Positions 1-64,000 of a stretch of DNA of 64,000 bases are shown here, piece by piece. The stretch is from contig NZ_VWNF01000047.1 of the NCBI RefSeq assembly GCF_008711175.1, positions 62,001 to 126,000 of the forward strand, read 5' to 3'. The DNA is from Nesterenkonia ebinurensis (GTDB lineage: Bacteria; Actinomycetota; Actinomycetes; Actinomycetales; Micrococcaceae). The position numbers and the translations under genes are program-made. Every line of letters begins with the position of its first letter. Within the stretch, counting starts at the first letter, position 1. The notes beneath the pieces are model-generated. The model did not search any database, was not told the origin of the DNA, and saw only the letters and a list, made by a program, of their open reading frames with translations.

Positions 1-514
1 AGGTATCAGCCGAGCTCGGCCACTCTGTGGTGAAGAGTTCTTGCATCGTCCCTAGAGCGGCAGAGACGCGTTTGAGCACGGGATGACCGGTACCCGCGTA
101 GTGTATGACAGGCTCCAGCACCTCGCTGACACTCATCGTCCCGTGCCGTTGTAGCAGGCTAAGCCATGCGTCGAAAGCCCCTGGGACAACTGTCGGAAGC
201 AACCCGGTCCCGGGCATGATGTCAAGACCCAAATCGTTCAGCTTCTTGGGCTCAGCCAATGCGGGGGCTACCCCCTGGCCGTTAATCACCTCAGGCTTCT
301 GGTTCTCCTCCGACCAGACGATGATGGGCACTTCCCCGCCGGGGCCGTTGAGATGAGGCTCCAGCACCTGCAGCACAAAGCCGGAGGCTACCGCCGCGTC
401 CGCAGCATTGCCTCCACGGTCCAGGATGCTCATCCCCACAGAGGAGGCGATCCAGTGGGTGGAAGCCACCATCCCGATATTGCCCAGCAGCTCCGGGCGT
501 GTGGTTTCCAGCAT
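1..514 (-). CDS. ggt: Gamma-glutamyltranspeptidase, N-terminal part (runs off window)
   Basis: The first 171 residues of a gamma-glutamyltransferase, an Ntn-hydrolase that cleaves gamma-glutamyl bonds (glutathione and gamma-glutamyl peptides). The family N-terminus is clear: GMVASTHWIAS, then GGNAADAAVASGF, then EPHLNGPGGEVPI. The catalytic Thr of the small subunit would lie beyond base 1 and cannot be checked. The ATG at 514 has GGAGG 9 nt upstream and begins 13 nt after the stop of the upstream ABC ATPase gene, so it is the last visible gene of the peptide-transport operon. No signal peptide is visible, so this may be a cytoplasmic family member acting on imported peptides (inference). Confidence 0.88.
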   Translation of the reverse strand, partial: MLETTRPELLGNIGMVASTHWIASSVGMSILDRGGNAADAAVASGFVLQVLEPHLNGPGGEVPIIVWSEENQKPEVINGQGVAPALAEPKKLNDLGLDIMPGTGLLPTVVPGAFDAWLSLLQRHGTMSVSEVLEPVIHYAGTGHPVLKRVSAALGTMQELFTTEWPSSADT

Positions 515-527
515 ATGTTCTCGCCTC

Positions 528-1334
528 CTACCCCGCTTGCCGAGCAGCTTCCCAGGATGGGTCGACCTGAGGAACTGCTGCCAGCAGGGACTGTGTGTAC
601 TCGTGCCGCGGTGCATCGAAGATCGCCTCACGGGATCCCTGTTCAACGATCTCGCCGCTCTTCATGACGGCAACCTTATGAGCGATCTGACGGACCACAG
701 CCAGATCATGAGCGATGAAGATGTATGACAGGTTCAGGTCCCGCTGGAGGTCTCGCAGCAGGTCCAGCACCTGGGCCTGTACGGAGACATCAAGGGCAGA
801 CACTGCCTCGTCGCAGATCACCAGCTGAGGCTCGACGACCAGGGCACGGGCGATGCCGATCCGCTGCGCCTGGCCTCCTGAGAACTGTGCCGGATAGCGG
901 CCGGAGTGATCGGGATTGAGTCCCACCCGCTCCATGGACTCCTTCACTACGCGACGGCGGCCGCCCAGAACCTTCCTCCCCTGATAGAGCAGCGGCGCCG
1001 AGATCACCTGCTCCACCGTGTGCCGGGGGTTCAGCGAGGAATAGGGGTCCTGGAAGACCACCTGGACGCCCCCGCGGAAGTCACGCAGGGCCTTGCCAGC
1101 CTTATAGGTGACGTCGACGCCGTCGAACTCAAGCAGTCCCTCTGTGGGCTCGATGAGCTTCGCGGCCATCCTCGCGGTAGTCGACTTCCCCGACCCGGAT
1201 TCGCCGACGATCCCGAGAGTCTCCCTGCGCGCCACATCGAAGGACACGCCTTTGACAGCGCGGAAAATGGTACGGGGCCCGGTGCGGAAATCTCTGACAA
1301 GATTCTCGGCTCTCAGCAGCGGCTGCCGCGTCAT
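528..1334 (-). CDS. Oligopeptide ABC transporter ATP-binding protein (DppF/OppF type)
   Basis: A 268-aa nucleotide-binding subunit of a peptide/nickel-type (PepT) ABC importer that powers uptake by ATP hydrolysis at the inner membrane face. Visible motifs: Walker A GESGSGKST at residues 44-52, Q-loop in VVFQDPYSSLNPR, signature FSGGQ, Walker B LVICDEAVSALD and switch His in IAHDLAVV. The PYSSLNPR stretch is typical of OppF/DppF. The start ATG overlaps the previous gene's stop by 4 nt (ATGA), so it is probably translationally coupled. Paired with the other ATPase at 1331-2164; ggt follows directly. Substrate is not determinable from sequence. Confidence 0.93.
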   Translation of the reverse strand: MTRQPLLRAENLVRDFRTGPRTIFRAVKGVSFDVARRETLGIVGESGSGKSTTARMAAKLIEPTEGLLEFDGVDVTYKAGKALRDFRGGVQVVFQDPYSSLNPRHTVEQVISAPLLYQGRKVLGGRRRVVKESMERVGLNPDHSGRYPAQFSGGQAQRIGIARALVVEPQLVICDEAVSALDVSVQAQVLDLLRDLQRDLNLSYIFIAHDLAVVRQIAHKVAVMKSGEIVEQGSREAIFDAPRHEYTQSLLAAVPQVDPSWEAARQAG

Positions 1335-2164
1335 GAGTCCTCACTTCCAACTGGGGTCAGAATCGGCTCGGGAAGGTCCACCTGGTCGTCGAGCCGCGGT
1401 GTGGCGGCCAGCAGCTGACGGGTATAGTCATTGCTGGGCCGGGAGAAGATCTGTTCTGCTGTTCCCTGCTCGACGGTGCGCCCGTGGCGCATCACTGTGA
1501 TCCGGTCCGAGACCTGACTGACGACTGCCAGGTCGTGGGTGATGAAGAGCATGCCGGCCCCGGTGCTCTGCTGGACTTCGGCCAGCAGCTCCAGAATCTG
1601 GGCCTGCACGGTGACGTCCAGAGCCGTGGTCGGCTCATCGGCGATGATCAGCTCCGGTTCGCAGACCAAAGCCATGGCGATCATGACACGCTGCCGCATA
1701 CCGCCCGAGAATTGATGCGGGTAGTGGTTAACTCGCTTATCGGCATCCACGATCTTGACCCGGTCCATGGCTTCCACTGCGCGTCGGAGTCCAGCTCGCC
1801 GGGATCCCCCTCGGTGTGCACGGTATGCCTCTGCGATCTGGAATCCGACCGTGTAGTAGGGATTCAGGGAGGAGAGCGGGTCCTGGAAGATCATCGCCAT
1901 GCGGTCGCCGCGCAGTCTGCGCATCTGTCGGTCAGACCGGCCCAGGAGCTCCTCGTCCATAAAGCTGATCCGGCCCGTGGTCCGGGCCTCTCGCGGCAGC
2001 AGTCCCATCACGGCCAAGGACGTCATGGACTTTCCTGAGCCGGATTCCCCGACCAGCCCCATCGTCCCGCCCTGCGGGATCTCAAAGCTAACCTGGTCCA
2101 CAACAGCGGCAGTGGGGAAGGCGATCGTCAGGTCAACCACCTGGAGCATTGGCTTGTCTGTCAT
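1331..2164 (-). CDS. Oligopeptide ABC transporter ATP-binding protein (DppD/OppD type)
   Basis: A 277-aa ATPase partner of the preceding subunit. Walker A is GESGSGKS, the Q-loop is MIFQDPLSSLNPYYTVG, the signature is FSGGMRQR and Walker B is LIIADEPTTALD; the C-terminus carries the PSNDYTRQLL segment usual in OppD/DppD. The frame is open further upstream, but the residues before MTDKPMLQ are the permease gene read out of frame. The ATG at 2164 overlaps the permease stop by 4 nt, which fixes the start. Fourth cistron of the importer operon. Confidence 0.93.
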   Translation of the reverse strand: MTDKPMLQVVDLTIAFPTAAVVDQVSFEIPQGGTMGLVGESGSGKSMTSLAVMGLLPREARTTGRISFMDEELLGRSDRQMRRLRGDRMAMIFQDPLSSLNPYYTVGFQIAEAYRAHRGGSRRAGLRRAVEAMDRVKIVDADKRVNHYPHQFSGGMRQRVMIAMALVCEPELIIADEPTTALDVTVQAQILELLAEVQQSTGAGMLFITHDLAVVSQVSDRITVMRHGRTVEQGTAEQIFSRPSNDYTRQLLAATPRLDDQVDLPEPILTPVGSEDS

Positions 2165-3159
2165 TTGGTGCTCTCTCTCACCCGGGGGTCGAGGGCGGTG
2201 TAGGTCAGGTCGACCACGATGTTCGCGATGATGACAGCGAAGGCTGCCAGCAGCGTGACCCCCATGATGACAGGCTGATCGTTGGTCCCGATGGCGTTGT
2301 ACGCCCATCGCCCGACACCGTTGAGCCCGAAGACCGTCTCTGTGATCAGGGCTCCTCCCAGGAGGGTGGCGAAGTCCATGCCCAACAGGGTGACAACTGG
2401 AGTGAGAGACGGCCGCAGACCATGGCGGAGCATGATCGGCGCGGGGCGCAGTCCCTTGGCGTGCGCAGTCCGCATGAAGTTCTCACCAAGGGTGTCGATC
2501 ATGTTGGTCCGGGTCAGTCTGGCGTACATCGACGCATACATTAGCGCCAAAACTGTCCAGGGCATGATGTAGGTCTGGAACCATCGGGTCGGATCGTCGG
2601 TGAATCCGACTACCGCGGGGAAGGGCAGCCACTGCAGCTGAACCACGAGCAGGTACTGCAGGACCAGCGCGACGAAGTAGTTGGGCAACGAGACGCCGGC
2701 CAGTGCAAACATCATCGCACCGCGGTCCCACCAGGTGCCCTGCTTCACTGCACTGATCACACCGGCTGCGACTCCGGAGAGGATCCAAAGCACTGCTGCG
2801 CCCACTGCAATGGTGATGGTCACCGGGAGCCTGTCGACGATACCGTCGAAGACGTCGGTGCGGTACTGGAATGAGTACCCGAGACAGGGGGCAGAACAGT
2901 AGATCTCTGCGGCTGTTCCTTCCCCGTAGGTCCGACCAACGAATATGCCGGAGAGAAAGGCCCAGAATTGCACGAAGAAGGGCTCCTCCAGTCCGAGTTG
3001 ACGTCGGATCTGAACGATGGTGTCAGGCGTGCATGCGTCGCCGCAGATGCTCGCTGCAGGATCGGGCGTGAGATAGAAGAAGATGATGAACGTGAAGAAG
3101 ATCACGGCCAGCATCGTGACGACAGCGCCGAGTAACCGCTTGAGGATGTAGCTGATCAT
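2161..3159 (-). CDS. Oligopeptide ABC transporter permease (DppB type)
   Basis: A 332-aa integral membrane permease of the BPD/DppB family. The N-terminus MISYILKRLLGAVVTML is the classic first helix of DppB/OppB; about six membrane segments follow. The cytoplasmic coupling loop appears as ARLTRTNMIDTLGENFMRTAHAKGL, with the EAA-like signature degenerate as is usual in this family. A longer periplasmic loop holds two Cys (SICGDACTP) that could form a disulfide. Overlaps its neighbours by 4 nt on both sides. Works as a heterodimer with the DppC-type permease at 3156-4109. Confidence 0.93.
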   Translation of the reverse strand: MISYILKRLLGAVVTMLAVIFFTFIIFFYLTPDPAASICGDACTPDTIVQIRRQLGLEEPFFVQFWAFLSGIFVGRTYGEGTAAEIYCSAPCLGYSFQYRTDVFDGIVDRLPVTITIAVGAAVLWILSGVAAGVISAVKQGTWWDRGAMMFALAGVSLPNYFVALVLQYLLVVQLQWLPFPAVVGFTDDPTRWFQTYIMPWTVLALMYASMYARLTRTNMIDTLGENFMRTAHAKGLRPAPIMLRHGLRPSLTPVVTLLGMDFATLLGGALITETVFGLNGVGRWAYNAIGTNDQPVIMGVTLLAAFAVIIANIVVDLTYTALDPRVRESTK

Positions 3160-4109
3160 GACCGGCCTCCGCTCGCCCAGACCTTCTGAAGGTTGTCACC
3201 GAGGATGGTAAAGGAGAAGACCGTCAGGAATAGGAAGATTCCAGGGACGGCGAAGAACAGCGGGTGGCTGGCATACCACGGTACCGCCTGAGCGATCATC
3301 TGTCCCCAGGAAGGCGTCGGCGGGATCACACCCACACCCAAGAACGACAATCCGGCCTCGGTAGCGATGAACGTTGGCACGGCAAGAGTTGCCATAACGA
3401 TGACAGTTCCGGAGAGATTGGGCAGCACCTCTTTGAACACGAGAGTCATTCGTCCTGCTCCTGATGCGCGCGCCGCTTCGACGAATTCGCGGTTGGTAAT
3501 CGACATTGCCTGTCCTCGGACCACGCGAGCGGTCTGCGGCCAGCTGAAGAGGCTGAGAACCAGGACCAACAGCAGAGGCCGGTTGCCCTGAGGTACGGCC
3601 GAGAGGACTGCGATCATGAAGATCAGTGCCGGGAATGCCATCAGGAAGTCCATCAGTCGTGAGATCACAGCATCCACCCATCCGCCGGCGAATCCTGCCA
3701 GCATTCCCAGGGTCACACCGATCAGCATGGTCAGGGCCGTGGCGCAGATGGCGATGAGCATAGAGACCCGAGCGCCGTAGACAATGCGGGCGAAGATGTC
3801 TCGCCCATTCTGGGGCTCGACGCCGAACCAGTGGTCCGCACTGATTCCTCCCCAGGGGCCGAGGGGCAAACCGCCGGTGGAGGAGTCAACGGCTGACTCA
3901 TCGAACTGCAGTGGACCCCATCCGCTGAGCTGGGTCACCCAGGGGGCGAAGACTGCCATACCTGTCACGATGAGCAGGAAGGCCAGGGAGAAAATGACCG
4001 ACGGCTTGCGGAGGATTGTCTTCAGGGCCGAGGCACCCGGAGGCTTTGATCCGCCTCCGGGTGCCTGCCCGTCAACCTCCTCAAGCTGCGCTGAGGAAGG
4101 TACTGCCAA
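3156..4109 (-). CDS. Oligopeptide ABC transporter permease (DppC type)
   Basis: A 317-aa permease of the DppC/OppC family, with a short cytoplasmic N-terminus, an OppC_N-type first helix, a periplasmic domain (GPWGGISADHWFGVEPQNGRD-like pattern) and five more helices. The coupling loop EFVEAARASGAGRMTL is well conserved, and GVIPPTPSWGQMI near the C-terminus is a DppC hallmark. It lies 5 nt after the binding-protein gene and overlaps the DppB-type gene by 4 nt. Substrate specificity is probably oligopeptides, judged by family and by the neighbouring ggt. Confidence 0.93.
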   Translation of the reverse strand: MAVPSSAQLEEVDGQAPGGGSKPPGASALKTILRKPSVIFSLAFLLIVTGMAVFAPWVTQLSGWGPLQFDESAVDSSTGGLPLGPWGGISADHWFGVEPQNGRDIFARIVYGARVSMLIAICATALTMLIGVTLGMLAGFAGGWVDAVISRLMDFLMAFPALIFMIAVLSAVPQGNRPLLLVLVLSLFSWPQTARVVRGQAMSITNREFVEAARASGAGRMTLVFKEVLPNLSGTVIVMATLAVPTFIATEAGLSFLGVGVIPPTPSWGQMIAQAVPWYASHPLFFAVPGIFLFLTVFSFTILGDNLQKVWASGGRS

Positions 4110-4114
4110 GGTGC

Positions 4115-5881
4115 TTATTCCTCTGGATCCAGCAGCCCGACGTGGCTGTAGTCGATGTAGCCGGTGCGTGCTGGGTTGGCGAATGCGCCTCCGACGTTCT
4201 CACCGACCATCTGAAGGTCCGCGATGAGCAGGAGGGGAACTACCGGGGCGTCCTCCATGATCATCCGGTTGATTTCGGAGTACCGGGCGTTCTGCTCGTC
4301 GATGTCCTCCATAGCAGCTGCCTCGTCGAGAGCCTGGTTGGTCTCTTCGGAGTCGTACTGGGAGTGGTTGAGGTTGCCGGACTCTGCGATGCGGTTGCCG
4401 TGGAACCGGTTCTCCAGTGCGATCTGTCCGGTGAGCCAGCCACGAGTGCAGACGCCGGTGATGGCCAGGTCGCCCAGCTGGCTGGGGGTGCCAATGACGT
4501 CGTAGTAGCTCGCGGCATCCAGCACGTTCAAGGTCACGTCGACACCGGCTTCGGCGTAGGACTGCTGAACCGCTTCAGCCATGGACTGCCACATGGGCAG
4601 GTTGCGCACGTCCATCGTCAGCTCGAGGCCGTCCTCATATCCGGCTTCGGCCAGCATCTCAGCGGCCAGTTCGGGATCTCCGGCATCACCCTCCGTCTCA
4701 TAGAGGTTGAACTCTTCCCGGCCGTCGATCATCGGCAGGAGCATGTCGTGGGTGATGTCGGCCAGTGCCTCGCCTCCTGCCGCGTTCTGTACGCTGGTCT
4801 TGTCGAGCGCATAGTTCAGAGCCTGCCGGACCTCGAGGTTGTCCAGATCTGGATTGTCCATGTTGAAAGCCATGTACCAGACGCAGGTGGGTTCGGTGCG
4901 GACGGTGCGGCCAACCATATCGGGGTTGGACTGGACCTGCTGCAGATTGGCAGGCTGCAGCGGGTTCGCAGCAGTCTGCACTGCGTCGGCGTCGTCGCCC
5001 TGACCCGCCATCATGCGCTGATCGATGGTGGAGTTGTCCAGATTGAGCAGGAACTCGAAGCCGTCCGCGTAAGCCGCACGAATGGGATCGGTATCAGCAT
5101 TCCAGTGCTCGTTGCGCTCCAGGGTCAGACGTTCGCCTTCCTGGTACTCGGCAATCCGGTAGGGTCCCGAAGCAATGGGCGCATCCGCGATCTGACCGGG
5201 AGTCTCCACTTGGTCGGCAGGAAAAGGTGTTGATGGCGGGGTTCCCATGATGTAGGGGAACCCTGCTACGGGATCACCGGTGTGGAACTCGATAGTGCGT
5301 TCATCGATAACCACAATGGAGTCCAGCCCATCGGAATCTTCGAAGATTCCTTCATAGTCTGCGGCACCCTCAATCGCGTTACGCATCAGTTGATCGCCGA
5401 TTCGGACGGAGGGGTCCAAAGCGCGCTCGACACCGAACTTCACATCTTCTGCGGTGATCGGAGAGCCGTCCTCGAAATAGATATCTTCCTTCAGCGTGAA
5501 GGTCCAAACAGTGGAGTCATCATTAGACTCCCAACTCTCAGCAAGATCGCCGACCAGTTCCATTTCACCGGTTTCGATGTCATAGGTGTACTCAGTCAGG
5601 AATCGGTACAGCAAGGTGTATAGGTTGCGCACCCCGCCATCGACTCCGATTGCGGGGTCAAAGCTAGCGAAATCGACGCCACCCAACACTGTAACAGTCC
5701 CACCTTCCTGAGGATCACCAGTGTAGAGAGCCCACCCGTCGTCGGTGAGTATCCTCTCGGTGGTGCCGAGACCCTCATCTCCTGCTGTCTCAGGCTCAGT
5801 CTCGCCGTTTCCGCAGGCAGAGACCAGTGCAAGTACTGCGACGCTGGTGGCCGCAAGGCTGAGGCGTACTTGACGCTTCAT
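4115..5881 (-). CDS. Extracellular solute-binding protein family 5 (lipoprotein)
   Basis: A 588-aa peptide-binding lipoprotein that delivers ligand to the ABC permeases. Signal peptide at residues 1-23 ends in a lipobox, LVSAC, so the Cys is the expected lipidation and anchoring site. The SBP_bac_5 features follow: GGTVTVLGGVDFASFDP, LAESWESNDDSTVWTFTLKEDIYFEDG and ITAEDVKFGVERALDP. Length fits the family (500-600 aa). The ATG at 5881 has GGGGAAGG at normal spacing. First gene of the operon; the AT-rich 5882-5950 stretch is its probable promoter region. Confidence 0.94.
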   Translation of the reverse strand: MKRQVRLSLAATSVAVLALVSACGNGETEPETAGDEGLGTTERILTDDGWALYTGDPQEGGTVTVLGGVDFASFDPAIGVDGGVRNLYTLLYRFLTEYTYDIETGEMELVGDLAESWESNDDSTVWTFTLKEDIYFEDGSPITAEDVKFGVERALDPSVRIGDQLMRNAIEGAADYEGIFEDSDGLDSIVVIDERTIEFHTGDPVAGFPYIMGTPPSTPFPADQVETPGQIADAPIASGPYRIAEYQEGERLTLERNEHWNADTDPIRAAYADGFEFLLNLDNSTIDQRMMAGQGDDADAVQTAANPLQPANLQQVQSNPDMVGRTVRTEPTCVWYMAFNMDNPDLDNLEVRQALNYALDKTSVQNAAGGEALADITHDMLLPMIDGREEFNLYETEGDAGDPELAAEMLAEAGYEDGLELTMDVRNLPMWQSMAEAVQQSYAEAGVDVTLNVLDAASYYDVIGTPSQLGDLAITGVCTRGWLTGQIALENRFHGNRIAESGNLNHSQYDSEETNQALDEAAAMEDIDEQNARYSEINRMIMEDAPVVPLLLIADLQMVGENVGGAFANPARTGYIDYSHVGLLDPEE

Positions 5882-5960
5882 GATGCCTTCCCCTCATCTA
5901 GGTGATGTGACATTTCACAGTTTACATTACATATGTTGTGTGTCATATAGGTAACTTCTT
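5882..5960 (-). promoter_or_regulatory. AT-rich promoter/operator region of the peptide importer operon
   Basis: The 80 bases before the binding-protein gene are much richer in A+T than the flanks and hold several short symmetries: ACATATGT at 5929-5936 and ATATG-N8-CATAT at 5931-5948, plus repeated TGACATT/TTACATT words. This is the expected place for a promoter and repressor site; no specific regulator can be named. Confidence 0.35.
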
Positions 5961-6138
5961 GTTTCATCCGCGTGAACAGCCAAGGAGAAGGGAGCTTCAT
6001 TGCAGCTTTTCGGTTGGTACGCCAGCTCTGCCACTAATGAACCGAATGATCTCTGCTTCCAGCGCCTTCAGGGAAGTGACCCCAAAGAGAGCACTCTGTC
6101 ACGAAAGTCGGGAATGCTGAATTTCTCCCCCAGCTCAG

Positions 6139-6156
6139 CCTAGGCCTAGGCCTAGG
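6139..6156. repeat. Triple tandem CCTAGG palindrome
   Basis: Three perfect head-to-tail copies of the 6-bp palindrome CCTAGG in the gap between the importer operon and the small ORFs at 6212-6621. The 18-bp block is itself palindromic. No T-tract follows, so it is not a typical intrinsic terminator. Confidence 0.8.
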
Positions 6157-6211
6157 CGCACAGTTTCGCAATGATCAACTGCCCCAAGTAATGGGCGCAC
6201 ATCTGTCCGGG

Positions 6212-6415
6212 CTAGGAAATATACCGGTCGATTTCAGTGACGATCTCAAGTTCAGCGATTTCAGGTTCAACCGCAGAAAATTCCAGTTTCGTGAGCAATC
6301 TCCACCTATCTCCGCCTTGATCTTGACTGCTGTACTCCAGCCCGATCTGATGGATTTCCTCAACGGTGTAGTCGGTAGGTGAAGTCCCGCAGTTGGGAGG
6401 CGTAAAATGCCTCAC
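6212..6415 (-). CDS. Small hypothetical protein (67 aa), possibly second half of a broken gene
   Basis: Open frame from a GTG at 6415, with a plausible hydrophilic protein (TVEEIHQIGLEYSSQDQGGDRWRLL pattern, acidic C-terminus). It begins 2 nt beyond the stop of the ORF at 6418-6621 in a different frame, so the two could be one small gene split by a frameshift, or two coupled small genes. I do not recognise a family. The rest of the 5882-6709 gap holds no other convincing gene. Confidence 0.35.
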   Translation of the reverse strand: MRHFTPPNCGTSPTDYTVEEIHQIGLEYSSQDQGGDRWRLLTKLEFSAVEPEIAELEIVTEIDRYIS

Positions 6416-6417
6416 CC

Positions 6418-6621
6418 TCAGGCTGGTCGTAGGTGTCGATGGATTCGGGGCTTGGCCCAGCCGGAGCCGAGCTCAGTCTGCCGCCACTCCCATTCTGGGG
6501 TGTACAACCCTCTGAAGACCCTGCCTGGCTCAGCTATCACGTATTTCTTCTCACGTGTGACTTCTACTTCTGTCATGCGCCTCCCCCCACCACGTACTGC
6601 ACAGGTTGTTTTCGCATGCAA
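6418..6621 (-). CDS. Small hypothetical protein (up to 67 aa)
   Basis: Open frame from 6621; an internal ATG at 6576 (MTEVEVTREKK) is the more likely start, because it follows the GGAGGCGC-type stretch. The product is hydrophilic with a Trp-rich middle (YTPEWEWRQTELGSGW) reminiscent of short uncharacterised actinobacterial proteins. It is followed immediately by the ORF at 6212-6415 in another frame. Function unknown; could be a decayed gene. Confidence 0.35.
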   Translation of the reverse strand: MHAKTTCAVRGGGRRMTEVEVTREKKYVIAEPGRVFRGLYTPEWEWRQTELGSGWAKPRIHRHLRPA

Positions 6622-6709
6622 CCATCCTCAAGGTACCATGTGAAATGTCACTCAATACCATCTGGAGCAAGAACGAGCGCCGTCGATACCATGAAAGGGG
6701 CACATTGCT

Positions 6710-8311
6710 ATGACCACACTGCCTGATGCCACCCACCACTCCCTCATTGCCGGGGAACCTGCAAAAGGTACTGACGGCGTGGTGCGAGCCATTGACCCCG
6801 CTCGCAATGAGGAAACTGGACCAGAATTCACCACCCTGGCTGAATCCCAGGAGCAGGCTGCTGCCGAGGCCGCCGCCGAGGCCTTCGGCATCTACCGGAA
6901 GCTGACCGACGCAGACCGCGCCGCGTTCCTCACCACGGTTGCTGAGAACATCAACGCCGCCGGAGAAGAGATCATCGCTACCGCGATGACTGAGACTGGA
7001 CTTCCGCAGCAACGGTTGACCGGCGAGCTGGCCCGCACGGTCAACCAGCTAAAGATGTTTGCCAAGCTGGTGGCCAACGGTGATCACCACAGCGTTCGGA
7101 CGGAGCCGGCGCTGCCGGACCGCACTCCCCTGCCACGTCCAGACCTGCGCCAGAGGAAGTTGCCTCTGGGGCCGGTAGTGGTCTTCGGAGCCTCCAACTT
7201 CCCGCTGGCCTTCTCTACCGCTGGCGGGGACACAGCCTCCGCCCTGGCCGCCGGCTGCCCGGTCATCTTCAAGGCTCACCTGGCCCACCCGGGCACAGGG
7301 CTGCTCGTCGCCCAGGCAATCGCCAAGGCCGTCGCCGATCACAACCTCCCGGCGGGAGTCTTCTCGCTGGTCTACGGTCGGGGCACCACGGTCGGCCAGT
7401 CCCTGGTGAAGCACCCCGCCATCAAGGCGGTGGGCTTTACAGGTTCCCGCTTCGGGGGCACCTCGATCATGGCCACTGCCGCGGCACGCCCTGAGCCCAT
7501 ACCGGTCTACGCTGAAATGAGCTCGGTAAACCCGGTGATGGTTCTCGATTCGGCCATCAAGGGAGACTCCACCGCCCTGGCTGAAGGGTTCATCACCTCA
7601 CTCAACGGCTCGGCGGGCCAGCTGTGCACCGTTCCGGGGTTGATCTTCGTACCGGGAGACGAGACCGGGGATACATTCCTTGCCAATGTAAAGAATGCAC
7701 TGGCCGAGACTGCTGGAGTCACCATGCTCACCCCCGGGATCTGCTCCTCCCGCGTGCAGGGGGAGAAGCGGCTCACCTCCATGCCTGGTGTGACCGAAGT
7801 CGGCCGCGGTACGGATGGCCAGACGGCGAACGCCCTGGGACCAGCGGTGTTCTCCACCGATGTGGAGACCTTCCTCACCCACAAGGAGCTTTCCGAGGAG
7901 ATCTTCGGGGCCACCTGCTTGGCGGTGCGCTACGCTTCCGCCGGTGAACTGCAGAAGGTAGCCAGCCGGATTGAAGGCCAGCTGACCGCCACTCTGCACC
8001 TGGACACCGAGGACCCTGGCGACGTAGCGCTGGCCGCGGATCTGGTCGAGCTGCTCGAGCTGAAGGCCGGGCGGGTACTCGTCAACGGGTGGCCCACCGG
8101 AGTCGACGTGGGGGACGCAATTGTCCACGGCGGGCCCTTCCCCGCGACCTCCGATGGCCGCTCCACCTCAGTGGGGACTGCGGCTATCGACCGGTTCCAG
8201 CGCCTGGTGGCCTACCAGAACCTGCCGGCTGCGCTACATCCGGCCCCAGTGCACGAGGACAACCCTTGGGATGTGCCCCAGCGCACTGATTTCCTGTCCC
8301 AGCTGAGATAA
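6710..8311 (+). CDS. NADP-dependent aldehyde dehydrogenase, ketoglutarate-semialdehyde dehydrogenase-like
   Basis: A 533-aa aldehyde dehydrogenase of the KGSADH/fatty-aldehyde branch, oxidising an aldehyde to its acid with NAD(P)+. Branch-specific features: GASNFPLAFSTAGGDTASALAAGCPV, the GFTGSRFGG cofactor loop, RPEPIPVYAEMSSVNPV with the general-base Glu, nucleophile Cys in GQLCTVPG, and GWPTGVDVGDAIVHGGPFPATS near the C-terminus. Length matches the branch (about 500-530 aa). The ATG at 6710 follows AAAGGGG. It stands alone, divergent from the peptide importer. In this family the usual substrate is 2-oxoglutarate semialdehyde, but that is not provable here. Confidence 0.9.
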   Translation: MTTLPDATHHSLIAGEPAKGTDGVVRAIDPARNEETGPEFTTLAESQEQAAAEAAAEAFGIYRKLTDADRAAFLTTVAENINAAGEEIIATAMTETGLPQQRLTGELARTVNQLKMFAKLVANGDHHSVRTEPALPDRTPLPRPDLRQRKLPLGPVVVFGASNFPLAFSTAGGDTASALAAGCPVIFKAHLAHPGTGLLVAQAIAKAVADHNLPAGVFSLVYGRGTTVGQSLVKHPAIKAVGFTGSRFGGTSIMATAAARPEPIPVYAEMSSVNPVMVLDSAIKGDSTALAEGFITSLNGSAGQLCTVPGLIFVPGDETGDTFLANVKNALAETAGVTMLTPGICSSRVQGEKRLTSMPGVTEVGRGTDGQTANALGPAVFSTDVETFLTHKELSEEIFGATCLAVRYASAGELQKVASRIEGQLTATLHLDTEDPGDVALAADLVELLELKAGRVLVNGWPTGVDVGDAIVHGGPFPATSDGRSTSVGTAAIDRFQRLVAYQNLPAALHPAPVHEDNPWDVPQRTDFLSQLR

Positions 8312-8373
8312 AACCGACCAACCGGCTTAGACGCAACGCCCGGACTTTATACGTCACCACACTATAGGGTGGA

Positions 8374-8433
8374 AAGAGAGCGAGCCGGTCCCTACGGCTC
8401 AATGCGCAGCTGTGAGACGGGAGGTGAGCCAAC
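8374..8433 (+). repeat. 58-60-nt leader repeat, copy 1 (before RDD gene)
   Basis: Starts AAGAGAGCGAGCCGG and ends directly at the GTG start with a GGGAGGTGAGCCAAC ribosome-binding stretch. Matches leaders before the NUDIX gene (29360-29417) and fumC (54387-54444) in start, end and length. A TAGGGT hexamer, a possible -10, ends 3 nt before it. Confidence 0.7.
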
Positions 8434-9249
8434 GTGCGTCATGTGGTCACCGGAGAGGCCGTCAGCCTCGACCTGCCTTCGGTCTCCCTGATCACCCGGG
8501 GCGCCTCCCTGCTGGTGGACATCCTGCTCTACTGGATCACCCTGCTGCTGATCTTCATCGGTCTGGGCTACTTCGGCGCCCAGGCGCAGCTGCAGATGAA
8601 CCCGGCGGCCGCCGCGGCCATCAGCCTCACTGTGGTAGTCGGGGTGCTGGTCATCGCCCCTATCACCATCGAGACGTTGAGCAGGGGGCGTTCGCTGGGC
8701 AAGCTGATCTTCGGGGTGCGCGTGGTCCGCGATGACGGCGGTTCTGTCCGGCTCCGGCACTGTCTGATCCGTGGTTTGGCAGGATTCGCAGAGATATACC
8801 TGACGCTCGGGCTGCTTCCGCTGCTGACCGGGATGTTCACTGAGCGGGGCAAGCGGCTGGGCGATGTGATGGCCGGGACATACGCGATCCGTGTCCGGCA
8901 TCCGCGAGTGCGCCCGATGATGCTGCCGGTGCCCCCGCATATGGCCGCTTGGGCTCAGATTGCCGATATCGGCAGAATCCCCGACGACGTGTCCGCCCGG
9001 GCCGCCCGGCTGCTGCGCACTGTGGAGAACGGCAGGAAAGTGGATCTGCCGGCGGTCAGTGCCATCGGCGAACGGCTGGCGGCCGAGATCGTGCAGTACG
9101 TCACCCCGATGCCGCCGACCACCTCAGCCTTGGAGTTCCTGGCCGCTGTCATGGGTGAGCGGCGCAACCGGGAATACCAGCGGGTGCGCGCCCAACAGGA
9201 ACGCGCCGAGCACCTACACCGCCGCATCCACGCCCTGCCCTATGCCTGA
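8434..9249 (+). CDS. RDD family membrane protein
   Basis: A 271-aa protein with the RDD domain in its first half: ITRGASLLVDILLYWITLLL (Arg and Asp of the first RDD helix), a second helix, then SLGKLIFGVRVVRDDGG, the conserved loop, and a third helix ending KRLGDVMAGTYAIRV. The last 100 residues are a soluble helical tail, usual for the actinobacterial version. The GTG at 8434 has GGGAGG upstream and is the end point of the leader repeat. Function of this subgroup is unknown; some RDD proteins are Na+/H+ transporters. Convergent with sahH. Confidence 0.88.
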   Translation: MRHVVTGEAVSLDLPSVSLITRGASLLVDILLYWITLLLIFIGLGYFGAQAQLQMNPAAAAAISLTVVVGVLVIAPITIETLSRGRSLGKLIFGVRVVRDDGGSVRLRHCLIRGLAGFAEIYLTLGLLPLLTGMFTERGKRLGDVMAGTYAIRVRHPRVRPMMLPVPPHMAAWAQIADIGRIPDDVSARAARLLRTVENGRKVDLPAVSAIGERLAAEIVQYVTPMPPTTSALEFLAAVMGERRNREYQRVRAQQERAEHLHRRIHALPYA

Positions 9250-9267
9250 GCTGCGGCGGGTCGCAGC
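9250..9267 (+). terminator. Hairpin directly after the RDD gene
   Basis: A perfect 6-bp stem, GCTGCG/CGCAGC with a 6-nt loop, begins at the base after the stop codon. No clear T-run, so termination is likely but not certain. Confidence 0.4.
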
Positions 9268-9300
9268 AGGGTGTGCGCTGGGAGCGAAGCGATCCAGCGA

Positions 9301-9400
9301 CTTCAGGTGTGAAGGCAGGCAGGCCTATGCCTGCGGAGAGGCGAGCGAGGCACCCGCCACCGGAGGCCCCCTGACGTCTGGGACCCGTGCAGACACAGAG
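9301..9400 (+). repeat. Palindromic repeat family 2, intergenic copy
   Basis: Begins TTCAGGTGTGAAGGC exactly as the copy in purK, followed by a hairpin GCAGGC...GCCTGC and a GAGAGGCGAGCGAGG stretch. Shares GGGACCCGTGC(A/C)GAC with the copy at 63488-63560. Lies between the convergent RDD and sahH genes. Confidence 0.6.
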
Positions 9401-9423
9401 TAGCTGCGAGGGCAACGTCAGGG
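9369..9423. terminator. Inverted repeat between convergent RDD and sahH genes
   Basis: CCCTGACGT (9369-9377) pairs perfectly with ACGTCAGGG (9415-9423), which abuts the sahH stop. A bidirectional terminator is plausible; the loop overlaps the end of the family-2 repeat. Confidence 0.4.
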
Positions 9424-9424
9424 A

Positions 9425-10906
9425 CTAATACCGGTAGTGGTTGGGCTTGTAGGGACCGGCGACGTCGACCCCCAGGTACTCGGCCTGCTGCTTGGTGAGC
9501 TGAGTCAGTTTGACACCCAGTGCGTCCAGGTGGAGCCGGGCTACCTTCTCATCGAGCAGCTTGGGCAGCACGTAGACCTCAGTCTGATAGGCATCGTGGC
9601 CCTCATACCCGGTCTTATGCGATTTGGCGAAGAGTTCGATCTGCGCCATGACTTGGTTGGTGAAGCTGGAGGACATCACAAAGCTGGGGTGCCCAGTGGC
9701 GTTGCCGAGGTTGAGCAGCCGGCCTTCGGAGAGCACGATAATGGAGCGCCCGCCGCTGTCCGGGAAGACCCATTCGTGCACCTGGGGTTTGATCTCAACC
9801 TTCTGGATTCCGGGGATCGCAGCTAGCCCGGCCATATCGATCTCATTGTCGAAGTGGCCCACATTGCCCACTATGGCCTTGTCCTTCATCCGCTGCATCT
9901 GGGCCGCGGTGATGATGTCCTTGCCTCCGGTGGTGGTGATGAAGATATCCCCGCTCTCCAGCACCTCATCGAGGGTGACCACCTGATAACCGTCCATCGC
10001 GGCCTGCAGGGCGTTGATCGGATCGATCTCAGTAACCACCACCCGTGCGCCCTGGCCGCGCAGCGCCTCTGCGGAGCCCTTGCCCACATCCCCGTAGCCG
10101 CACACCACTGCGGTCTTACCAGCAATCAGCACATCGGTGGCCCGCATGATGCCGTCAGGCAGGGAGTGCCGAATACCGTATTTGTTGTCGAATTTGGACT
10201 TGGTGACCGAGTCGTTGACGTTGATCGCGGGGAAGAGTAGCTGTTTTTCTCTGGCCAGCTGGTAGAGCCGGTTGACCCCGGTGGTGGTCTCCTCGGTGAC
10301 ACCGGCGATCTGGTCGGCGATGCCGGTCCAACGCCGGGGGTTCTCCGCATGGGAGTTCCGCAGGGTCTCCAGGATGATGCTGTACTCGTGGGGATCCTCA
10401 GCGGTGGCTGAGGGGACTGCACCTGCGGCCTCGAACTCTGCGCCTTTGTGCACCAACAGGGTGGCGTCTCCGCCGTCGTCGAGAATCATATTGGGGCCTC
10501 GGGAGGGGTCCTCATCCACGCCCGGCCAGGCAAAGATCTGCGAGGCGGTCCACCAGTATTCTTCGAGGGTCTCGTTCTTCCAGGCGAAGACCGGCACCCC
10601 CTGGATGTCCTGCGCAGTGCCGTCTGGCCCCACCACCACGGCTGCGGCGGCCTCGTCCTGGGTGGAGAAGATATTGCAGCTGGCCCAGCGCACCTCAGCG
10701 CCCAGGGCCACCAGGGTTTCGATCAGCACTGCGGTCTGCACAGTCATATGCAGCGAACCGGCGATCCGGGCCCCGGCCAGCGGTTGGGACTCGGCGTACT
10801 CCTCGCGCAGGCTCATCAGCCCGGGCATCTCATGTTCAGCCAGCCGGATCTGGTGGCGTCCCGCCTCGTGCAGGGAGATATCGGCGATTTTGTAGTCGAA
10901 GCTCAT
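9425..10906 (-). CDS. ahcY: S-adenosylhomocysteine hydrolase
   Basis: A 493-aa adenosylhomocysteinase, which splits SAH reversibly into adenosine and homocysteine, removes the product inhibitor of methyltransferases and feeds the methionine cycle. Characteristic stretches: [29 protein letters not shown], the NAD-binding loop [30 protein letters not shown] and the C-terminal PYKPNHYRY. The long version (about 490 aa, with the insertion near residues 150-190) is usual in actinobacteria. Start overlaps the Trm112-like gene by 4 nt. Homocysteine could also enter transsulfuration. Confidence 0.97.
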
Positions 10907-11070
10907 TCAGTGTCCTTGAGAAGTGTGGGGACTCCGCGCGCAATGCGGTAGCAGCGGGTTTCATCGTTGATGGCCACCAGCTCATCGCCCTGCAGGCGCA
11001 GCCGGCTGCCGGTGGCCGGGCAGCGCAGAATCTCCAGGACGGCGGGGGCGATCACCGGGGTATCGGGCAT
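10903..11070 (-). CDS. Trm112-like small zinc-ribbon-type protein
   Basis: A 55-aa protein beginning [26 protein letters not shown], the Trm112/UPF0434 pattern (ILxCPxxxxxL, then an [13 protein letters not shown] ending). The frame is open upstream to 11217, but the upstream residues are the translated repeat at 11105-11180 and do not resemble the family, so the ATG at 11070 is preferred. Only one Cys of the usual CxxC remains visible, so metal binding is doubtful. Bacterial members are small proteins of uncertain role, sometimes partners of methyltransferases. Coupled to ahcY by an ATGA overlap. Confidence 0.8.
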
Positions 11071-11104
11071 GGGTTCCAGACTACCTGGAGATGACGACGA
11101 CGCC

Positions 11105-11180
11105 CGACTGAGCCGGGATGAGGCTGGAAGCTGACTCCGAGTCTGCCAAGGCGACTGAGGAGCGCTAGCGAAGCGCCGGC
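11105..11180 (+). repeat. Palindromic repeat family 1, intergenic copy (opposite orientation)
   Basis: Reads CGACTGAGCCGG...GACTCCGAGTCTGCCAAGGCGACTGAGG on the plus strand and ends in an AGCGCTAGCGAAGCGCC hairpin. It matches the copies inside the carboxylase genes, which read on the minus strand. Lies between the DUF3499 and Trm112-like genes. Confidence 0.65.
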
Positions 11181-11209
11181 CTCGCCGGGGTTGGTTCTGG
11201 GCAGGCACC

Positions 11210-11575
11210 TTATTCACGGATGAGACGGAGATGGCCTCGGGATATTCCGGAGCCGGATTCAGGGGCGGTCAGCGGCGCGGGAGCCTGCCGAGCTGCTGCG
11301 GACACCGCTGGCTCACGGGGTTCGCGCACAGCTTCGGCCAGGGCCAGCAGGTCGCCATCGTCATTCTGCGCTCTGGCGTAGTCCAGCCGGAGCACCTCCC
11401 ATCCGCGTGGTGCGCTCACGGCGTCTGCGTGGGCGGTGCAGAGGTCGTAGGTGTGCGGTTCGGCGTAGACGCTGATCGGTCCGACCGCCACGGTGGAGTC
11501 GGCGTAGGAGTAGGTCAGCGTGGCTGCCGCGGGTGCTTCACAGCTGGCTTTGGTGCAACGGCGTTTGGAGTCCAC
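11210..11575 (-). CDS. DUF3499 family protein
   Basis: A 121-aa actinobacterial protein. The N-terminal half fits DUF3499: RRCTKASCEAPAAATLTYSYADSTVAVGP, then YAEPHTYDLCTAHADAVSAPRGWEVLRL. Cys7, Cys12, Cys44 and His47 could form a zinc site. The C-terminal third is low-complexity and variable. Start is the GTG at 11575, 54 nt after the DUF5719 gene stop; no strong Shine-Dalgarno is visible. In related genomes this gene is usually followed by a phosphomannomutase gene; here a repeat and the Trm112-like gene follow instead. Confidence 0.85.
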   Translation of the reverse strand: MDSKRRCTKASCEAPAAATLTYSYADSTVAVGPISVYAEPHTYDLCTAHADAVSAPRGWEVLRLDYARAQNDDGDLLALAEAVREPREPAVSAAARQAPAPLTAPESGSGISRGHLRLIRE

Positions 11576-11629
11576 GGTGACTGAGCCTACCCAGGTTTCG
11601 CTCAGAATCCTGGGATTTTCGACCGGTTG

Positions 11630-13453
11630 TCAGGGGTCGAGTCTGAACGGGACGTGCTGGCTGATGGGGGTGATCGGGTGCAGTGCGCCGATGCTGAAGC
11701 GCCCTTCTCCATCAGTGCTGAGAGCACTTCCGTAGGCTTCACCCTCGGTGCGCACCACCAGCACCGCATAGACGTCCTCCAGATCCGCGGACTCGGCCCG
11801 GTCCAGCAGTTCCTCGTAGGGCACCTCCACTGAGGCTCCACCCTCAGCCTCTGCCACCAGATCCTGGGAGGCGCGGCCCTGACTGTCGAAGAGCCGGTAG
11901 GTGATCTCAGCCTGGTCCTGTCCGGGCGTGGCGAAGAAGCGTAGCTCGGTGCTGAACCCTTCTGGTAGCAGCGCGCCTGAGCCGGGGGCAATCGGTTCCC
12001 CAGCGGTGGCCCAGCTGAAGTCCGGGGCGGGGTCGGTCTGCTGCTCTTCGGTCTCAGGCTCTAGCTGCTCGCCGGTCCAGGGGTCAGTCTCCGGTTCCAG
12101 CTCCACCTCTACAGTGACTTCTTCGCCGGTGCCGGCGCTGCGCACGGCGGCTAGGGCTGGCTGGTCGGTGGTCATGGCGACGTCGTATGTTCCCGGTTCC
12201 AGTCCGGTCAGTCCCACCGCGGAGACGCGGCCGGGCTCGAGACTGAAAACCCCGGGCGTCTCGGTGATCACCTGACCTTCGGTACTGAAGACCTGCAATT
12301 CTACAGTCACCGGATCGGTGCCCGGGGCGTAGAACCACAGCTGGGGGCTCTGGTCGGCTCCGGCGGGCACCCCCACGGCATAGTGCTCCTGGCGCAGGGC
12401 AGCCATAGGACTCAGCTGCTCCACTCCCAGTCCACTGCCGGCGGCGCTGAATGCTGACTGCAGGTGGGCGGTGACCGGCGCTCCACTGGCCTGCACATGC
12501 ACGGCCAGCTGGGCATCCCTTTCGGTGAGGGCGGCCAGGTTAACGGTGCGCACCGTGTTCTCCGGGACCAGCAGGGTGGTGGCGCCCAGCGCGCCGGTCT
12601 CCCCTTCCTCACTGTAGGTGGTGATCTCCACGGTGGCGTCGCGGCTGTGCGGGTTGGCCAAGGTCAGCAGTGAGTCGGAGCCGATGCCGGTCTCCGGGCC
12701 CAGGAACCACTGGCTGCGCTGTGGCGCGGTACACCCTGTGGTGGCCAGTCCTGCCACGGCCCCTTCTTCGGCATAGTAGGTGAACTCGGCCGCAGCCGCC
12801 GGGGCCTGTGAGGGGCTGGGTCCTTCAACGGGCTGGATCTCCAGCAGGGCGGGGCTGAATCCCTCTCCCCGGGTTCCGGTGACCAGGTGGCGTTCGGCCA
12901 GTCCACCGCCTGCGGATTCGCCGGCCTCCTCAGGACCGATGAGCTGCTCCGGCTCGCCCCGGCCTTCCTGGCCCAGCGTCACCCAGTCTGTGCCGGGCAG
13001 CCGTCCGTCGGCGGCGGCGAATATGGCAGCACTGCGCATTGCGGAGGCAGCACTGTCTCGCTCGGCGTACTCCAGTACGCCCTGCTCGGACAGGGAGTCT
13101 GGCTGGCCGGGCATCGCCGGGCAGACCAGCCGTTCAGTCACGGCGGGAGCTGGTACGGCGTAGGCGGGCTGCTGCAGCAGTGCCGGTTGCGGGTCGGGGT
13201 CAGTGATGTGCAGCCAGGCTGAGCCGATTCCGGCAGCTACCAGGCCCAATCCCACCAGGACAGCGGCGGCGCGGGTCGCACTACGTGTCTCTGCCGGATG
13301 TTCAGTCGCTGCGGCGTGGCGGGCACCGGCCCTGGGCGTCTGCTCAGTCTCCTCGGCATGCCAGGCCTGGCGTTTGACTGCCCGTTCCTGAGCTTTCTGA
13401 GCTTTGCGCCGTGCTCGGCGCTGGGTGCGGATATACTTTTTGACGGAGCTCAT
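11630..13453 (-). CDS. DUF5719 family exported/membrane-anchored protein
   Basis: A 607-aa protein. Residues 1-40 are very basic (KKYIRTQRRARRKAQKAQ), then one membrane segment near residue 60-80 (AAAVLVGLGLVAAGIGSAWLH), then a long extracytoplasmic part of beta-rich repeats (MSCRAMM-like segments such as DATVEITTYSEEGETGALG). This layout and its place behind the giant GT2 gene fit DUF5719. The frame is open 72 codons upstream inside the GT2 gene, but the ATG at 13453 overlaps the GT2 stop by 4 nt and starts the conserved basic segment. Probably works with the GT2 in cell-envelope glycan assembly (inference from constant linkage). Confidence 0.85.
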   Translation of the reverse strand: MSSVKKYIRTQRRARRKAQKAQERAVKRQAWHAEETEQTPRAGARHAAATEHPAETRSATRAAAVLVGLGLVAAGIGSAWLHITDPDPQPALLQQPAYAVPAPAVTERLVCPAMPGQPDSLSEQGVLEYAERDSAASAMRSAAIFAAADGRLPGTDWVTLGQEGRGEPEQLIGPEEAGESAGGGLAERHLVTGTRGEGFSPALLEIQPVEGPSPSQAPAAAAEFTYYAEEGAVAGLATTGCTAPQRSQWFLGPETGIGSDSLLTLANPHSRDATVEITTYSEEGETGALGATTLLVPENTVRTVNLAALTERDAQLAVHVQASGAPVTAHLQSAFSAAGSGLGVEQLSPMAALRQEHYAVGVPAGADQSPQLWFYAPGTDPVTVELQVFSTEGQVITETPGVFSLEPGRVSAVGLTGLEPGTYDVAMTTDQPALAAVRSAGTGEEVTVEVELEPETDPWTGEQLEPETEEQQTDPAPDFSWATAGEPIAPGSGALLPEGFSTELRFFATPGQDQAEITYRLFDSQGRASQDLVAEAEGGASVEVPYEELLDRAESADLEDVYAVLVVRTEGEAYGSALSTDGEGRFSIGALHPITPISQHVPFRLDP

Positions 13454-16400
13454 CGGCTCACCTCCGTGCCAGCTGCCAGTTGCTGGTCGGGGATCAGCGG
13501 GAGGATCCGCCAGCTGCGCGGCAGCGGCAGGGCGACCAGCAGGAAGATCAGCACCAGCAGGCCGGTGCTGATCAGGATGGGGTACTGGAACTGGGAGCTG
13601 TGGCTGACCCTCAGCTGACCTTCCGGCTGCTCGGCGAAGGAAGAAGGCAGGTGGAACTGACGGCTCCACTGCATTTCTTCTGGCTCAATGTCCAGGCTGT
13701 TGGCGGTGACCCGGCGCAGGCTCTGCCCGTCCAGCTCGGCCTCCCATCCCACAGCTCGCTCAGCGGCCAGCTCCACATAGTACTCAGTGCCGGGGTCCAG
13801 CTCCAGGACTGCGCCGCTGCGGTCCTGCAGTTGGCCGAGGTCCAGGTGGATGCGGTGGTAGCTGCTGGGCAGCAGGGCCACCGGTTCGCCCGCCTCGGTG
13901 ACTATACGCGCCCAGGCGGTGGAGGTTCCGGAGATCCCGCCGGCGGCCGGCAGCTCCTCAGCGGCTGTCTCCACCCGCCAGAGGGCACCGAACTCAGTGT
14001 CCCCCACTGGGCTGAGGCCACCTGCGGTATCGGCGGCCTCCCGCAGGGCGGTGCCCTGGGTGACCAGTACATAGCCGATGCCCAGCTCTGCAGCCAGGTC
14101 AGCTACATGCTCAGATCCTGGGGCGACGATGCCGGCCACCAGCTCGCCCAGCCGCTGCTGAGAGTCGCTGAGCTCTCCGGCAGGAAGATGGTCGTTCTGG
14201 GGACCGACCATACCCAGCCAGCTGGCGGGGGCTTCCGGGGTGGCCCAGAGCGGTAAGTCCTGGGCTGCGGCGGCCGTACGGCGAGCGTCTAGCGTACTAC
14301 CGTGGCGGGCCCGAATCTCGGCGGTGACGCCCTGAGATGAGGAGGAGAGCACCAGAGTGCGGGCTGCGGCCGGGCCGGTGCCCAGGTCCGCCGCAGTTGC
14401 CGGCAGGCTGCGCACAGTGCCTGGTTCGATGAGCACGCGTTCGGTGTTGACTGTGCTGATGGTCTTCTCGGCCAGCTCGGTCCCGGGCATCATGCGCGGT
14501 GCGGCCCAGAAGACTCCAGCGGTGAACACGGCCAGCACCAGCAGGGTGGAAGCCACCGGGGCGAAGACTCCGCCCAAGGCTGATCCGGCAGCCTGGGAGG
14601 TGGCCAGGCCGCTGACTGCTGCTGCGATCAGGCACAGGGCCAGCACTGAGACCAGCGGGCCGATATGTGCGCCCACAACCTCGGAGCCGGCGGTGCCGGC
14701 CGCCAGGCGGCTGGCCAGGGCGGAATAGCCCAAAATGCCCAGACCGATGAATCCGCAGCTGAGCACCACTGCCCGGCGTCCCACGGCCAGCAGGGCGAGC
14801 ACAGCAATGATCAGCAGGGGCGCGCCAATGGTCAGGGCAAGCCGCAGCGCCCAGAAATCCTCAGCTAACACGTCGGGCAGCCAGGCCACGGTCTCCGAAT
14901 TGGTGGCCCCTGGCAGACCGCCCGTCGAGTCGAAGGCCTGGGAGAAGCCCAGCAGCTGCTGCCACAGGGGTGCGGAGGCCCCTGCCTCTGCAATACTGAC
15001 AGCCCTGCCTGGTTCGGAGATCAGTACAGCCACCAGGTTGGCCCGGCGGTCCAGGGTGGAGATGAGCATCGGGGCGAAGACGGCCAGTGCGGGGATCGGC
15101 AGCAGCCAAAGCACCTTGCCGGCCCTTCGCAGGACCAGGGCCGCGATCACACAGCTGAGCACTGCCGGGACCAGCAGCACCGGGGCGGAGGCGGTGACCA
15201 CCGCCATCAGCAGGGCGGCCCCGGCGGCCGTTTCCCAGCCTGCAGTCAGCCGCAGCGCCGCCACCCGCCCTGCGGTGACCCGGTGCCGGCCGTGGGCGCG
15301 CACTGCCCGTACAGCGGCCAGCACCAGCACAGGCAGCAGGATGTGGGCGATCACCGCGCCGATCCGTCCTTGTCCCACTGCACTGTGCAGGGCCGGCAGC
15401 AGCGCCCAGATCAGTGCTGCGATCAGTCGGTGGAAGGCCTTTGGGCTCCAGAGTCCGGCCGCCCACCACGCGGTGAGCGCGCTCAGCGGGGCGGACAGGA
15501 TCACAACCCACAGCAGCACCGTTGAGGCATGGCCGAAGCTGAGCGCGGAGAGAATCAGCAGCACCAGGTTGAAGGGGTCTGCGGCGGCGCGCTCGCCCAG
15601 GGAGTCGGTGACCAGGAAGGACAGGGTGTGCTGCCAGACCTCGGCCACTGACCCGGAGACCGGCAGTGCCGCACCGCCGGCTAGGGCGGGGGCGGTGAGT
15701 AGTTGGCGGAATCCGACCAGGGAGACCCCGGTCAGCGCGACCAGCAGCAGGAACAGTCCCAGCCTGTCCTCAGAGCGGCGTGCCGGCATCTGGTCGAATT
15801 CGCCGCCGTCGGAACCGATCTCAGTCAGTTCCCCGGCCTCATCGCCAGTACCTTCCCCGGAGATTCCTACGGTCTCTGCAGTGGTGTCACGACGGCGCTG
15901 CTCGCGCAGCTGACTGCCAGTCACCAGGTTCTCCCGGACTCTGCGGCGGCCGGCGGCCAAGGTCTGCTTGGCGCTGTCACCGGCGCGATGGGGCCTGGAC
16001 AGTGCCGCGATTCGGCCTTCCCGGCGATGCTGGCGCAGATGGACCAGGGCTGCGATATTGCACAGTCCGGCTGCGGCATGGCGCAGCTGAGCTAACCCGG
16101 CGTCGGGTGCTTTGCAGACGAACAGGGTCACGGTTCGCAGCAGGGCGACCAGCCACATGAGCACCCAGAGCGGGGGCACCGCGAGCGGGCTGGCCTGAGC
16201 CAGTCGGGTGCGGATCTGGCTGCGCCGGTGATCCTCAGGCAGCAGCAGCCCTCCAGCTAGTCGGTGCACCATCTCTCGCTGGGCAGGCTGGATCCGGCGC
16301 ACTGCGGCAGTGGGTTCCAGCACGGTGCGGGCACCGACCTCACGGGCACGGGCACAGAATTCAGCGGCCGCGTAATCGGCCTCCAGCACGGGGCTGAAGC

Positions 16401-17046
16401 CACCCAGGTCGCCGAAGAGACTGGCCCGGACCAGCATTCCGTGTGCAGAGACGGCGGGCACCTCATCGCGCCCGTCGTACTGGCCCTGGTCGAACTCCTT
16501 GGGCTCGGTGAGTGTGACCACCTCTCCTGAGCGGGCGGTCCAGAGCCCGGCGTTGAGCAGTCTGGGCTCCTCGATGCCGGCGATCCACTGTTTGGCACCC
16601 ACCACTTCCACTTCCTGGTGGGTGTCCTCATCCTTGACGGTGAACAGCCGCTCCTCTAGGTGCTCCAGTGCCTCCGGCTCCGGGACAGCATCTGCTGGGA
16701 GGATCCACAGCCACTGGTATCTGGGGGAGAATCCGTCACCGAGATGCCGCTCCAGGCTGCGCCAGAGCGAGGTAGTTTTCACTCCGCCGGGCCCGGTGGA
16801 GAGGGTCTTCTTGGCTTTGCGCCGGTCCTCCAGCAGCTTCGAGCGCAGTGAACGGGAGAGATCCTGCGGTCCGGCGTAGCTGCCGGCGCTGAGTTCGATC
16901 ACGGTGTCCGGGGCCCGGGTCTGCCATTCCAAGCCGGCGGTCAGGTTCAGTGCTCGGCCGTGGGTGTCCCACTGTGGGGACGCAAAACCGCCGCCGTCGC
17001 GCATCACGACAGCGGCGATATGGAGCTGGGCCCCCGAGGTGCTCAC
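13450..17046 (-). CDS. Giant membrane glycosyltransferase family 2 protein
   Basis: A 1198-aa protein. The first 280 residues are a divergent GT2 domain (WLWILPADAVPEPEALEHLEE, the DXD-like acidic site, and VSAHGMLVRASLFGDLGGFSP); the remainder has about a dozen membrane helices and extracytoplasmic loops, ending in a last helix and basic tail. Orthologues are fixed next to whiB2-type regulators and DUF5719/DUF3499 genes in actinobacteria and are thought to build envelope polysaccharide. Starts at a GTG 32 nt after the WhiB gene stop and overlaps DUF5719 by 4 nt. Confidence 0.88.
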   Translation of the reverse strand: MSTSGAQLHIAAVVMRDGGGFASPQWDTHGRALNLTAGLEWQTRAPDTVIELSAGSYAGPQDLSRSLRSKLLEDRRKAKKTLSTGPGGVKTTSLWRSLERHLGDGFSPRYQWLWILPADAVPEPEALEHLEERLFTVKDEDTHQEVEVVGAKQWIAGIEEPRLLNAGLWTARSGEVVTLTEPKEFDQGQYDGRDEVPAVSAHGMLVRASLFGDLGGFSPVLEADYAAAEFCARAREVGARTVLEPTAAVRRIQPAQREMVHRLAGGLLLPEDHRRSQIRTRLAQASPLAVPPLWVLMWLVALLRTVTLFVCKAPDAGLAQLRHAAAGLCNIAALVHLRQHRREGRIAALSRPHRAGDSAKQTLAAGRRRVRENLVTGSQLREQRRRDTTAETVGISGEGTGDEAGELTEIGSDGGEFDQMPARRSEDRLGLFLLLVALTGVSLVGFRQLLTAPALAGGAALPVSGSVAEVWQHTLSFLVTDSLGERAAADPFNLVLLILSALSFGHASTVLLWVVILSAPLSALTAWWAAGLWSPKAFHRLIAALIWALLPALHSAVGQGRIGAVIAHILLPVLVLAAVRAVRAHGRHRVTAGRVAALRLTAGWETAAGAALLMAVVTASAPVLLVPAVLSCVIAALVLRRAGKVLWLLPIPALAVFAPMLISTLDRRANLVAVLISEPGRAVSIAEAGASAPLWQQLLGFSQAFDSTGGLPGATNSETVAWLPDVLAEDFWALRLALTIGAPLLIIAVLALLAVGRRAVVLSCGFIGLGILGYSALASRLAAGTAGSEVVGAHIGPLVSVLALCLIAAAVSGLATSQAAGSALGGVFAPVASTLLVLAVFTAGVFWAAPRMMPGTELAEKTISTVNTERVLIEPGTVRSLPATAADLGTGPAAARTLVLSSSSQGVTAEIRARHGSTLDARRTAAAAQDLPLWATPEAPASWLGMVGPQNDHLPAGELSDSQQRLGELVAGIVAPGSEHVADLAAELGIGYVLVTQGTALREAADTAGGLSPVGDTEFGALWRVETAAEELPAAGGISGTSTAWARIVTEAGEPVALLPSSYHRIHLDLGQLQDRSGAVLELDPGTEYYVELAAERAVGWEAELDGQSLRRVTANSLDIEPEEMQWSRQFHLPSSFAEQPEGQLRVSHSSQFQYPILISTGLLVLIFLLVALPLPRSWRILPLIPDQQLAAGTEVSR

Positions 17047-17078
17047 CGGCGGGCTCCCATACGCGGGGTGTTGGTCAC

Positions 17079-17624
17079 CTATCGGGCTCGCCTCTTGAGC
17101 TTTCTGCGCTCCCGCTCGGACAGCCCGCCCCAGATGCCGAAGCGTTCATCATTGGCCAGTGCATAGTCCAGGCATTCTTGCTTGACGGTGCAGGCTCCGC
17201 AGACTTTCTTGGCGTCCCGGGTGGAGCCGCCCTTCTCCGGGAAGAAGGCCTCAGGGTCGGTCTGGGCGCAGAGCGCGTCGACCTGCCAGGCCAGCTCACC
17301 TTCGATCTGCTCGGCGGGGATCAGAGTGGGGATGCCCAGCCATACAGACTCAGAGTCCTCCTGGGCGGTGTCGGACTGGGTGCGGCGGGAAGGCGCCTCA
17401 CTCAGTGCGGTCACGGTGCCCTCGGTCCTGGCCACGGCCGCCTCGGCTGCGGCCAGGAATGCGGTGGCCTGGTCCTCCAGCGCCTTACCGTGCTCCAGCT
17501 TCTCGGCGGCGGTGGGGTCGGCGGGGTCTACGAACCAGTCGTTGGGCACATTCAGGCCGCTGCTGCGCACTGGTGCCTGCTCCTGTTCGGGACTGATGTC
17601 ACTCAGCCGCTGTGCCTTCCCCAT
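17079..17624 (-). CDS. whiB2: WhiB-family iron-sulfur transcription factor (WhiB2/WhmD type)
   Basis: A 181-aa Wbl protein that coordinates a 4Fe-4S cluster and, in WhiB2/WhmD orthologues, controls septation and division genes with the sigma factor. Four Cys are present: one in ALCAQTDPEAFFP, then VCGACTVKQEC. The GIWGG turn and basic tail SERERRKLKRRAR follow. The N-terminal 100 residues are acidic and unlike other WhiBs, which are usually 85-130 aa, but the ATG at 17624 has a good GGGGAGG box, so the long form is preferred. An internal start is possible. Confidence 0.92.
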   Translation of the reverse strand: MGKAQRLSDISPEQEQAPVRSSGLNVPNDWFVDPADPTAAEKLEHGKALEDQATAFLAAAEAAVARTEGTVTALSEAPSRRTQSDTAQEDSESVWLGIPTLIPAEQIEGELAWQVDALCAQTDPEAFFPEKGGSTRDAKKVCGACTVKQECLDYALANDERFGIWGGLSERERRKLKRRAR

Positions 17625-17812
17625 AGTGTGGGCCTCCCCGGCGCTTGTTAGGCGCTTGCTTCAGTTCGTCACGGTCAATGTCTGACCCTAATTACACTGG
17701 TGTGAGTAAACATTCGTCAAGTGCGTCCGGCGAGTCGCTCAGGGTGCACCAGAGCTTCATCACACCAACGACGACGCCGTGACCAGTACCTTTTTGGGAA
17801 GGACATCTCCTC

Positions 17813-18499
17813 ATGTGCCCGCTGAGCTTGGGAAACTCGTCAGCAAAAGTTCCCACAGAATTTACAGAACTGCTGGAGTTCTTAGGCTCCAGGCCCCAGC
17901 CGGCGGTGGTCTTCTATGCCCCAGACGGTGCTCGCATTGAGCTTTCGGGCCGAGTGCTCGGCAATTGGGCCGCCAAGCTGATCGGCTTGTTCGCTGATGA
18001 GCCGGGGCTTGCTCCTGGTGAGCAAGTGGTGCTGGACACCGCGGTGCATTGGAAGGCCGCAGCTGTGCTCCTTGCCGCCGGCACGATGGGCACAGGGGTC
18101 AGCCTGGGCGCAGAGAACGACGACGCCGTCCTGGTGATCACCGACCGGCCGGGTGAGTGGACCAGCAGCCAGACCCTGGGGGATGCCGAATTAGCTGCAC
18201 TCAGCCACGGGATGCTAGACGTCTCGTTCGAGGAGGCCACCGGTGAGCAGCTGGAAGCCTGGGTACTGGACATCTCCGCAGAGGTGCGCCAGCAGCCTGA
18301 TCAGCTGATGTTTCCACTGCCTTCGACTCCTCTACCAGAGACTGCTGGAACAGGAGATCCGCTGCTGGTCACCCAGTGGACCGCGGAAACCTATCCCCAG
18401 ATGCTGGGCACCTGGGCGGCCGGCGGCGTCGTTGTACTGTGCGATGGTGAGCCCAGCGGTGAACTGCGCAAGCAGATCCGCCGCAACGAGGGGATTTAA
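17813..18499 (+). CDS. TIGR03089 family protein
   Basis: A 228-aa actinobacterial protein of the TIGR03089 family, which looks like the first part of an AMP-binding (acyl-adenylating) enzyme without the catalytic core. Seen here: TELLEFLGSRPQPAVVFYAPDGARIELSGRVLGNWAAKL and later GDPLLVTQWTAETYPQMLGTWAAGGVVVLCD. Function unknown. GGAAGG lies 12 nt before the ATG at 17813. Divergent from whiB2; converges on the GtrA gene, from whose stop it is 3 nt away. Confidence 0.85.
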   Translation: MCPLSLGNSSAKVPTEFTELLEFLGSRPQPAVVFYAPDGARIELSGRVLGNWAAKLIGLFADEPGLAPGEQVVLDTAVHWKAAAVLLAAGTMGTGVSLGAENDDAVLVITDRPGEWTSSQTLGDAELAALSHGMLDVSFEEATGEQLEAWVLDISAEVRQQPDQLMFPLPSTPLPETAGTGDPLLVTQWTAETYPQMLGTWAAGGVVVLCDGEPSGELRKQIRRNEGI

Positions 18500-18502
18500 C
18501 GT

Positions 18503-19093
18503 CTAGGTTTCATCGGCGTTTTTAGGCGTGAGAGCCGGTCCTGCCTCCGGTCGAGAGCCGAACGGGGTCTCCTGACCTGGCCCGCCGGCGGGACCAGCAC
18601 TGTCGGTGTAGGGCGCGGCTTGGGCTGCGGCTTTGACTGTGTCAGCGTCGCCGGTCCCGGTGAAGACCCAGAACTTATAGGCCACGAACCGGAAGACCAT
18701 AGCCAGGCCCATGCCGATGATCGAGCCGGAGACGAAGGAGGCCAGCTCGCTGGTCAGGCCCAGGATGTAGTAGCTGAAGGCCACGCAGCCGGACATGATG
18801 AGCAGCCCGATCAGATTCATCAGGATGAACATCGTCAGTTCGCGCATCCGGGTGCGGGTGCGCTGGTGCCGGAAGGTCCAGTAGCGGTTGCCCAGCCAGG
18901 AGAAGACGGTGGCCACGGCCACCGAGATGGCCTTGGACTTCACGTGGGAGTCATCCATGGGCCCGGTGATCAGCCAGATGAAGATGGCGGAGTCAATCAC
19001 GAAAGCCACCGCGCCCACAGTGCCGAATCTGGCCAGTTCCCGCCACAGCAGGCGGAACAGGCCCACTCCGCGGTCCCACAAGGATTTGATCAC
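18503..19093 (-). CDS. GtrA-like flippase family protein
   Basis: A 196-aa protein with four membrane helices in residues 20-145 (RFGTVGAVAFVIDSAIFIW, VATVFSWLGNRYWTF, LTMFILMNLIGLLIM, GLAMVFRFVAYKFWVF), the GtrA pattern including NRYWTF and the ending KFWVF. Such proteins move or help make undecaprenyl-linked sugars for wall polysaccharide. The tail is disordered. The GTG start at 19093 has only a weak Shine-Dalgarno. It lies 63 nt behind the LCP gene, consistent with a wall-glycan role. Confidence 0.88.
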   Translation of the reverse strand: MIKSLWDRGVGLFRLLWRELARFGTVGAVAFVIDSAIFIWLITGPMDDSHVKSKAISVAVATVFSWLGNRYWTFRHQRTRTRMRELTMFILMNLIGLLIMSGCVAFSYYILGLTSELASFVSGSIIGMGLAMVFRFVAYKFWVFTGTGDADTVKAAAQAAPYTDSAGPAGGPGQETPFGSRPEAGPALTPKNADET

Positions 19094-19156
19094 CGGGCGA
19101 TGTTACCAGTGTTGGTGGTGCGCTTTCCGCCGGCATGCTCGGCTTCGCCTCGCACC

Positions 19157-20815
19157 TCACCCAGCGGAACAGTCACCATTGGTGCTGGCGGCCTGCTCCA
19201 GGATGCCGGTCTCGCCGCGCTGCTGGGCCTCGATGAGGTACACCTCGGTCAGCGGCGAGCCGTCGGGCTGGGTGAGCTCAACCGGGTCTGCGGTCTCCTG
19301 CTCCCCGGGCTCGTCCTCCGCCACGGCCTCATCGGTATGCTCCGGGGTGGGACCGGGCGGCGCGCCCTCCGGGTCAACGGCCTCCTCCGGGGAGTCGGGC
19401 TCGGTCTGGGCCTCGGGCTCCTCGGCGGTCGGGGCCTCGTCGTGATCTCCCTCATTGGCCATCAGTTCATCCAGCCGGGCATAAATCTGGTCGAAATCCG
19501 GGTAGGTGGAGAACAGCTCCCCAGCGGTGCCGAAATCGGGCGCGCCCAAGGTCAGCCGCTGCGGAGTGTGCTGCTGGGCGTCCGCAGCAAGATCAAGCAG
19601 GCTGCCCAGCTGAGCCTGAGGCAGGTCAGTCTCCACGATGTTCTCCCCGGCCCCCATGATTTCGGTGAACCGGGTGAGCAGTGTCTGCGGGGTGAACTGC
19701 CCGATCATCGCCTGCTGAACACACTGCTGGCGCTGGATGCGGTTGAAGTCGTTGCTGTAGTCGCGGGAACGGGCAAAGGAAAGAGCATCCGTTCCGTCCA
19801 GCTCCAGAGTGCCAGGCTCGAACCAGCGATTACCCCATTGGTTGGTCTCCGGGTGGCGGCCCCGGTAGGGCACCCAACCGCCCGACTCCACGGTGATCCC
19901 GCCCATCGCGTCAATGAGCTCGGAGAACCCGCCCATATCCACCATCACATAGCCGTGGATGGCCAGGTCCAGGGTACCGGAGGCGGCGTCCATCATGGCG
20001 GCCGCACCGGGATCCTGGGCCTCCGGATAGAGGTGGCTGTAACTGTTGTGCACCTCGGTGTAGAGGAAGTTGATGATGCACTCATTGCCGCAGTTGTAGC
20101 CGTTGGGGTAGATATCCCGCATCGGGGAGCCTTCGGCGAACTGGGCGTTCTGGAAGTTGCGCGGGATGGAGACGATGATGGTCTCGGAGGTGGCCTGGTT
20201 GACCGAGACCACGTGGATGGAGTCCGGGCGCAGGCCCTCCCGGCCCTCGCCCGCATCGGCGCCCAGCAGCAGGAAGTTGTAGCGGCCATCCTCAGCCTCC
20301 ACCGCTGAGCCTGCTCCGAAGATTCCGGCCAGGGCGTGCCGGGCGTCGTTGAGCATATGGGCGGCATAGGCCAGTCCGCCTGAGGTCAGCGTGGTGAACA
20401 GGATCAGCAGCACCGCGATGATTGGTTTGAAACCGGGTGCCAGCTGGCCGAAGCGGATGAGCCGAAAGGTGTCCAGCCACAGGATCAGCCAGCCGATCGC
20501 CAGGGCGACCAGGATGATGGAGCCGGCCCACATGATGAACGGCTGGGTCAGGGCGGTCAGCAGCACTGAGCGCATGGTGAAGTACATGGTGATGCCCAGC
20601 AGCAGGGTGAACCAGCAGCCCACGGTGACCGCCAGCGCCAGTCGGCCCAGGCCACGGGAGCCGGCGGCGATCTGTGCTCCACCGGGGATGAACAGGGTCA
20701 GCGCGGTGAGGATGGACGCGCGCTTGGTGCGCTCACGAGCGCTGGCGGCCCGCGGGTTGCGCAGCACATCATTCTGGCCACGGAACTCGTGATAGGTGAT
20801 GGTGGGAGCGATCAT
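19157..20815 (-). CDS. LytR-CpsA-Psr (LCP) family wall-polymer ligase
   Basis: A 552-aa membrane-anchored LCP protein, expected to transfer lipid-linked glycopolymers onto peptidoglycan outside the membrane. Three to four N-terminal helices (to about residue 160) precede the catalytic domain: [53 protein letters not shown], and [20 protein letters not shown] with the conserved Arg residues. The last 100 residues are acidic and Pro/Glu-rich. Its start overlaps the purE stop by 4 nt, so it is read with purK-purE. Confidence 0.93.
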
Positions 20816-21390
20816 CTCCGCGGACGGCAGCCCTTCATCTCAGCCGCTTCGGCGCGCAGGGCCTCTCCTTTGGCGTGGGCTTGGGCGGAAAGCTCGGCCT
20901 GAAAATCTATCAGTTGGGCACGGAGCTGCGCTGCGGCGTCGTCGTTTCCTGCCGCCAGAGTGCGTACGGCCAGCAGACCTGCGTTGCGGGCCCCACCCAC
21001 CGAGACAGTGGCCACCGGCACGCCTGCGGGCATCTGCACAATCGAGAGCAGCGAATCCATCCCGTCCAGATGTTTCAGAGGCACTGGTACACCAATCACC
21101 GGAAGCGGGGTGACTGAGGCCAGCATGCCGGGCAGGTGCGCTGCTCCCCCGGCGCCGGCAATGATCACCCGCAGGCCGCGGGTGTGGGCCTGCTTGCCGT
21201 AGTCGATCATCTCGGCGGCCATCCGGTGGGCGGAGACCACGTCGGCCTCAAAGGGGATGCCGAACTCTTCCAGTGCCTCGGCGGCGGCTTTCATCACCGG
21301 CCAGTCGGAGTTGGAGCCCATCACGAGCCCGACCTGGGGCGCGGTGCCCGTCTTTGTAGCTGTCCCTGGGGCTGCGGTATCTGCGCTCAT
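20812..21390 (-). CDS. purE: 5-(Carboxyamino)imidazole ribonucleotide mutase
   Basis: A 192-aa class I PurE that moves the carboxylate of N5-CAIR to C4 in purine synthesis. Motifs: [27 protein letters not shown] with the catalytic His, [12 protein letters not shown] and [30 protein letters not shown]. The N-terminal 19 residues and C-terminal tail exceed the family core (about 160 aa). Overlaps purK and the LCP gene by 4 nt each. Confidence 0.96.
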
Positions 21391-22706
21391 TCTTCCTCCT
21401 CGCCTTCGGTGAGGATCTGAGCCACCTCTGCGGCAGTCTGGCGGACCCGGTGCAGCCGGCTGCGGGTGGCCTCAAAACTCTCGTGGGGGTTGGTGGTCTG
21501 GGAGAGAATATTCACGTGCCCGATCTTGCGGCCGGGCTTGGGCTCCTTGCCGTAGAGGTGAATCTTGGAGACCCCGGATCGGCGCATCGCGGCGTGGACC
21601 GCAGAGTGCAGGTCCTGATTGACTCCGCCGAGCAGGTTCTTCATCACCACATAGCCGCCGGCCCCGCCAGCCACTGAGGTCGCGCCCAGGGGCAGGTTGA
21701 GCACCGCCCGCAGGTGCTGCTCGAACTGGCTGGTCACTGAGCCGTCGATGGTCCAGTGTCCGGAGTTGTGCGGACGCATGGCCAGTTCGTTGACGTAGAG
21801 TCCAGCAGGCATATCGGTGCTGGTGTCAGTCTCAGAGACTTCAAAAAGCTCCACGGCCAGCATCCCGGTGACTCCGAGCTTCTCGGCGATGGTGGTGGCA
21901 ATGCGCTCGGCCTCGGCCAGATGGGCCGGTGAGGTGCGCGGAGCCGGAGCGATCACCTCATCGCAGACCCCATCGGTCTGGTTTGATTCCACCACCGGGT
22001 AGGCCGCGGTGGAGCCTGAGGCCCGGCGGGCCACCTGGGCGGAGAGTTCCCGGGTGCAGGGCACCCTCTGTTCGGCGAGCAGGCCGGTGCCAGCGTCCTT
22101 GGCGCGCTGGAACCAACTGGCGACGTCGTCAGAACCCGTGGCGGCCGCGGCGTCCTCGATGAGCATCACACCTTTGCCGTCGTAGCCGCCGCGCGGGGTT
22201 TTGAGCACCACCGGCCAGCCCACGGAGTTCCCCAAGCTGATCAGGTCATCGGGGGTGTGCACCTGCGCCCACTGCGGGTTGGGCAGGCCGAGGTCCTCCA
22301 CCGCACGGCGCATGGCCAGCTTGTCCTGGGCGTAAATGAGCGCCTCGGGGGTGGGATTCATGGTGATTCCGGCTTCGGCGAGCACAGAGAGCACCTCAGC
22401 GGGGACATGCTCGTGGTCGAAGGTGATGGCGTCCAGGCCTTCAGCAAAGGCCAGCACGTCCTGAGGGCTGCGGTAGTCGCCGATAGTGGTGTGCGGGATG
22501 ACCTGGGCGGCCGATGCAGTCTCGGAGCCGGCCAGCAGGTGCAGCTCGATGCCGAGCTCCACGGCGGCCGGGGCCATCATGCGGGCCAGCTGGCCGTCGC
22601 CGAGCACGCCCACCTTGGGCACAGTTCCGGACCCTTCGGCGCGTGTATGCGTCGCCGTCTCTCGGCCGGCTGCTGTGGCGCTGGCCTTCACACCTGAAGT
22701 ATTCAC
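21387..22706 (-). CDS. purK: N5-carboxyaminoimidazole ribonucleotide synthase
   Basis: A 439-aa ATP-grasp enzyme that carboxylates AIR with bicarbonate and ATP. Seen: [45 protein letters not shown] and [16 protein letters not shown]. The first 28 residues are not part of the usual PurK, which begins at the (P)KVGVLG segment: they are the translation of a family-2 palindromic repeat (22622-22703). The GTG at 22706 follows GGGGGA closely; a matching ACTGTG recurs at the ancestral start position (22622), suggesting the repeat was inserted into the start region and duplicated it. Confidence 0.94.
22622..22703 (-). repeat. Palindromic repeat family 2, in-frame copy at the N-terminus of purK
   Basis: Reads TTCAGGTGTGAAGGCC, then GCCGGCCGAGAGACGGCG on the minus strand, matching the copy before the carboxylase alpha gene (34817-34915). 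Flanked by CACAGTTCC (22620-22628) and CACAGTCCC (22704-22712), 8 of 9 identical on the plus strand. Confidence 0.75.
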
Positions 22707-22840
22707 AGTCCCCCATTATGCGCGCTGAGACTGATCACCTGCTAAAGCGCAACGCCACCAGGGACCGCACTCGGCGAATACGCAGACTCCGAGGCTACTG
22801 TGGTGAGGGCGGTCGCCAGTCGAGGAAGGAAGGATCAACC

Positions 22841-23962
22841 ATGGCACGGTTCGTGGTGACATTCGACACCCCGGATACGTCAGTGCTGCAGGACGAGGCC
22901 CCAGGGCTGCTCAGCTCACATGGCTTCTCCACGGAGACCTACTTCCCCCGCCTGGGCATCGGCGTGGTGGAGGGGGAGTCCGGGCAGCTGGAGTCTTTCA
23001 GCACCCGATGCCGGGAGCAGAACCGCCCGATGAGCTTCGCCCCGGAGCTGACCTACTACGCCATCACTGACTCTGCTGTCAGGCAGTTTACCGACACCGC
23101 GGAACTGACCTGGGGGCTGCAGGCCATCGGGATCACCACCGCGCAGGAAGCCGGGCACGCCGGCGCCGGGGTGCGGGTGGCAGTGCTGGACACCGGCTTC
23201 GACGCTGACCACCCGGACTTCGCCACCAGGAGTGTGGTCGCAGAGTCTTTTGTGGACGGTGAGGGGCCGGCCGACGCCCATGGCCACGGAACCCACTGCA
23301 TCGGCACTGCCTGCGGCCCCTGGCGGCCGGAGACCGGACCGGGGTACGGGGTGGCTTCGGAAGCTGAGATCTACTCGGGCAAGGTGCTCGGTGATGATGG
23401 ATCCGGCTCGGACACTTCGATCCTGGCTGGCATCGACTGGGCTCTGCAGCACGACTGCCAGATCATCTCCATGTCGCTGGGCGCTGATGTGCCTGAGGTG
23501 CACCCGCCCTATGTGGCCGCCGGACGCCGTGCGTTGGAGAGCGGGTCGCTGATCATCGCTGCCGCCGGGAACAACGCGCAACGCAGCGCGGGCGACTACG
23601 GGTTCGTCGGGGCGCCGGCGAACAGTCCGCACATCATGGCCGTGGCGGCTGTGGACGCGCAGCTGCGCACTGCTGACTTCTCCGCCCGCTCACTCCCCGA
23701 GGAGGGAGGTGAGGTGAATCTCGCAGCTCCCGGTGTGGAGGTTCATTCCGCCTGGCCCGGCGCAGAGCGCCACCGCAGCATCAGCGGCACTTCGATGGCC
23801 ACTCCCCATGTGGCAGGCATCGCCGCTCTGATCTGCGGGGTCAGTGAGCTCCGCGGGGAGGAGCTGTGGGAGCGACTGGTCGATCACGCCGCAGCGCTCG
23901 ATGATGAGGCCGCCGAGGATATCGGGGCCGGGCTGGCCAGGGTTCCGGACGGGCAGGACTGA
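22841..23962 (+). CDS. Subtilisin-like serine protease (S8 family), apparently without signal peptide
   Basis: A 373-aa S8 peptidase. The catalytic triad is visible: Asp in VAVLDTGFDADHPDF, His in AHGHGTHCIGTA, Ser in ISGTSMATPHVAGIAAL; the oxyanion Asn is in IAAAGNNAQ. The first 100 residues (starting MARFVVTFDTPDTSVL) contain a propeptide-like region, but there is no hydrophobic signal sequence, so a cytoplasmic or non-classically exported enzyme is likely. The ATG at 22841 follows GGAAGGAAGG. Followed 25 nt later by a small partner gene. Confidence 0.92.
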   Translation: MARFVVTFDTPDTSVLQDEAPGLLSSHGFSTETYFPRLGIGVVEGESGQLESFSTRCREQNRPMSFAPELTYYAITDSAVRQFTDTAELTWGLQAIGITTAQEAGHAGAGVRVAVLDTGFDADHPDFATRSVVAESFVDGEGPADAHGHGTHCIGTACGPWRPETGPGYGVASEAEIYSGKVLGDDGSGSDTSILAGIDWALQHDCQIISMSLGADVPEVHPPYVAAGRRALESGSLIIAAAGNNAQRSAGDYGFVGAPANSPHIMAVAAVDAQLRTADFSARSLPEEGGEVNLAAPGVEVHSAWPGAERHRSISGTSMATPHVAGIAALICGVSELRGEELWERLVDHAAALDDEAAEDIGAGLARVPDGQD

Positions 23963-23987
23963 CCAGGAGCGCTCAGGGGCACCGGAT

Positions 23988-24245
23988 ATGGCCGAGCAGG
24001 AATGGGTGATCACCGTGGCGGATGCTGACCTCTATCGTATCGACGAGGTGGTTGCTGAGCTGGCGGCCGCAGGACTGAAGGTCGAGCGCGTGCTGTCCGC
24101 TCTGGGCCAGGTCACCGGGCGCACAGAGCTGACGGGCCAGGCCGAGGGCTCGACCCGTCAGATGCTTGCCGCTGTCGACGGCATCGCCTCGGTCGACGTC
24201 TCCAGGCGTCACCGTCTCAGACCGCCCGACTCGGAGGTGCAGTAG
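23988..24245 (+). CDS. Small protease-associated domain protein (inhibitor I9/propeptide-like)
   Basis: An 85-aa protein starting MAEQEWVITVADADLYRID. Its predicted beta-alpha-beta-beta-alpha-beta pattern, with VVAELAAAGLKVERVLSALGQVTG and VDGIASVDVSRRHRL, matches the small proteins often found beside S8 proteases and wrongly named ketohydroxyglutarate aldolase in databases. The ferredoxin-like fold resembles the I9 propeptide/inhibitor of subtilisins. AGGGG precedes the ATG. Probably a chaperone or inhibitor of the neighbouring protease (inference from fold pattern and linkage). Confidence 0.7.
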   Translation: MAEQEWVITVADADLYRIDEVVAELAAAGLKVERVLSALGQVTGRTELTGQAEGSTRQMLAAVDGIASVDVSRRHRLRPPDSEVQ

Positions 24246-24246
24246 G

Positions 24247-24780
24247 TTACTCGCCTGTGGTCCCGTCGAGGGATTCGCGGATGAGGTCGGCGTGGCCGTT
24301 GTGGCGGGCGTACTCCTCGATCATATGGATGAGGATCCAGCGCAGGGAGACCTGTCCGCCGCTGTGCATCTGACGCACCGCCAGCTGCTCCAGGCCGCCG
24401 TCAGCGAGCGCCTCCTCCAGCAGTTGGCGGGAACGGAGGACGGCGCGCTCCCACAGGTCGAACAGTTCCTCAGGGCTGTTCTCGACGGCGGAGTTCCAGT
24501 CCCAGTCCGCATCGGATCCCCAGTCCACATCTTTCCAGTACTCCGCGTCTGGGTTGCCGTGCAGAACCACAGAGAACCAGTTGTCCTCCACCAGGGCCAG
24601 GTGCTTGAGCATCCCGGCCAGGGTCATACTGCTGGGCGGCAGCGGCGTGTTCAGCTGATCACCGGTGAGTCCACTGCACTTGATGGTCAGGGTCTGCCGG
24701 TGGAACTCCAAGAAGCCGGTCAGCAGCTCCAGCTCTGTTCCGGAATGCGGGAGATGTGTTCGCTCAGGTGCCTGCGTCAT
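24247..24780 (-). CDS. DinB family / DUF664 protein
   Basis: A 177-aa four-helix-bundle protein of the DinB/YfiT superfamily, DUF664 branch: LLTGFLEFHRQTLTIKCSGLTGDQL, MTLAGMLKHLALVEDNWF with a metal-binding His, and WILIHMIEEYARHNGHADLIRE with two further His. Members may be metal-dependent transferases using thiols such as mycothiol; the reaction here is unknown. The ATG at 24780 abuts GGGGGGC. Converges on the small protease-partner gene, 1 nt apart. Confidence 0.85.
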   Translation of the reverse strand: MTQAPERTHLPHSGTELELLTGFLEFHRQTLTIKCSGLTGDQLNTPLPPSSMTLAGMLKHLALVEDNWFSVVLHGNPDAEYWKDVDWGSDADWDWNSAVENSPEELFDLWERAVLRSRQLLEEALADGGLEQLAVRQMHSGGQVSLRWILIHMIEEYARHNGHADLIRESLDGTTGE

Positions 24781-24887
24781 GCCCCCCAACTCTATAGTGG
24801 CGGCTCGTTGGAGAGTATGCGCCAGAGGCGGATCTCCGTGAGTGCCCTGTCGCTGTCAGGGGCGAACCTGCAGGATGCCTGCAACAC

Positions 24888-25082
24888 TCAGCCAGCCGCG
24901 ATGAGCCGATCAGCGAGTTCCGTACGCTCGTAGAGGACGTATCTCCCGAATCGGCTCGTCTGGAGAAGCCCCGCACGGGCCAGAGCCCGCAGGTGCTGAT
25001 TCACTGCAGCGGTCGTGACGCCCATGAACAGGGCGATCGCAGTAGACGACGTGCAGCTGATCAGCAACGGGGTCCGCCAGAA
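24888..25082 (-). pseudogene. ArsR-type HTH regulator, C-terminal remnant
   Basis: The minus strand between an in-frame stop near 25083 and the stop at 24888 encodes a winged-helix end typical of ArsR repressors: ALFMGVTTAAVNQHLRALAR, then AGLLQTSRFGRYVLYERTELADRL. No start codon or first helix is present in frame. A different frame just upstream gives ADPVADQL, the usual ArsR N-terminal pattern, so the gene has been broken by a frameshift and truncation. Confidence 0.65.
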
Positions 25083-25093
25083 TCACTTCCTCA

Positions 25094-25320
25094 ATGCCGG
25101 AGCTCTTCCGGACCGTGCCGGAGACCGAGGACGTGAGGCACCTGAAGTTCGTCACCCGCGCCGGCATCGAGAGCTTCCAGACCACGTTCCCCGAGCTAAC
25201 GTTCCACTACTGCGGCAGCACCTTCAACCGCCTACTGGAAATTGCCCGCGACAGCGTCGCCGTCCGCTTCCACGTCGAGAACATGGGCGCGGTGATCGCC
25301 CTGGACAGCCCTGCTCGGGA
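25094..25320 (+). pseudogene. Coding-like fragment of unknown family
   Basis: An open frame from ATG 25094 with strongly GC-rich third positions and a natural-looking protein (RHLKFVTRAGIESFQTTFPE, then FHYCGSTFNRLLEIARDSVA). It loses coding character where it meets the 3' end of the VapC gene at 25321, and nominally runs on to 25387. Probably the remnant of a gene cut by the arrival of the toxin-antitoxin pair. I do not recognise the family. Confidence 0.35.
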
Positions 25321-25743
25321 TCAAGGGATAACATCAACGTACCGCCGATCAGACGAAACAAGAGCCTCGAGGATCTTCGAATCGTAGGTGGCCAGCACCG
25401 CGTTATGGGTGACAGCGAGATTAATGAGCTGGAAGTCTGTGACCTGGCGGAAACCGCGCACTTGGCTCAGATTGACCCGAGCTTTTCGCAGGGTTCCCGT
25501 ATCCGGGAGAAACTGTACTCTGGCGTCGGTGAACAGCCCTTGCACCAAATCAACGGCCTCGGCGAAGGTGCGGTCTCCGGTAGCTGGATTCATCAGCAGA
25601 CGGATAGTTCCGGATTCAGTAACAGGCGTAGTAGCGAAGCGCTCGACAGATTCCAGCCAGGCATGGGCACGGGCGTTGCCCTCGTGCTCGGGATTCAGCA
25701 GGGGCAGCAGAACGTTGACATCAGGAATGTAGAGCGTGGACAC
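25321..25743 (-). CDS. VapC-type PIN-domain toxin
   Basis: A 140-aa PIN-domain ribonuclease of a type II toxin-antitoxin pair. Acidic residues of the active site are in place: Asp in IPDVNVLLPLL, Glu in TPVTESGTIRLL, and Asp in FRQVTDFQLINLAV followed by ATYDSKI. Downstream of its antitoxin with a 6-nt gap, on the same strand. It sits in a decayed patch between the ArsR remnant and glpX, the kind of place such modules insert. Confidence 0.88.
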   Translation of the reverse strand: MSTLYIPDVNVLLPLLNPEHEGNARAHAWLESVERFATTPVTESGTIRLLMNPATGDRTFAEAVDLVQGLFTDARVQFLPDTGTLRKARVNLSQVRGFRQVTDFQLINLAVTHNAVLATYDSKILEALVSSDRRYVDVIP

Positions 25744-25749
25744 GCGAGG

Positions 25750-25986
25750 TCAGTAGTCGATCTCGTCCAGAGCCTCTTCGACCATCTGGTGCGTCACCTT
25801 GTGACCAGGGCGAGGTTCCATCATGGGGAATCCACGGTGACGCGCGCGGACAACCGGGTCGTCTTCGACGTCGATGGCGAACCGGGTCAGATAGGAGATG
25901 GCCTCATCCACACTTATGCCGCGTGACGCCGCATACCGGCGGGCTGCCACCAGAGTAGGCTCATCGATATCCAGCGTGGTCTTCAT
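25750..25986 (-). CDS. VapB-type antitoxin
   Basis: A 78-aa antitoxin: ribbon-helix-helix N-terminus MKTTLDIDEPTLVAARRYAA with SRGISVDEAISYLTRFA, then an extended acidic toxin-binding tail ending EEALDEIDY. Expected to bind its own promoter and neutralise the adjacent PIN toxin. ATG at 25986; the AT-rich stretch TACACCTAG-like region just upstream is the likely autoregulated promoter. Confidence 0.85.
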   Translation of the reverse strand: MKTTLDIDEPTLVAARRYAASRGISVDEAISYLTRFAIDVEDDPVVRARHRGFPMMEPRPGHKVTHQMVEEALDEIDY

Positions 25987-26009
25987 GACACCTAGTATAC
26001 TTCCACGGC

Positions 26010-26231
26010 CTAAACGTCTCGAGTGCCCAACGGACCAAGGGCCTGCATCAGATCCACTGGAACCGTTCGCTGCGTGCCCATATCAGGCAGTCTATCCAGT
26101 GACTTCTCGGGGCTTGACCTGCCCTTGAAACGAGTGACCTTTTTATCAGCCCACGTCACGCTCTTCAATATCCCTACAACAGAAAAGTCGAGACGGTGAC
26201 TCTCATCAGGGTGCTCGCACCTGCAAAGCAC
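26010..26231 (-). CDS. Small hypothetical protein or gene remnant (73 aa)
   Basis: Open frame ending 23 nt before the VapB start, with a hydrophilic product containing ILKSVTWADKKVTRFKG and SLDRLPDMGTQRTVPVDLMQ. It is the only plausible coding content of the 25987-26349 gap. No family recognised. Base composition is lower in GC than neighbours, so it may be foreign or decayed; I see nothing else in 26232-26349. Confidence 0.25.
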   Translation of the reverse strand: MLCRCEHPDESHRLDFSVVGILKSVTWADKKVTRFKGRSSPEKSLDRLPDMGTQRTVPVDLMQALGPLGTRDV

Positions 26232-26349
26232 TCACCAGGAAGTTACGCGGGCCCTTGTGGAGTCCGTGATGAGCCGATCTCTAAAGATCGATGCTGTGAA
26301 TACGGCGGAAAGTTCCGGGAAATAACGCCCTGACCCGGGGCGATACTCC

Positions 26350-27396
26350 CTACCTGGTATACGACTCCCACTTCCTCCGATGGTGCTCGGCCTCTACGAT
26401 CCGCACGGTTCCGGACTTGGAGCGCATCACCATCGACTGGGTGGACACATGGTCGCCCTGATAGCGAACACCGCGCAGCAGGTCGCCATCGGTGATACCG
26501 GTAGCGGCGAAATAGCAGTTGTCGGAGGTGACCAGTTCATCGGTGGTGAGGATCTGGTCCACGTTGTGCCCGGCGTCGATGGCTTTCTGCTTCTCCTCAT
26601 CATCCTTAGGCGCCAACCGGCCCTGGATGACCCCGCCGATAGCCTTGATCGCGCAGGCGGCCACGATCCCCTCCGGGGTGCCGCCGGCACCCATCAGCAC
26701 ATCCACCCCGGTACCGGGCCGAGCTGCGGCGATGGCCCCAGCCACATCCCCGTCCATAATGAACCGGGTGCGCGCTCCAGCGGCACGGATCTCCTCCACC
26801 AGTTTGGCGTGCCGAGGGCGGTCCAGCACACACACGTTGAGCTGATCCACGCTCTTGCCCGTGGCCTTGGCGATCAGGTGCAGGTTCTGCTTGACCGGCA
26901 ACCGCAGGTCCACCATATCGGCGGCCTCCGGACCGGTCACCAGCTTGTCCATATAGAACACCGCAGAGGGGTCGAACATGGAGCCGCGTTCAGCCACTGC
27001 CAGCACGGCCAGCGCGTTGTCATAGCCCAGAGCGGTCAGCCTGGTGCCGTCAATGGGGTCTACGGCCACATCGGCCTCCGGGCCGGCGCCGTTGCCCACG
27101 TGCTCACCGTTGAACAGCATAGGGGCTTCGTCCTTCTCGCCCTCACCGATGACCACCACGCCGTTGAGGTTGACCGTGTCCAGCAGCGAGCGCATGGCAT
27201 CCACCGCCGCGCCGTCGGCACCGTTCTTATCACCCTTGCCCACCCAGGCGCCACCGGCTATCGCAGCGGCCTCAGTGACCCGGACCAGTTCCAGGGCCAG
27301 GTTGCGGTCCGGTTCGTCATCGCCCACCGCCAGCCGAGGGTTCAGGTGGGAGAAGTCGTCGTCCTGGTGGGCAGTCTCTGTGGTGCCTGCGGTCAT
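26350..27396 (-). CDS. glpX: Class II fructose-1,6-bisphosphatase
   Basis: A 348-aa GlpX that dephosphorylates fructose 1,6-bisphosphate in gluconeogenesis. Seen: [35 protein letters not shown] (metal-binding Glu), [15 protein letters not shown], and [20 protein letters not shown]. Length and motifs match the only FBPase class used by many actinobacteria. ATG at 27396. Divergent from the DUF4245 gene, the usual neighbour in this phylum. Confidence 0.96.
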
Positions 27397-27516
27397 CGTC
27401 TGTGTTCACCTTCCGCTTACCGGTACGCCGCTGACCTCGTTGTCGCAGCTGGACCTCCAGCATATCGGGCACCGCATGGCGCCTGCAGCAAGCGCCAAAA
27501 GTGAGAGAATGGGCCC

Positions 27517-28203
27517 GTGAGTCAGCAAGCCCCCGAACGAGCCACTGAGCAGGCACCCCAGTCCGACGCTGTTCAGATCACCGAGTCCCAGGCCAAGCGG
27601 CTGCGCACCCCGCTGATGGGCATGGTCATCACTATGGTCGTACTGTGCGGGATTCTGGCGGTGATGTGGTTCGCCAACCCTGAGCCGAACACCCCCTACA
27701 CCCGTGACGAGGACGTTCAAGAGGCTGCAGTCTGGACCAACAGTGTCACCGAGTACTCCCCCATCTCCCCGGAGGTCCCCGAGGGATGGACCGCCAATTA
27801 CGCCCGCTGGGACACCCGCGCCGAGCACAGTGTGGACGTCTGGGAGGTCGGCTACACCACCGCCGAGGTGAACTTCGTGGGCTTCGCGCAGACCGATGAG
27901 GCGACCCCCGGCTGGGTGAACTCCGAGACCAATCTGGCTGATCCCACCGGCACCACCACCATCAGCGGCCTGGAGTTCGAGACCCGGGAGGCCGCCGGGC
28001 GCCAGTACTTTGTGCTGGAGGCGGAGAACAACACTATTGACGGCACCACGGTGGTGATCAGCAGTGACGCTGAGCCGGAGGAGCTGCAGGCCGGTCTGGA
28101 TGCCATCATCGATTCCATCGGTGCCGAGCTGCCTGACCCGGTAGGGGACGACGACGCAGAGTGGATGGAGATCACCGAGGATCCGGAGAGTGCCGATGAG
28201 TGA
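27517..28203 (+). CDS. DUF4245 family membrane-anchored protein
   Basis: A 228-aa protein with a cytoplasmic N-terminus, one helix at residues 32-52 (TPLMGMVITMVVLCGILAVMW) and an extracytoplasmic domain: NPEPNTPYTRDEDVQEAA, VPEGWTANYARW, VGYTTAEVNFVGFAQTDE. This is the DUF4245 pattern, found beside glpX in actinobacteria; function unknown. GTG start at 27517. The C-terminal tail is acidic. It overlaps the carbonic anhydrase gene by 8 nt. Confidence 0.86.
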   Translation: MSQQAPERATEQAPQSDAVQITESQAKRLRTPLMGMVITMVVLCGILAVMWFANPEPNTPYTRDEDVQEAAVWTNSVTEYSPISPEVPEGWTANYARWDTRAEHSVDVWEVGYTTAEVNFVGFAQTDEATPGWVNSETNLADPTGTTTISGLEFETREAAGRQYFVLEAENNTIDGTTVVISSDAEPEELQAGLDAIIDSIGAELPDPVGDDDAEWMEITEDPESADE

Positions 28204-28828
28204 GGAAGCCCATAAGCAACCAACCCCGGCAGAGGCCTGGCAGCTGTTGAAAGAGGGCAACCAGCGCTTTGTCAGCGGGGAGGTCCGCCATCCGAATCAG
28301 AATGCGGCCCGCCGCTCCTCACTGACTGAGTCCCAGCACCCGATGGCGGCGATCTTCGGCTGTTCTGACTCCCGGCTGGCCGCCGAGATCATCTTCGACG
28401 TGGGCCTCGGCGACGTGTTCGTGGTCCGCACTGCCGGACAGGTGATCGACGATGCGGTGATGGGTTCCCTGGAGTTCAGCGTGGATGTGCTGAAGGTCCC
28501 GCTGATCGTTGTGCTCGGGCACGACTCCTGCGGAGCGGTGCAGGCTGCGGTCCGCTCGGCTGAGACCGGTGAGCTGCCCGGCGGCTATGTGCGTGACCTG
28601 GTGGAGCGGATCTTCCCCTCTGTGCTTGCGGCCAACCGGGCCGGCGCGCTGAGCATCAACGAGACCGTGGAGGAGCACGTCAAGCAGACCGCTGAACGGA
28701 TGACCAGCCACTCCCGGGTGCTCTTCGATGCAGTGGACGCCGGCCGTACCGCGGTGGTCGGGGTGACCTACCGGCTGGCCGAAGGTGCTACAGATGTGGT
28801 CTCCAAGATCGGAGCGCTGGAGAGCTGA
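28196..28828 (+). CDS. Beta-class carbonic anhydrase
   Basis: A 210-aa zinc enzyme interconverting CO2 and bicarbonate. Ligands are visible: Cys and Asp in FGCSDSRLAAE, His and Cys in LGHDSCGAVQAA; VRTAGQVIDDAVMGSLEF is also typical. The ATG at 28196 has GGAGAG 6 nt upstream and overlaps the DUF4245 stop; a GTG two codons earlier is possible. Bicarbonate could serve PurK and the biotin carboxylase elsewhere in the window (general inference). Confidence 0.94.
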   Translation: MSEEAHKQPTPAEAWQLLKEGNQRFVSGEVRHPNQNAARRSSLTESQHPMAAIFGCSDSRLAAEIIFDVGLGDVFVVRTAGQVIDDAVMGSLEFSVDVLKVPLIVVLGHDSCGAVQAAVRSAETGELPGGYVRDLVERIFPSVLAANRAGALSINETVEEHVKQTAERMTSHSRVLFDAVDAGRTAVVGVTYRLAEGATDVVSKIGALES

Positions 28829-28829
28829 C

Positions 28830-29345
28830 GTGTTCTCTCTGATCGGTCAGCTGCTCACCTCCGGATCTGCCGCACAGATCGTGGCCGCAGTACTGCTGTT
28901 AGCCGGCGGGGCAGCCTTCGCAGTATGCGGCACTGCTCTGGCGTTCATCGACCTCAACCAGCACCGGCTGCCCAACCGGATCATCTACCCCTGGGCAGGG
29001 TGCACCTTCGGACTGCTGGTGCTGGTGACCTTTCTGCTCACCGATATCGCCGCCCTGGGCCGAGCGGTGACCGCAGGGCTTTCCTGGGGCCTGCTGTTCC
29101 TGATGGTCCGGCTGCTCCACCCGCCCTCACTCGGCATGGGAGATGTGAAATTAGCCGTGGTGCTGGGCATGTACACCGGGTTTATCAGCTGGGAGACGTT
29201 CGCCGGCGGGGTCGTACTCTCCTTCCTGCTCGGCGGACTGGTCTCACTCTGGCTGCTGCTGACCCGCCGCGCCACCAGCACCAGCCGGATCGCCTTCGGC
29301 CCGTTCCTGATCCTCGGTGCGGCCGGGGCGCTGATCCTCAGCTGA
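28830..29345 (+). CDS. Prepilin peptidase-like A24 family membrane protein
   Basis: A 171-aa polytopic protein carrying the two catalytic Asp of the aspartyl prepilin peptidase family: FIDLNQHRLPNRII and SLGMGDVKLAVVLG (GxGD). The N-terminal methyltransferase domain with Cys pairs found in full PilD is absent, as in short actinobacterial TadV/PilD-like enzymes. About five helices. The GTG at 28830 starts 1 nt after the carbonic anhydrase stop, with GGAGAG upstream. No pilin genes are in the window. Confidence 0.88.
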   Translation: MFSLIGQLLTSGSAAQIVAAVLLLAGGAAFAVCGTALAFIDLNQHRLPNRIIYPWAGCTFGLLVLVTFLLTDIAALGRAVTAGLSWGLLFLMVRLLHPPSLGMGDVKLAVVLGMYTGFISWETFAGGVVLSFLLGGLVSLWLLLTRRATSTSRIAFGPFLILGAAGALILS

Positions 29346-29359
29346 GACGGTAGTGTGGC

Positions 29360-29417
29360 AAGAGAGCGAGCCGGAGCCCGGCTTAGCGCGACGCGATGAG
29401 AGGGGAAGCGAGCGAAC
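29360..29417 (+). repeat. 58-nt leader repeat, copy 2 (before NUDIX gene)
   Basis: Begins AAGAGAGCGAGCCGG, contains the hairpin GAGCCCGGCT-like core and ends GGGGAAGCGAGCGAAC directly before the GTG start. TAGTGT, a possible -10, ends 3 nt upstream, the same spacing as in copy 1. Confidence 0.7.
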
Positions 29418-29918
29418 GTGCCGACTCCGGAGTACATCAAGGACCTGCGCAAAGACATCGGGCACAGGGAGCTCTTCCTTCCAGGGGTGACTGCTGTGGT
29501 GGTGCGACGCGCCGACGACGACGGGAGAGAGCTTCCTGTGCCCCAGGTGCTGTTGGTGAAGCGCTCGGACAACGGGAACTGGGGCGCGACCTCAGGGATC
29601 ATGGAACCGGGCGAGGAACCCGGGGCCGCCGCAGTGCGTGAGGTGGCGGAAGAGACGGGGGTGACCACCCGGCCGGTGCGGGTCACCGGGGTCTCCGACC
29701 ACGGGCTGGTGGTCTACCCCAATGGGGACCGCTGTCGGTTCACTGATATTTCCTTTGAGATGGAGTACGTCTCAGGCAAGCCTGTGGTGGCTGATGATGA
29801 GTCCACCCAGGTCGGCTGGTTCCCCGCGAACGCCCTGCCAGAGCCCTTCACCAGGCAGCACACCGAACGCATCGACTGGGCGCTGGAAACCGGCGCTCCG
29901 GCCCGCTTCAGGAGCTGA
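29418..29918 (+). CDS. NUDIX hydrolase
   Basis: A 166-aa NUDIX pyrophosphohydrolase. The Nudix box is complete: G-x5-E-x7-REVAEETGV within GIMEPGEEPGAAAVREVAEETGV-like residues 67-89. LLVKRSDNGNW and DESTQVGWFPANALPEPF are usual for the ADP-ribose/housecleaning type, but the substrate is unknown. GTG start at 29418, defined by the leader repeat whose Shine-Dalgarno GGGGAAG lies 8 nt upstream. Confidence 0.92.
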   Translation: MPTPEYIKDLRKDIGHRELFLPGVTAVVVRRADDDGRELPVPQVLLVKRSDNGNWGATSGIMEPGEEPGAAAVREVAEETGVTTRPVRVTGVSDHGLVVYPNGDRCRFTDISFEMEYVSGKPVVADDESTQVGWFPANALPEPFTRQHTERIDWALETGAPARFRS

Positions 29919-29927
29919 AAATCGTCC

Positions 29928-29991
29928 AGTGCATGATTTGTGCAGTATCTCCGGGTGTTGTAAGGCCAAACTACTGCACAAATCATGCACT
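29928..29991. terminator. Perfect 20-bp inverted repeat between convergent genes
   Basis: Left arm 29928-29947 and right arm 29972-29991 are exact reverse complements (AGTGCATGATTTGTGCAGTA and its mate) around a 24-nt loop. It lies between the NUDIX stop and the CitE-like stop, which it touches at 29991. No T-run follows; it could be a bidirectional terminator or a miniature mobile repeat. Confidence 0.6.
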
Positions 29992-30869
29992 CAGCGGGGA
30001 CGGGCTGTGGCTGCGGCGCGCCGGACCACCAGTTCGGCGTGGCGGATGAGCGGGCCGTCGATCATCGCACCGCGGAACTGGAAGACCCCCGCGCCGTGCT
30101 TATCGACCTCGGCCAGCAGGGCGCGGGCATACTCGAGCTCATCCTCAGTGGGCCGGTAGGCCTGCCGGATGGTCTGCACCTGCGCCGGGTGGATGCAGGC
30201 TTTGGCGGCGAACCCGCTGCCCACCGCATCTGCTGCCTCAGCAGCCAGCCCCTCAGCATCAGCGATATCGGCATAGATCGAGTCCACCGCGGCCTTGCCC
30301 CGGGAGGCTGCAGCTAACAGCACCGTGGAGCGCACATACCGGGCAATGTCCCGGTATGTGCCGTCAGTGTGCCGAGATGAGGTGCCTCCCAGGGAGACGA
30401 TCAGGTCCTCCGCACCCCACATGACCGCGGCAGTGGCCGGATGCTCAGCGATCTCATAGGCGGCCGCCGCCCCGGCGGCGGTCTCCACCAGGGCAATCAC
30501 CTGGGCCTGCGGCAGCCGGGCGTGCATGGCCTGAATGTCCGCCCCGCTCTGCGTCTTGGCCAACATGACATATTGGGGAAGATGCTCATCCAGCACACCC
30601 AAATCAGCCTCGAAGTCCTCAGTGCCGGCGGGGTTGACCCGCACCACCGTGCGCTCCACCAGCTTCTGGTCAGCGCTGGAGAAGTGTTCGGCCAGCGCCT
30701 GCCGGGCTCCCGGTTTGTCCCCACAAGCCACCGCATCCTCCAGGTCCAGGATCACCGCATCAGCACGTTCCGCGGCCTTCGCATACCGCTCGGGACGGTC
30801 CGCCGGGCAGAACAGCAGTGCGGGCCCCAGCGTGAATGAGGGCCCGTTGAAGGGATGGGTGGTGGTCAT
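29991..30869 (-). CDS. HpcH/HpaI aldolase / CitE-like lyase family protein
   Basis: A 292-aa CoA-ester lyase family protein: LGPALLFCPADRPERYAKA, ADAVILDLEDAV with the metal-binding acidic residues, RTVVRVNPAGTEDFEADL, and SGFAAKACIHPAQVQTI. Such stand-alone CitE-like enzymes cleave or form malyl-, citramalyl- or methylmalyl-CoA type esters. The ATG at 30869 has GAGGGAGA upstream. The frame is open 12 codons further, into the repeat at the MaoC gene end. Last gene of the acyl-CoA catabolic operon, so probably acts on its products. Confidence 0.9.
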   Translation of the reverse strand: MTTTHPFNGPSFTLGPALLFCPADRPERYAKAAERADAVILDLEDAVACGDKPGARQALAEHFSSADQKLVERTVVRVNPAGTEDFEADLGVLDEHLPQYVMLAKTQSGADIQAMHARLPQAQVIALVETAAGAAAAYEIAEHPATAAVMWGAEDLIVSLGGTSSRHTDGTYRDIARYVRSTVLLAAASRGKAAVDSIYADIADAEGLAAEAADAVGSGFAAKACIHPAQVQTIRQAYRPTEDELEYARALLAEVDKHGAGVFQFRGAMIDGPLIRHAELVVRRAAATARPR

Positions 30870-30892
30870 GGGCTCTGTCTCCCTCAGGCGGC

Positions 30893-30970
30893 GTGGCGCG
30901 CTCACGCGCGCCTACCCTCAATCGGCTCGGAAGACTCTGAGGCAGCTCCGGTCTTCTCCTGAGTCAATCG
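30893..30970 (-). repeat. Palindromic repeat family 1, copy forming the MaoC C-terminus
   Basis: Minus strand begins CGATTGACTCAGGAG and contains GAGTCTTCCGAG; its terminal hairpin is a perfect GGCGCGC-TCAC-GCGCGCC stem (30895-30912). It encodes RLTQEKTGAASESSEPIEG and the stop codon of the MaoC gene. Confidence 0.75.
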
Positions 30971-31477
30971 GGCACCGTTGTCGTGGTGGTCTTTCATCCA
31001 CAACATCACATTCCGGGTACACTGCGCCACTACAGTGCCCTGCTGGTTGCGCCCGGTGTGCTTGATGGTGACGATCCCCTGCCCCGGCCGGGAGGCGGAC
31101 TCCCGCTTGGCCAGGATCTCCGACTCTGAGTACAGGGTGTCGCCATGGTAGAGCGGGTGCGGGAAGTTCACCGACCCGAAGCCCAGGTTGGCCACGATGG
31201 TGCCCTGGGTCAGCTGTGCCACCGAGGCGCCCACCAGAGTGGCCAGGGTGAACATGGAGTTCACCAGCGGCTGGCCGAAAGGCTGATCGGCTGCCCAGTG
31301 CGCATCCAGGTGCAGGGACTGGGTGTTCATGGTCAGGGTGGTGAACAGTACGTTGTCGGCCTCAGTGACGGTGCGCCCGGGGGCGTGCTTGAACACGGTG
31401 CCGACCTCGAGCTCATCGAAGTACAGTCCGCGCTGTTGGATGACCCTATGCGCGTTCTGCGGCTGGTTGTCAGTCAT
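30902..31477 (-). CDS. MaoC family hot-dog dehydratase
   Basis: A 191-aa MaoC-like protein, expected to hydrate an enoyl-CoA intermediate: GLYFDELEVGTVFKHAPGRTVTEADNVLF, MNTQSLHLDAHWAADQPFGQPLVNSMFTL with the catalytic Asp/His region, and FGSVNFPHPLYHGDTLYSESEI. The hot-dog domain ends near residue 166 (NVMLWMKDHHDNG); the last 22 residues, including the stop, come from a family-1 repeat. It lies 2 nt behind the acyl-CoA dehydrogenase gene. Confidence 0.9.
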   Translation of the reverse strand: MTDNQPQNAHRVIQQRGLYFDELEVGTVFKHAPGRTVTEADNVLFTTLTMNTQSLHLDAHWAADQPFGQPLVNSMFTLATLVGASVAQLTQGTIVANLGFGSVNFPHPLYHGDTLYSESEILAKRESASRPGQGIVTIKHTGRNQQGTVVAQCTRNVMLWMKDHHDNGARLTQEKTGAASESSEPIEGRRA

Positions 31478-31479
31478 GA

Positions 31480-32643
31480 TCAGTCCAGCCCCAGGGAGCG
31501 TGCGATGAGCATCAGCTGGACTTCGGTGGTGCCCTCACCGACCTCCAGGATCTTGGAGTCGCGGTAGTGGCGGGCCACGGTGTACTCGTTGATGAATCCG
31601 TAGCCGCCGAAGATCTGGGTGGCGTCGCGGGCGTTGTCCATGGCGGCCTCCCCGGCCACCAGCTTGGCGATAGAGGCCTGGGTCTTGAACGGTTTGCCCG
31701 CCGCTATCAACTGGGCCGCTTGGTAGTAGGCCAGCCGGGCGGTATGCGCCCGGGCCTGCATACGGGCGATCTTGAAGCTGATGCCCTGGTAGCTGCTGAT
31801 CGGGGAGCCGAAGGTCTTACGCTCCTTGGCGTACCGCACCGCCTGATCCACGCAGCCCTGCGCAGCCCCGGTAGCCAGGGCCGCGATGGCCACCCTGCCC
31901 TCATCCAAAATGCCCAGAAAATTGGCGTAGCCGCGGCCCCGCTCGCCCAGCAGGTGTTCCTGAGGCACCCGAGCCTCGGTAAAGCTCAGCGGGTGAGTGT
32001 CAGAGGCGTTCCAGCCGACTTTGTCATAGCCTGCGCCCACCGCGAACCCCGGGGTGCCACTGGGCACAATAATCGTGGAGATCTCCTTTGTGGTGGACCC
32101 GTCCGTTGCCTTGCTGGTGCCGGTGACCGCGGTGACGGTGACCAGGGAGGTGATGTCGGTGCCGGAATTGGTGATGAATTCCTTGGTGCCATCGATCACC
32201 CATGTCCCGTCCACCAGCTTGGCGGTGGTCCTGGTCCCTGAGGCGTCTGAGCCGGCGTCGGACTCAGTGAGCCCGAACCCGGCCAATCGCTTGGCTGAGA
32301 GCAGGTCCGGCAGCCACTTCTGCTTCTGCTCTTCAGTCCCATAACGGTAGATGGGCATCGCGCCCAGCCCCACCCCGGCCTCCAGGGTGATCGCCACCGA
32401 CTGGTCGACCTTGGCGATCTCTTCCAAGGCCAGGCAGAAGGCCAGGTAGTCCCCGCCCTCTCCTCCGTACTCCTCGTCGAAGGGCAGGCCGAACAGGCCC
32501 ATACTGCCCATCTGGGCGATGATCTCGTAGGGGAAGCTGTGCTCGGCGTCGTGCTTGGCCGAGACCGGGGCGATCACCTGTTCAGCGAACTCGCGGACCG
32601 ATTCAGCCAGTGCCTGGTGCTCTTCGGATAGCAGCGTGGTCAT
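31480..32643 (-). CDS. Acyl-CoA dehydrogenase
   Basis: A 387-aa FAD-dependent acyl-CoA dehydrogenase. Seen: MGLFGLPFDEEYGGEGGDYLAFCLALEEI, the signature GFGLTESDAGSDASGT, SFTEARVPQEHLLGERGRGYANFLGILDEGRVAIAA, and the C-terminal FGGYGFINEYTVARHYRDSKI with the usual catalytic-acid region. Context with an acyl-CoA carboxylase and BkdABC suggests isovaleryl- or a similar branched acyl-CoA as substrate. Its ATG shares one base with the stop of the carboxylase alpha gene. Confidence 0.94.
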   Translation of the reverse strand: MTTLLSEEHQALAESVREFAEQVIAPVSAKHDAEHSFPYEIIAQMGSMGLFGLPFDEEYGGEGGDYLAFCLALEEIAKVDQSVAITLEAGVGLGAMPIYRYGTEEQKQKWLPDLLSAKRLAGFGLTESDAGSDASGTRTTAKLVDGTWVIDGTKEFITNSGTDITSLVTVTAVTGTSKATDGSTTKEISTIIVPSGTPGFAVGAGYDKVGWNASDTHPLSFTEARVPQEHLLGERGRGYANFLGILDEGRVAIAALATGAAQGCVDQAVRYAKERKTFGSPISSYQGISFKIARMQARAHTARLAYYQAAQLIAAGKPFKTQASIAKLVAGEAAMDNARDATQIFGGYGFINEYTVARHYRDSKILEVGEGTTEVQLMLIARSLGLD

Positions 32644-34919
32644 CAGATGTCCTTACTCTCGGGTTCTTCAGCGTCAGCCTCTACAGCGGCGAGCACCTGG
32701 CCCAGCTTCACGGTCTGGCCCTCGGTCACGTGGATCCGTGCTGTGCCGCCCAGCGGTGCGGGGAGCTGGTGCTCCATCTTCATCGCTTCAATCGTGACCA
32801 GCACCTGCCCGGCGATGACTGCAGAACCGCCGACGACGCCCACACTTACCACGGTGCCTGGCATCGGCGCGGTGAGCTCTGGTGCAGCCTCAGTGTGCTC
32901 GGCGTCAATCTGGCTAAGGTGGCGCAGCACCTGGGCCTGGTGGTCCAGCACGGTGAACGCCCCAGCGTAGTCCTGGGTGTGGATCCAGACCTCAGCGCCT
33001 TCCCGCGAGGACGAAGCCACCGCACTGAACACATTCTCCCCTGAGCAGATCGGGTCCTCCACGGTCACGGTGAAGGGTTCCGCCTCCGGGGCAGCCCCGG
33101 CGGGAATGACCTGATACCGGGCGGGGACGGCCTGGCCGATTCGCCAGCCGTCAAGACGCCAGGACTCGGGGGGACCGTGGGGATCTTGAGGTGCAGTGGC
33201 CGGGATCTGCCTGAGGTGGCCCGCACGGCTTCGAGATCCGCGCAGGATCTGCCCGCCGAGGGGACTAGCACTGATCACTGCGATTTGAGCATGATGCGGC
33301 TTGGGGGCCGGGAATTCCATCTCGGGCAGCCTGCGCTCAATGAGGGTGGTGTCCATCTGCCCGGCCCGCACCTGGGGGTCGGCAGCCAACAGCTTGAGGA
33401 AGCTGATGTTGGTGGTCACCCCGAGGATCACGGTCTCGCCCAGGGCCTGTTCCAGGCGGGCGAAGGCCTGCTCCCGGTCGGCCCCGGTAGCGATGATCTT
33501 GGCCAACATGGGGTCATAGCCGGTGCCGATTTCCTGCCCGTGCTCAATCCCGGAGTCGATGCGAATGCCTGTACCTTCCGGCTCGCGGTAGTGCAGGATC
33601 TTTCCGGTGCTGGGCATGAAACCGGCACCGGGATCCTCAGCATAGACCCTGGCCTCCACCGAGTGACCGGTGAGGGCCACGTCGCCTCGCTCATGCTTCT
33701 CAATCGCCTCGGAAGAGCCGGAGCCAGCTCCGGGCTTGGCTCGGCTCAATCGGGTCTCGTTCTGGCTCACCTCCAGTGACAGTCCAGCGGCGATCCGGAT
33801 CTGCTGGGCCACCAAGTCGATTCCGGTGATCTGCTCAGTCACCGGGTGTTCCACCTGCAGCCGGGTGTTCATCTCCATGAAGTAGAACGTCTCCGGAGCA
33901 TCTGCGGGCACCAGGAACTCCACGGTGCCAGCACCCCGGTAGTCCACGCTGCGCGCAGTCTCGCAGGCCGCAGCTCCGATCCGGGCCCGGGTGGCTTCGT
34001 CCAGCAGCACAGAGGGCGCTTCCTCAATGACCTTCTGGTGGCGGCGTTGCAGGGAGCATTCCCGCTCCCCCAGATGGATCACATTGCCATGGGCATCGGC
34101 GAGGATCTGCACCTCGATATGCCTCGGTGAGCGGATGAGCTGCTCGATGAGCAGGGTGTCATCGCCGAAAGCCGCCTTGGCCACCCGTCGGGCGGTCCTC
34201 AGAGTCTCGGGCAGTGCCTCCGGTGCCTCCACCACGTGCATGCCTTTGCCCCCGCCGCCGGCTGAGGGTTTGATCAGCACCGGGTAGGTCATCCCCTGGG
34301 CTGCGACGATGAGCTGCTCGTCGCTCAGTCCTGGCTCGCTGATGCCCTCCACCAGCGGCACTCCTGCGGCGGCCACATGGTTCTTGGCCCGGATCTTATC
34401 CCCCATCACCTCCAGGGCATGAGGATCTGGTCCGATGAAGGTGATACCGGCCTCAGCGCAGGCACGGGCGAAGGCCGGGTTCTCAGAGAGGAACCCGTAG
34501 CCGGGATGAATGGCCTCAGCCCCGGTCTGCTGGGCAGCGCCGATGATCGCCTCAATATCCAGGTAGGCCCTGGACGCGGCCCGCACTGATTCCCTCGAAT
34601 CTGCACCGGTGCCAGACGCCAGAGTCCCCAACGCCCCGGCCGGGCCGATGCAGACCGCCAGGTCGGCCTCCTGCACATGCGGCCCGCGGTCGCCTTCAGC
34701 ATAGACCGCCGCCGATCGGATGCCCAGTGCACGCAGGGTGCGGATCACCCGGCGGGCGATCTCACCGCGATTAGCAACGAGAACTGTAGAGAACATTCCC
34801 CTCACATCCTGAACAGAACGAACCGTGCTGGTCCCGGCGGCGGGCGCATGTCCCGCCGCCTCTCGGCCGGTTGCAGCGGCGCCGGCCTTCGCGCCTAAAG
34901 ACGAAACCATGTCCATCAC
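32643..34919 (-). CDS. Acyl-CoA carboxylase alpha chain (biotin carboxylase + biotin carrier), 3-methylcrotonyl-CoA type
   Basis: A 758-aa subunit. The biotin carboxylase domain starts at [17 protein letters not shown] (residue 42) and has [14 protein letters not shown] and [12 protein letters not shown]; the biotinyl Lys is in [10 protein letters not shown] near the C-terminus. Two repeat-derived additions are visible. Residues 1-41 are encoded by a family-2 repeat plus a duplicated junction (34802-34930). A 27-residue insert, [20 protein letters not shown] and beyond, splits LSLEVSQ from [16 protein letters not shown] and is a family-1 repeat. The GTG at 34919 overlaps the beta-chain stop; the internal ATG at 34796 is the ancestral start. 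Confidence 0.95.
33676..33752 (-). repeat. Palindromic repeat family 1, in-frame insert in acyl-CoA carboxylase alpha
   Basis: Minus strand begins CGATTGAGCCGAG, contains the perfect hairpin CCGGAGC-TG-GCTCCGG and ends near a GCGACGTGGC palindrome. It adds about 26 codons to a conserved stretch of the biotin carboxylase without breaking the frame. Confidence 0.85.
34817..34915 (-). repeat. Palindromic repeat family 2, copy flanked by a 15-bp direct repeat
   Basis: Minus strand contains TTTAGGCGCGAAGGCC, hairpin GGCCGG...CCGGCC and GGCCGAGAGGCGGCG. The 15-mer TCACATCCTGAACAG occurs exactly at 34802-34816 and 34916-34930 on the plus strand, bracketing the element. Confidence 0.8.
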
Positions 34920-36598
34920 ATCCTGAACAGCCCGAAGCTGGTGTCCGGCAGTGGGGATCGGGAGCAGGTTTCCAGGGCCATACCAAGAACCCGGCGGGTG
35001 TCAGCCGGGTCGATGATCCCGTCGTCCCAGAGCCGGGCGGTGGAGTAGTAGGGCTGGCCCTGCGCCTCGTACTTCTCACGGATCGGCGCTTTGAAGTTCT
35101 CTTCCTCCTCAGTCGGCCACTCCTCATCGGCGGCTTCCAACTGATCCCGTTTGACTGTGGCCAGCACGGAGGCTGCCTGGTTCCCGCCCATCACCGAGAT
35201 CCGGGCATTGGGCCACATGAACAGGAAGCGGGGTGAGTAGGCACGCCCGCACATGGAGTAGTTCCCCGCACCAAAAGAGCCGCCGATGATCACGGTCAGC
35301 TTAGGCACCCGGGTACTGGCCACCGCGGTGACCATCTTGGCCCCGTGCTTGGCGATCCCGCCGGCCTCATAGTCCCGGCCCACCATGAAGCCTGAGATGT
35401 TCTGCAGGAAAAGCAGCGGGATACCACGCTGGTCGCAGAGCTCAATGAAGTGGGATCCCTTCAGCGATGACTCGGAGAACAGGATGCCGTTATTGGCCAC
35501 AATCCCCACCGGGTGGCCGTCGATATGGGCGAATCCGGTGACCAGTGTGGTGCCGTAGTCGGGTTTGAACTCGTGGAAGGCGCTGTCGTCCACAATGCGG
35601 GCGATCACCTCGCGGACCTCGAAGGGCTGATTCACATCCGGGGGGATGATCCCGTAGAGCTCCTGGGCATCCTGCCGCGGAGGTACGGGGACCTGCACCG
35701 TCCAGGCCCGGGGCTCAGGTGCCGGCAGGGTGGCCACAATATCGCGGATGATCTGCAGGGCATGGTCGTCATTCTCTGCAATGTGGTCAGCCACCCCAGA
35801 CTCCGCGGTGTGCACCTTCGCCCCGCCCAGCTCCTCTGCGGTGACCTCCTCCCCGGTGGCGGCCTTCACCAGGGGTGGACCGCCTAGGAAGATGGTGCCC
35901 TGGTTGCGCACGATGACGCATTCATCGCTCATCGCCGGCACATAGGCACCGCCTGCGGTGCAGGAGCCGAGCACTGCCGCGACCTGCGGGATCTTTTTGG
36001 CCGAAAGATTCGCCTGGTTGTAGAAGATCCGACCGAAGTGGTCCTTATCTGGGAACACCTCGTCCTGCATGGGCAGGAAGGCCCCGCCGGAGTCCACCAG
36101 GTAGATGCAGGGCAGTCGGTTGGCCTCAGCGATCTCCTGGGCACGCAGATGCTTTTTCACGGTCATCGGGAAGTATGTGCCGCCTTTGACCGTGGAGTCG
36201 TTGCACACCACCATGACCTGTCTACCGTGCACCAGCCCGATCCCGGTGATGATCCCGGTCCCGGGGGCGACGTCGCTTCGCTCACGCCCCTCAGCCGCCT
36301 CGGAAGACTCGGAGCCGGCTCCAGGCCTCTCTCGGCTCAATCGGGCGTCATCATAGAGCCCATGGGCCGCCAGGGCACCGATCTCCAGGAAGGGGCTCCC
36401 CTCATCCAGCAGCCGGTTGACCCGTTGACGCGGCAGCAGCCTGCCACGGTCCAGATGACGGCGCCGCGAGCGCTCCGGTCCGCCCAGGGCCGCCCTGGTG
36501 AGGTGCTCACGCAACTGCCCGGCCAGCTGCCGGTTGTGCCGGTCATTGGCTTCGAAGTCCTGGGACTGGGTGTCAATCACACTGTTGAGCGACTGCAC
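34916..36598 (-). CDS. Acyl-CoA carboxylase beta chain (carboxyltransferase), 3-methylcrotonyl-CoA type
   Basis: A 560-aa carboxyltransferase that moves CO2 from biotin to the acyl-CoA. Seen: [69 protein letters not shown] and [15 protein letters not shown], typical of methylcrotonyl/geranyl-type beta chains. After AAHGLYDD, about 26 residues starting [19 protein letters not shown] interrupt the family sequence before [11 protein letters not shown]: a family-1 repeat. The GTG at 36598 follows AGGAAGG. Lies 70 nt behind the E2 gene. Confidence 0.95.
36267..36343 (-). repeat. Palindromic repeat family 1, in-frame insert in acyl-CoA carboxylase beta
   Basis: Minus strand begins CGATTGAGCCGAGAG, holds the perfect palindrome GGAGCCGGCTCC and GAGTCTTCCGAG, and ends in GCGACGTCGC, a 10-bp perfect palindrome. 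Same reading frame (RLSR...) as the copy in the alpha chain. Confidence 0.85.
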
Positions 36599-36668
36599 AG
36601 CTGCCTTCCTGATGGATGCCTGGAACCCAACTTAGCGGTGAGGTCACGGGTGAACAATGGCGGGCGGC

Positions 36669-38066
36669 TCAGAGCAGCATCACCTTGGGATCGGCGAGCG
36701 CCCGGCCGATATCGCTGAGGAACAGGGCCATCTCCTTGCCGTCCAGGATGCGGTGGTCTGCTGACACTGCCAGGGTGGTCACCTGGCGCAACGCGATCTG
36801 GTCCTGGTGCTCCCAGGGGATTCTGCGGATCCGTCCGAAGGCCACGATCGCGGACTCTCCCGGGTTGAGGATCGGGGTGCCGCTGTCTACGCCGAAGACC
36901 CCCACATTGGTGATGGTCAGGGTGCCGTCCTTCATCTCTGCAGGTGTTGTCTTTCCCTCTCTGGCGCGTTCGGTCAGCGCGGCCAGGGCCTCGGCCAGCT
37001 GGACCAGGGACATCTGCTGAGCGCTCTTGATGTTCGGCACGATCAGCCCGCGCTCGGTGGCTGCGGCAATACCCAGGTTCACCTCCGGGGAGAGGATGAT
37101 CTGCTCCTCGGTGAATCTGCCGTTGACCATCGGATTGCGCCCGACTGCCCAGCAGACCGCCCGGGCCAGCAGCAGCATCGGGGTGATCTTCACATGGGCC
37201 AGGACGGGTTCCTGTTTGAGCTCGGCGAGGAACTCGAGGCTTTCGGTGACGTCCACGTCCAAGAAGACGGTGACGTGCGGGGCAGTGAAGGCGGAGGAGA
37301 CCATGGCTGCGGCAGTGGCCTTGCGCACTCCGGCCACCGGGATCCGGGTCTCCTCCTTAGTCTGACTGGTCTGGGCGCTGCTGGTGGGCTGGGCAGTGGC
37401 AGGGACCTGTTGGGCGGGCTGCCGCCGCTGATGGTAGTCCAGGAGGTCCTGGCGGGTGACGTTGCCGCGCAGGCCGGTGGGCGGGACCTCACGCAGATCG
37501 ATCCCCAGATCCTTGGCCAGTTTCCGCACCGGCGGGGAGGCCAGGGCCGGGCCGGACCGGGCACCCGTCTCTGCGCCGGGCCGGTCATGATCAGCACGTC
37601 CGGCGGGGCCGGGTGAAGAATCGGGCTCGCTGGGAGTCTGCCGAGGTGGTTGAGGCTCGCGCCCCCTGCGCCGCCGGGCACGACGCCGCTCAGCCGAGGC
37701 TCCGTAGCCCACCAGGGTGTTGCCGGTCTTCTCCTCCCCTTGCTGCTCCTGGGCGGGGGTCTCGGCACTGGTGCCGTCCTCCTGAGGGGGTGCCGCGTCG
37801 TCGTTCGCTCCCTCACCGGCGAACCGGACGATGGGGGTACCCACCTGCACCGTCTGGCCCGCTTCGGCCAGCAGAGCTTCAATGACCCCGGCCTGCGGGC
37901 TGGGCAGCTCCACCAGGGCCTTGGCGGTCTCGATCTCCACCAACACCTGGTTGACCGTCACGGTGTCGCCTACGGCGACCTTCCAGCTGGCGATATCGGC
38001 CTCGGTGAGTCCCTCCCCCACATCAGGGAGCTTGAACTCGGCAGCCTCAGTGGGTGCGGTACTCAA
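36669..38066 (-). CDS. bkdC: Branched-chain 2-oxo acid dehydrogenase E2 (dihydrolipoyl acyltransferase)
   Basis: A 465-aa E2. Domain order: lipoyl domain (residues 8-85, lipoyl Lys in EIETAKALVELP), a long Pro/Arg-rich linker, peripheral subunit-binding domain around 172-208 (ASPPVRKLAKDLGIDLREV), and the catalytic domain with VSADHRILDGKEMALFL holding the active His and Asp. Transfers the acyl group from E1 to CoA. Overlaps the E1 beta gene by 4 nt. An E3 gene is not present in the window. Confidence 0.95.
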   Translation of the reverse strand: MSTAPTEAAEFKLPDVGEGLTEADIASWKVAVGDTVTVNQVLVEIETAKALVELPSPQAGVIEALLAEAGQTVQVGTPIVRFAGEGANDDAAPPQEDGTSAETPAQEQQGEEKTGNTLVGYGASAERRRARRRRGREPQPPRQTPSEPDSSPGPAGRADHDRPGAETGARSGPALASPPVRKLAKDLGIDLREVPPTGLRGNVTRQDLLDYHQRRQPAQQVPATAQPTSSAQTSQTKEETRIPVAGVRKATAAAMVSSAFTAPHVTVFLDVDVTESLEFLAELKQEPVLAHVKITPMLLLARAVCWAVGRNPMVNGRFTEEQIILSPEVNLGIAAATERGLIVPNIKSAQQMSLVQLAEALAALTERAREGKTTPAEMKDGTLTITNVGVFGVDSGTPILNPGESAIVAFGRIRRIPWEHQDQIALRQVTTLAVSADHRILDGKEMALFLSDIGRALADPKVMLL

Positions 38067-39046
38067 TGTGTCATCACCTCTTCCACGGCGTCCAGCATCC
38101 GGTCCAGGTCCGGCAGGTAGTGCTCCTCTAAGCGGGAGGGCGGGTAGGGCAGGTGGAACCCGCCCACCCGGGCGATAGGTGCCTCCAAGTGGTAGAAGGC
38201 CCGTTCCACCATGCGGGCGGAGAGCTCGGCACCCATCCCCAGGAAGGTGGGCGCCTCGTGGCCGATCACCAGCCGGCCGGTGCGCTTCACGGAATCTTCC
38301 AGCAGGTCAAGGCCCAGCGGGTTCAGCGAGAGTAGGTCCACCAGTTCCACGGAGATGCCCAGCTTCTCAGCCTGCTCCACCACGGTCTGGGCTACCGGGG
38401 TCAGCGGCCCGTAGGTGACCAGGGTGACGTCGGTTCCCTCGGCGAGGATCCGTGCTGCCCCCAGGGGGGTGCCGGCTTCGGTGTCCACCTGCCCGCGCAT
38501 CCAGTAGCGGCGTTTGGGCTCGAAGACGATCACCGGGTCATCGGATCTGATCGCCTCCTGTATCACCCAATAGGCGCTGTGCGGGTCGGAGGCGGTCATC
38601 AGCCGCAGCCCGGCATGGTGGCCGAAGACCGCCTCCGGGCTCTCCGAGTGGTGTTCGGGCGAGCCGATGCCTCCGCCGTAGGGGATACGGATGGTCACCG
38701 GCAGCGGCTGTGTTCCGCCGGTGCGGGAGTGGATCTTGGCCAGCTGGGTGACGATCTGGTCGTAGGCGGGGAAGACGAAGGCGTCGAACTGGATCTCCAC
38801 CACGGGCCGGTAGCCGCTGATTGCCAGGCCGATGGCGGTGCCCACGATCCCGGATTCGGCCAAGGGCGTATCGATGACCCGGTGCTCGCCGAAGTCCTTC
38901 TGCAGTCCCTCAGTGATCCGGAAGACCCCGCCGAGTTTGCCGATGTCCTCCCCCATCAGAAGCACCTTGGGGTCCTGTTCCATACTGGTGCGCAGGCTGG
39001 TGTTCAGCGCTGCGGCCATGGTCATGGTTTTAACTGCCTGGCTCAC
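38063..39046 (-). CDS. bkdB: Branched-chain 2-oxo acid dehydrogenase E1 beta
   Basis: A 327-aa E1 beta subunit: ALNTSLRTSMEQDPKVLLMGEDIGKLGGVFRIT, DTPLAESGIVGTAIGLAISGYRPVVEIQF, RIPYGGGIGSPEHHSESPEAVF and GHEAPTFLGMGAELSARM. With E1 alpha it decarboxylates branched 2-oxo acids from Leu, Ile and Val using TPP. ATGA overlaps on both sides indicate tight coupling. Confidence 0.96.
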   Translation of the reverse strand: MSQAVKTMTMAAALNTSLRTSMEQDPKVLLMGEDIGKLGGVFRITEGLQKDFGEHRVIDTPLAESGIVGTAIGLAISGYRPVVEIQFDAFVFPAYDQIVTQLAKIHSRTGGTQPLPVTIRIPYGGGIGSPEHHSESPEAVFGHHAGLRLMTASDPHSAYWVIQEAIRSDDPVIVFEPKRRYWMRGQVDTEAGTPLGAARILAEGTDVTLVTYGPLTPVAQTVVEQAEKLGISVELVDLLSLNPLGLDLLEDSVKRTGRLVIGHEAPTFLGMGAELSARMVERAFYHLEAPIARVGGFHLPYPPSRLEEHYLPDLDRMLDAVEEVMTH

Positions 39047-40167
39047 TGCTCATCCTCCTCGTCCAGGGAGGCGAGATAGGCCAGGTAGTTCTCCTGCTCC
39101 TCCTGAACCAGCAGGTGGGGTTCGCGGTAGGCGTGGGAGAACATATCCGCCGGGGCGGGGTCGGGCATCGCCTTGCAGGCTTCACGCACCTCGGCGGCGA
39201 ACTGCTCGGCCCGTTCTTCCAGCTCAGTCTCAGCGGCGTCGTCGATGATGCCCTCCCGTGACAGGTAGCGCTGCATGCGCAGGATCGGGTCGCGCCGCTC
39301 CCAGGCCTCCACCTCGGCTCCGGAGCGGTATTTGGTGGGATCATCTGCGGTGGTGTGCGGTCCGCGCCGGTAGGTGTAGGCCTCAATGAATAACGGGCCG
39401 GCCCCGCTGCGGACCTTCTCCAGGGCGGTCTGCGCCACAGCCCAGCAGGCCAGCACATCGTTGCCGTCCACCCTGATCCCGGGGATGCCGAAACCTTCTC
39501 CGCGCCGGTAGAGGTCTGCAGAGGTCTGAGTGTGCACCGGCTCAGAGATGGCCCATTGGTTGTTCTGGCAGTAGAACAGCACTGGTGCGTGATAGGCCCC
39601 GGCGAAGGTCAGCGCCTCGGAGACATCACCCTGCGAGGTGGCGCCATCGCCGAAACAGGTGACAGTGGCGACATCGCGCTCTGGGTCCTGGTTGCCCACT
39701 CTGCCCTGCAGGTTCATGCCCATGGCGTAGCCGGTGGCGTGCAAGGTCTGAGTGCCGATCACGATGGCGTAGGTGTGGAAACGGTGCTTCTGCGGGTCCC
39801 AGCCGCCGTGGCTGGTGCCGCGGAAGACTCCGAGCAGATCGGCCGGCTGCAGTCCCCGGGAGAAGGCCACGCCGTGTTCGCGGTAGGAACCGAAGACGAA
39901 GTCCTGGGGCCGCAGCGCCTGGCCCAAGCCGATCTGGGCGGCTTCCTGGCCCAGGCTGGGTGGCCAGAGGCCGAGCTCACCCTGACGTTGTAAGGCAGTG
40001 GCCTGGGTGTCGAAGCGGCGCAGCAACACCATGTCCTGGTACATCCGCCTGAGATCGGCAGCACCGAGGGTGCTCAGGGCGTCGTCGTACTCGGGACAGG
40101 GGGTACGGTTGCCCTCGGCGTCCAGCGCCTGCACCATCTCGACCTCAGTCGCAGTGATCTGTGCCAT
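39043..40167 (-). CDS. bkdA: Branched-chain 2-oxo acid dehydrogenase E1 alpha
   Basis: A 374-aa E1 alpha with the TPP motif GDGATSQGDVSEALTFAG ending FYCQNNQWAIS, and YRRGPHTTADDPTKYR, the phosphorylation-loop-like segment. The ATG at 40167 (MAQITATEVE) is preferred; a GTG at 40188 is in frame. No good Shine-Dalgarno is seen, so a short-leader or leaderless message is possible. First gene of the catabolic operon, divergent from the Lrp regulator at 40271. Confidence 0.95.
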   Translation of the reverse strand: MAQITATEVEMVQALDAEGNRTPCPEYDDALSTLGAADLRRMYQDMVLLRRFDTQATALQRQGELGLWPPSLGQEAAQIGLGQALRPQDFVFGSYREHGVAFSRGLQPADLLGVFRGTSHGGWDPQKHRFHTYAIVIGTQTLHATGYAMGMNLQGRVGNQDPERDVATVTCFGDGATSQGDVSEALTFAGAYHAPVLFYCQNNQWAISEPVHTQTSADLYRRGEGFGIPGIRVDGNDVLACWAVAQTALEKVRSGAGPLFIEAYTYRRGPHTTADDPTKYRSGAEVEAWERRDPILRMQRYLSREGIIDDAAETELEERAEQFAAEVREACKAMPDPAPADMFSHAYREPHLLVQEEQENYLAYLASLDEEDEQ

Positions 40168-40270
40168 ACACAATATGATCAGCGTCACACACGGATTGAA
40201 GCAATAGTGTGCAGCTGAATTGAACAGAATGGCAGATCAAGCCCTGGCTATCTGCGCTAGGGTAGTCACT

Positions 40271-40750
40271 ATGACCAATAAAGTGACCCAGAGCACATTC
40301 CTGGATGCCACGGATAAGCAGATCCTGCGCGCCCTGGATCAGGACCCGCGAGCCACTATCGCGTTCCTGGCCCAATCCCTGGGACTGGCCCGGGGTACGG
40401 TCCATGCTCGGATGCAGAAGCTCTATGGGCCCCAGGAGCTGCTGGCAGCCGAGACCATCAAAGTGCCGCCTTCGGCTGTGGGCAGGCCGCTGCGGGCGAT
40501 TATCACCGCGCAGGTGGAACAGTCCCAGTTCGACGAGCTGGTGGAAGATGTCTCAGAGATTCACGAGGTGGTCGAATGCCTCGGCGTCTCCGGCAACCAC
40601 GACCTGCATATTGAAGTGGTGGCCGCAGATGCCGATGACATCTACCGGGTGACCCAGCGGCTGATGATGTGCCGCGGAGTCACCCGGACCTCCACGATGC
40701 TTGTGCTGCGCGAAGTCATCCCCCGTCGCATGTCTCAGCTGCTTCGCTGA
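40271..40750 (+). CDS. Lrp/AsnC family transcriptional regulator
   Basis: A 159-aa Lrp-type regulator: N-terminal HTH (FLDATDKQILRALDQDPRAT, then LAQSLGLARGTVHARMQKL) and C-terminal RAM ligand domain (IITAQVEQSQFDELVED, VVECLGVSGNHDLHIEVVA). The ATG at 40271 is preferred over an in-frame ATG at 40220. Head-to-head with bkdA with a 103-nt gap, so it very likely controls the branched-chain acid operon in response to an amino or oxo acid (inference from position, as in other bkd loci). Confidence 0.92.
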   Translation: MTNKVTQSTFLDATDKQILRALDQDPRATIAFLAQSLGLARGTVHARMQKLYGPQELLAAETIKVPPSAVGRPLRAIITAQVEQSQFDELVEDVSEIHEVVECLGVSGNHDLHIEVVAADADDIYRVTQRLMMCRGVTRTSTMLVLREVIPRRMSQLLR

Positions 40751-40762
40751 GTGGCTGCTGGA

Positions 40763-41638
40763 TTAGCGGGCGGCGAAGACTGCGCTGATGGCTGGGGCGA
40801 CGTCGCGGTAGGTGTGGATGGTGCGGAAGATTCCCAGGCCTTTCGCGGCAAGTTCGCGGCCAAGTTCGATGTCCTTCTCGCCGGATGAATCCAGCAAGAC
40901 GTCGAGCCTTGGCAGCTGGGCCGCGAGCGGCCGTGGGTCCGGGCCCGCGTTGTGCACACAGTCCGAAAGCAGGATGACCCTGGTGTCGCGGACTGGAACC
41001 TGGCTGAGCTGCTTGGCTGCCAGTTGCAAGGGGAAGGCAACATTGGTCAGCCCTTTGGCTGGCAGTCGCAACAGATTGTCTAGGAGTTCAGCCGAACGGA
41101 CTGACTGGCCAGGCTCCAAGAGCACGGCGGCATCGGACCAGAAGGCGATGACGCCGAGGTTGTCGCGAGCGAGTTCTCCGGCCAACGCACCGACTGCGGC
41201 TGCGGCGGTGCGGACGCGCTCTCCACGCATCGAACCGGAGACATCGACCAACAGCACCACGGAACGGGTAGTCCGCGTTCGGTCTCGGACGATGATGTCC
41301 TCGTCTTCCGGAACAGGCCGTTCGGTGAGCATCTCGAGTGTTCGGTCGAGGTCGATATCGTCGCTGCCACCGCGGTACGGAAGGCTGCCGAGCTCCCCAG
41401 CACCTCGGACCGCGGTCGTTTCAAGCCGCGGACGGGGCACGGAGAGTCGGGCCGCGATCTGCTGAGCTCGTGCCCGCACTATGGGGTCAAGCCCAGATGT
41501 CTCTTCTACAAGATCTACCAGTTCACCCTGTTCGTTGGTGAATCCCGTGCCGTTGGAACCTGGCTTGTTCGGTTTGCCACCTGCTGTACGTCCTGCTGAG
41601 GATGCTTGCAGGATGAGGCCACCGGCGCCGCCTGACAC
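40763..41638 (-). CDS. VWA-domain protein linked to a MoxR ATPase
   Basis: A protein of at least 291 aa with a von Willebrand A domain: MIDAS residues DVSGSMRGERV, then GLTNVAFPLQLA and ILLSDCVHNAGP. It follows the MoxR gene. The frame stays open for 37 more codons up to the MoxR stop (41750-41752), and that stretch looks coding (KARPLHRKPKQLDAPPTLFE), yet it lacks an ATG, GTG or TTG. The listed GTG is thus only the first conventional start; a non-canonical start or stop readthrough is possible. MoxR-VWA pairs usually act as chaperones that insert metals or cofactors. Confidence 0.82.
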   Translation of the reverse strand: MSGGAGGLILQASSAGRTAGGKPNKPGSNGTGFTNEQGELVDLVEETSGLDPIVRARAQQIAARLSVPRPRLETTAVRGAGELGSLPYRGGSDDIDLDRTLEMLTERPVPEDEDIIVRDRTRTTRSVVLLVDVSGSMRGERVRTAAAAVGALAGELARDNLGVIAFWSDAAVLLEPGQSVRSAELLDNLLRLPAKGLTNVAFPLQLAAKQLSQVPVRDTRVILLSDCVHNAGPDPRPLAAQLPRLDVLLDSSGEKDIELGRELAAKGLGIFRTIHTYRDVAPAISAVFAAR

Positions 41639-41749
41639 TTCGAACAGGGTGGGCGGGGCGTCCAGTTGTTTGGGCTTCCGGTGCAGGGGGCGAGCTTTGC
41701 GGGTCTTTCGTGATTCCCGCTGCAGAGGCGAGTCGGCCTCGATCTCTTT

Positions 41750-42682
41750 TCAACCGGGTGCCGCAGCTCGGGGCTCCAGAATGAATCGGTCTTCCCAGAT
41801 TTCGCGCAGTACGTGTTCCGGGACCAGTTCTGATGCCTCGTCCACGTGGATTCGCCCGGAGAGTGCGACGATCATGGCGTCGAACACCAGACCGCTGTAT
41901 GCATCACCCTCCGGGGAAGACACATCACGGAGCTCGGCCAGCTGGAGGGCGACCAGCGTGAGGTCAATGGCGCCTCGCACACTGGAGCCCTGGCGCACTT
42001 CAGGGTGCCTTCGGGTCGCACGCGTCACTGCGACTGAATCGCTGATCAGCTGTTCCCCGAGTTGACCAGAGGCGTTGGTGCGCAGTGCGACGATCCGCTC
42101 TTCGGCATCCGCGTCTTGGTAATCGACGGCCAGACGGTTGAGCCGGTCGTGGACACTGTTGGAGAGACGGGTGGTTCCCACGTTGTCGTAGGGGTTCATC
42201 GAGGCGATAACCCTGAACGTGGGTAAGGCGTTGATCTTTCCGACACGAGGCACCGAGATCGCCCGGTCAGCCATTGCTGTCAGCAACGTATTCAATGTGT
42301 CTTCAGGTGCTCGGTTGAACTCCTCGATGTATAGGAATCCGCCCTGCTGCATGGCATCGACCAGTGGGCCTGCCACAAAGTTGTCCTCACTGTAGTCCTC
42401 TTTGAGCACGCGGGAAGGGTTGTGGTGGCCGACGAGCTTAGCAGGCGTGAGGTCGGCGTTACCCTCCACAAAGAGCAGCGGGATCCCCCACTCCTGGGTG
42501 ATAGCTGTTAAGAGGGTGGTTTTACTGGTGCCCGGCGGTCCCTCCAGCAGCATGTCCCGCCCAGCGGCAACGGCAGCGAGCGTCAGCTCAAGCTCACGCT
42601 CACGGCCCACCACCTTCTGCGCGATCCGCTGCCGACGCTCCCCTACACTCCTCAACACACCATTGCTCACGTCACCTGTCAC
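41750..42682 (-). CDS. MoxR-family AAA+ ATPase
   Basis: A 310-aa MoxR-type AAA ATPase: Walker A MLLEGPPGTSKTTLLTAI, GNADLTPAKLVGHHNPS, Walker B GGFLYIEEFNRAPEDTLNTLLTAM, sensor 1 FRVIASMNPYDN. The family drives maturation of partner enzymes with VWA proteins, e.g. in methanol dehydrogenase loci. The GTG at 42682 overlaps the SDR stop, so it is the fourth gene of the SDR operon, whose promoter carries the mycofactocin-locus operator. This makes a role in activating mycofactocin-dependent dehydrogenases likely but unproven. Confidence 0.9.
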   Translation of the reverse strand: MTGDVSNGVLRSVGERRQRIAQKVVGRERELELTLAAVAAGRDMLLEGPPGTSKTTLLTAITQEWGIPLLFVEGNADLTPAKLVGHHNPSRVLKEDYSEDNFVAGPLVDAMQQGGFLYIEEFNRAPEDTLNTLLTAMADRAISVPRVGKINALPTFRVIASMNPYDNVGTTRLSNSVHDRLNRLAVDYQDADAEERIVALRTNASGQLGEQLISDSVAVTRATRRHPEVRQGSSVRGAIDLTLVALQLAELRDVSSPEGDAYSGLVFDAMIVALSGRIHVDEASELVPEHVLREIWEDRFILEPRAAAPG

Positions 42683-43515
42683 TTGATAGTCACTCCGGCA
42701 TCCACGGGGAGCGTGACGCCGGTGACGTAACGGCCTTCATCAGAAGACAGCCACACGAGCGCGTTGGAGATATCCACGGGCTCCACCCACGGGATCGGCA
42801 AGGCATTCATCTGTAGTCCGACTTCTCCGAGACTCTCCCGAGTGGGGTTGTCGAGGTCTGGCCTGAAGAGTTGATACATGGCGTCATGCATGATCATCGG
42901 GGTGTCAACCATCGTCGGATGAAGGCTGTTGACCCTAATCTTCTCGGGTGCCAGCTCAAGCGCCAGCGTCCGCATGAGCCCGACGACACCATGTTTAGCT
43001 GCAACGTAGTGGGCAATGTTCTCGTTGGCTTGCAGTCCTGCCCCGGAACTAGTCAGAACAATGGATCCACCATTGCCAGCAGCTTTCATATGAGGGATGG
43101 CAGCTTTGCATGTGCGCCAAACTCCGGTCAGATTTATCTCCTGCATGTCGACGAAATCTTCGTCGGGAATCTCATGGGCACGATTCGGAGTGCCGAGGAT
43201 GCCGGCGTTGCCAGCGACAATGTCAAGCCTGCCGCCCAATTCCGCAACACCCTTGTCAACGACTCTTTTGATTTGGTCGAAGTCTCTTACGTCGGCCTTG
43301 TCGACGACGATTCTCCGGTCGAGGCCCTCGACCTGGCGAATGGTCTCCTGCAGGTCCTCCTCTGTGGCTCCGGGCGCGGAGTCCGTTGAAACGCCTTCAC
43401 AAATATCAAAGGCGATGATGTCTGTACCTTCTTCTGCCAGGCGTACCGCATGCGAGCGCCCTTGCCCACGTGCGGCGCCGGAAATCAGCGCGACTTTTCC
43501 TTCCAAACGTGCCAT
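42679..43515 (-). CDS. Mycofactocin-coupled SDR family oxidoreductase (third of three)
   Basis: A 278-aa short-chain dehydrogenase of the TIGR03971 group, nicotinoproteins that hold NAD(H) and pass electrons to mycofactocin. Seen: SGAARGQGRSHAVRLAEEGTDIIAFDIC, GNAGI, Ser in VLTSSGAG, and YVAAKHGVVGLM (Tyr-Lys pair). The group's extra loop between strands 3 and 4 is present. The ATG at 43515 with AAAGGAAAAG is preferred to the open frame upstream. Substrate is an alcohol or carbonyl that cannot be deduced. Overlaps MoxR. Confidence 0.9.
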   Translation of the reverse strand: MARLEGKVALISGAARGQGRSHAVRLAEEGTDIIAFDICEGVSTDSAPGATEEDLQETIRQVEGLDRRIVVDKADVRDFDQIKRVVDKGVAELGGRLDIVAGNAGILGTPNRAHEIPDEDFVDMQEINLTGVWRTCKAAIPHMKAAGNGGSIVLTSSGAGLQANENIAHYVAAKHGVVGLMRTLALELAPEKIRVNSLHPTMVDTPMIMHDAMYQLFRPDLDNPTRESLGEVGLQMNALPIPWVEPVDISNALVWLSSDEGRYVTGVTLPVDAGVTIK

Positions 43516-43549
43516 CTTGCTTTTCCTTTCGCAGAGTTCGTACGGAGTC

Positions 43550-44380
43550 TTACTTGAGGAAGTTCCCACCATCGACAGGGAGTGTCACCCCAGTGATGTA
43601 GCGGCCCTCCTCGGAGGAGAGGAACAGCAGAGCGTTTGAGATATCGACCGCCTCCACCCAGGGGATTGGCAGTGCAATGACGCTTTGCGACGCTTCAGCG
43701 AACTCCTCTTTGGTGGCGTTCTCCTTGCCGGTAAAGAGGTTGTAGACCGTCTGATGCTGGATCATGTCCGTATCGACCTGAGTCGGATGAATGCTGTTGA
43801 CACGAATCATGTCTGGCGCGAGCTCGAGGGCTAATGTGCGCATGAGCCCCACAACAGCGTGTTTGGCCGCAACGTAATGGGACATGTTGTAGTAGCCGCG
43901 AATGCCTGCCTCGGAACTTGTGATGACTACCGAGCCACCTCCCCCGGATTCCTTGATATGCGGAATGGCAGCCTTACAGGTCCGCCAGACACCGTTGAGG
44001 TTGATCTCTTGCATGATGACGAATTCATCGTCCGGGATCTCCTCAGCAACGTTCGGTCTTCCGGCGATCCCGGCATTGGCTGCGACGATGTCTAGGCGAC
44101 CTAACTCAGATACTCCTTGGTCGACGACAGCCTTGACCTGCTCGTAGTTTCGGACGTCGGCCACACCTGAAACTATTCTGCGGTCTAGAGCTTCAACCTG
44201 CCGCACAGTCTCCGCAAGGTCCTCTTCAGTCGCTGGCGGTGCGGAGTTACTGGGCACCGCCTCGCAGACGTCGAACGCAATGATGTCTGCGCCCTCTTCA
44301 GCTAAACGGATCGCGTGTGAGCGTCCTTGCCCACGTGCGGCGCCGGAAATCAGCGCCACCTTTCCTTCCACTCGTCCCAT
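43550..44380 (-). CDS. Mycofactocin-coupled SDR family oxidoreductase (second of three)
   Basis: A 276-aa SDR, clearly a paralogue of the one at 42679-43515: SGAARGQGRSHAIRLAEEGADIIAFDVC, VAANAGIAG, VVITSSEAG, YVAAKHAVVGLM, and the C-terminus GRYITGVTLPVDGGNFLK. The ATG at 44380 has a strong AAGGAGG box. It differs from its sister mainly in the substrate-loop region (VYNLFTGKENATKEEFAE). Middle gene of the operon driven from 45300. Confidence 0.9.
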   Translation of the reverse strand: MGRVEGKVALISGAARGQGRSHAIRLAEEGADIIAFDVCEAVPSNSAPPATEEDLAETVRQVEALDRRIVSGVADVRNYEQVKAVVDQGVSELGRLDIVAANAGIAGRPNVAEEIPDDEFVIMQEINLNGVWRTCKAAIPHIKESGGGGSVVITSSEAGIRGYYNMSHYVAAKHAVVGLMRTLALELAPDMIRVNSIHPTQVDTDMIQHQTVYNLFTGKENATKEEFAEASQSVIALPIPWVEAVDISNALLFLSSEEGRYITGVTLPVDGGNFLK

Positions 44381-44422
44381 TGGGACCTCCTTGATCTTTG
44401 AATTTGATGAAGGCTTCGGAAA

Positions 44423-45229
44423 TCAGTAACTCGTCATGCCGCCGTCTACCGCCAGGGTGTGGCCAGTGACCCAGGTCGATTCATCGGAAGCAAGGTAGAG
44501 AACGGCATTCGAGATCTCTCGCGGCGGCATCGAGCCAGGGAACCACTGTGTGAACATGCCCATTAGATCCGGATTCTCCTTGCTGAACCCGTCAAAGAGC
44601 TCCATTGCTCCAGCAGCCATATCTGTATCGACACCACCAGGGTGAACGCTGTTTACGCGCACCTTGTCCTTTGCTAGCTCCATCGCGAACGATTTGGCCA
44701 GTGCCGTGACACCGAACTTCGCAGCGTTGTAGGGCACATGGAATGGCACCGGTTTTATCCCGGCGGCCGAACTTGTCAGAATGATCGATCCCCCACCACC
44801 GGAGACCAGATGCCCCACCCCGGACATGATGGTGTTCCAGACTCCGGTGAGGTTGATGTCGATGGTGTCCTGAAAAATCTCTGGAGTGATATCACGCCAA
44901 ATGGCCGGAATGTCGATGCCGGCATTCCCGATAATCACGTCCAATCGCCCCAACTCGGCGACCCCTTTGTCAACCACTGACTTGAGGTCTGAAAGACTCC
45001 GGACATCAGCCTTCTCAGCAACGATCCTTCGATCCAGCGCCTCGACCTGCTGTACGGTTTCCGCGAGGTCATCTTCAGTAGCACCCGGGTAGGGCGTACC
45101 AGGAATGGCTTCACAGATATCCACCGCGACGATGTCAGCGCCCTCCTCTGCCAACCGCAGGGCATGAGAGCGTCCTTGCCCTCTGGCCGCTCCGGTAATG
45201 AATGCCACTTTTCCTTCTACACGTCCCAT
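44423..45229 (-). CDS. Mycofactocin-coupled SDR family oxidoreductase (first of three)
   Basis: A 268-aa SDR of the same TIGR03971 group but more distant: TGAARGQGRSHALRLAEEGADIVAVDIC, IGNAGID, IILTSSAAG, YNAAKFGVTALAKSF, ending TGHTLAVDGGMTSY. The ATG at 45229 follows AAAGGACC. First gene after the operator-bearing promoter at 45300-45328, with a leader of about 65 nt. Three diverged copies suggest different alcohol or carbonyl substrates. Confidence 0.9.
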   Translation of the reverse strand: MGRVEGKVAFITGAARGQGRSHALRLAEEGADIVAVDICEAIPGTPYPGATEDDLAETVQQVEALDRRIVAEKADVRSLSDLKSVVDKGVAELGRLDVIIGNAGIDIPAIWRDITPEIFQDTIDINLTGVWNTIMSGVGHLVSGGGGSIILTSSAAGIKPVPFHVPYNAAKFGVTALAKSFAMELAKDKVRVNSVHPGGVDTDMAAGAMELFDGFSKENPDLMGMFTQWFPGSMPPREISNAVLYLASDESTWVTGHTLAVDGGMTSY

Positions 45230-45299
45230 GACAAGGTCCTTTCGATGCGAGAGGAATATTGGCGCAACAGTCGCGCAGGTGATTATTGTGATGTTCGCC

Positions 45300-45328
45300 A
45301 CATTAGTGGCACTGAGTGCCGTTGTCTA
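45300..45328 (-). promoter_or_regulatory. Promoter with palindromic operator before the SDR-MoxR-VWA operon
   Basis: Minus strand: -35 TAGACA (45328-45323), 17-bp spacer holding the perfect palindrome GGCACT-C-AGTGCC (45308-45320), -10 TAATGT (45305-45300). Same layout before mftC and mftA. Probable MftR (TetR-type) binding site. Confidence 0.7.
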
Positions 45329-45377
45329 GAGAATCTGGAAACTTTCTCGAAATATTTATACCGCTCATTGCAAATAC

Positions 45378-45426
45378 AAAAAGACCCTCCAACCCGAGAG
45401 CATTACACTCTCAGGAAAGGGTCTTT
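45378..45426 (-). terminator. Rho-independent terminator after mftB
   Basis: Minus strand: stem AAAGACCCT/AGGGTCTTT with an inner GAGAG/CTCTC stem, followed by a T-rich tail (TTTTTGTATTTG). It separates the mftAB transcript from the SDR operon promoter 50 nt further on. Confidence 0.85.
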
Positions 45427-45442
45427 ATCAGAAAATCTTAGG

Positions 45443-45730
45443 CTAAGTCTGCGCCATCACCTCATCAGCAGGGCTGACCATCTTCGAATCACAGAGCACC
45501 CGGATCGCGGTCAGGTACTGCTCCACGGAGTCTTCCTCAACCCCCGCGGCCAGCACTGCAGCCCACGCACTGGGCTGGGACCCCAACGATTCGACAATCC
45601 GCAGCAGTGTCTTGTCCTTCAAGAAGGACAACTTTCGCGTACCAAAGTGATAGAGCAGCGCACCAAAAGGCTCCGGCCGCACTGCGACCCGCTCACTGAG
45701 CCGATAGGGCTGATCTGGATCGAAGGACAT
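45443..45730 (-). CDS. mftB: Mycofactocin peptide chaperone MftB
   Basis: A 95-aa PqqD-like RiPP recognition protein that presents the MftA precursor to the radical SAM enzyme MftC. Fits the family closely: PYRLSERVAVRPEPFGALLYHFGTRKLSFLKDKTLLRIVE. Starts 9 nt after the mftA stop; a strong terminator lies 17 nt beyond its end, so mftAB form their own two-gene transcript. Confidence 0.95.
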   Translation of the reverse strand: MSFDPDQPYRLSERVAVRPEPFGALLYHFGTRKLSFLKDKTLLRIVESLGSQPSAWAAVLAAGVEEDSVEQYLTAIRVLCDSKMVSPADEVMAQT

Positions 45731-45739
45731 ATCTGCCGA

Positions 45740-45868
45740 TCAGTAGACTCCACACATGCCATCGATGGAGACCTCCTCCACCAAGGCATCCTCCTGAACA
45801 CCGGCATCCACGGTAGCCTGATCCTCTCGATCAGCCTCTGCCTGCTGCTTAGGATCGAACTCTGACAT
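45740..45868 (-). CDS. mftA: Mycofactocin precursor peptide MftA
   Basis: A 42-aa precursor, MSEFDPKQQAEADREDQATV onward, ending in the invariant core IDGMCGVY. MftC decarboxylates the terminal Tyr and links it to the Val; MftE then releases the modified dipeptide that becomes the redox cofactor. The acidic leader is what MftB binds. The ATG at 45868 has GAGGAG 9 nt upstream; another ATG at 45877 is too close to that box. Read from the promoter at 45964-45992 with a leader of about 85 nt. Confidence 0.96.
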   Translation of the reverse strand: MSEFDPKQQAEADREDQATVDAGVQEDALVEEVSIDGMCGVY

Positions 45869-45933
45869 CTGTCTCATCTCCTCAACGGCGGGGCAACCTC
45901 AACCCGCCCAATAGTGGCGATATTGTCTATCAC

Positions 45934-45948
45934 CGACCATGATGGTCG
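45934..45948. promoter_or_regulatory. Perfect 15-bp palindrome in the mftA-mftR gap
   Basis: CGACCAT-G-ATGGTCG lies just downstream of the predicted mftA start of transcription. It differs from the GGCACT operator and could bind a second regulator or form an RNA hairpin in the mftA leader. Confidence 0.45.
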
Positions 45949-45963
45949 TCAGTGATCCACATC

Positions 45964-45992
45964 ATAATAGTGGCACTCGGTGCCGAATGGAA
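45964..45992 (-). promoter_or_regulatory. Promoter with palindromic operator before mftAB (divergent mftR)
   Basis: Minus strand: -35-like TTCCAT (45992-45987), 17-bp spacer holding GGCACC-G-AGTGCC (45972-45984, one mismatch), -10 TATTAT (45969-45964). On the plus strand the same site overlaps the likely mftR promoter (TAGAGT near 45995), which would give autoregulation. Confidence 0.65.
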
Positions 45993-46022
45993 GAGTAGAG
46001 TTTGAGAACTGACGTTGATGCC

Positions 46023-46625
46023 ATGACGATCGCTGAGAGCAGCAGGAGTTCCCCCCGGGGCCGCACCCCGCTGACCAGCAAGGCAACTCTGAGCCGCATC
46101 GGCTTGGAGCTGTTCATCGAGCGCGGCTTCGATCAGGTGACAGTGGATGACATCGCTGAAGCTGCCGGCATCGGTCGCCGCACCTTCTTCCGGTACTTCC
46201 CCTCCAAGAACGATCTGCCCTGGGGTGACTTTGAAGCACTCCTAGACCAACTCGAGTCCCACCTCGACACCGTCGACCATGAGGTACCCCTCTTCGACGC
46301 CCTGAGAACCGCGGTCAGCGAGTTCAATCGATTCCCCGGCGATGACCACGGACTGCACCGCAAACGGATGGAGCTGCTGCTTAAGAATCCGACACTCGTC
46401 GCGCACTCCACTATCCGATACGAGGCATGGCGTGCCGTCATCGCAGACTTCGCCGGCCGCCGTCTCGACAAGCCCGCCGATCACCTCCAGCCCAAGACCA
46501 TCGGCCAGATCTGCCTGGGCATCAGCGTCTCCGCCCACTACGAATGGCTCGAGCAAGAGGACCAGAGCCTGCCCGAACTCATTGACTCCGGATTCCGACT
46601 GGCTAGAGACGTCTTCTTGAGGTGA
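46023..46625 (+). CDS. mftR: TetR-family mycofactocin system regulator MftR
   Basis: A 200-aa TetR repressor: KATLSRIGLELFIERGFDQV, VDDIAEAAGIGRRTFFRYFPSKNDLPWGDFEALLDQL, the MftR-type HTH with the FRYFPSKNDL ending. The C-terminal ligand domain is typical length; MftR of mycobacteria responds to long-chain acyl-CoA. The ATG at 46023 is chosen; a TTG at 46002 is in frame. Overlaps mftG by 4 nt. Probably binds the GGCACT-N-AGTGCC sites found three times in the locus. Confidence 0.92.
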   Translation: MTIAESSRSSPRGRTPLTSKATLSRIGLELFIERGFDQVTVDDIAEAAGIGRRTFFRYFPSKNDLPWGDFEALLDQLESHLDTVDHEVPLFDALRTAVSEFNRFPGDDHGLHRKRMELLLKNPTLVAHSTIRYEAWRAVIADFAGRRLDKPADHLQPKTIGQICLGISVSAHYEWLEQEDQSLPELIDSGFRLARDVFLR

Positions 46626-48202
46626 AGTACGACGTAGTCATAGTCGGAGGCGGCACTGCAGGTTCCGTGCTTGCCGCCAGACTCAGCGAGAACCCAGAGC
46701 GTTCGGTCCTGCTGCTCGAGGCGGGACCCGCGCCGCGGAGCCGCTCAGAAATCGACGACGCCGCCGCCAACGGTACCTCGCTTCACGCAGCCAGCACCGC
46801 CAGCTCACTCACCTGGCAATTTCCTGCACGGCTCACCGCCTCACGCAGCGTTACTGCTGTAAGGGGAAAGATTCTCGGCGGATCATCGGCCATCAATGGG
46901 GGCTACTTCGTCCGCGCCAGACCGGAGGACTTCGACTATTGGTCAGCTGTCGGCGACACCACATGGTCCTACGACCAAGCACTGCCTCTTCTAGGCCGAA
47001 TGGAGACGGACCTCGACTTCGGGAACCACCCTCAGCACGGAGCCAGTGGACCCATGCTGATCAAGCGAGCCTGGACAGCGGTTCCCGCAGAAGGGCTGAA
47101 CGCAGTTTTCGCCGCGGCCGCTAGAGCAGCGGGACACACCTATAACGCGGACCTCAACGATGCGGCGTCGCACGGTGTTGGTCCCGTCCCCTCTACTGTG
47201 GTCAACGGTGTGCGCCACAACGCAGCGATGCAGTACCTCTTTCCTGTCCTGGACCGACCCAATCTCAAAGTGATAGGGGCAACACGAGCGCTGAGTGTGA
47301 AAATCCGCAAGGGGAAAGCCGTGGGAGTGGAATGTGCGGTCGACTCGGGCTCCAGACAGAGCTTCTTCGAGGCGGGGGAGGTTGTGCTCTCCGCTGGTGC
47401 ACTGTCCACCCCTCAGCTGTTGATGCTCTCTGGCATCGGGGTTCCCGATCAGCTCCGCAGCATCAGCGTAGCACCGGTTGTCGAGACACGCGGCGTCGGG
47501 CGCGGCCTGAGCGACCACCCCGACCTTGCACTGAACCTAGAGGTTTCGGCTCGAGCGCTGTGTTCCACGCCTCAGGGCAGCCAGCCTGGGCCAGGCTTCA
47601 GCGCCGCGCTGCACTTCTCAGCGGAGACCACCGGCACAGCACACGAGCTCGAGCTCCTCATCGCTACCACCCCTAGCCATGAACTGTTCGGCGGTGAGGC
47701 TCGTCAGGACGAAGTTCAGGAACACCTGTTGATGCTTGGCCTGATGACACCGACATTTCGAGGAAGCCTGCGACTGCGCTCGGCTGATCCACTACAGATG
47801 CCAAGCATCGACTACAACTACCTTCACACTGCTGCTGACTGGGCCGCGCTGCGAGCGGGAGTGCGCAGAACATTCCAGTTGCTCGGCCAGCCGGCAATGC
47901 AGGAGGTTCTCCTCCGCACGCCTCGGCTCGAGCGCAACCGATCCAATCAGAACGTTTTGGACAACGAGCACCTGCTCGATGCATGGATTGCCAACCACAT
48001 CGGTACCCGCTTCCATACCAGCGGCGGGGCGCAAATGGGACCCGAAGACGACCCAGAGTCTGTCGTCGATACCCAAGGGCGAGTTCACCAAGTCCAGGGG
48101 CTGAGAGTCGCAGATCTCTCCATACTCCCAAAAGTTCCGCGCCGGGGAACCGCAAATACCGCAGTGTTCATTGGTGAGCTGATCAGCGATTTCATGAAAT
48201 GA
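46622..48202 (+). CDS. mftG: GMC oxidoreductase MftG, mycofactocin dehydrogenase
   Basis: A 526-aa FAD enzyme of the GMC family: DVVIVGGGTAGSVLAARLSENPERSVLLLEAGP (FAD-binding), GKILGGSSAINGGYFVRARPEDF, GALSTPQLLMLSGIG, and the C-terminal GTRFHTSGGAQMG with active-site His and RRGTANTAVFIGE. MftG is reported to re-oxidise reduced mycofactocin and feed electrons to the respiratory chain. Here it is cotranscribed with mftR rather than last in the mft operon. Confidence 0.94.
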   Translation: MKYDVVIVGGGTAGSVLAARLSENPERSVLLLEAGPAPRSRSEIDDAAANGTSLHAASTASSLTWQFPARLTASRSVTAVRGKILGGSSAINGGYFVRARPEDFDYWSAVGDTTWSYDQALPLLGRMETDLDFGNHPQHGASGPMLIKRAWTAVPAEGLNAVFAAAARAAGHTYNADLNDAASHGVGPVPSTVVNGVRHNAAMQYLFPVLDRPNLKVIGATRALSVKIRKGKAVGVECAVDSGSRQSFFEAGEVVLSAGALSTPQLLMLSGIGVPDQLRSISVAPVVETRGVGRGLSDHPDLALNLEVSARALCSTPQGSQPGPGFSAALHFSAETTGTAHELELLIATTPSHELFGGEARQDEVQEHLLMLGLMTPTFRGSLRLRSADPLQMPSIDYNYLHTAADWAALRAGVRRTFQLLGQPAMQEVLLRTPRLERNRSNQNVLDNEHLLDAWIANHIGTRFHTSGGAQMGPEDDPESVVDTQGRVHQVQGLRVADLSILPKVPRRGTANTAVFIGELISDFMK

Positions 48203-48216
48203 ACCGACTGAACATC

Positions 48217-48245
48217 TGGACAATGGCACTCAGTGCCACTAATGT
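48217..48245 (+). promoter_or_regulatory. Promoter with palindromic operator before mftCDEF
   Basis: -35 TGGACA (48217-48222), 17-bp spacer with the perfect palindrome GGCACT-C-AGTGCC (48225-48237), -10 TAATGT (48240-48245). Over 35 bases nearly identical to the SDR-operon promoter, including the bases after the -10. Confidence 0.7.
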
Positions 48246-48283
48246 GGGGCATGTCACAAGTCTAGCCTAGTGAAGGGAATCTC

Positions 48284-49591
48284 ATGACGGCAGAAGCCCT
48301 GGCCCCGCCCGAGACTCAACCGGCAGAGAGTCCGCAGCGGCAGCCCGCGCGCCTTGTGGACCACTTCGAATATGGGCTCGATGCCCCGATCTGCCTGACC
48401 TGGGAGCTGACCTACGCCTGCAACCTCACCTGTACACACTGCCTCTCCAGCTCTGGCCGCCGAGACCCCCGTGAGTTGTCGACTGAGGAGTGCAAAGCAA
48501 TCATTGATGAGCTGCAGAAGATGCAGGTCTTCTACGTGAACATCGGTGGCGGCGAGCCCACCGTCCGCAGTGATTTCTGGGAGCTTGTGGACTATGCCAC
48601 CAGCCACAACGTGGGCGTGAAGTTCTCCACCAACGGCGTGAAGATCACTCCGGAGGTTGCCAAAGATCTCGCCGCCAACAACTACGTGGATGTTCAGATC
48701 TCGTTGGACGGTGCCACTGCGGAGGTCAATGACTACATCCGATCCAAGGGCTCCTATGACATGGCGATCCGAGCCATGGAGAACCTCCAGGCCGCTGGCA
48801 TGGCGAACTTCAAACTGTCCGTGGTCTGCACTCGATGGAACATCCCGCAGCTAGATGATTTCAAGGCGATCGCAAACCGCTACGACGCCCAGCTGCGGCT
48901 GACTCGACTGCGCCCCTCAGGCCGCGCAGTGGATGTCTGGGATGATCTGCACCCCACTCAAGAGCAGCAGAAGCAGCTCTACGACTGGTTGATGGAGCAT
49001 GGGGATGAGGTACTGACCGGAGACTCATTCTTCCATCTCTCAGCGTACGGAGAGTCGCTGCCCGGACTGAACCTCTGTGGAGCCGGCCGGGTGGTGTGCC
49101 TCATCGACCCCATTGGGGAGGTCTACGCTTGCCCGTTCGCCATCCATGACGAGTTTCTGGCCGGAAACGTCCGCGAACCCGGTGGGTTCGAGAAGGTCTG
49201 GAAGGAATCTGCCCTGTTCCAAGACCTGCGCGAACCGCAGTCAGGAGGCGCCTGCTCCTCATGCTACTTCTTCGACACCTGCAAGGGCGGTTGCATGGCG
49301 GCAAAATTCTTCACCGGCCTGCCCCTGAACGGCCCGGATCCTGAGTGCGTGCGCGGTTTCGGCAAAGAGCTACTCAAGAAGCGCGACGGGACAGCTCTGC
49401 CCAAACCCTCAGGCGATCATTCACACCGCACCTCGCCTCCGCGGCCCCGCCCCAAGACCAACCGAAAAGTGCCGGTCACCATCCAGTCAGGACCGCCGTC
49501 ACCCAGCGCACCGCCCGTCTCGGCCTGCAATGAGAGCCCCCTGGCCGGCTTCTCGCCCGATCAGGCGCTCCAGCAGAACCGGGCGCGGTAG
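48284..49591 (+). CDS. mftC: Mycofactocin radical SAM maturase MftC
   Basis: A 435-aa radical SAM/SPASM enzyme that oxidatively decarboxylates the C-terminal Tyr of MftA and forms the Val-Tyr crosslink. The CxxxCxxC motif is in YACNLTCTHCLSSSGRRDPR; GGGEPTVR is the SAM-binding GGE motif. SPASM Cys ligands are in EVYACPFAIHDEF, GGACSSCYFFDTCKGGCMAA and DPECVRG. A 70-residue Pro-rich tail follows, as in other actinobacterial MftC. Good spacing to AAGGGAA before the ATG. Confidence 0.96.
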   Translation: MTAEALAPPETQPAESPQRQPARLVDHFEYGLDAPICLTWELTYACNLTCTHCLSSSGRRDPRELSTEECKAIIDELQKMQVFYVNIGGGEPTVRSDFWELVDYATSHNVGVKFSTNGVKITPEVAKDLAANNYVDVQISLDGATAEVNDYIRSKGSYDMAIRAMENLQAAGMANFKLSVVCTRWNIPQLDDFKAIANRYDAQLRLTRLRPSGRAVDVWDDLHPTQEQQKQLYDWLMEHGDEVLTGDSFFHLSAYGESLPGLNLCGAGRVVCLIDPIGEVYACPFAIHDEFLAGNVREPGGFEKVWKESALFQDLREPQSGGACSSCYFFDTCKGGCMAAKFFTGLPLNGPDPECVRGFGKELLKKRDGTALPKPSGDHSHRTSPPRPRPKTNRKVPVTIQSGPPSPSAPPVSACNESPLAGFSPDQALQQNRAR

Positions 49592-49593
49592 TC

Positions 49594-50826
49594 ATGGCCG
49601 GTGGATGGTTTGAGACCGTCGCAGTAGCCCAACAGCGCGCCAAGCGCCGCCTACCACCTTCAGTCTACGGCGCACTGGTAGCTGGATCAGAGAAGGGCAT
49701 CACCATTGCCCAGAACCAGGCCGCTTTCGGCGAGATCGGGTTCTCCCCACACGTTGCCGGGCATAAGCCGGACCGAGACCTGGCCACCAAGGTCATGGGC
49801 ATTCCCGTCTCTATACCGGTACTGATTTCACCCACCGGTGTCCAGGCCGTTCATCCTGAAGGAGAACTGGCGGTGGCACAGGCTGCAGCCAATCGCGGCA
49901 CCATTATGGGTCTGAGCTCCTTCGCCTCTAAACCCGTGGAGGCCGTGGTTGAGGCCAATCCGAACACCTTGTTCCAGATCTATTGGTGCGGCACCCGGGA
50001 TCAGATCCTGCAGCGGTTGGAACGCGCCAAGGGCGCCGGAGCCAAGGGCATCATCGCGACCTTGGACTGGTCCTTTTCCAACGGCCGAGACTGGGGCAGC
50101 CCTTGGATCCCAGAGAAGCTGACCGTCAAGGCGGCCGCAAAGTTCGCCCCGCAGGCCCTGCGCAGGCCCAGCTGGCTGTTGAACTTCGTCCGCTCTGGCC
50201 GCATCCCAGACCTCACAGCCCCCAACCTGCAGGAGCCCGGCGGCGAGACCCCCACATTCTTCGGCGCCTACGGCGAGTGGATGAACACGCCCCCACCCAC
50301 CTGGGAAGACGTCGCCTGGCTACGCGAGCAGTGGGACGGACCGTTCATGCTCAAAGGTGTAGTCCGGGTGGATGACGCCAAGCGCGCTGTCGATTCCGGG
50401 GTCACCGCCATCTCTGTGTCCAACCACGGCGGCAATAACCTAGACACGACTCCAGCCAGCATCCGAGTGCTTCCCGGCATTGCCGAGGCAGTCGGTGAGC
50501 AGATCGAGGTGCTCCTAGACGGCGGCATCCGCCGCGGCTCCGACGTTGCGAAGGCTATCGCCCTAGGCGCCAAAGCTGTCATGATAGGCCGCGCCTACCT
50601 CTGGGGACTGGCCGCCAACGGGCAGGCCGGAGTGGAGAACGTACTGGACATCCTGCGCGGCGGACTGGACTCTGCTGTACTGGGACAAGGAAAAAACTCC
50701 ATCCACGAGCTGCGCGCCGAGGACCTCGTCGCCCCGGACGGATTCTTCCTCAGACTCGGAGAGGACGGACTCGATGACCGAGCCACCCAGCACGGAGATC
50801 CGGCCCCCGAGGCCGTCCGCTCTTGA
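49594..50826 (+). CDS. mftD: Mycofactocin FMN oxidase/dehydrogenase MftD
   Basis: A 410-aa flavoenzyme of the lactate/glycolate oxidase family that deaminates the released dipeptide to the alpha-keto amide (pre-mycofactocin), the redox-active centre. Seen: ISPTGVQAVHPEGELAVAQAA, LKGVVRVDDAKRAVDSGVTAISVSNHGGNN and LDGGIRRGSDVAKAIALGAKAVMIGRAYLWGL, the FMN-binding parts. Starts 2 nt after mftC and overlaps mftE by 53 nt. Confidence 0.95.
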   Translation: MAGGWFETVAVAQQRAKRRLPPSVYGALVAGSEKGITIAQNQAAFGEIGFSPHVAGHKPDRDLATKVMGIPVSIPVLISPTGVQAVHPEGELAVAQAAANRGTIMGLSSFASKPVEAVVEANPNTLFQIYWCGTRDQILQRLERAKGAGAKGIIATLDWSFSNGRDWGSPWIPEKLTVKAAAKFAPQALRRPSWLLNFVRSGRIPDLTAPNLQEPGGETPTFFGAYGEWMNTPPPTWEDVAWLREQWDGPFMLKGVVRVDDAKRAVDSGVTAISVSNHGGNNLDTTPASIRVLPGIAEAVGEQIEVLLDGGIRRGSDVAKAIALGAKAVMIGRAYLWGLAANGQAGVENVLDILRGGLDSAVLGQGKNSIHELRAEDLVAPDGFFLRLGEDGLDDRATQHGDPAPEAVRS

Positions 50827-51523
50827 GCACAAAACCTGGCCGGAACTGACCGGACGACCGGTGACAGTCTTACTGCCGTTGGGCTCCACCGAGCAGCACG
50901 GTCCGCACCTTCCCCTGGACACAGACACTGTCATCGCTGCCGCAGTTGCCCAGGCACTAGCTGAGAATCTCACCAACAAAAAGTACGACGCCGCCGTGGC
51001 ACCGCCCCTGCCCTATGGGTCCAGTGGGGAGCACCAACAGTTTCCAGGAACTATCTCGATCGGCCAGGCAGCACTGGAGACTGTGCTGGTCGAGTACGGC
51101 CGTTCGGCCCTGGAGTGGGCCTCACAACTGATCATCATCAATGGTCACGGCGGCAATCTGGACCCAGTCCGCAAGGCAGTGAACACGCTGCGCTACGAAC
51201 AGCGCAACGTGAATTGGGTCGCCTGCTCCACACCTGAACCAGACCCTTGCGATACCCACGCTGGTCACATTGAGACCTCGCTGATGCTGTACCTGCAGCC
51301 GGAACATGTCCGGATGAGCGAAGCCGCTCACGGAAACACCGAGCCCCTGAACGCACTGCTCCCGGAACTGCGTGAGAACGGCGTGATTGCGGTTAGCAGC
51401 AACGGGGCGTTAGGCGATCCGCGAAACGCCAGTGCCGAAAACGGCCATGTCATCTTTGACCAGATGGTCCAGGCAGCTCTAAACCAGCTTGCCGAGACCA
51501 CTAGGGGTGCTGTCGGTGCCTGA
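50774..51523 (+). CDS. mftE: Mycofactocin creatininase-family peptidase MftE
   Basis: A 249-aa metallopeptidase that cuts the modified Val-Tyr dipeptide from MftA. Metal ligands of the creatininase family are present: LPLGSTEQHGPHLPLDTD, YGSSGEHQQFPGTIS, NGHGGNLDPVRKA and GHIETSLML. The start overlaps the end of mftD by 53 nt, and it runs into mftF, giving a compact mftCDEF unit. Confidence 0.95.
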   Translation: MTEPPSTEIRPPRPSALEHKTWPELTGRPVTVLLPLGSTEQHGPHLPLDTDTVIAAAVAQALAENLTNKKYDAAVAPPLPYGSSGEHQQFPGTISIGQAALETVLVEYGRSALEWASQLIIINGHGGNLDPVRKAVNTLRYEQRNVNWVACSTPEPDPCDTHAGHIETSLMLYLQPEHVRMSEAAHGNTEPLNALLPELRENGVIAVSSNGALGDPRNASAENGHVIFDQMVQAALNQLAETTRGAVGA

Positions 51524-52967
51524 CTCGGAGGCAGCCGCGCCCTGGATCCCCTACGGGACGGAGATCCGTCTCAACAGGCACACCCATATGCTGGGCACAA
51601 ACGTGCTGATGGGCGGATCACCCTCCCTGGTCATGACGCTGAGTCCCCGCGCTGCCGAACTTCTGAAACGCAGAAGCTTCACAGTCACAGACGAGCTCTC
51701 AGCCGGCCTCGCTGAACGGCTGATCACCACAGGCATCGCTGACCCTAGTCCTGAGACTCTTCCCGCGCTGGACACCTCACAAATCACCGTAGTGATCCCG
51801 GTGTACCGGCGCCCCGAACAGTTAAGGCGGCTGTTGACCAGCGTGAACCTCTGCCTTCCGGATCACCATGTCATTGTCATAGACGATGCCTCCGGCGAGG
51901 ACAGCGAAGCTATCGCCCAGCACACTGATAACTACGCAGCACGGTATCTCCTTCTGGACAAGAACCGTGGACCGGGCGAAGCCCGCAATGCAGGATTGAC
52001 CGAGGTCAGCACCCCTTTCGTGCTCTTCGTGGATACCGATGTGGTGCTGCAGCCGGGCAGTATCAACCTGCTGCTGAGACACTTCATCGACCCGGAGCTG
52101 GCCGCGGTCACACCTCGGGTGCTGGGCCTGCCCGGCAACAACTGCGGATGGGTCACCGACTATGAGGATGCCCGATCCTCGCTCGACCACGGGCCTGATG
52201 CCGGGCTGGTCCGGCCACACTCACCGATGTCCTGGGTCTCCACGACCTGCATCCTGGCACGAACTGAGGCGCTAACTACGGGCTTCAGCCCTGGAATGCG
52301 CGTAGCTGAGGATGTCGATCTCGTGTGGCGGCTCAGCGCGGCTGGCTGGCGCGTCCGCTATGAGCCGTCCAACAGGATCTACCACGAACACCGAACGACC
52401 GCCCAGCAGTGGCTCATACGGAAGTACGTCTATGGCACTGGCGCTGCCGACCTGGCGCAGCGACACGGCAACCTGGTGGCCCCAGCAGTACTCGCACCCT
52501 GGGCCGGCGCGGTCCTGATGTGTGTTGCCGTGCAGCGCCGATGGAGTCTGGCCATCGCAGTCGGACTGACCGGCTGGGCCTACAGCTCCACGGTCCGGAA
52601 ACTGCGCGGTCTGAGCATCGGACACCGAAAGCGCTACCTCATGGCGGGACGGCTGGTCGGTTTCGGGCTGACCACTGCAGCAGGGCAGGGAGTTGCCCTG
52701 ATGGTGCGGCACTGGGCCCCTGGCATCGTCGTTGGTTCTCTCTTTTCAAGCCGAGCGCGTCGACTGCTGCTAGTCAGCGCCACAGCGGACACGGTGTGGG
52801 AGTACGCCCGCCTCAAACCAGAGATGAGCCCAGCCAAGTTCGCATTGGCCCGCCGGCTCGATGACCTCGCCTACAGCCTCGGCGTGTGGAAGTCGGCACT
52901 GTGCTCAGGATCCCTGCGCACAGCTCTGCGGACGCTTGCTCCCACGCGACCGACTCGTCGCACCTGA
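51516..52967 (+). CDS. mftF: Mycofactocin glycosyltransferase MftF
   Basis: A 483-aa GT2 enzyme that adds glucose units to (pre)mycofactocin. N-terminal MftF-specific part (GTEIRLNRHTHMLGTNVLMGGSPS), then the GT-A core: TVVIPVYRRPEQLRRLL, VIDDASGEDSE, NRGPGEARNAGL and FVDTDVVLQPG (DXD). The C-terminal third is partly hydrophobic. The GTG at 51516 has AGGGG 8 nt upstream, overlapping mftE; earlier in-frame starts at 51489 and 51507 are less well placed. Ends 0 nt from the fumC stop. Confidence 0.95.
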   Translation: MPDSEAAAPWIPYGTEIRLNRHTHMLGTNVLMGGSPSLVMTLSPRAAELLKRRSFTVTDELSAGLAERLITTGIADPSPETLPALDTSQITVVIPVYRRPEQLRRLLTSVNLCLPDHHVIVIDDASGEDSEAIAQHTDNYAARYLLLDKNRGPGEARNAGLTEVSTPFVLFVDTDVVLQPGSINLLLRHFIDPELAAVTPRVLGLPGNNCGWVTDYEDARSSLDHGPDAGLVRPHSPMSWVSTTCILARTEALTTGFSPGMRVAEDVDLVWRLSAAGWRVRYEPSNRIYHEHRTTAQQWLIRKYVYGTGAADLAQRHGNLVAPAVLAPWAGAVLMCVAVQRRWSLAIAVGLTGWAYSSTVRKLRGLSIGHRKRYLMAGRLVGFGLTTAAGQGVALMVRHWAPGIVVGSLFSSRARRLLLVSATADTVWEYARLKPEMSPAKFALARRLDDLAYSLGVWKSALCSGSLRTALRTLAPTRPTRRT

Positions 52968-54386
52968 TTAACCAGGGTGGGTCATACTCATGACGTCGAG
53001 AGCGGAGTCCAGCTGCTTCTCGGTGAGCTCGCCGCGCTCCAGATAGCCCAGCTCCACCACGGCCTCGCGCACAGTGACCTTGTTCTTCACTGCGTGCTTG
53101 GCGATCTCAGCGGCGGCCTCGTAGCCGATGTATTTGTTCAGCGGGGTGACCACTGAGGGGGATGCTCCTGCCAAGAAGGCGGCGCGCTCCTTATTGGCGG
53201 TCAGGCCTTTGATCATCTTGTCGGCCATCACCCGGGAGGTGTTGGTGAGCAGGCGGATGGACTCCAGCAGGTTCTGGGCCATCACGGGGATGCCCACGTT
53301 GAGCTCGAAGGCTCCGTTGGTGGAGCTCAGTGCCACGGTGGTGTCGTTGCCGATGACCTGGGCGCAGACCTGGATGGCGGATTCGCAGATTACCGGGTTG
53401 ACCTTGCCGGGCATGATGGATGAGCCGGGCTGCAGGTCCGGGATGGCGATCTCACCCAGGCCGGTGTTGGGGCCTGAGCCCATCCAGCGCAGGTCGTTGT
53501 TGATCTTCATCAGCGAGTAGGCGATAGTGCGCAGCTGCCCGGAGGCTTCCACCAGGCCGTCGCGGTTGGCCTGGGCCTCGAAGTGATCACGGGCCTCGGT
53601 CAGCGGCAAGCCGGTGTCCTCGGCGAGGTTGGCGATGGCTTTCTCCGCGAAGCCCAGCGGGGTGTTGATGCCGGTGCCTACTGCGGTGCCGCCCAGGGGA
53701 ACCTCGGCGACCCGGGGCATGGCGGCGTCGATCCTTTCAATGCCGTAGCGGACTTGGGCGGCGTAGCCGGAGAACTCCTGGCCCAGGGTGACCGGGGTGG
53801 CGTCCATCAGGTGGGTGCGCCCGGACTTGACCACTTCGGCGAACTCCCCGGCCTTCTCCTCCAGAGCCTCAGCCAGGTAAGCAAGGGCTGGCTTAAGGTG
53901 GTTGATCAGCGCGCCGGTAGCGGCCACATGCACGGAGGTGGGGAACACGTCGTTGGAGGACTGGGAGGCGTTGACGTGGTCGTTGGGGTGGACTTCTTTG
54001 TCCGAGCCCTTCTCCTCGAGGTGGCGGTTGGCCAGGGTGGCCAGCACCTCGTTGGTGTTCATGTTGGAGCTGGTGCCTGAACCGGTCTGGAACACGTCGA
54101 TGGGGAAATGCTCGTTGAGCTGACCGGTCTCCACCTGCTCAGCGGCGGCCACGATGGCCTCAGCCAGCTCAGCGTCCAGCACGCCGAGCTCGGCATTAGC
54201 CTTGGCGGCGGCCTTCTTCACCCGACCCAGGGCCTCGATGTGCGCCGGTTCCAGGGTACGCCCGGAGATCGGGAAGTTCTCCACCGCACGCTGGGTCTGG
54301 GCACGGTAGAGCGCCTCGGCAGGCACCTTCACCTCGCCCATGGTGTCGCGCTCAATACGGTACTGGGTCTCTGAAGTCTCAGTCAC
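52968..54386 (-). CDS. fumC: Class II fumarate hydratase
   Basis: A 472-aa fumarase interconverting fumarate and malate. Seen: [62 protein letters not shown], and the signature [11 protein letters not shown]. The frame is open to 54452, but the GTG at 54386 (VTETSETQ) is preceded by the 58-nt leader repeat with its Shine-Dalgarno AAGGAAG at the same spacing as in two other genes. Converges tail-to-tail with mftF without a spacer. Confidence 0.96.
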
Positions 54387-54444
54387 GTTCACTCGCTTCC
54401 TTGTCTCGCGATTCTCGCGAGCCAGGATCCGGCTCGCTCTCTTA
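54387..54444 (-). repeat. 58-nt leader repeat, copy 3 (before fumC)
   Basis: Minus strand begins AAGAGAGCGAGCCGGA, has hairpins AGCCGGATCCTGGCT and CTCGCGAG, and ends AGGAAGCGAGTGAAC directly before the GTG. Start, end and length match copies 1 and 2. Confidence 0.7.
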
Positions 54445-54529
54445 CAAGTCATCCTAACGTCAGAATCGGGGCAGGATCAGGGCAGACTCAGGGGGACATG
54501 ACGTCGTGGGTTTCCGTACCATGGGGTAT

Positions 54530-55294
54530 ATGGCTTCCAGCGACTCAGCACATTCGATCGGCGGGGACTTCCTTGCTGCACTCAAACGGACTTTTGTGCC
54601 GGTGATCCTGCCGCTGGCCGCGATGTGGGTGATGTTTGTGCTCTCGCTGGTCTTGGGCAACTGGTTCAACCGGACGCTGGCGCTCAACGCCCGGGACTTC
54701 GGCGGGCTGATCGGGATCATCTTCATGCCCCTGCTGCATGGTGGGTTCGGCCACCTGCTGGGCAATACGATGTCCTGGCTGATTCTGGGCGGAATGACCT
54801 CAATGCTGACCAAGCGGTTCACCACGGTGATGGTCTCGTTGTGGCTGCTATCCGGGGCGATCCTGTGGGTCATCGGGACTCCGTGGGTGTGCCACGCCCC
54901 GGCCGCCAGCGGATGCGTGGTCAACCATATTGGCGCCTCGACGGTGATCTACGGGTTCGCGGCATTCATTGTGACCTATGCGATCCTGGCCCGCAAGTTC
55001 CTGGCGATGATCTTCGGGATCTTCGTGGCCTTCATCTACGGGATCTCGATGCTGATCGGGATGCTTCCGATCACCCCCGGGGTCTCCTGGACCGGTCACC
55101 TGGCCGGGGTGATCGCCGGCGTGTTGGTGGCGTTCTTCCTCACCAAGGAGGCGCGTGCTCAGCGCCTGGTGGGCAAGTCCTCGGCCGTTGCTCCCGCCCT
55201 GGATGCCCCCGAGCAGCGCGGCCGGGGCGGCAGGAACAAGAAGAAGGGCGACGCCGCAGACGGCATGAGCATCGACTACTCCAAGTACACCTGA
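54530..55294 (+). CDS. Rhomboid family intramembrane serine protease
   Basis: A 254-aa rhomboid: the loop HGGFGHLLGNTMSWLI gives the conserved His/Asn, catalytic Ser is in NHIGASTVIYGF and the catalytic His in SWTGHLAGVIAGV. Six membrane helices, then a basic tail (GRGGRNKKKGD). ATG at 54530 preferred; in-frame starts at 54506 and 54521 exist, none with a strong Shine-Dalgarno. Substrates unknown. Divergent from fumC. Confidence 0.88.
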   Translation: MASSDSAHSIGGDFLAALKRTFVPVILPLAAMWVMFVLSLVLGNWFNRTLALNARDFGGLIGIIFMPLLHGGFGHLLGNTMSWLILGGMTSMLTKRFTTVMVSLWLLSGAILWVIGTPWVCHAPAASGCVVNHIGASTVIYGFAAFIVTYAILARKFLAMIFGIFVAFIYGISMLIGMLPITPGVSWTGHLAGVIAGVLVAFFLTKEARAQRLVGKSSAVAPALDAPEQRGRGGRNKKKGDAADGMSIDYSKYT

Positions 55295-55300
55295 GGCCGG

Positions 55301-55696
55301 TCAGCTCAGAGCTACGACCTCGGCTCGGTGGCCTGGCGTATTGGCGAGCTTGAAGTCCGTAGTGATCAAGGGGGCATCGAGACTCTCCGCCATGGCTATA
55401 TACAAGGCATCGTAAGCAGACATATTGTCTCTGAGCGCCCAGGCCCTAGGAAGCAGAGGGTAGTGCGGCAATCTCGCCACTGGCAGCAGCTCGAGAGAGT
55501 GGACGGCTTCGTCAGCTTGCTGAACTTCGATCAGCCCCTGGTTCAGCATCCGCCTGATGGCGCTGAGCACCTCAGCATCCATCAGATGGGGACAGACTGC
55601 GCGAGCAGAATGCTCAGAGAGTATTCGGCGCACCTCTGCTGCAGGTTGTGCATTGGTCAGCATGTCGGTGATGGCCGAGGCGTCAAGGATAATCAT
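55301..55696 (-). CDS. PIN-domain toxin (VapC/FitB type)
   Basis: A 131-aa PIN ribonuclease: active-site acids in ILDASAITDML, MDAEVLSAIRRML, SAYDALYIAMAESL and ITTDFKLA. Overlaps its antitoxin by 4 nt and converges on the rhomboid gene 6 nt away. Second PIN toxin pair of the window, from a different subgroup than the one at 25321. Confidence 0.9.
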   Translation of the reverse strand: MIILDASAITDMLTNAQPAAEVRRILSEHSARAVCPHLMDAEVLSAIRRMLNQGLIEVQQADEAVHSLELLPVARLPHYPLLPRAWALRDNMSAYDALYIAMAESLDAPLITTDFKLANTPGHRAEVVALS

Positions 55697-55920
55697 CCTT
55701 GTGCGTCACGGTCTGCCCGCACGGCCTGAGCCCCCGGACTGCCCTTGAGCGTGGGGTAGCGAGACAACTTCTCTAACAGTTCATCCAGATCTGGGCGCTG
55801 CAGTGAGCGCGCGAGCTCCTCAGTGGCATAGTCGGAAAGCGTCTTACCCCGGCGCGCGGCCCGCGCCTTGAGCTCGCGATGCATCTCCTCGGGCACATTG
55901 CGCAACTGGATCATGGACAT
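55693..55920 (-). CDS. FitA/VapB-like ribbon-helix-helix antitoxin
   Basis: A 75-aa antitoxin: RHH domain MSMIQLRNVPEEMHRELKAR, then AARRGKTLSDYATEELARSL, and a C-terminal toxin-binding tail (DLDELLEKLSRYPTLKG). The N-terminus IQLRNVPEEMHRELKARAA is typical of FitA. ATG at 55920; translation coupled to the toxin by an ATGA overlap. Confidence 0.9.
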   Translation of the reverse strand: MSMIQLRNVPEEMHRELKARAARRGKTLSDYATEELARSLQRPDLDELLEKLSRYPTLKGSPGAQAVRADRDAQG

Positions 55921-56106
55921 GTTTCTACGATAACTTCATCCCGATCACATGTGAAGAGTTGGGAGCTGATGCGCTCTCCAGCAGGATCACGAGCTGCAAC
56001 ATGTTCACCTGGGCGCGGCCATAGAGTGCGTTCTTCTCCTTCCTGGCCCTCTGGTGAACGACGACGCCGGCGGCGGCACCGAGATCGACTAGATACGTCC
56101 GGCCGC

Positions 56107-56319
56107 CTAGGCGCTGCCGGGCCAGAGTGCGGCGAGGAGTGGCTCGAACGCGCGGAAATCCGACAGGTTGTCAGTCATGACCGGGACACCATAGCTATAT
56201 GCCTGGGCCGCGATCAGAGCATCCTTATCTCTGAGCTTCGAGCCTCTGAGCCCGCGGGTCCGTGCATGCTCGGCGATAGTTCCGTACACCGTGGTGCACG
56301 GCAGCTCCAGCCAGGCCAA
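56107..56319 (-). pseudogene. PIN-domain toxin remnant (C-terminal half)
   Basis: 70 codons with a clear PIN C-terminus: RGSKLRDKDALIAAQAYSYG, then VPVMTDNLSDFRAFEPLL. The N-terminal half with the first active-site Asp is missing in this frame; upstream in another frame lie PDVTERRRRRLAALDAS, the expected preceding part, so a frameshift and 5' loss are likely. No antitoxin gene is seen. The neighbouring stretches 55921-56106 and 56320-56405 show no intact gene. Confidence 0.65.
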
Positions 56320-56405
56320 GACGCATCCAGGGCAGCCAACCGCCTGCGCCGACGCTCAGTAACATCGGGACTCGGGGCACGCAGCAGCCCGGCATCCGGT
56401 ACGGA

Positions 56406-59400
56406 TCACCAATGACTACCTCGGAATCCCAGGATATGCACCGGCTCACAGACCTCACGACAGTTCTCCAGCGTCACGAGCTCTTGCTGCTCTTCGCTTT
56501 CTGGCTCACACTCCCCCGTGACCCCGCAGTCATCATCATTGTCACCCGTGCTCGGTGGAGCATCGGGGACTTCAGCCTCATCGACGATCACAACGGCAAT
56601 CTCTACGGACAAGCCGTCGTCGGTTTCATATAGGTACGCGAGTTGCCCCGGAGCTCCGACGCTAGTGTGGTGGGGCGTCCGCCCCCGCAGATCATCACCT
56701 CTCAACGCGATCAATTCCCACCCACCGAAGCTCCCATCGTCCGAAATCCACATTGACTTATGAGTTTCGGAAGAACCTTCCTGATTGAATCCGTAATAGC
56801 GCCCCTCCGCGTCGGCCCCAACCGCGGACCAACATCGTACGTAGCTGGAGCACTCAACGCGTTCCGCTGGCCAGTCGCCCTCTTGAGGCTGCTCCAGCAA
56901 TTCTCCAGTGACCGGGTCCAGTCTCCAAAGATTGTGATCATAGAGATCTTCAGGCTGACCCTGAAGCATCCCAGAGAAGACCACGTGGCCACTTCCCGGG
57001 ACTACAAGACGGGAGATAAGGTACTCATGCTGCCGCCCAGGTTGCGTGGAGAATGGGCCGAACACTTCCCCCGACAGAAGATCAAGCGTGACCACATTAG
57101 AGACGTCAAGAATGTGCAAGGCGCTCTCATCGGGCGCAAAGTACAGGTGCTCCTGCCAGTAGAGTGGGTTGAGCGAGTCCAGCTGAACATCGCTGAGCTC
57201 AAAGGTCTCCAAGGTCTCCAAACTGGCTGCGTCCAGCACCCAAACGTGGATGGTGGGCTCAGAGTCCTCCGTTGATGGACAGTCACTGTCCTCCCCATGA
57301 GCAAGTTCTTCGACTGCTCCGACGACAACTACCTGGCCGCTCGCTGGTCGCATTGCTAGTCCCAAGTTATTCGCCGAACTGCAGGCACCCAGTTCAATGC
57401 GCCCTTCCTGTTCAATCTCCAGGGCCCCAATTTTCTGTGCATTAATGTGAATGTGCGTCTCGTCATCCTGGGTCCCGAGAGTCGGCAAATAGACGATTCG
57501 ATGACGGGCATCATCGACATCCCAGCGCCCGGAAGGGAATCCTGTGGTTCCATGTAGAGGGGTTTCCGATACTATGGACGCCCCGTCTCCAGCAATCTCA
57601 TAAATGAAGTCAGCCCGCGGCTGCCAATTCTCCGTCCTATGTGCGCCGGCTATGTAAAATCTGCCAGTATTCTCACCGTGGTGAATCCGGCTCCCCACAG
57701 ACCAGACATCGTCGGGCAGCGGCACATGTCGGACAACTGCAGTGTTCCCCAGTTCAGCGGGACCTTCAAAGGGCGGTTCGTCCTCCGGAGGTGGAGGGTC
57801 TGATGGATCCTCGTCGGCGTCGTCGTCCTCTTCACGGGTGTGGCTGAGCTCGTAGAGGGTGCCCCGGCGCTCGAACCGAATGATGTCGTTGACCTCAAGA
57901 ATGGTCCGGTTGATGATCGGTACACGGAATCTCATGCCGGCGGAAGCAGTACGCTCGGCATAGATTTCAAAAGATGCCGATTCGATGGCGGCTTCACCAA
58001 CGTTGAATTCGACTTCTCCGTCCATTCCGATGGCAGCACCGAGGCCGACTTCTGGACCGACGACGCCGTAGAGCTTGGTGCTCATCGCCACGTTTAGCCC
58101 GACACTGGCATCGGCTTCGATGCTCGCTGTGGCAGAGAAGTCCTCCCCCACTGTGGTGGGGAAGCTCCACTGCGGGGTCGGGTTCACAGCATTGAACCGT
58201 CCGTTGCGGTAACGGAAACCCACGTCCTGACTGCGTACAGCGGTGTAATTGACCTCCGCGCTGCCTTCGACCGACCATGCGGCGGTGAAGTCTATTCCTG
58301 CTTCCATGGTCAGGGTTACCGGAACCGGCCCGATGGCAAAGTTGACCGGCGGCAGGTGCATAGTGAACAGACGCAGCCGTTCCCTGTCGCTGATGGCGTA
58401 GTTCACACCCAGCGTGTTGTCGAACGCGGTGTACGAGCTGACCACAAAGTCGAAGCGAGTCACCTCAACCCCTGTCGGTACACGGAAGGTCCGCTGCAGC
58501 TCGATGGTCAGTCCGAAAGTCAGCGTGATGCAATGGGTGATGTCTGATTCAACGGCGATCCCGCCGTTGCCAAGAATTTCTGCGCGCTTATCCCGGAACT
58601 CGGTTTCGGCGCTGGCCATATTGAACTTCGCCCCGTCACTATCCATCGCGAACTTGGGATTCATGTTCACACACTGCTGATGCCGGTTATTCAGACTGAA
58701 ACCTGCCGGCATCGGCTGGCTGTAGGGGCTGATCAAGGAGGACACCGCCCCGGAGTGGGAGAAGGGCGCCAAAGAGGTAGCGGCGGGTTCAGCGGAATCC
58801 GATGGTCCGGGTAGCCCTTCTGGTGCTTCCACCACCTCAACGAAGATATCCCCGTCATCGACAATCTCGACGTCTCCGGCCTCCGGACCCTCAGAGTGCT
58901 GCTCAAACTCGAGACCCTCAACCCCGGTCCAGAGAATCTCACTTTCCACATCAGCCTGCAGGATCGCTTCATCCAGGGTGGCCCAGTCGGTGTGCACGAC
59001 CCAGCCTTCGTCGTTCTCGTCCACGGAAATCACCCGGCGCAGGAACCCTTCCTCAGCGCCCTCCACAGAGCCGGAGACCAGGATTTCGCCTGGTTCAGCC
59101 TCCGGCGCCTCAGCCAGGATCACATAGTCGTCGGTCAGCTCGTAGACAACGGCATGCTCTTCCTGGATCACGGTATCGGGATGAATCAGGATCTCGTCCT
59201 CATCAGGGATCACCAGTTCCATGTTCAGCGACTGGCTGTCAGCGGCACCGCTGCGGTCCACCGCCTCAACAGTGATCGCGTAGGAGTCCGATGCCGGAGC
59301 GCCGGTGGTGAACCTCCAGATGACAGTGTCACCGGAGTAGTCCAGCTCGGCGGCACCGATCTGCTCGCCGTCCACCGTGATGACGACAGACTCAGCAGCA

Positions 59401-60665
59401 GAAGACGAGGCCACCGTTCCCTCCAGCACGGTGACTGCATCCTCACCCAGTTCGACAGTTCCGCCGTCGGTGTGGGAGGTGATGGTTAGCTCAGGGCCTC
59501 CGGAAGCCCCTTCGGCCCCCGCTGAGAGGAAACTGCCCAGGGGCAGGACAGCGGCGTCTACATCACCTCGCCGGGAGATGAGCGCAGCCTCCTCAGCGTC
59601 CAGCACGGCAAGCTGGGCTGAAGCGCCCATCACGGGGTCCACGAAGATCCCGGAGCCGCGCAGCTCAGCGTCGAGGTCGTCCCCGAGGAACGTGGGCTGT
59701 TCCCCCGGCTGAGCTGAGACGAGTACGACGACGCTCTCCGCATCGGTATAGCTGGCAGAGGGCAGCTCTGCGGGGGCCTCGTCACTGATCATCAGGTCCT
59801 GGGACTCACCGCCCAGCTCAGGGACAAAGCCCCCCTGGACGTTCGCAGCTTGTGCATTCTGCGGTGCCTCGGGCGACCAGCCGCGGACATCCACGTGGAG
59901 ATCTGCTTCTCCCCCGGTGAAGGCAAAGGGCACAGAGCCTGCCTGAACTGGCACCACAGTGGTCAGCGTCGTCGTGCCCTGTGGGAGGCTCGCCTGTTGG
60001 GGGCCGATGCTGAGCTCACCGGCGGAATCGGTCTGGACCGTGGCGGTCAGCCATACTGAGCGTACTCCAGTGGAAGGCACTCCACCTTGTCCGGTGACTC
60101 CGACTTCGGTGATATCGACGCTCAGGCTCTCTCCGGCAAGTCCCTGGGCAGTCTGAGCACGGGTGACTGGTTCGGTCAGCGCAATCGTGGCCCCCGGAGC
60201 CGATTCGTCTCCGGCGAAGCTGGCCAGCAGTTCGACACGAGCGTCGATCTCGGCATCCGAGCCCAGCTCCATGGACCCCTCCACCAGCGGAACCAGCACC
60301 GTGGTGGAGGCCGAGGCTCCCGCAGCCACGCTCAGGGCGGGTGCGCCTGCCGCCGAAACGGTGGTGTCCTCGGCGGCGTCGAAGCCGGTGAGGCGAACGA
60401 GGGCGGCGTCGTGCCCTTCTGGAACTCCCGGAAAATCAACCGCCTGGGTGCCCTCGCCCAGCTGTGTGCCGTGGCCGGCTGCGGAATCCGCTGCAGGCAG
60501 ACGGTGGTAGGATGTCTCGATGCTGATCGCCGCCGGCACCGCTGTCAGTGAATAGATCTCCCCCGGCAAGTCCTCCTCAGCCTGCACCGGGGCAGTTGCA
60601 GTGAGCAGCATAGCCGCCGAAACGGTGGCTGTGAGCAGTACCTGGGCTGTGCGTCGGAGGTTCAC
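56406..60665 (-). CDS. Large exported cell-surface protein, 1419 aa, unknown function
   Basis: Signal peptide at residues 1-29 (RRTAQVLLTATVSAAMLLTATAPVQA). The mature part is acidic. The first 400 residues are beta-rich repeats of Val/Thr-rich strands; a bacterial Ig-like stretch follows near 390-490 (GGTVELGEDAVTVLEGTVAS, SYAITVEAVDRSGAADS). The middle (650-950) is a separate beta domain, and the last 450 residues resemble a beta-propeller with WD-like turns (VWVLDAASLETLETFELSD). No sortase motif or C-terminal helix, so it may be released or held by its partner gene, which overlaps it by 4 nt. No family recognised. Confidence 0.75.
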   Translation of the reverse strand: MNLRRTAQVLLTATVSAAMLLTATAPVQAEEDLPGEIYSLTAVPAAISIETSYHRLPAADSAAGHGTQLGEGTQAVDFPGVPEGHDAALVRLTGFDAAEDTTVSAAGAPALSVAAGASASTTVLVPLVEGSMELGSDAEIDARVELLASFAGDESAPGATIALTEPVTRAQTAQGLAGESLSVDITEVGVTGQGGVPSTGVRSVWLTATVQTDSAGELSIGPQQASLPQGTTTLTTVVPVQAGSVPFAFTGGEADLHVDVRGWSPEAPQNAQAANVQGGFVPELGGESQDLMISDEAPAELPSASYTDAESVVVLVSAQPGEQPTFLGDDLDAELRGSGIFVDPVMGASAQLAVLDAEEAALISRRGDVDAAVLPLGSFLSAGAEGASGGPELTITSHTDGGTVELGEDAVTVLEGTVASSSAAESVVITVDGEQIGAAELDYSGDTVIWRFTTGAPASDSYAITVEAVDRSGAADSQSLNMELVIPDEDEILIHPDTVIQEEHAVVYELTDDYVILAEAPEAEPGEILVSGSVEGAEEGFLRRVISVDENDEGWVVHTDWATLDEAILQADVESEILWTGVEGLEFEQHSEGPEAGDVEIVDDGDIFVEVVEAPEGLPGPSDSAEPAATSLAPFSHSGAVSSLISPYSQPMPAGFSLNNRHQQCVNMNPKFAMDSDGAKFNMASAETEFRDKRAEILGNGGIAVESDITHCITLTFGLTIELQRTFRVPTGVEVTRFDFVVSSYTAFDNTLGVNYAISDRERLRLFTMHLPPVNFAIGPVPVTLTMEAGIDFTAAWSVEGSAEVNYTAVRSQDVGFRYRNGRFNAVNPTPQWSFPTTVGEDFSATASIEADASVGLNVAMSTKLYGVVGPEVGLGAAIGMDGEVEFNVGEAAIESASFEIYAERTASAGMRFRVPIINRTILEVNDIIRFERRGTLYELSHTREEDDDADEDPSDPPPPEDEPPFEGPAELGNTAVVRHVPLPDDVWSVGSRIHHGENTGRFYIAGAHRTENWQPRADFIYEIAGDGASIVSETPLHGTTGFPSGRWDVDDARHRIVYLPTLGTQDDETHIHINAQKIGALEIEQEGRIELGACSSANNLGLAMRPASGQVVVVGAVEELAHGEDSDCPSTEDSEPTIHVWVLDAASLETLETFELSDVQLDSLNPLYWQEHLYFAPDESALHILDVSNVVTLDLLSGEVFGPFSTQPGRQHEYLISRLVVPGSGHVVFSGMLQGQPEDLYDHNLWRLDPVTGELLEQPQEGDWPAERVECSSYVRCWSAVGADAEGRYYGFNQEGSSETHKSMWISDDGSFGGWELIALRGDDLRGRTPHHTSVGAPGQLAYLYETDDGLSVEIAVVIVDEAEVPDAPPSTGDNDDDCGVTGECEPESEEQQELVTLENCREVCEPVHILGFRGSHW

Positions 60666-61312
60666 AGCGCCCCTCCCTTCCGGGTACGGCCTGCGTAGGC
60701 GAGACCAGCACCGCCGAGAAGCAGCAGAGCGGCCCCGGCAACGGCCCAGGCAATCACGGTTCCGGTTGCGGCGAGCCCACCTTCATCCTCTGCCTCGTCC
60801 TCAGGCTCATCAGAGGGGCTTTCACTGGTAGTACCAACGGCAGTGGGCGTCCCAGACTCAGTGGGAGTGGGCGACGTCGTCGGTGTTGGGGAGTCTGAAG
60901 GTGATGGGCTCTGCGTGGGTGAGGGCGTCTCACCCTCCTGTGGTGCCGCACTCAGTACTTCGCTGCTGGTCTGGGAGCTGAGAATATTGCTCGCCTCATC
61001 GGTGAAGGCGATGTAAAGCTCAGTCTCCAGGTCCTGAGCCACCTCCAGCTCCAGGACCGCATCCCCGGGTGAGACCTCGGTGACCGCGGTAACTCCCAGG
61101 ATGGTGTCCCGGAAGTCCAGCTCTGCTCCGTCCAGGCTTCCGGTGACCACCTCTGCTGCGGCCTCCGCCGACTCCAGGTCTACCCAGAGACTGGTAGCTG
61201 ATTCCGGGACAGTCAGCTCAGCGGTATAGTCCCCTTCTTCAGCCGGGACGGCGGACAGCGGCAATAGCCCGGCACCCGCCAGGACGGCGAGCGCCCCTTC
61301 AAAGTGATTCAC
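60662..61312 (-). CDS. LAATG-anchored (class E sortase-type) small surface protein
   Basis: A 216-aa exported protein: short N-terminal hydrophobic segment (ALAVLAGAGLLPLSAVPA), a small beta domain, a Ser/Thr/Pro-rich stalk (SPTQSPSPSDSPTPTTSPTP), an acidic linker, then LAATG, a 20-residue helix and the basic tail AGRTRKGGAL. LAxTG is the class E sortase signal of actinobacteria. GTG start at 61312 with weak GAGAG. It is first in a two-gene unit with the 1419-aa protein and may anchor it. The 250-nt gap 61313-61562 holds no gene; it is the probable promoter region. Confidence 0.8.
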   Translation of the reverse strand: MNHFEGALAVLAGAGLLPLSAVPAEEGDYTAELTVPESATSLWVDLESAEAAAEVVTGSLDGAELDFRDTILGVTAVTEVSPGDAVLELEVAQDLETELYIAFTDEASNILSSQTSSEVLSAAPQEGETPSPTQSPSPSDSPTPTTSPTPTESGTPTAVGTTSESPSDEPEDEAEDEGGLAATGTVIAWAVAGAALLLLGGAGLAYAGRTRKGGAL

Positions 61313-61562
61313 GCAGCTCTCTCTTCACACAGTGCGAGGACCACAGCCGCCGCGGCACAGTTCTCCCTCAGAAGTCACGGCGGTGCGGCGCTACCCGGAT
61401 CAGGCAGCTGCATATGAGCTTAGAGAGTCCCGGAGTGTTCCGAGGCGTTTCCGGCCCGGAACCGGAAAACCGGAACGGCATACCGTGCATACAGGGGGAC
61501 GCCGGCCGGTCAATTCAGCAGGCGTCCGTCCCTTCCTTTGTCAGCGCGACTCTGCCGCCAGC

Positions 61563-62975
61563 TCAGCCCTCCTCCAGCAGCTCCGTGACCAGTGCCGCGA
61601 TCCGGGAGCGCTCGGAGCGGGTCAGGGTGATGTGCCCGAAGAGCGGGTTGTCCTTGAGGATCTCCACCACCGCGGCCACCCCGTCATGCCGGCCCACACG
61701 CAGGTTGTCGCGCTGGGCCACATCGTGGGTGAGGACGATCTTGGAGTTCTGGCCCATCCGGGACATCACGGTCAGCAGCACGTTCTTCTCCAGGGACTGG
61801 GCCTCGTCCACCACCACCCAGGCATCGTGCAGGGAGCGGCCGCGGATATGGGTCAGCGGCAGCACCTCCAGCAGACCACGGGCCATGATCTCCTCCAGCA
61901 CGTTCTCGCTCACCAGGGCGCCGAGGGTGTCGTAGACCGCCTGCCCCCAGGGGTTCATCTTCTCCGCCTCAGTGCCGGGCAGGTAGCCCAGCTCCTGGCC
62001 ACCCACCGCGTAGAGCGGACGAAAGACGATGATCTTCTTATGCTCGCGGCGCTCCAGCACCGCCTCCAGCCCTGCGCACAGAGCCAACGCGGACTTACCG
62101 GTCCCGGCCCGACCACCCATCGAGACAATCCCGATCTCGCGGTCCATGAGCATATCGATGGCCAGGCGCTGCTCAGCAGACCTGCCGTGCAGCCCGAACA
62201 CCTCGCGATCCCCGCGCACCACCTGCACATACTTCTTAGAGGTGGCGTCAATCTTGACCCGGCCCAATGCTGAGCCATGCCCGGAGGAGATGACCAGCCC
62301 GGTGTTGGTGGGCAGCCCTGCCACGCTTCCCGGAGACATCAGAGATGTCCCCGGGTCCCCGGCGTGTCGGTCATCGGCGGCGTCGAGCTCGATCCGCTCA
62401 CCGTCGTAGAGTTCGCCCACCTGCTCCTCACTGGCGGTGATCTCCGCAACCCCGGTCCAGCCGGAGTCGGTGACCCACTCATTGCGGTACTCATCAGCAG
62501 ACAAACCCATGGCGGAGGCCTTCACTCGCATCGGCAGATCCTTGGAGACCACCGTGATCTCCCGGCCCTCATCGGCGAAGGACTTAGCCACCGCCAGGAT
62601 CCGGGAGTCGTTGTCCCCGTGCCGGAACCCGGCAGGAAGGACCTGTTCGTTGATGTGGTTGAGCTCCACCAACAGATGCCCACCCTGGTCGTTGAGCGGG
62701 ATCGGCTGGTTCAGCGCACCGTGGTTCACACGCAGTTCGTCCAACAGCCGCAGGGCGGAGCGGGCGTAGTAGCCCAGCTCGGAGTCATGGCGCTTCTTCT
62801 CCAGCTCGGAGATCACCACGATCGGGATGATCACCTGATGCTCGGCGAAGCGCAGCACCGCTTTGGGGTCGGAGAGCAGGACCGAGGTGTCGAGGACATA
62901 AGACCTCTGCGCCAACTCGGCGGCAACGGCGGTGTCGAGGTCCTCAGCGGGTGCAGTGGTGTTCAAGGAGGCCAC
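61563..62975 (-). CDS. PhoH-like protein with N-terminal PIN domain
   Basis: A 470-aa PIN-PhoH fusion, the usual actinobacterial PhoH2 form with RNase and RNA-helicase-type ATPase. PIN part: [63 protein letters not shown]. PhoH part: Walker [17 protein letters not shown], Walker [34 protein letters not shown]. The GTG at 62975 with GGAG upstream gives the usual N-terminus; the frame is open to 63155 but that stretch is not family-like. PIN-PhoH proteins are often tied to toxin systems. Confidence 0.92.
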
Positions 62976-63330
62976 AGTATCTCCAAACAGGGTTTCGCCG
63001 TGACGGGAAGAGAAAAGGCCCCGCAGCTGAGCAGAGGTGGGCGGCGTCGTCGTAATCTTCCTCATCTTCGGGCTCGCTCTCTTCCCCAAGCGCGAGCTCG
63101 ATGTCGAGGTCATCGACGTCGTCTGGCGAGAACCAGCGGTTCTCGCAGTCCTCAATCACCTCGGAAGACTCGAAGCAGGCTTCAGTCTCCACTCGGTTCA
63201 ATCGGACACCCCATTCCGCAGCTGCAGGACCTGATGCATCCCCGCAACGGTTCTCGGTGGGTGGTCGGTCGACCCTCTGCCAGCTGCCTGGCCAGGGACC
63301 GAACCGGCCCCCTCTGCCATGTGGCGTCAA
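62944..63330 (-). other. Open frame upstream of the PhoH-like gene, carrying a family-1 repeat
   Basis: 128 codons in a different frame from the PhoH-like gene. The family-1 repeat (63126-63205) is read as [19 protein letters not shown], the same frame as in the other genes; a very acidic stretch ([20 protein letters not shown]) follows. It could be a small gene, the relic of one, or a former N-terminal extension of the PhoH-like protein. No family recognised. Confidence 0.3.
63126..63205 (-). repeat. Palindromic repeat family 1, copy upstream of the PhoH-like gene
   Basis: Minus strand begins CGATTGAACCGAG, has hairpin GAAGC-CT-GCTTC where other copies have GGAGC/GCTCC (covariation), the common GAGTCTTCCGAG and a terminal perfect stem GCGAGAACC-AGC-GGTTCTCGC at 63126-63146. 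Confidence 0.75.
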
Positions 63331-63487
63331 GCTGTGGGCCTTCCGGTCAGTGTTCTGACAATCCCCAATGTAGACCCGCAGAAGCGGTCAGCCCGGACAA
63401 AACACGGAACTTACTGTGACATCTAGGTAAATAACAGTTAACGACGCCGCGGTGACGACTCACTGCCCAAAGCGGCACTGGCGGGCG

Positions 63488-63560
63488 GCGGCGTGAAGGC
63501 CGCGGCAACGCGGCCGAGGCGGACCCGGCCTCAGGGACCCGTGCCGACGTCTGACGTTGA
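63488..63560 (+). repeat. Palindromic repeat family 2, intergenic copy before uppS end
   Basis: Contains GGCGTGAAGGCC, a perfect stem GGCCGCG-GCAA-CGCGGCC and GGCCGAGGCGGA, then GGGACCCGTGCCGAC as in the copy at 9301-9400. The gap 62976-63612 otherwise holds only the acidic open frame and the probable promoter of the PhoH-like gene. Confidence 0.55.
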
Positions 63561-63612
63561 TGCGGGCCACGGCGGGGAGCGAGCCGGACGTGCACCCACC
63601 ATCGGGAGCACC

Positions 63613-64000
63613 TCAACTTCCGAACCGTCTCTGACGGTTCGCGTAGTCACGGAGTGCTCTAAGGAAGTCCACTCGCCGGAAGTCAGGCCATAGCGCCTCG
63701 GCGAAGTAGAACTCCGAGTATGCCGACTGCCACATCAGGAACCCAGAGAGCCGCTGCTCCCCGGAGGTGCGGATGATCAGGTCGGGGTCCGGCTGGCCCC
63801 GGGTGTAGAGCCAGTCACTGATCTGTGCCGTGCTAAGTTCCTCGGCGACCTCGGCCAGAGCTTTGCCCTGCTTGGCCGCGTCACGAAGCAGGTCTTTGAC
63901 AGCATCCACGATCTCCTGCCTTCCGCCGTAACCCACCGCCACGTTGACATGCACGCAAGGAGCCTCCCCCGCCGGCTCACCGTCGGGCCTCACCCGCGGG
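63613..64000 (-). CDS. uppS: Isoprenyl transferase (undecaprenyl diphosphate synthase type), C-terminal part
   Basis: The last 129 or so residues of a cis-prenyltransferase that makes the polyprenyl carrier for wall synthesis; the 5' part lies beyond base 64000. Seen: [59 protein letters not shown], and the end [25 protein letters not shown] and [10 protein letters not shown] are family signatures. The frame is open through the window edge. Confidence 0.94.

Follow-up and report, generated by a model that had tools for sequence, protein, structure and literature searches.

The window analyzed here, a 64,000-nucleotide stretch of the Nesterenkonia ebinurensis genome, holds the genes for both chains of an acyl-CoA carboxylase, each with a copy of the same short repeat inside it. 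Covariance model R1 detects six clear copies in the window (80.8, 75.6, 75.1, 60.0, 47.5, and 38.2 bits), with the next best match at 12.7 bits. The relevant features are as follows:

11096-11169, + strand: repeat copy outside a clear coding frame (60.0 bits).
30907-30979, - strand: repeat copy (47.5 bits) that supplies the C-terminal tail (RLTQEKTGAASESSEPIEGRRA) of ORF 30902-31477, a RipB/Ich-like hydratase whose family match lies below the cut-off.
32643-34919, - strand: gene of the acyl-CoA carboxylase alpha chain, a host ORF of 758 aa (matched in the PDB by biotin carboxylase 9yx0; NCBIfam matches below curated cut-offs).
33684-33758, - strand: repeat copy in the alpha (biotin carboxylase) chain, 75 nt or 25 residues, in frame, RLSR frame.
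34916-36598, - strand: gene of the acyl-CoA carboxylase beta chain, a host ORF of 560 aa (matched in the PDB by AccD1, 4q0g).
36272-36346, - strand: repeat copy in the beta (carboxyltransferase) chain, 75 nt or 25 residues, in frame, RLSR frame.
37592-37664, + strand: repeat copy inside ORF 36669-38066(-), which from its translation we take to be an E2-type acyltransferase; opposite orientation, frame -1, in frame by the codon model (38.2 bits).
63141-63213, - strand: repeat copy scoring 75.1 bits, not within a clear coding frame, with a 9-bp second hairpin adjoining it (RNA fold z -3.1).

Both carboxylase chains carry real in-frame extra residues, as the first-pass annotation had claimed. The inserts are clean, and alignment with related carboxylases confirms this: both are missing from 12/12 same-genus orthologue loci (L157-L168) and from the best PDB matches (4q0g for beta, 9yx0 for alpha), where the HMMER alignment breaks at the insert. 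Alignment A4 included 9 of the 12 alpha orthologues, with L158, L163, and L166 omitted owing to a stop codon flagged in frame. The insertions themselves stand as described, with their size corrected from about 26 residues (77 bp) to 25 residues (75 nt) and their borders shifted slightly; those of the beta insert are ambiguous by a few nucleotides because GACG is present at both ends. R1 scores the alpha copy, which encodes the 25-residue peptide ETRLSR...ERG, at 75.6 bits (33689-33761), and the beta copy at 80.8 bits (36280-36352). The two are 83% identical over 81 nt and belong to a dispersed genomic repeat, which upholds the view that one repeat was inserted twice. In the predicted structure of the alpha chain (mean pLDDT 71), the insert is a low-confidence stretch with a helix on one side and a strand on the other; the beta AlphaFold model (mean pLDDT 51.6) is too poor for placing the insert. 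As RNA, neither carboxylase copy folds better than shuffled sequences (z 0.18 for alpha and -0.46 for beta).

Further copies are found throughout the 3.74-Mb genome: 40 matches by blastn, and 113 at E <= 0.001 by R1, which was built from 44 sequences, 35 of them copies from this genome. The 113 matches, together with the covariation described below, rule out chance composition as the source of the likeness. According to a codon model, 43/113 copies are read through in frame, vs. 65.5% for 2,000 random positions; therefore, coding DNA is under-represented among the copies. The expectation that genic copies keep the RLSR frame holds in that this frame is the commonest (28/43), although in the remaining 15 it is the opposite strand that is read. 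The RLSR peptide is present in many unrelated proteins, and the genes carrying copies presumably include the usually essential IleRS, ProC, DapF, TrmD, and Rho, as judged from their translations. Composite copies resemble one unit within another. Pairwise identity among the 79 copies matched over 73 nt reaches at most 93.2%, and there is thus no sign of very recent movement. Inner base pairs are retained at 0.80 in 34 in-frame copies and 0.83 in 45 others (p 0.23), so decay of the structure in in-frame copies was not detected.

Empty sites were surveyed by preparing 29 coding segments, of which 13 were searched and 11 aligned (q59 and q91 gave no alignment). At least one relative showed a 25-residue gap for segments q0 and q13, an RsmB-like protein (q64), GcvP (q9), and a DapF-like protein (q37). 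The GcvP copy is also present in Nesterenkonia genome G013 and missing in genomes G003, G006, and G020; in this one shared insertion, conservation of the insert (87%) is no better than that of its flanks (91% and 89%). Genome G012 showed no clean gap at q64, q9, or q37. Segments not counted as clean were IleRS (q36), TrmD (q95), ProC (q54), q61, and galactokinase (q78), in which the gaps were more scattered or of another length (about 26-28 residues, or irregular), as well as q24, which was ambiguous at the DNA level.

The repeat has a conserved, covarying architecture: an outer stem, GATTGA facing GATTGA, GCC paired with GGC, GA facing GA, and an inner hairpin with one bulged base, behind which lies a second, variable hairpin. 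In alignment A1, 81.3% of cells are paired, compared with 30-48% in slid controls, and both sides have changed in 20/22 pairs (0/500 shuffles); alignment A2, with 26 sequences, 15 of them not in A1, gives 84.0% vs. 35-45%. The same architecture was recovered in single-sequence RNA folds of four copies outside coding frames of their own (z -3.1, -2.7, -4.4, and -2.2). Rfam 15 had no match in the window at gathering score, and a search of seven loci from this genome and nine others at E <= 1 matched only the abutting tRNA or tmRNA genes and not the repeat itself. Likewise, no description of the repeat was found among the open-licence PMC papers listed, and none of the 15 listed out of 240 papers with any of its strings contained one of at least 12 letters.

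GACG-like letters occur at the ends, as direct repeats, and in most of the empty sites compared. Exact GACG is present at both ends in 8/29 type-A copies (left end in 13, right end in 20); for 5/113 copies, placement on both boxes failed. The two ends of individual copies matched no better than shuffled pairs did (p 0.34), so no significant target-site duplication is seen. Part of the frame bias may stem from the phase in which a GACG-like target is read: GACGCC within coding ORFs lies in the RLSR phase in 63% of cases, which fits the overall 28/43 (p 0.62). As the cause of the RLSR frame, however, target phase matches the total and fails the subtypes. The bias remains poorly explained because the RLSR frame is used by 6/13 type-A copies and 22/30 others, and GGTGACC, a frequent left flank in another type, would give this phase in only 9%.

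The family is patchy across Actinomycetota. All 25 stretches fitting one strict pattern in GTDB contigs are from this phylum, and exact-pattern matches include Propionibacteriaceae, Nocardioidaceae, and Actinomyces; the element is not limited to Micrococcales. Outside the copy-rich genomes, 18/33 examined loci begin at the 3' end of a tRNA or tmRNA gene on the same strand (a survey that leaves out two copies, one in G020 and one in G007), and this placement is seen in many genera. Where copies are most numerous, almost all of those examined stand apart from tRNAs, and in the N. ebinurensis genome 0/113 are at a tRNA 3' end. No neighboring integrase was apparent at two tRNA-linked Leucobacter copies, as the ORFs listed beside them look, on reading, like ordinary cellular genes.

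The carboxylase inserts are best explained as a pair of copies from a dispersed palindromic repeat that is structured and non-autonomous, a reading to which we assign a probability of roughly 0.77. Copies would be mobilized in trans by an enzyme that recognizes a folded single strand, and would enter at short sites for which it has a preference, resembling GACG in the commonest type. Insertion into coding DNA would add a hydrophilic stretch, because the clean inserts are a multiple of three in length with an open sense frame; harmful insertions would be lost by selection and tolerated ones would remain. Searches for PF01797 and PF00078 found no helper enzyme for mobilization in the N. ebinurensis genome, and known phages, plasmids, and viral contigs had no match to one 96-base and one 91-base query or to two strict exact patterns.

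Several other explanations bear on how the repeat moves, or whether it is mobile at root. IS200/IS605 palindrome-associated elements and RAYT-mobilized REPs would look alike, through hairpin recognition and a retained short target. Single-strand transposition of this type, with the folded strand being cut by a Y1 (HUH) transposase, a short target retained on the left, and those letters recurring as the element's own end, is possible but doubtful. It would account for the folded hairpins and the GACG-like letters at ends and empty sites, and the outer stem, including the end letters, could serve as guide pairing. Against it, PF01797 is missing from three copy-rich Nesterenkonia genomes, that of N. 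ebinurensis (G000), G013, and G003, and the only PF01797-bearing genome of 30 (G009) is without copies; RAYT mobilization as known is therefore unsupported, although an enzyme since lost, or one from a different HUH family, may have acted. Copying through RNA, a bacterial SINE-like route in which a transcript of the unit, made for instance downstream of a tRNA or tmRNA, is reverse-transcribed and inserted, appears quite unlikely. The tRNA/tmRNA-linked loci, a sense-strand excess in genes (28/43) only partly explained by target phase, and RNA folds of non-coding copies that beat shuffles would all suit it. PF00078 proteins are present in G003, G013, G020, G012, G016, and G026, but none was found in the N. 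ebinurensis genome, which is richest in copies; this leaves reverse transcription by such a resident enzyme unsupported, and the 113 copies away from tRNA 3' ends also argue against the RNA route.

It is unlikely that the repeat originated as a functional RNA, such as a tRNA/tmRNA trailer or terminator, that spread secondarily. Strong covariation and the association with tRNA and tmRNA 3' ends across many genera are consistent with such a role, but with at most 10 copies per such genome most tRNA genes presumably cannot carry the repeat, the tRNAs that do would differ between species, and in the richest genomes nearly all copies examined lie elsewhere than at tRNAs. Selection for the insert in the carboxylase, where it might help the two chains to make contact, is very improbable. 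Both chains carry the same peptide and the RLSR frame is favored among in-frame copies; nevertheless, that peptide recurs in many unrelated proteins, and the GcvP insert is no better conserved than its flanks. The first-pass annotation had stressed that two partner genes were hit; both do carry copies, but the pair is probably not special, because about 0.5 neighboring-gene coincidences are expected by chance (our estimate, from 43 in-frame copies and an assumed ~3,400 genes) and there are other in-gene copies in the window. Two hits on one enzyme are thus probably chance, and we infer no function for the insert in the carboxylase.

In-frame insertion into proteins by palindromic repeats is best known from Rickettsia. 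The repeat described here behaves similarly, as had been suggested, with 43/113 copies in frame, unrelated host genes, and clean gaps in orthologues; we read this as a likeness of behavior rather than of established sequence homology. Rickettsia palindromic elements (RPE-1 and others) are likewise short palindromic families found in frame in unrelated genes with a conserved peptide (PMC10969869, PMC3733652), and are about 150 bp long (PMC10969869). The present repeat differs in its occurrence in Actinomycetota, its clean inserts of 75 nt (25 residues), its GATTGA/GATTGA loop and second hairpin, and its tRNA 3'-end location in other genera. REPs and CGTC-tagged REPs are also dispersed palindromes, with some intragenic insertions, and the CGTC type is without a dedicated transposase and combines an unpaired CGTC tag and a CCA-like tail with an 8-9 bp stem and a loop of 4-5 nt (PMC3733652). 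Read on the opposite strand CGTC becomes GACG, and GACG/CGTC is common at the ends of our repeat, but its longer, multi-part hairpin argues against membership. The main text of PMC3733652 does not use the word Actinobacteria, but refers to REP-like sequences already described in M. tuberculosis. Among enterobacteria, RU-type MITEs with open frames within genes are likewise small mobile repeats fused in frame to genes (PMC2759123); unlike the present repeat they are 103-168 bp, with no GATTGA boxes noted.

Tentatively, the repeat may represent a distinct actinobacterial class of mobile nucleic acid, characterized by a GATTGA/GATTGA loop (with tandem G.A and U.U pairs) and a widespread home at tRNA/tmRNA 3' ends, which it would have left in some lineages, multiplying within coding genes as a protein-inserting element that depends on a novel enzyme. 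A repeat different from those of Rickettsia is inserted into proteins on a large scale in this high-GC actinobacterium, apparently also in usually essential genes. The covarying architecture provides a searchable model, and the tRNA/tmRNA 3'-end location elsewhere, together with the sense-frame excess in genes, may offer a route toward the mobilizing enzyme.

Both chains of an acyl-CoA carboxylase encoded in the window carry an insert of 25 residues (75 nt), and these inserts are copies of a dispersed hairpin repeat. The chains were identified by translation and family search, and the inserts by orthologue comparison:

32643-34919, minus strand, acyl-CoA carboxylase alpha chain ORF
33684-33758, minus strand, 25-residue insert in the alpha chain
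34916-36598, minus strand, acyl-CoA carboxylase beta chain ORF
36272-36346, minus strand, 25-residue insert in the beta chain

None of the 12 same-genus orthologue loci compared has either insert, and HMMER alignments to the best solved relatives, 4q0g (beta) and 9yx0 (alpha), are interrupted at the insert, which bears out the first-pass annotation's claim of extra residues in both chains. Its placement of the inserts in surface loops is compatible with the alpha-chain model, to which the assessment applies, the beta structure model being unusable: a single stretch at residues 388–413 has pLDDT <50 (model mean 71.0), flanked by a helix (369–377) and a strand (419–429), in line with a flexible loop in the predicted structure. 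A further insert of ~20 residues lies in the alpha chain (window 34575-34636, minus strand), also missing from 12/12 orthologues and of low confidence in the model (residues 95–108); it gives no match to the covariance model of the repeat (R1), and is either a decayed copy or a member of another family.

The genome search for further copies that the annotation had proposed returned 40 matches in the N. ebinurensis genome to a 111-base query. R1 was built from 44 aligned copies (33 from loci of this genome, two from the window, and nine from pattern-matched Nesterenkonia records). Run against the 3.74-Mb genome, it gave 113 matches at E ≤ 0.001, rising to 126 at the looser threshold of E ≤ 1; many of the sequences used in building R1 are among them. 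As scoring covered 150 of the 2,744 candidates from a first look, 113 may be a lower bound. The window contains six copies. A hairpin-like GATTGA stretch 3 nt behind a tRNA-Glu(TTC) (L008:2487-2539, minus strand, same genome) is not an R1 match.

Empty sites were sought by querying 13 joined segments against five relatives, with alignments for 11. Exactly 25 residues are missing in at least one relative at segments q0 (loci L212, L204) and q13 (L191), and at the RsmB-like (q64; L195), GcvP (q9; L192), and DapF-like (q37; L197) segments; the remaining aligned segments show less clean gaps, and genome G012 has no clean gap at q64, q9, or q37. The GcvP copy occupies the same place in N. muleiensis (L187) and is missing from N. 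alkaliphila and genomes G006 and G020; it is therefore older than the split of N. ebinurensis and N. muleiensis, or was passed on otherwise. Between these two species the insert is 87% identical, and its flanks 91% and 89%.

On the sense strand of the inserts, the repeat begins with an outer stem, GATTGA, GCC, GA, G, one unpaired base, and the inner stem and loop, after which follow C, GA, GGC, GATTGA, and the outer stem. The two GATTGA boxes resemble a direct repeat, yet the hairpin sets them face to face, and a possible pairing is G.A, A.G, U.U, U.U, G.A, A.G. Paired cells make up 81.3% of a first alignment (A1; 30–48% in slid controls), with both-side changes in 20 of 22 pairs, and 84.0% of a second (A2; 26 sequences, 15 outside A1; 35–45% in slid controls), with both-side changes in 16 of 21 pairs, including all six outer pairs. 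Because 21 of the 26 A2 sequences came from an exact-pattern scan, letter conservation in A2 partly reflects how they were selected; its covarying pairs lie outside that pattern. A second, freely varying hairpin stands behind the first (e.g., 9 bp next to 63141-63213). When copies outside own coding frames were folded one at a time, RNAfold gave the same shape (four with z −2.2 to −4.4, and locus L267 with −1.4), and neither carboxylase copy folds better than shuffles; folded as DNA, the four copies tried gave z −0.3 to −1.7.

A codon model, with long ORFs as its training set, scores 43 of the 113 copies as in-frame read-through, versus 65.5% at random positions of the same stretches (p 4e-9); coding insertion is thus under-represented. 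Whether genic copies keep the sense frame encoding the RLSR peptide had been posed as a check: 28 of the 43 do so, and the other 15 lie in three opposite-strand frames (8, 4, and 3), the two remaining sense frames being blocked by TGA in the repeat consensus. An earlier, stricter classification gave 29 in-frame copies, 21 of them RLSR.

Among 29 type-A copies, GACG-like letters are spaced 75 nt apart, with exact GACG at the left end in 13, the right in 20, and both in 8. GACG is present in most empty sites compared, and missing from the RsmB-like site and one beta site. A target-site duplication was sought and found no support: end matching was no better within than between copies (p 0.34). 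Across 252 coding ORFs, 63% of 384 GACGCC occurrences have the RLSR phase; after renormalising over the four open frames, this predicts ~69% RLSR, close to the observed 28/43 (p 0.62). The sense-frame excess is nevertheless only partly explained by target phase: type-A copies are RLSR in 6/13 (p 0.13) and other copies, to which no target is assigned, in 22/30, and the prediction from GGTGACC, which often forms the left flank in another type, is 9%. Selection on the peptide or strand-specific entry may account for the remaining excess.

Some copies, for example those at C1:591907, C6:50426, C49:134026, C1:53180, and C33:328656 (contig:position), we read from their sequences as one unit within another unit type, behind CCGAG. 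Such nesting is expected of a mobile element; alternatively, it could reflect one event, amplified afterwards. The first four composites encode CGACGAMSEATEGCPQCGQAIE-like peptides whose CxxC...CPxCG arrangement is reminiscent of a zinc ribbon and may be a side effect of the hairpin sequence.

Within the genus, R1 matches at E ≤ 0.001 occur in 9 of 30 genomes (113, 36, 18, 2, 2, and four with 1). Agreement of coordinates identifies G013, G003, and G002 as N. muleiensis, N. alkaliphila, and N. alba. Counting N. ebinurensis itself, matches were found in 3 of 296 genomes of a phylum sample (E ≤ 1e-4, 16 candidates scored per genome), 3 of 39 of an order sample, and 4 of 40 of a class sample. One exact pattern recovered 25 stretches from GTDB contigs, with titles all Actinomycetota. 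Twelve genomes reached through loci include the Propionibacteriaceae MAG Gx481_bin45 (G331; 41 copies), N. muleiensis (34), N. alkaliphila (16), and Leucobacter weissii (10), with 1–5 in the others. The MAG represents a separate expansion of a divergent subtype, in which the inner GCC/GGC is swapped to GGC/GCC and the second hairpin varies compensatorily (GACTC/GAGTC, GCCC/GGGC, and others).

Outside this MAG and the three copy-rich Nesterenkonia genomes (N. ebinurensis, N. muleiensis, N. alkaliphila), a repeat or array starts at a tRNA or tmRNA 3′ end, on the same strand, in 18 of 33 loci (ARAGORN), most reached via pattern or model matches rather than drawn at random; among the 18, L321 (tRNA-Pro) fits the inner model part only and the tRNA of L274 is a weak prediction. 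Examples in other actinobacteria are L269:395-461, L267, L270, L051, L037, L039, and L319. The proportion is 6/8 loci in Leucobacter (three tRNA-Leu, Arg, Val, tmRNA), 1/28 in the MAG, and 0/113 copies (tRNA 3′ ends) in N. ebinurensis. Of the seven other matched genomes in the phylum, order, and class samples (G125, G126, G337, G352, G391, G397, G398), three are tRNA/tmRNA-linked (G125, G397, G391). Tandem arrays occur with periods of ~73–102 nt. In L147 (G020), the repeat lies between tRNA-Leu(TAA) and an apparent second, diverged tRNA-Leu 3′ half with a TTAAAAT anticodon region; in L321 (G391), a repeated inner GCCGAG...CCGAGGC-like hairpin, with no GATTGA boxes, begins at the 3′ end of tRNA-Pro(CGG).

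Y1 transposase (PF01797) was not found in the three copy-rich Nesterenkonia genomes; reverse transcriptase (PF00078) was not found in N. ebinurensis, and occurs in six of 30 genus genomes, including N. alkaliphila, N. muleiensis, and G020. Plasmids, phages, and viral contigs gave no match to a 96-base query, a 91-base query, or two strict exact patterns. Known systems include Rickettsia palindromic elements (RPEs), described as in-frame insertions (PMC10969869), GTAG- and CGTC-tagged REPs, some intragenic (PMC3733652), and enterobacterial RU elements (PMC2759123); our literature search, within open-licence papers, found no description of the present repeat. The repeat does not fit the RAYT-mobilised REPs, and it appears to work like an RPE, as the first-pass annotation had suggested; the likeness is one of behaviour.
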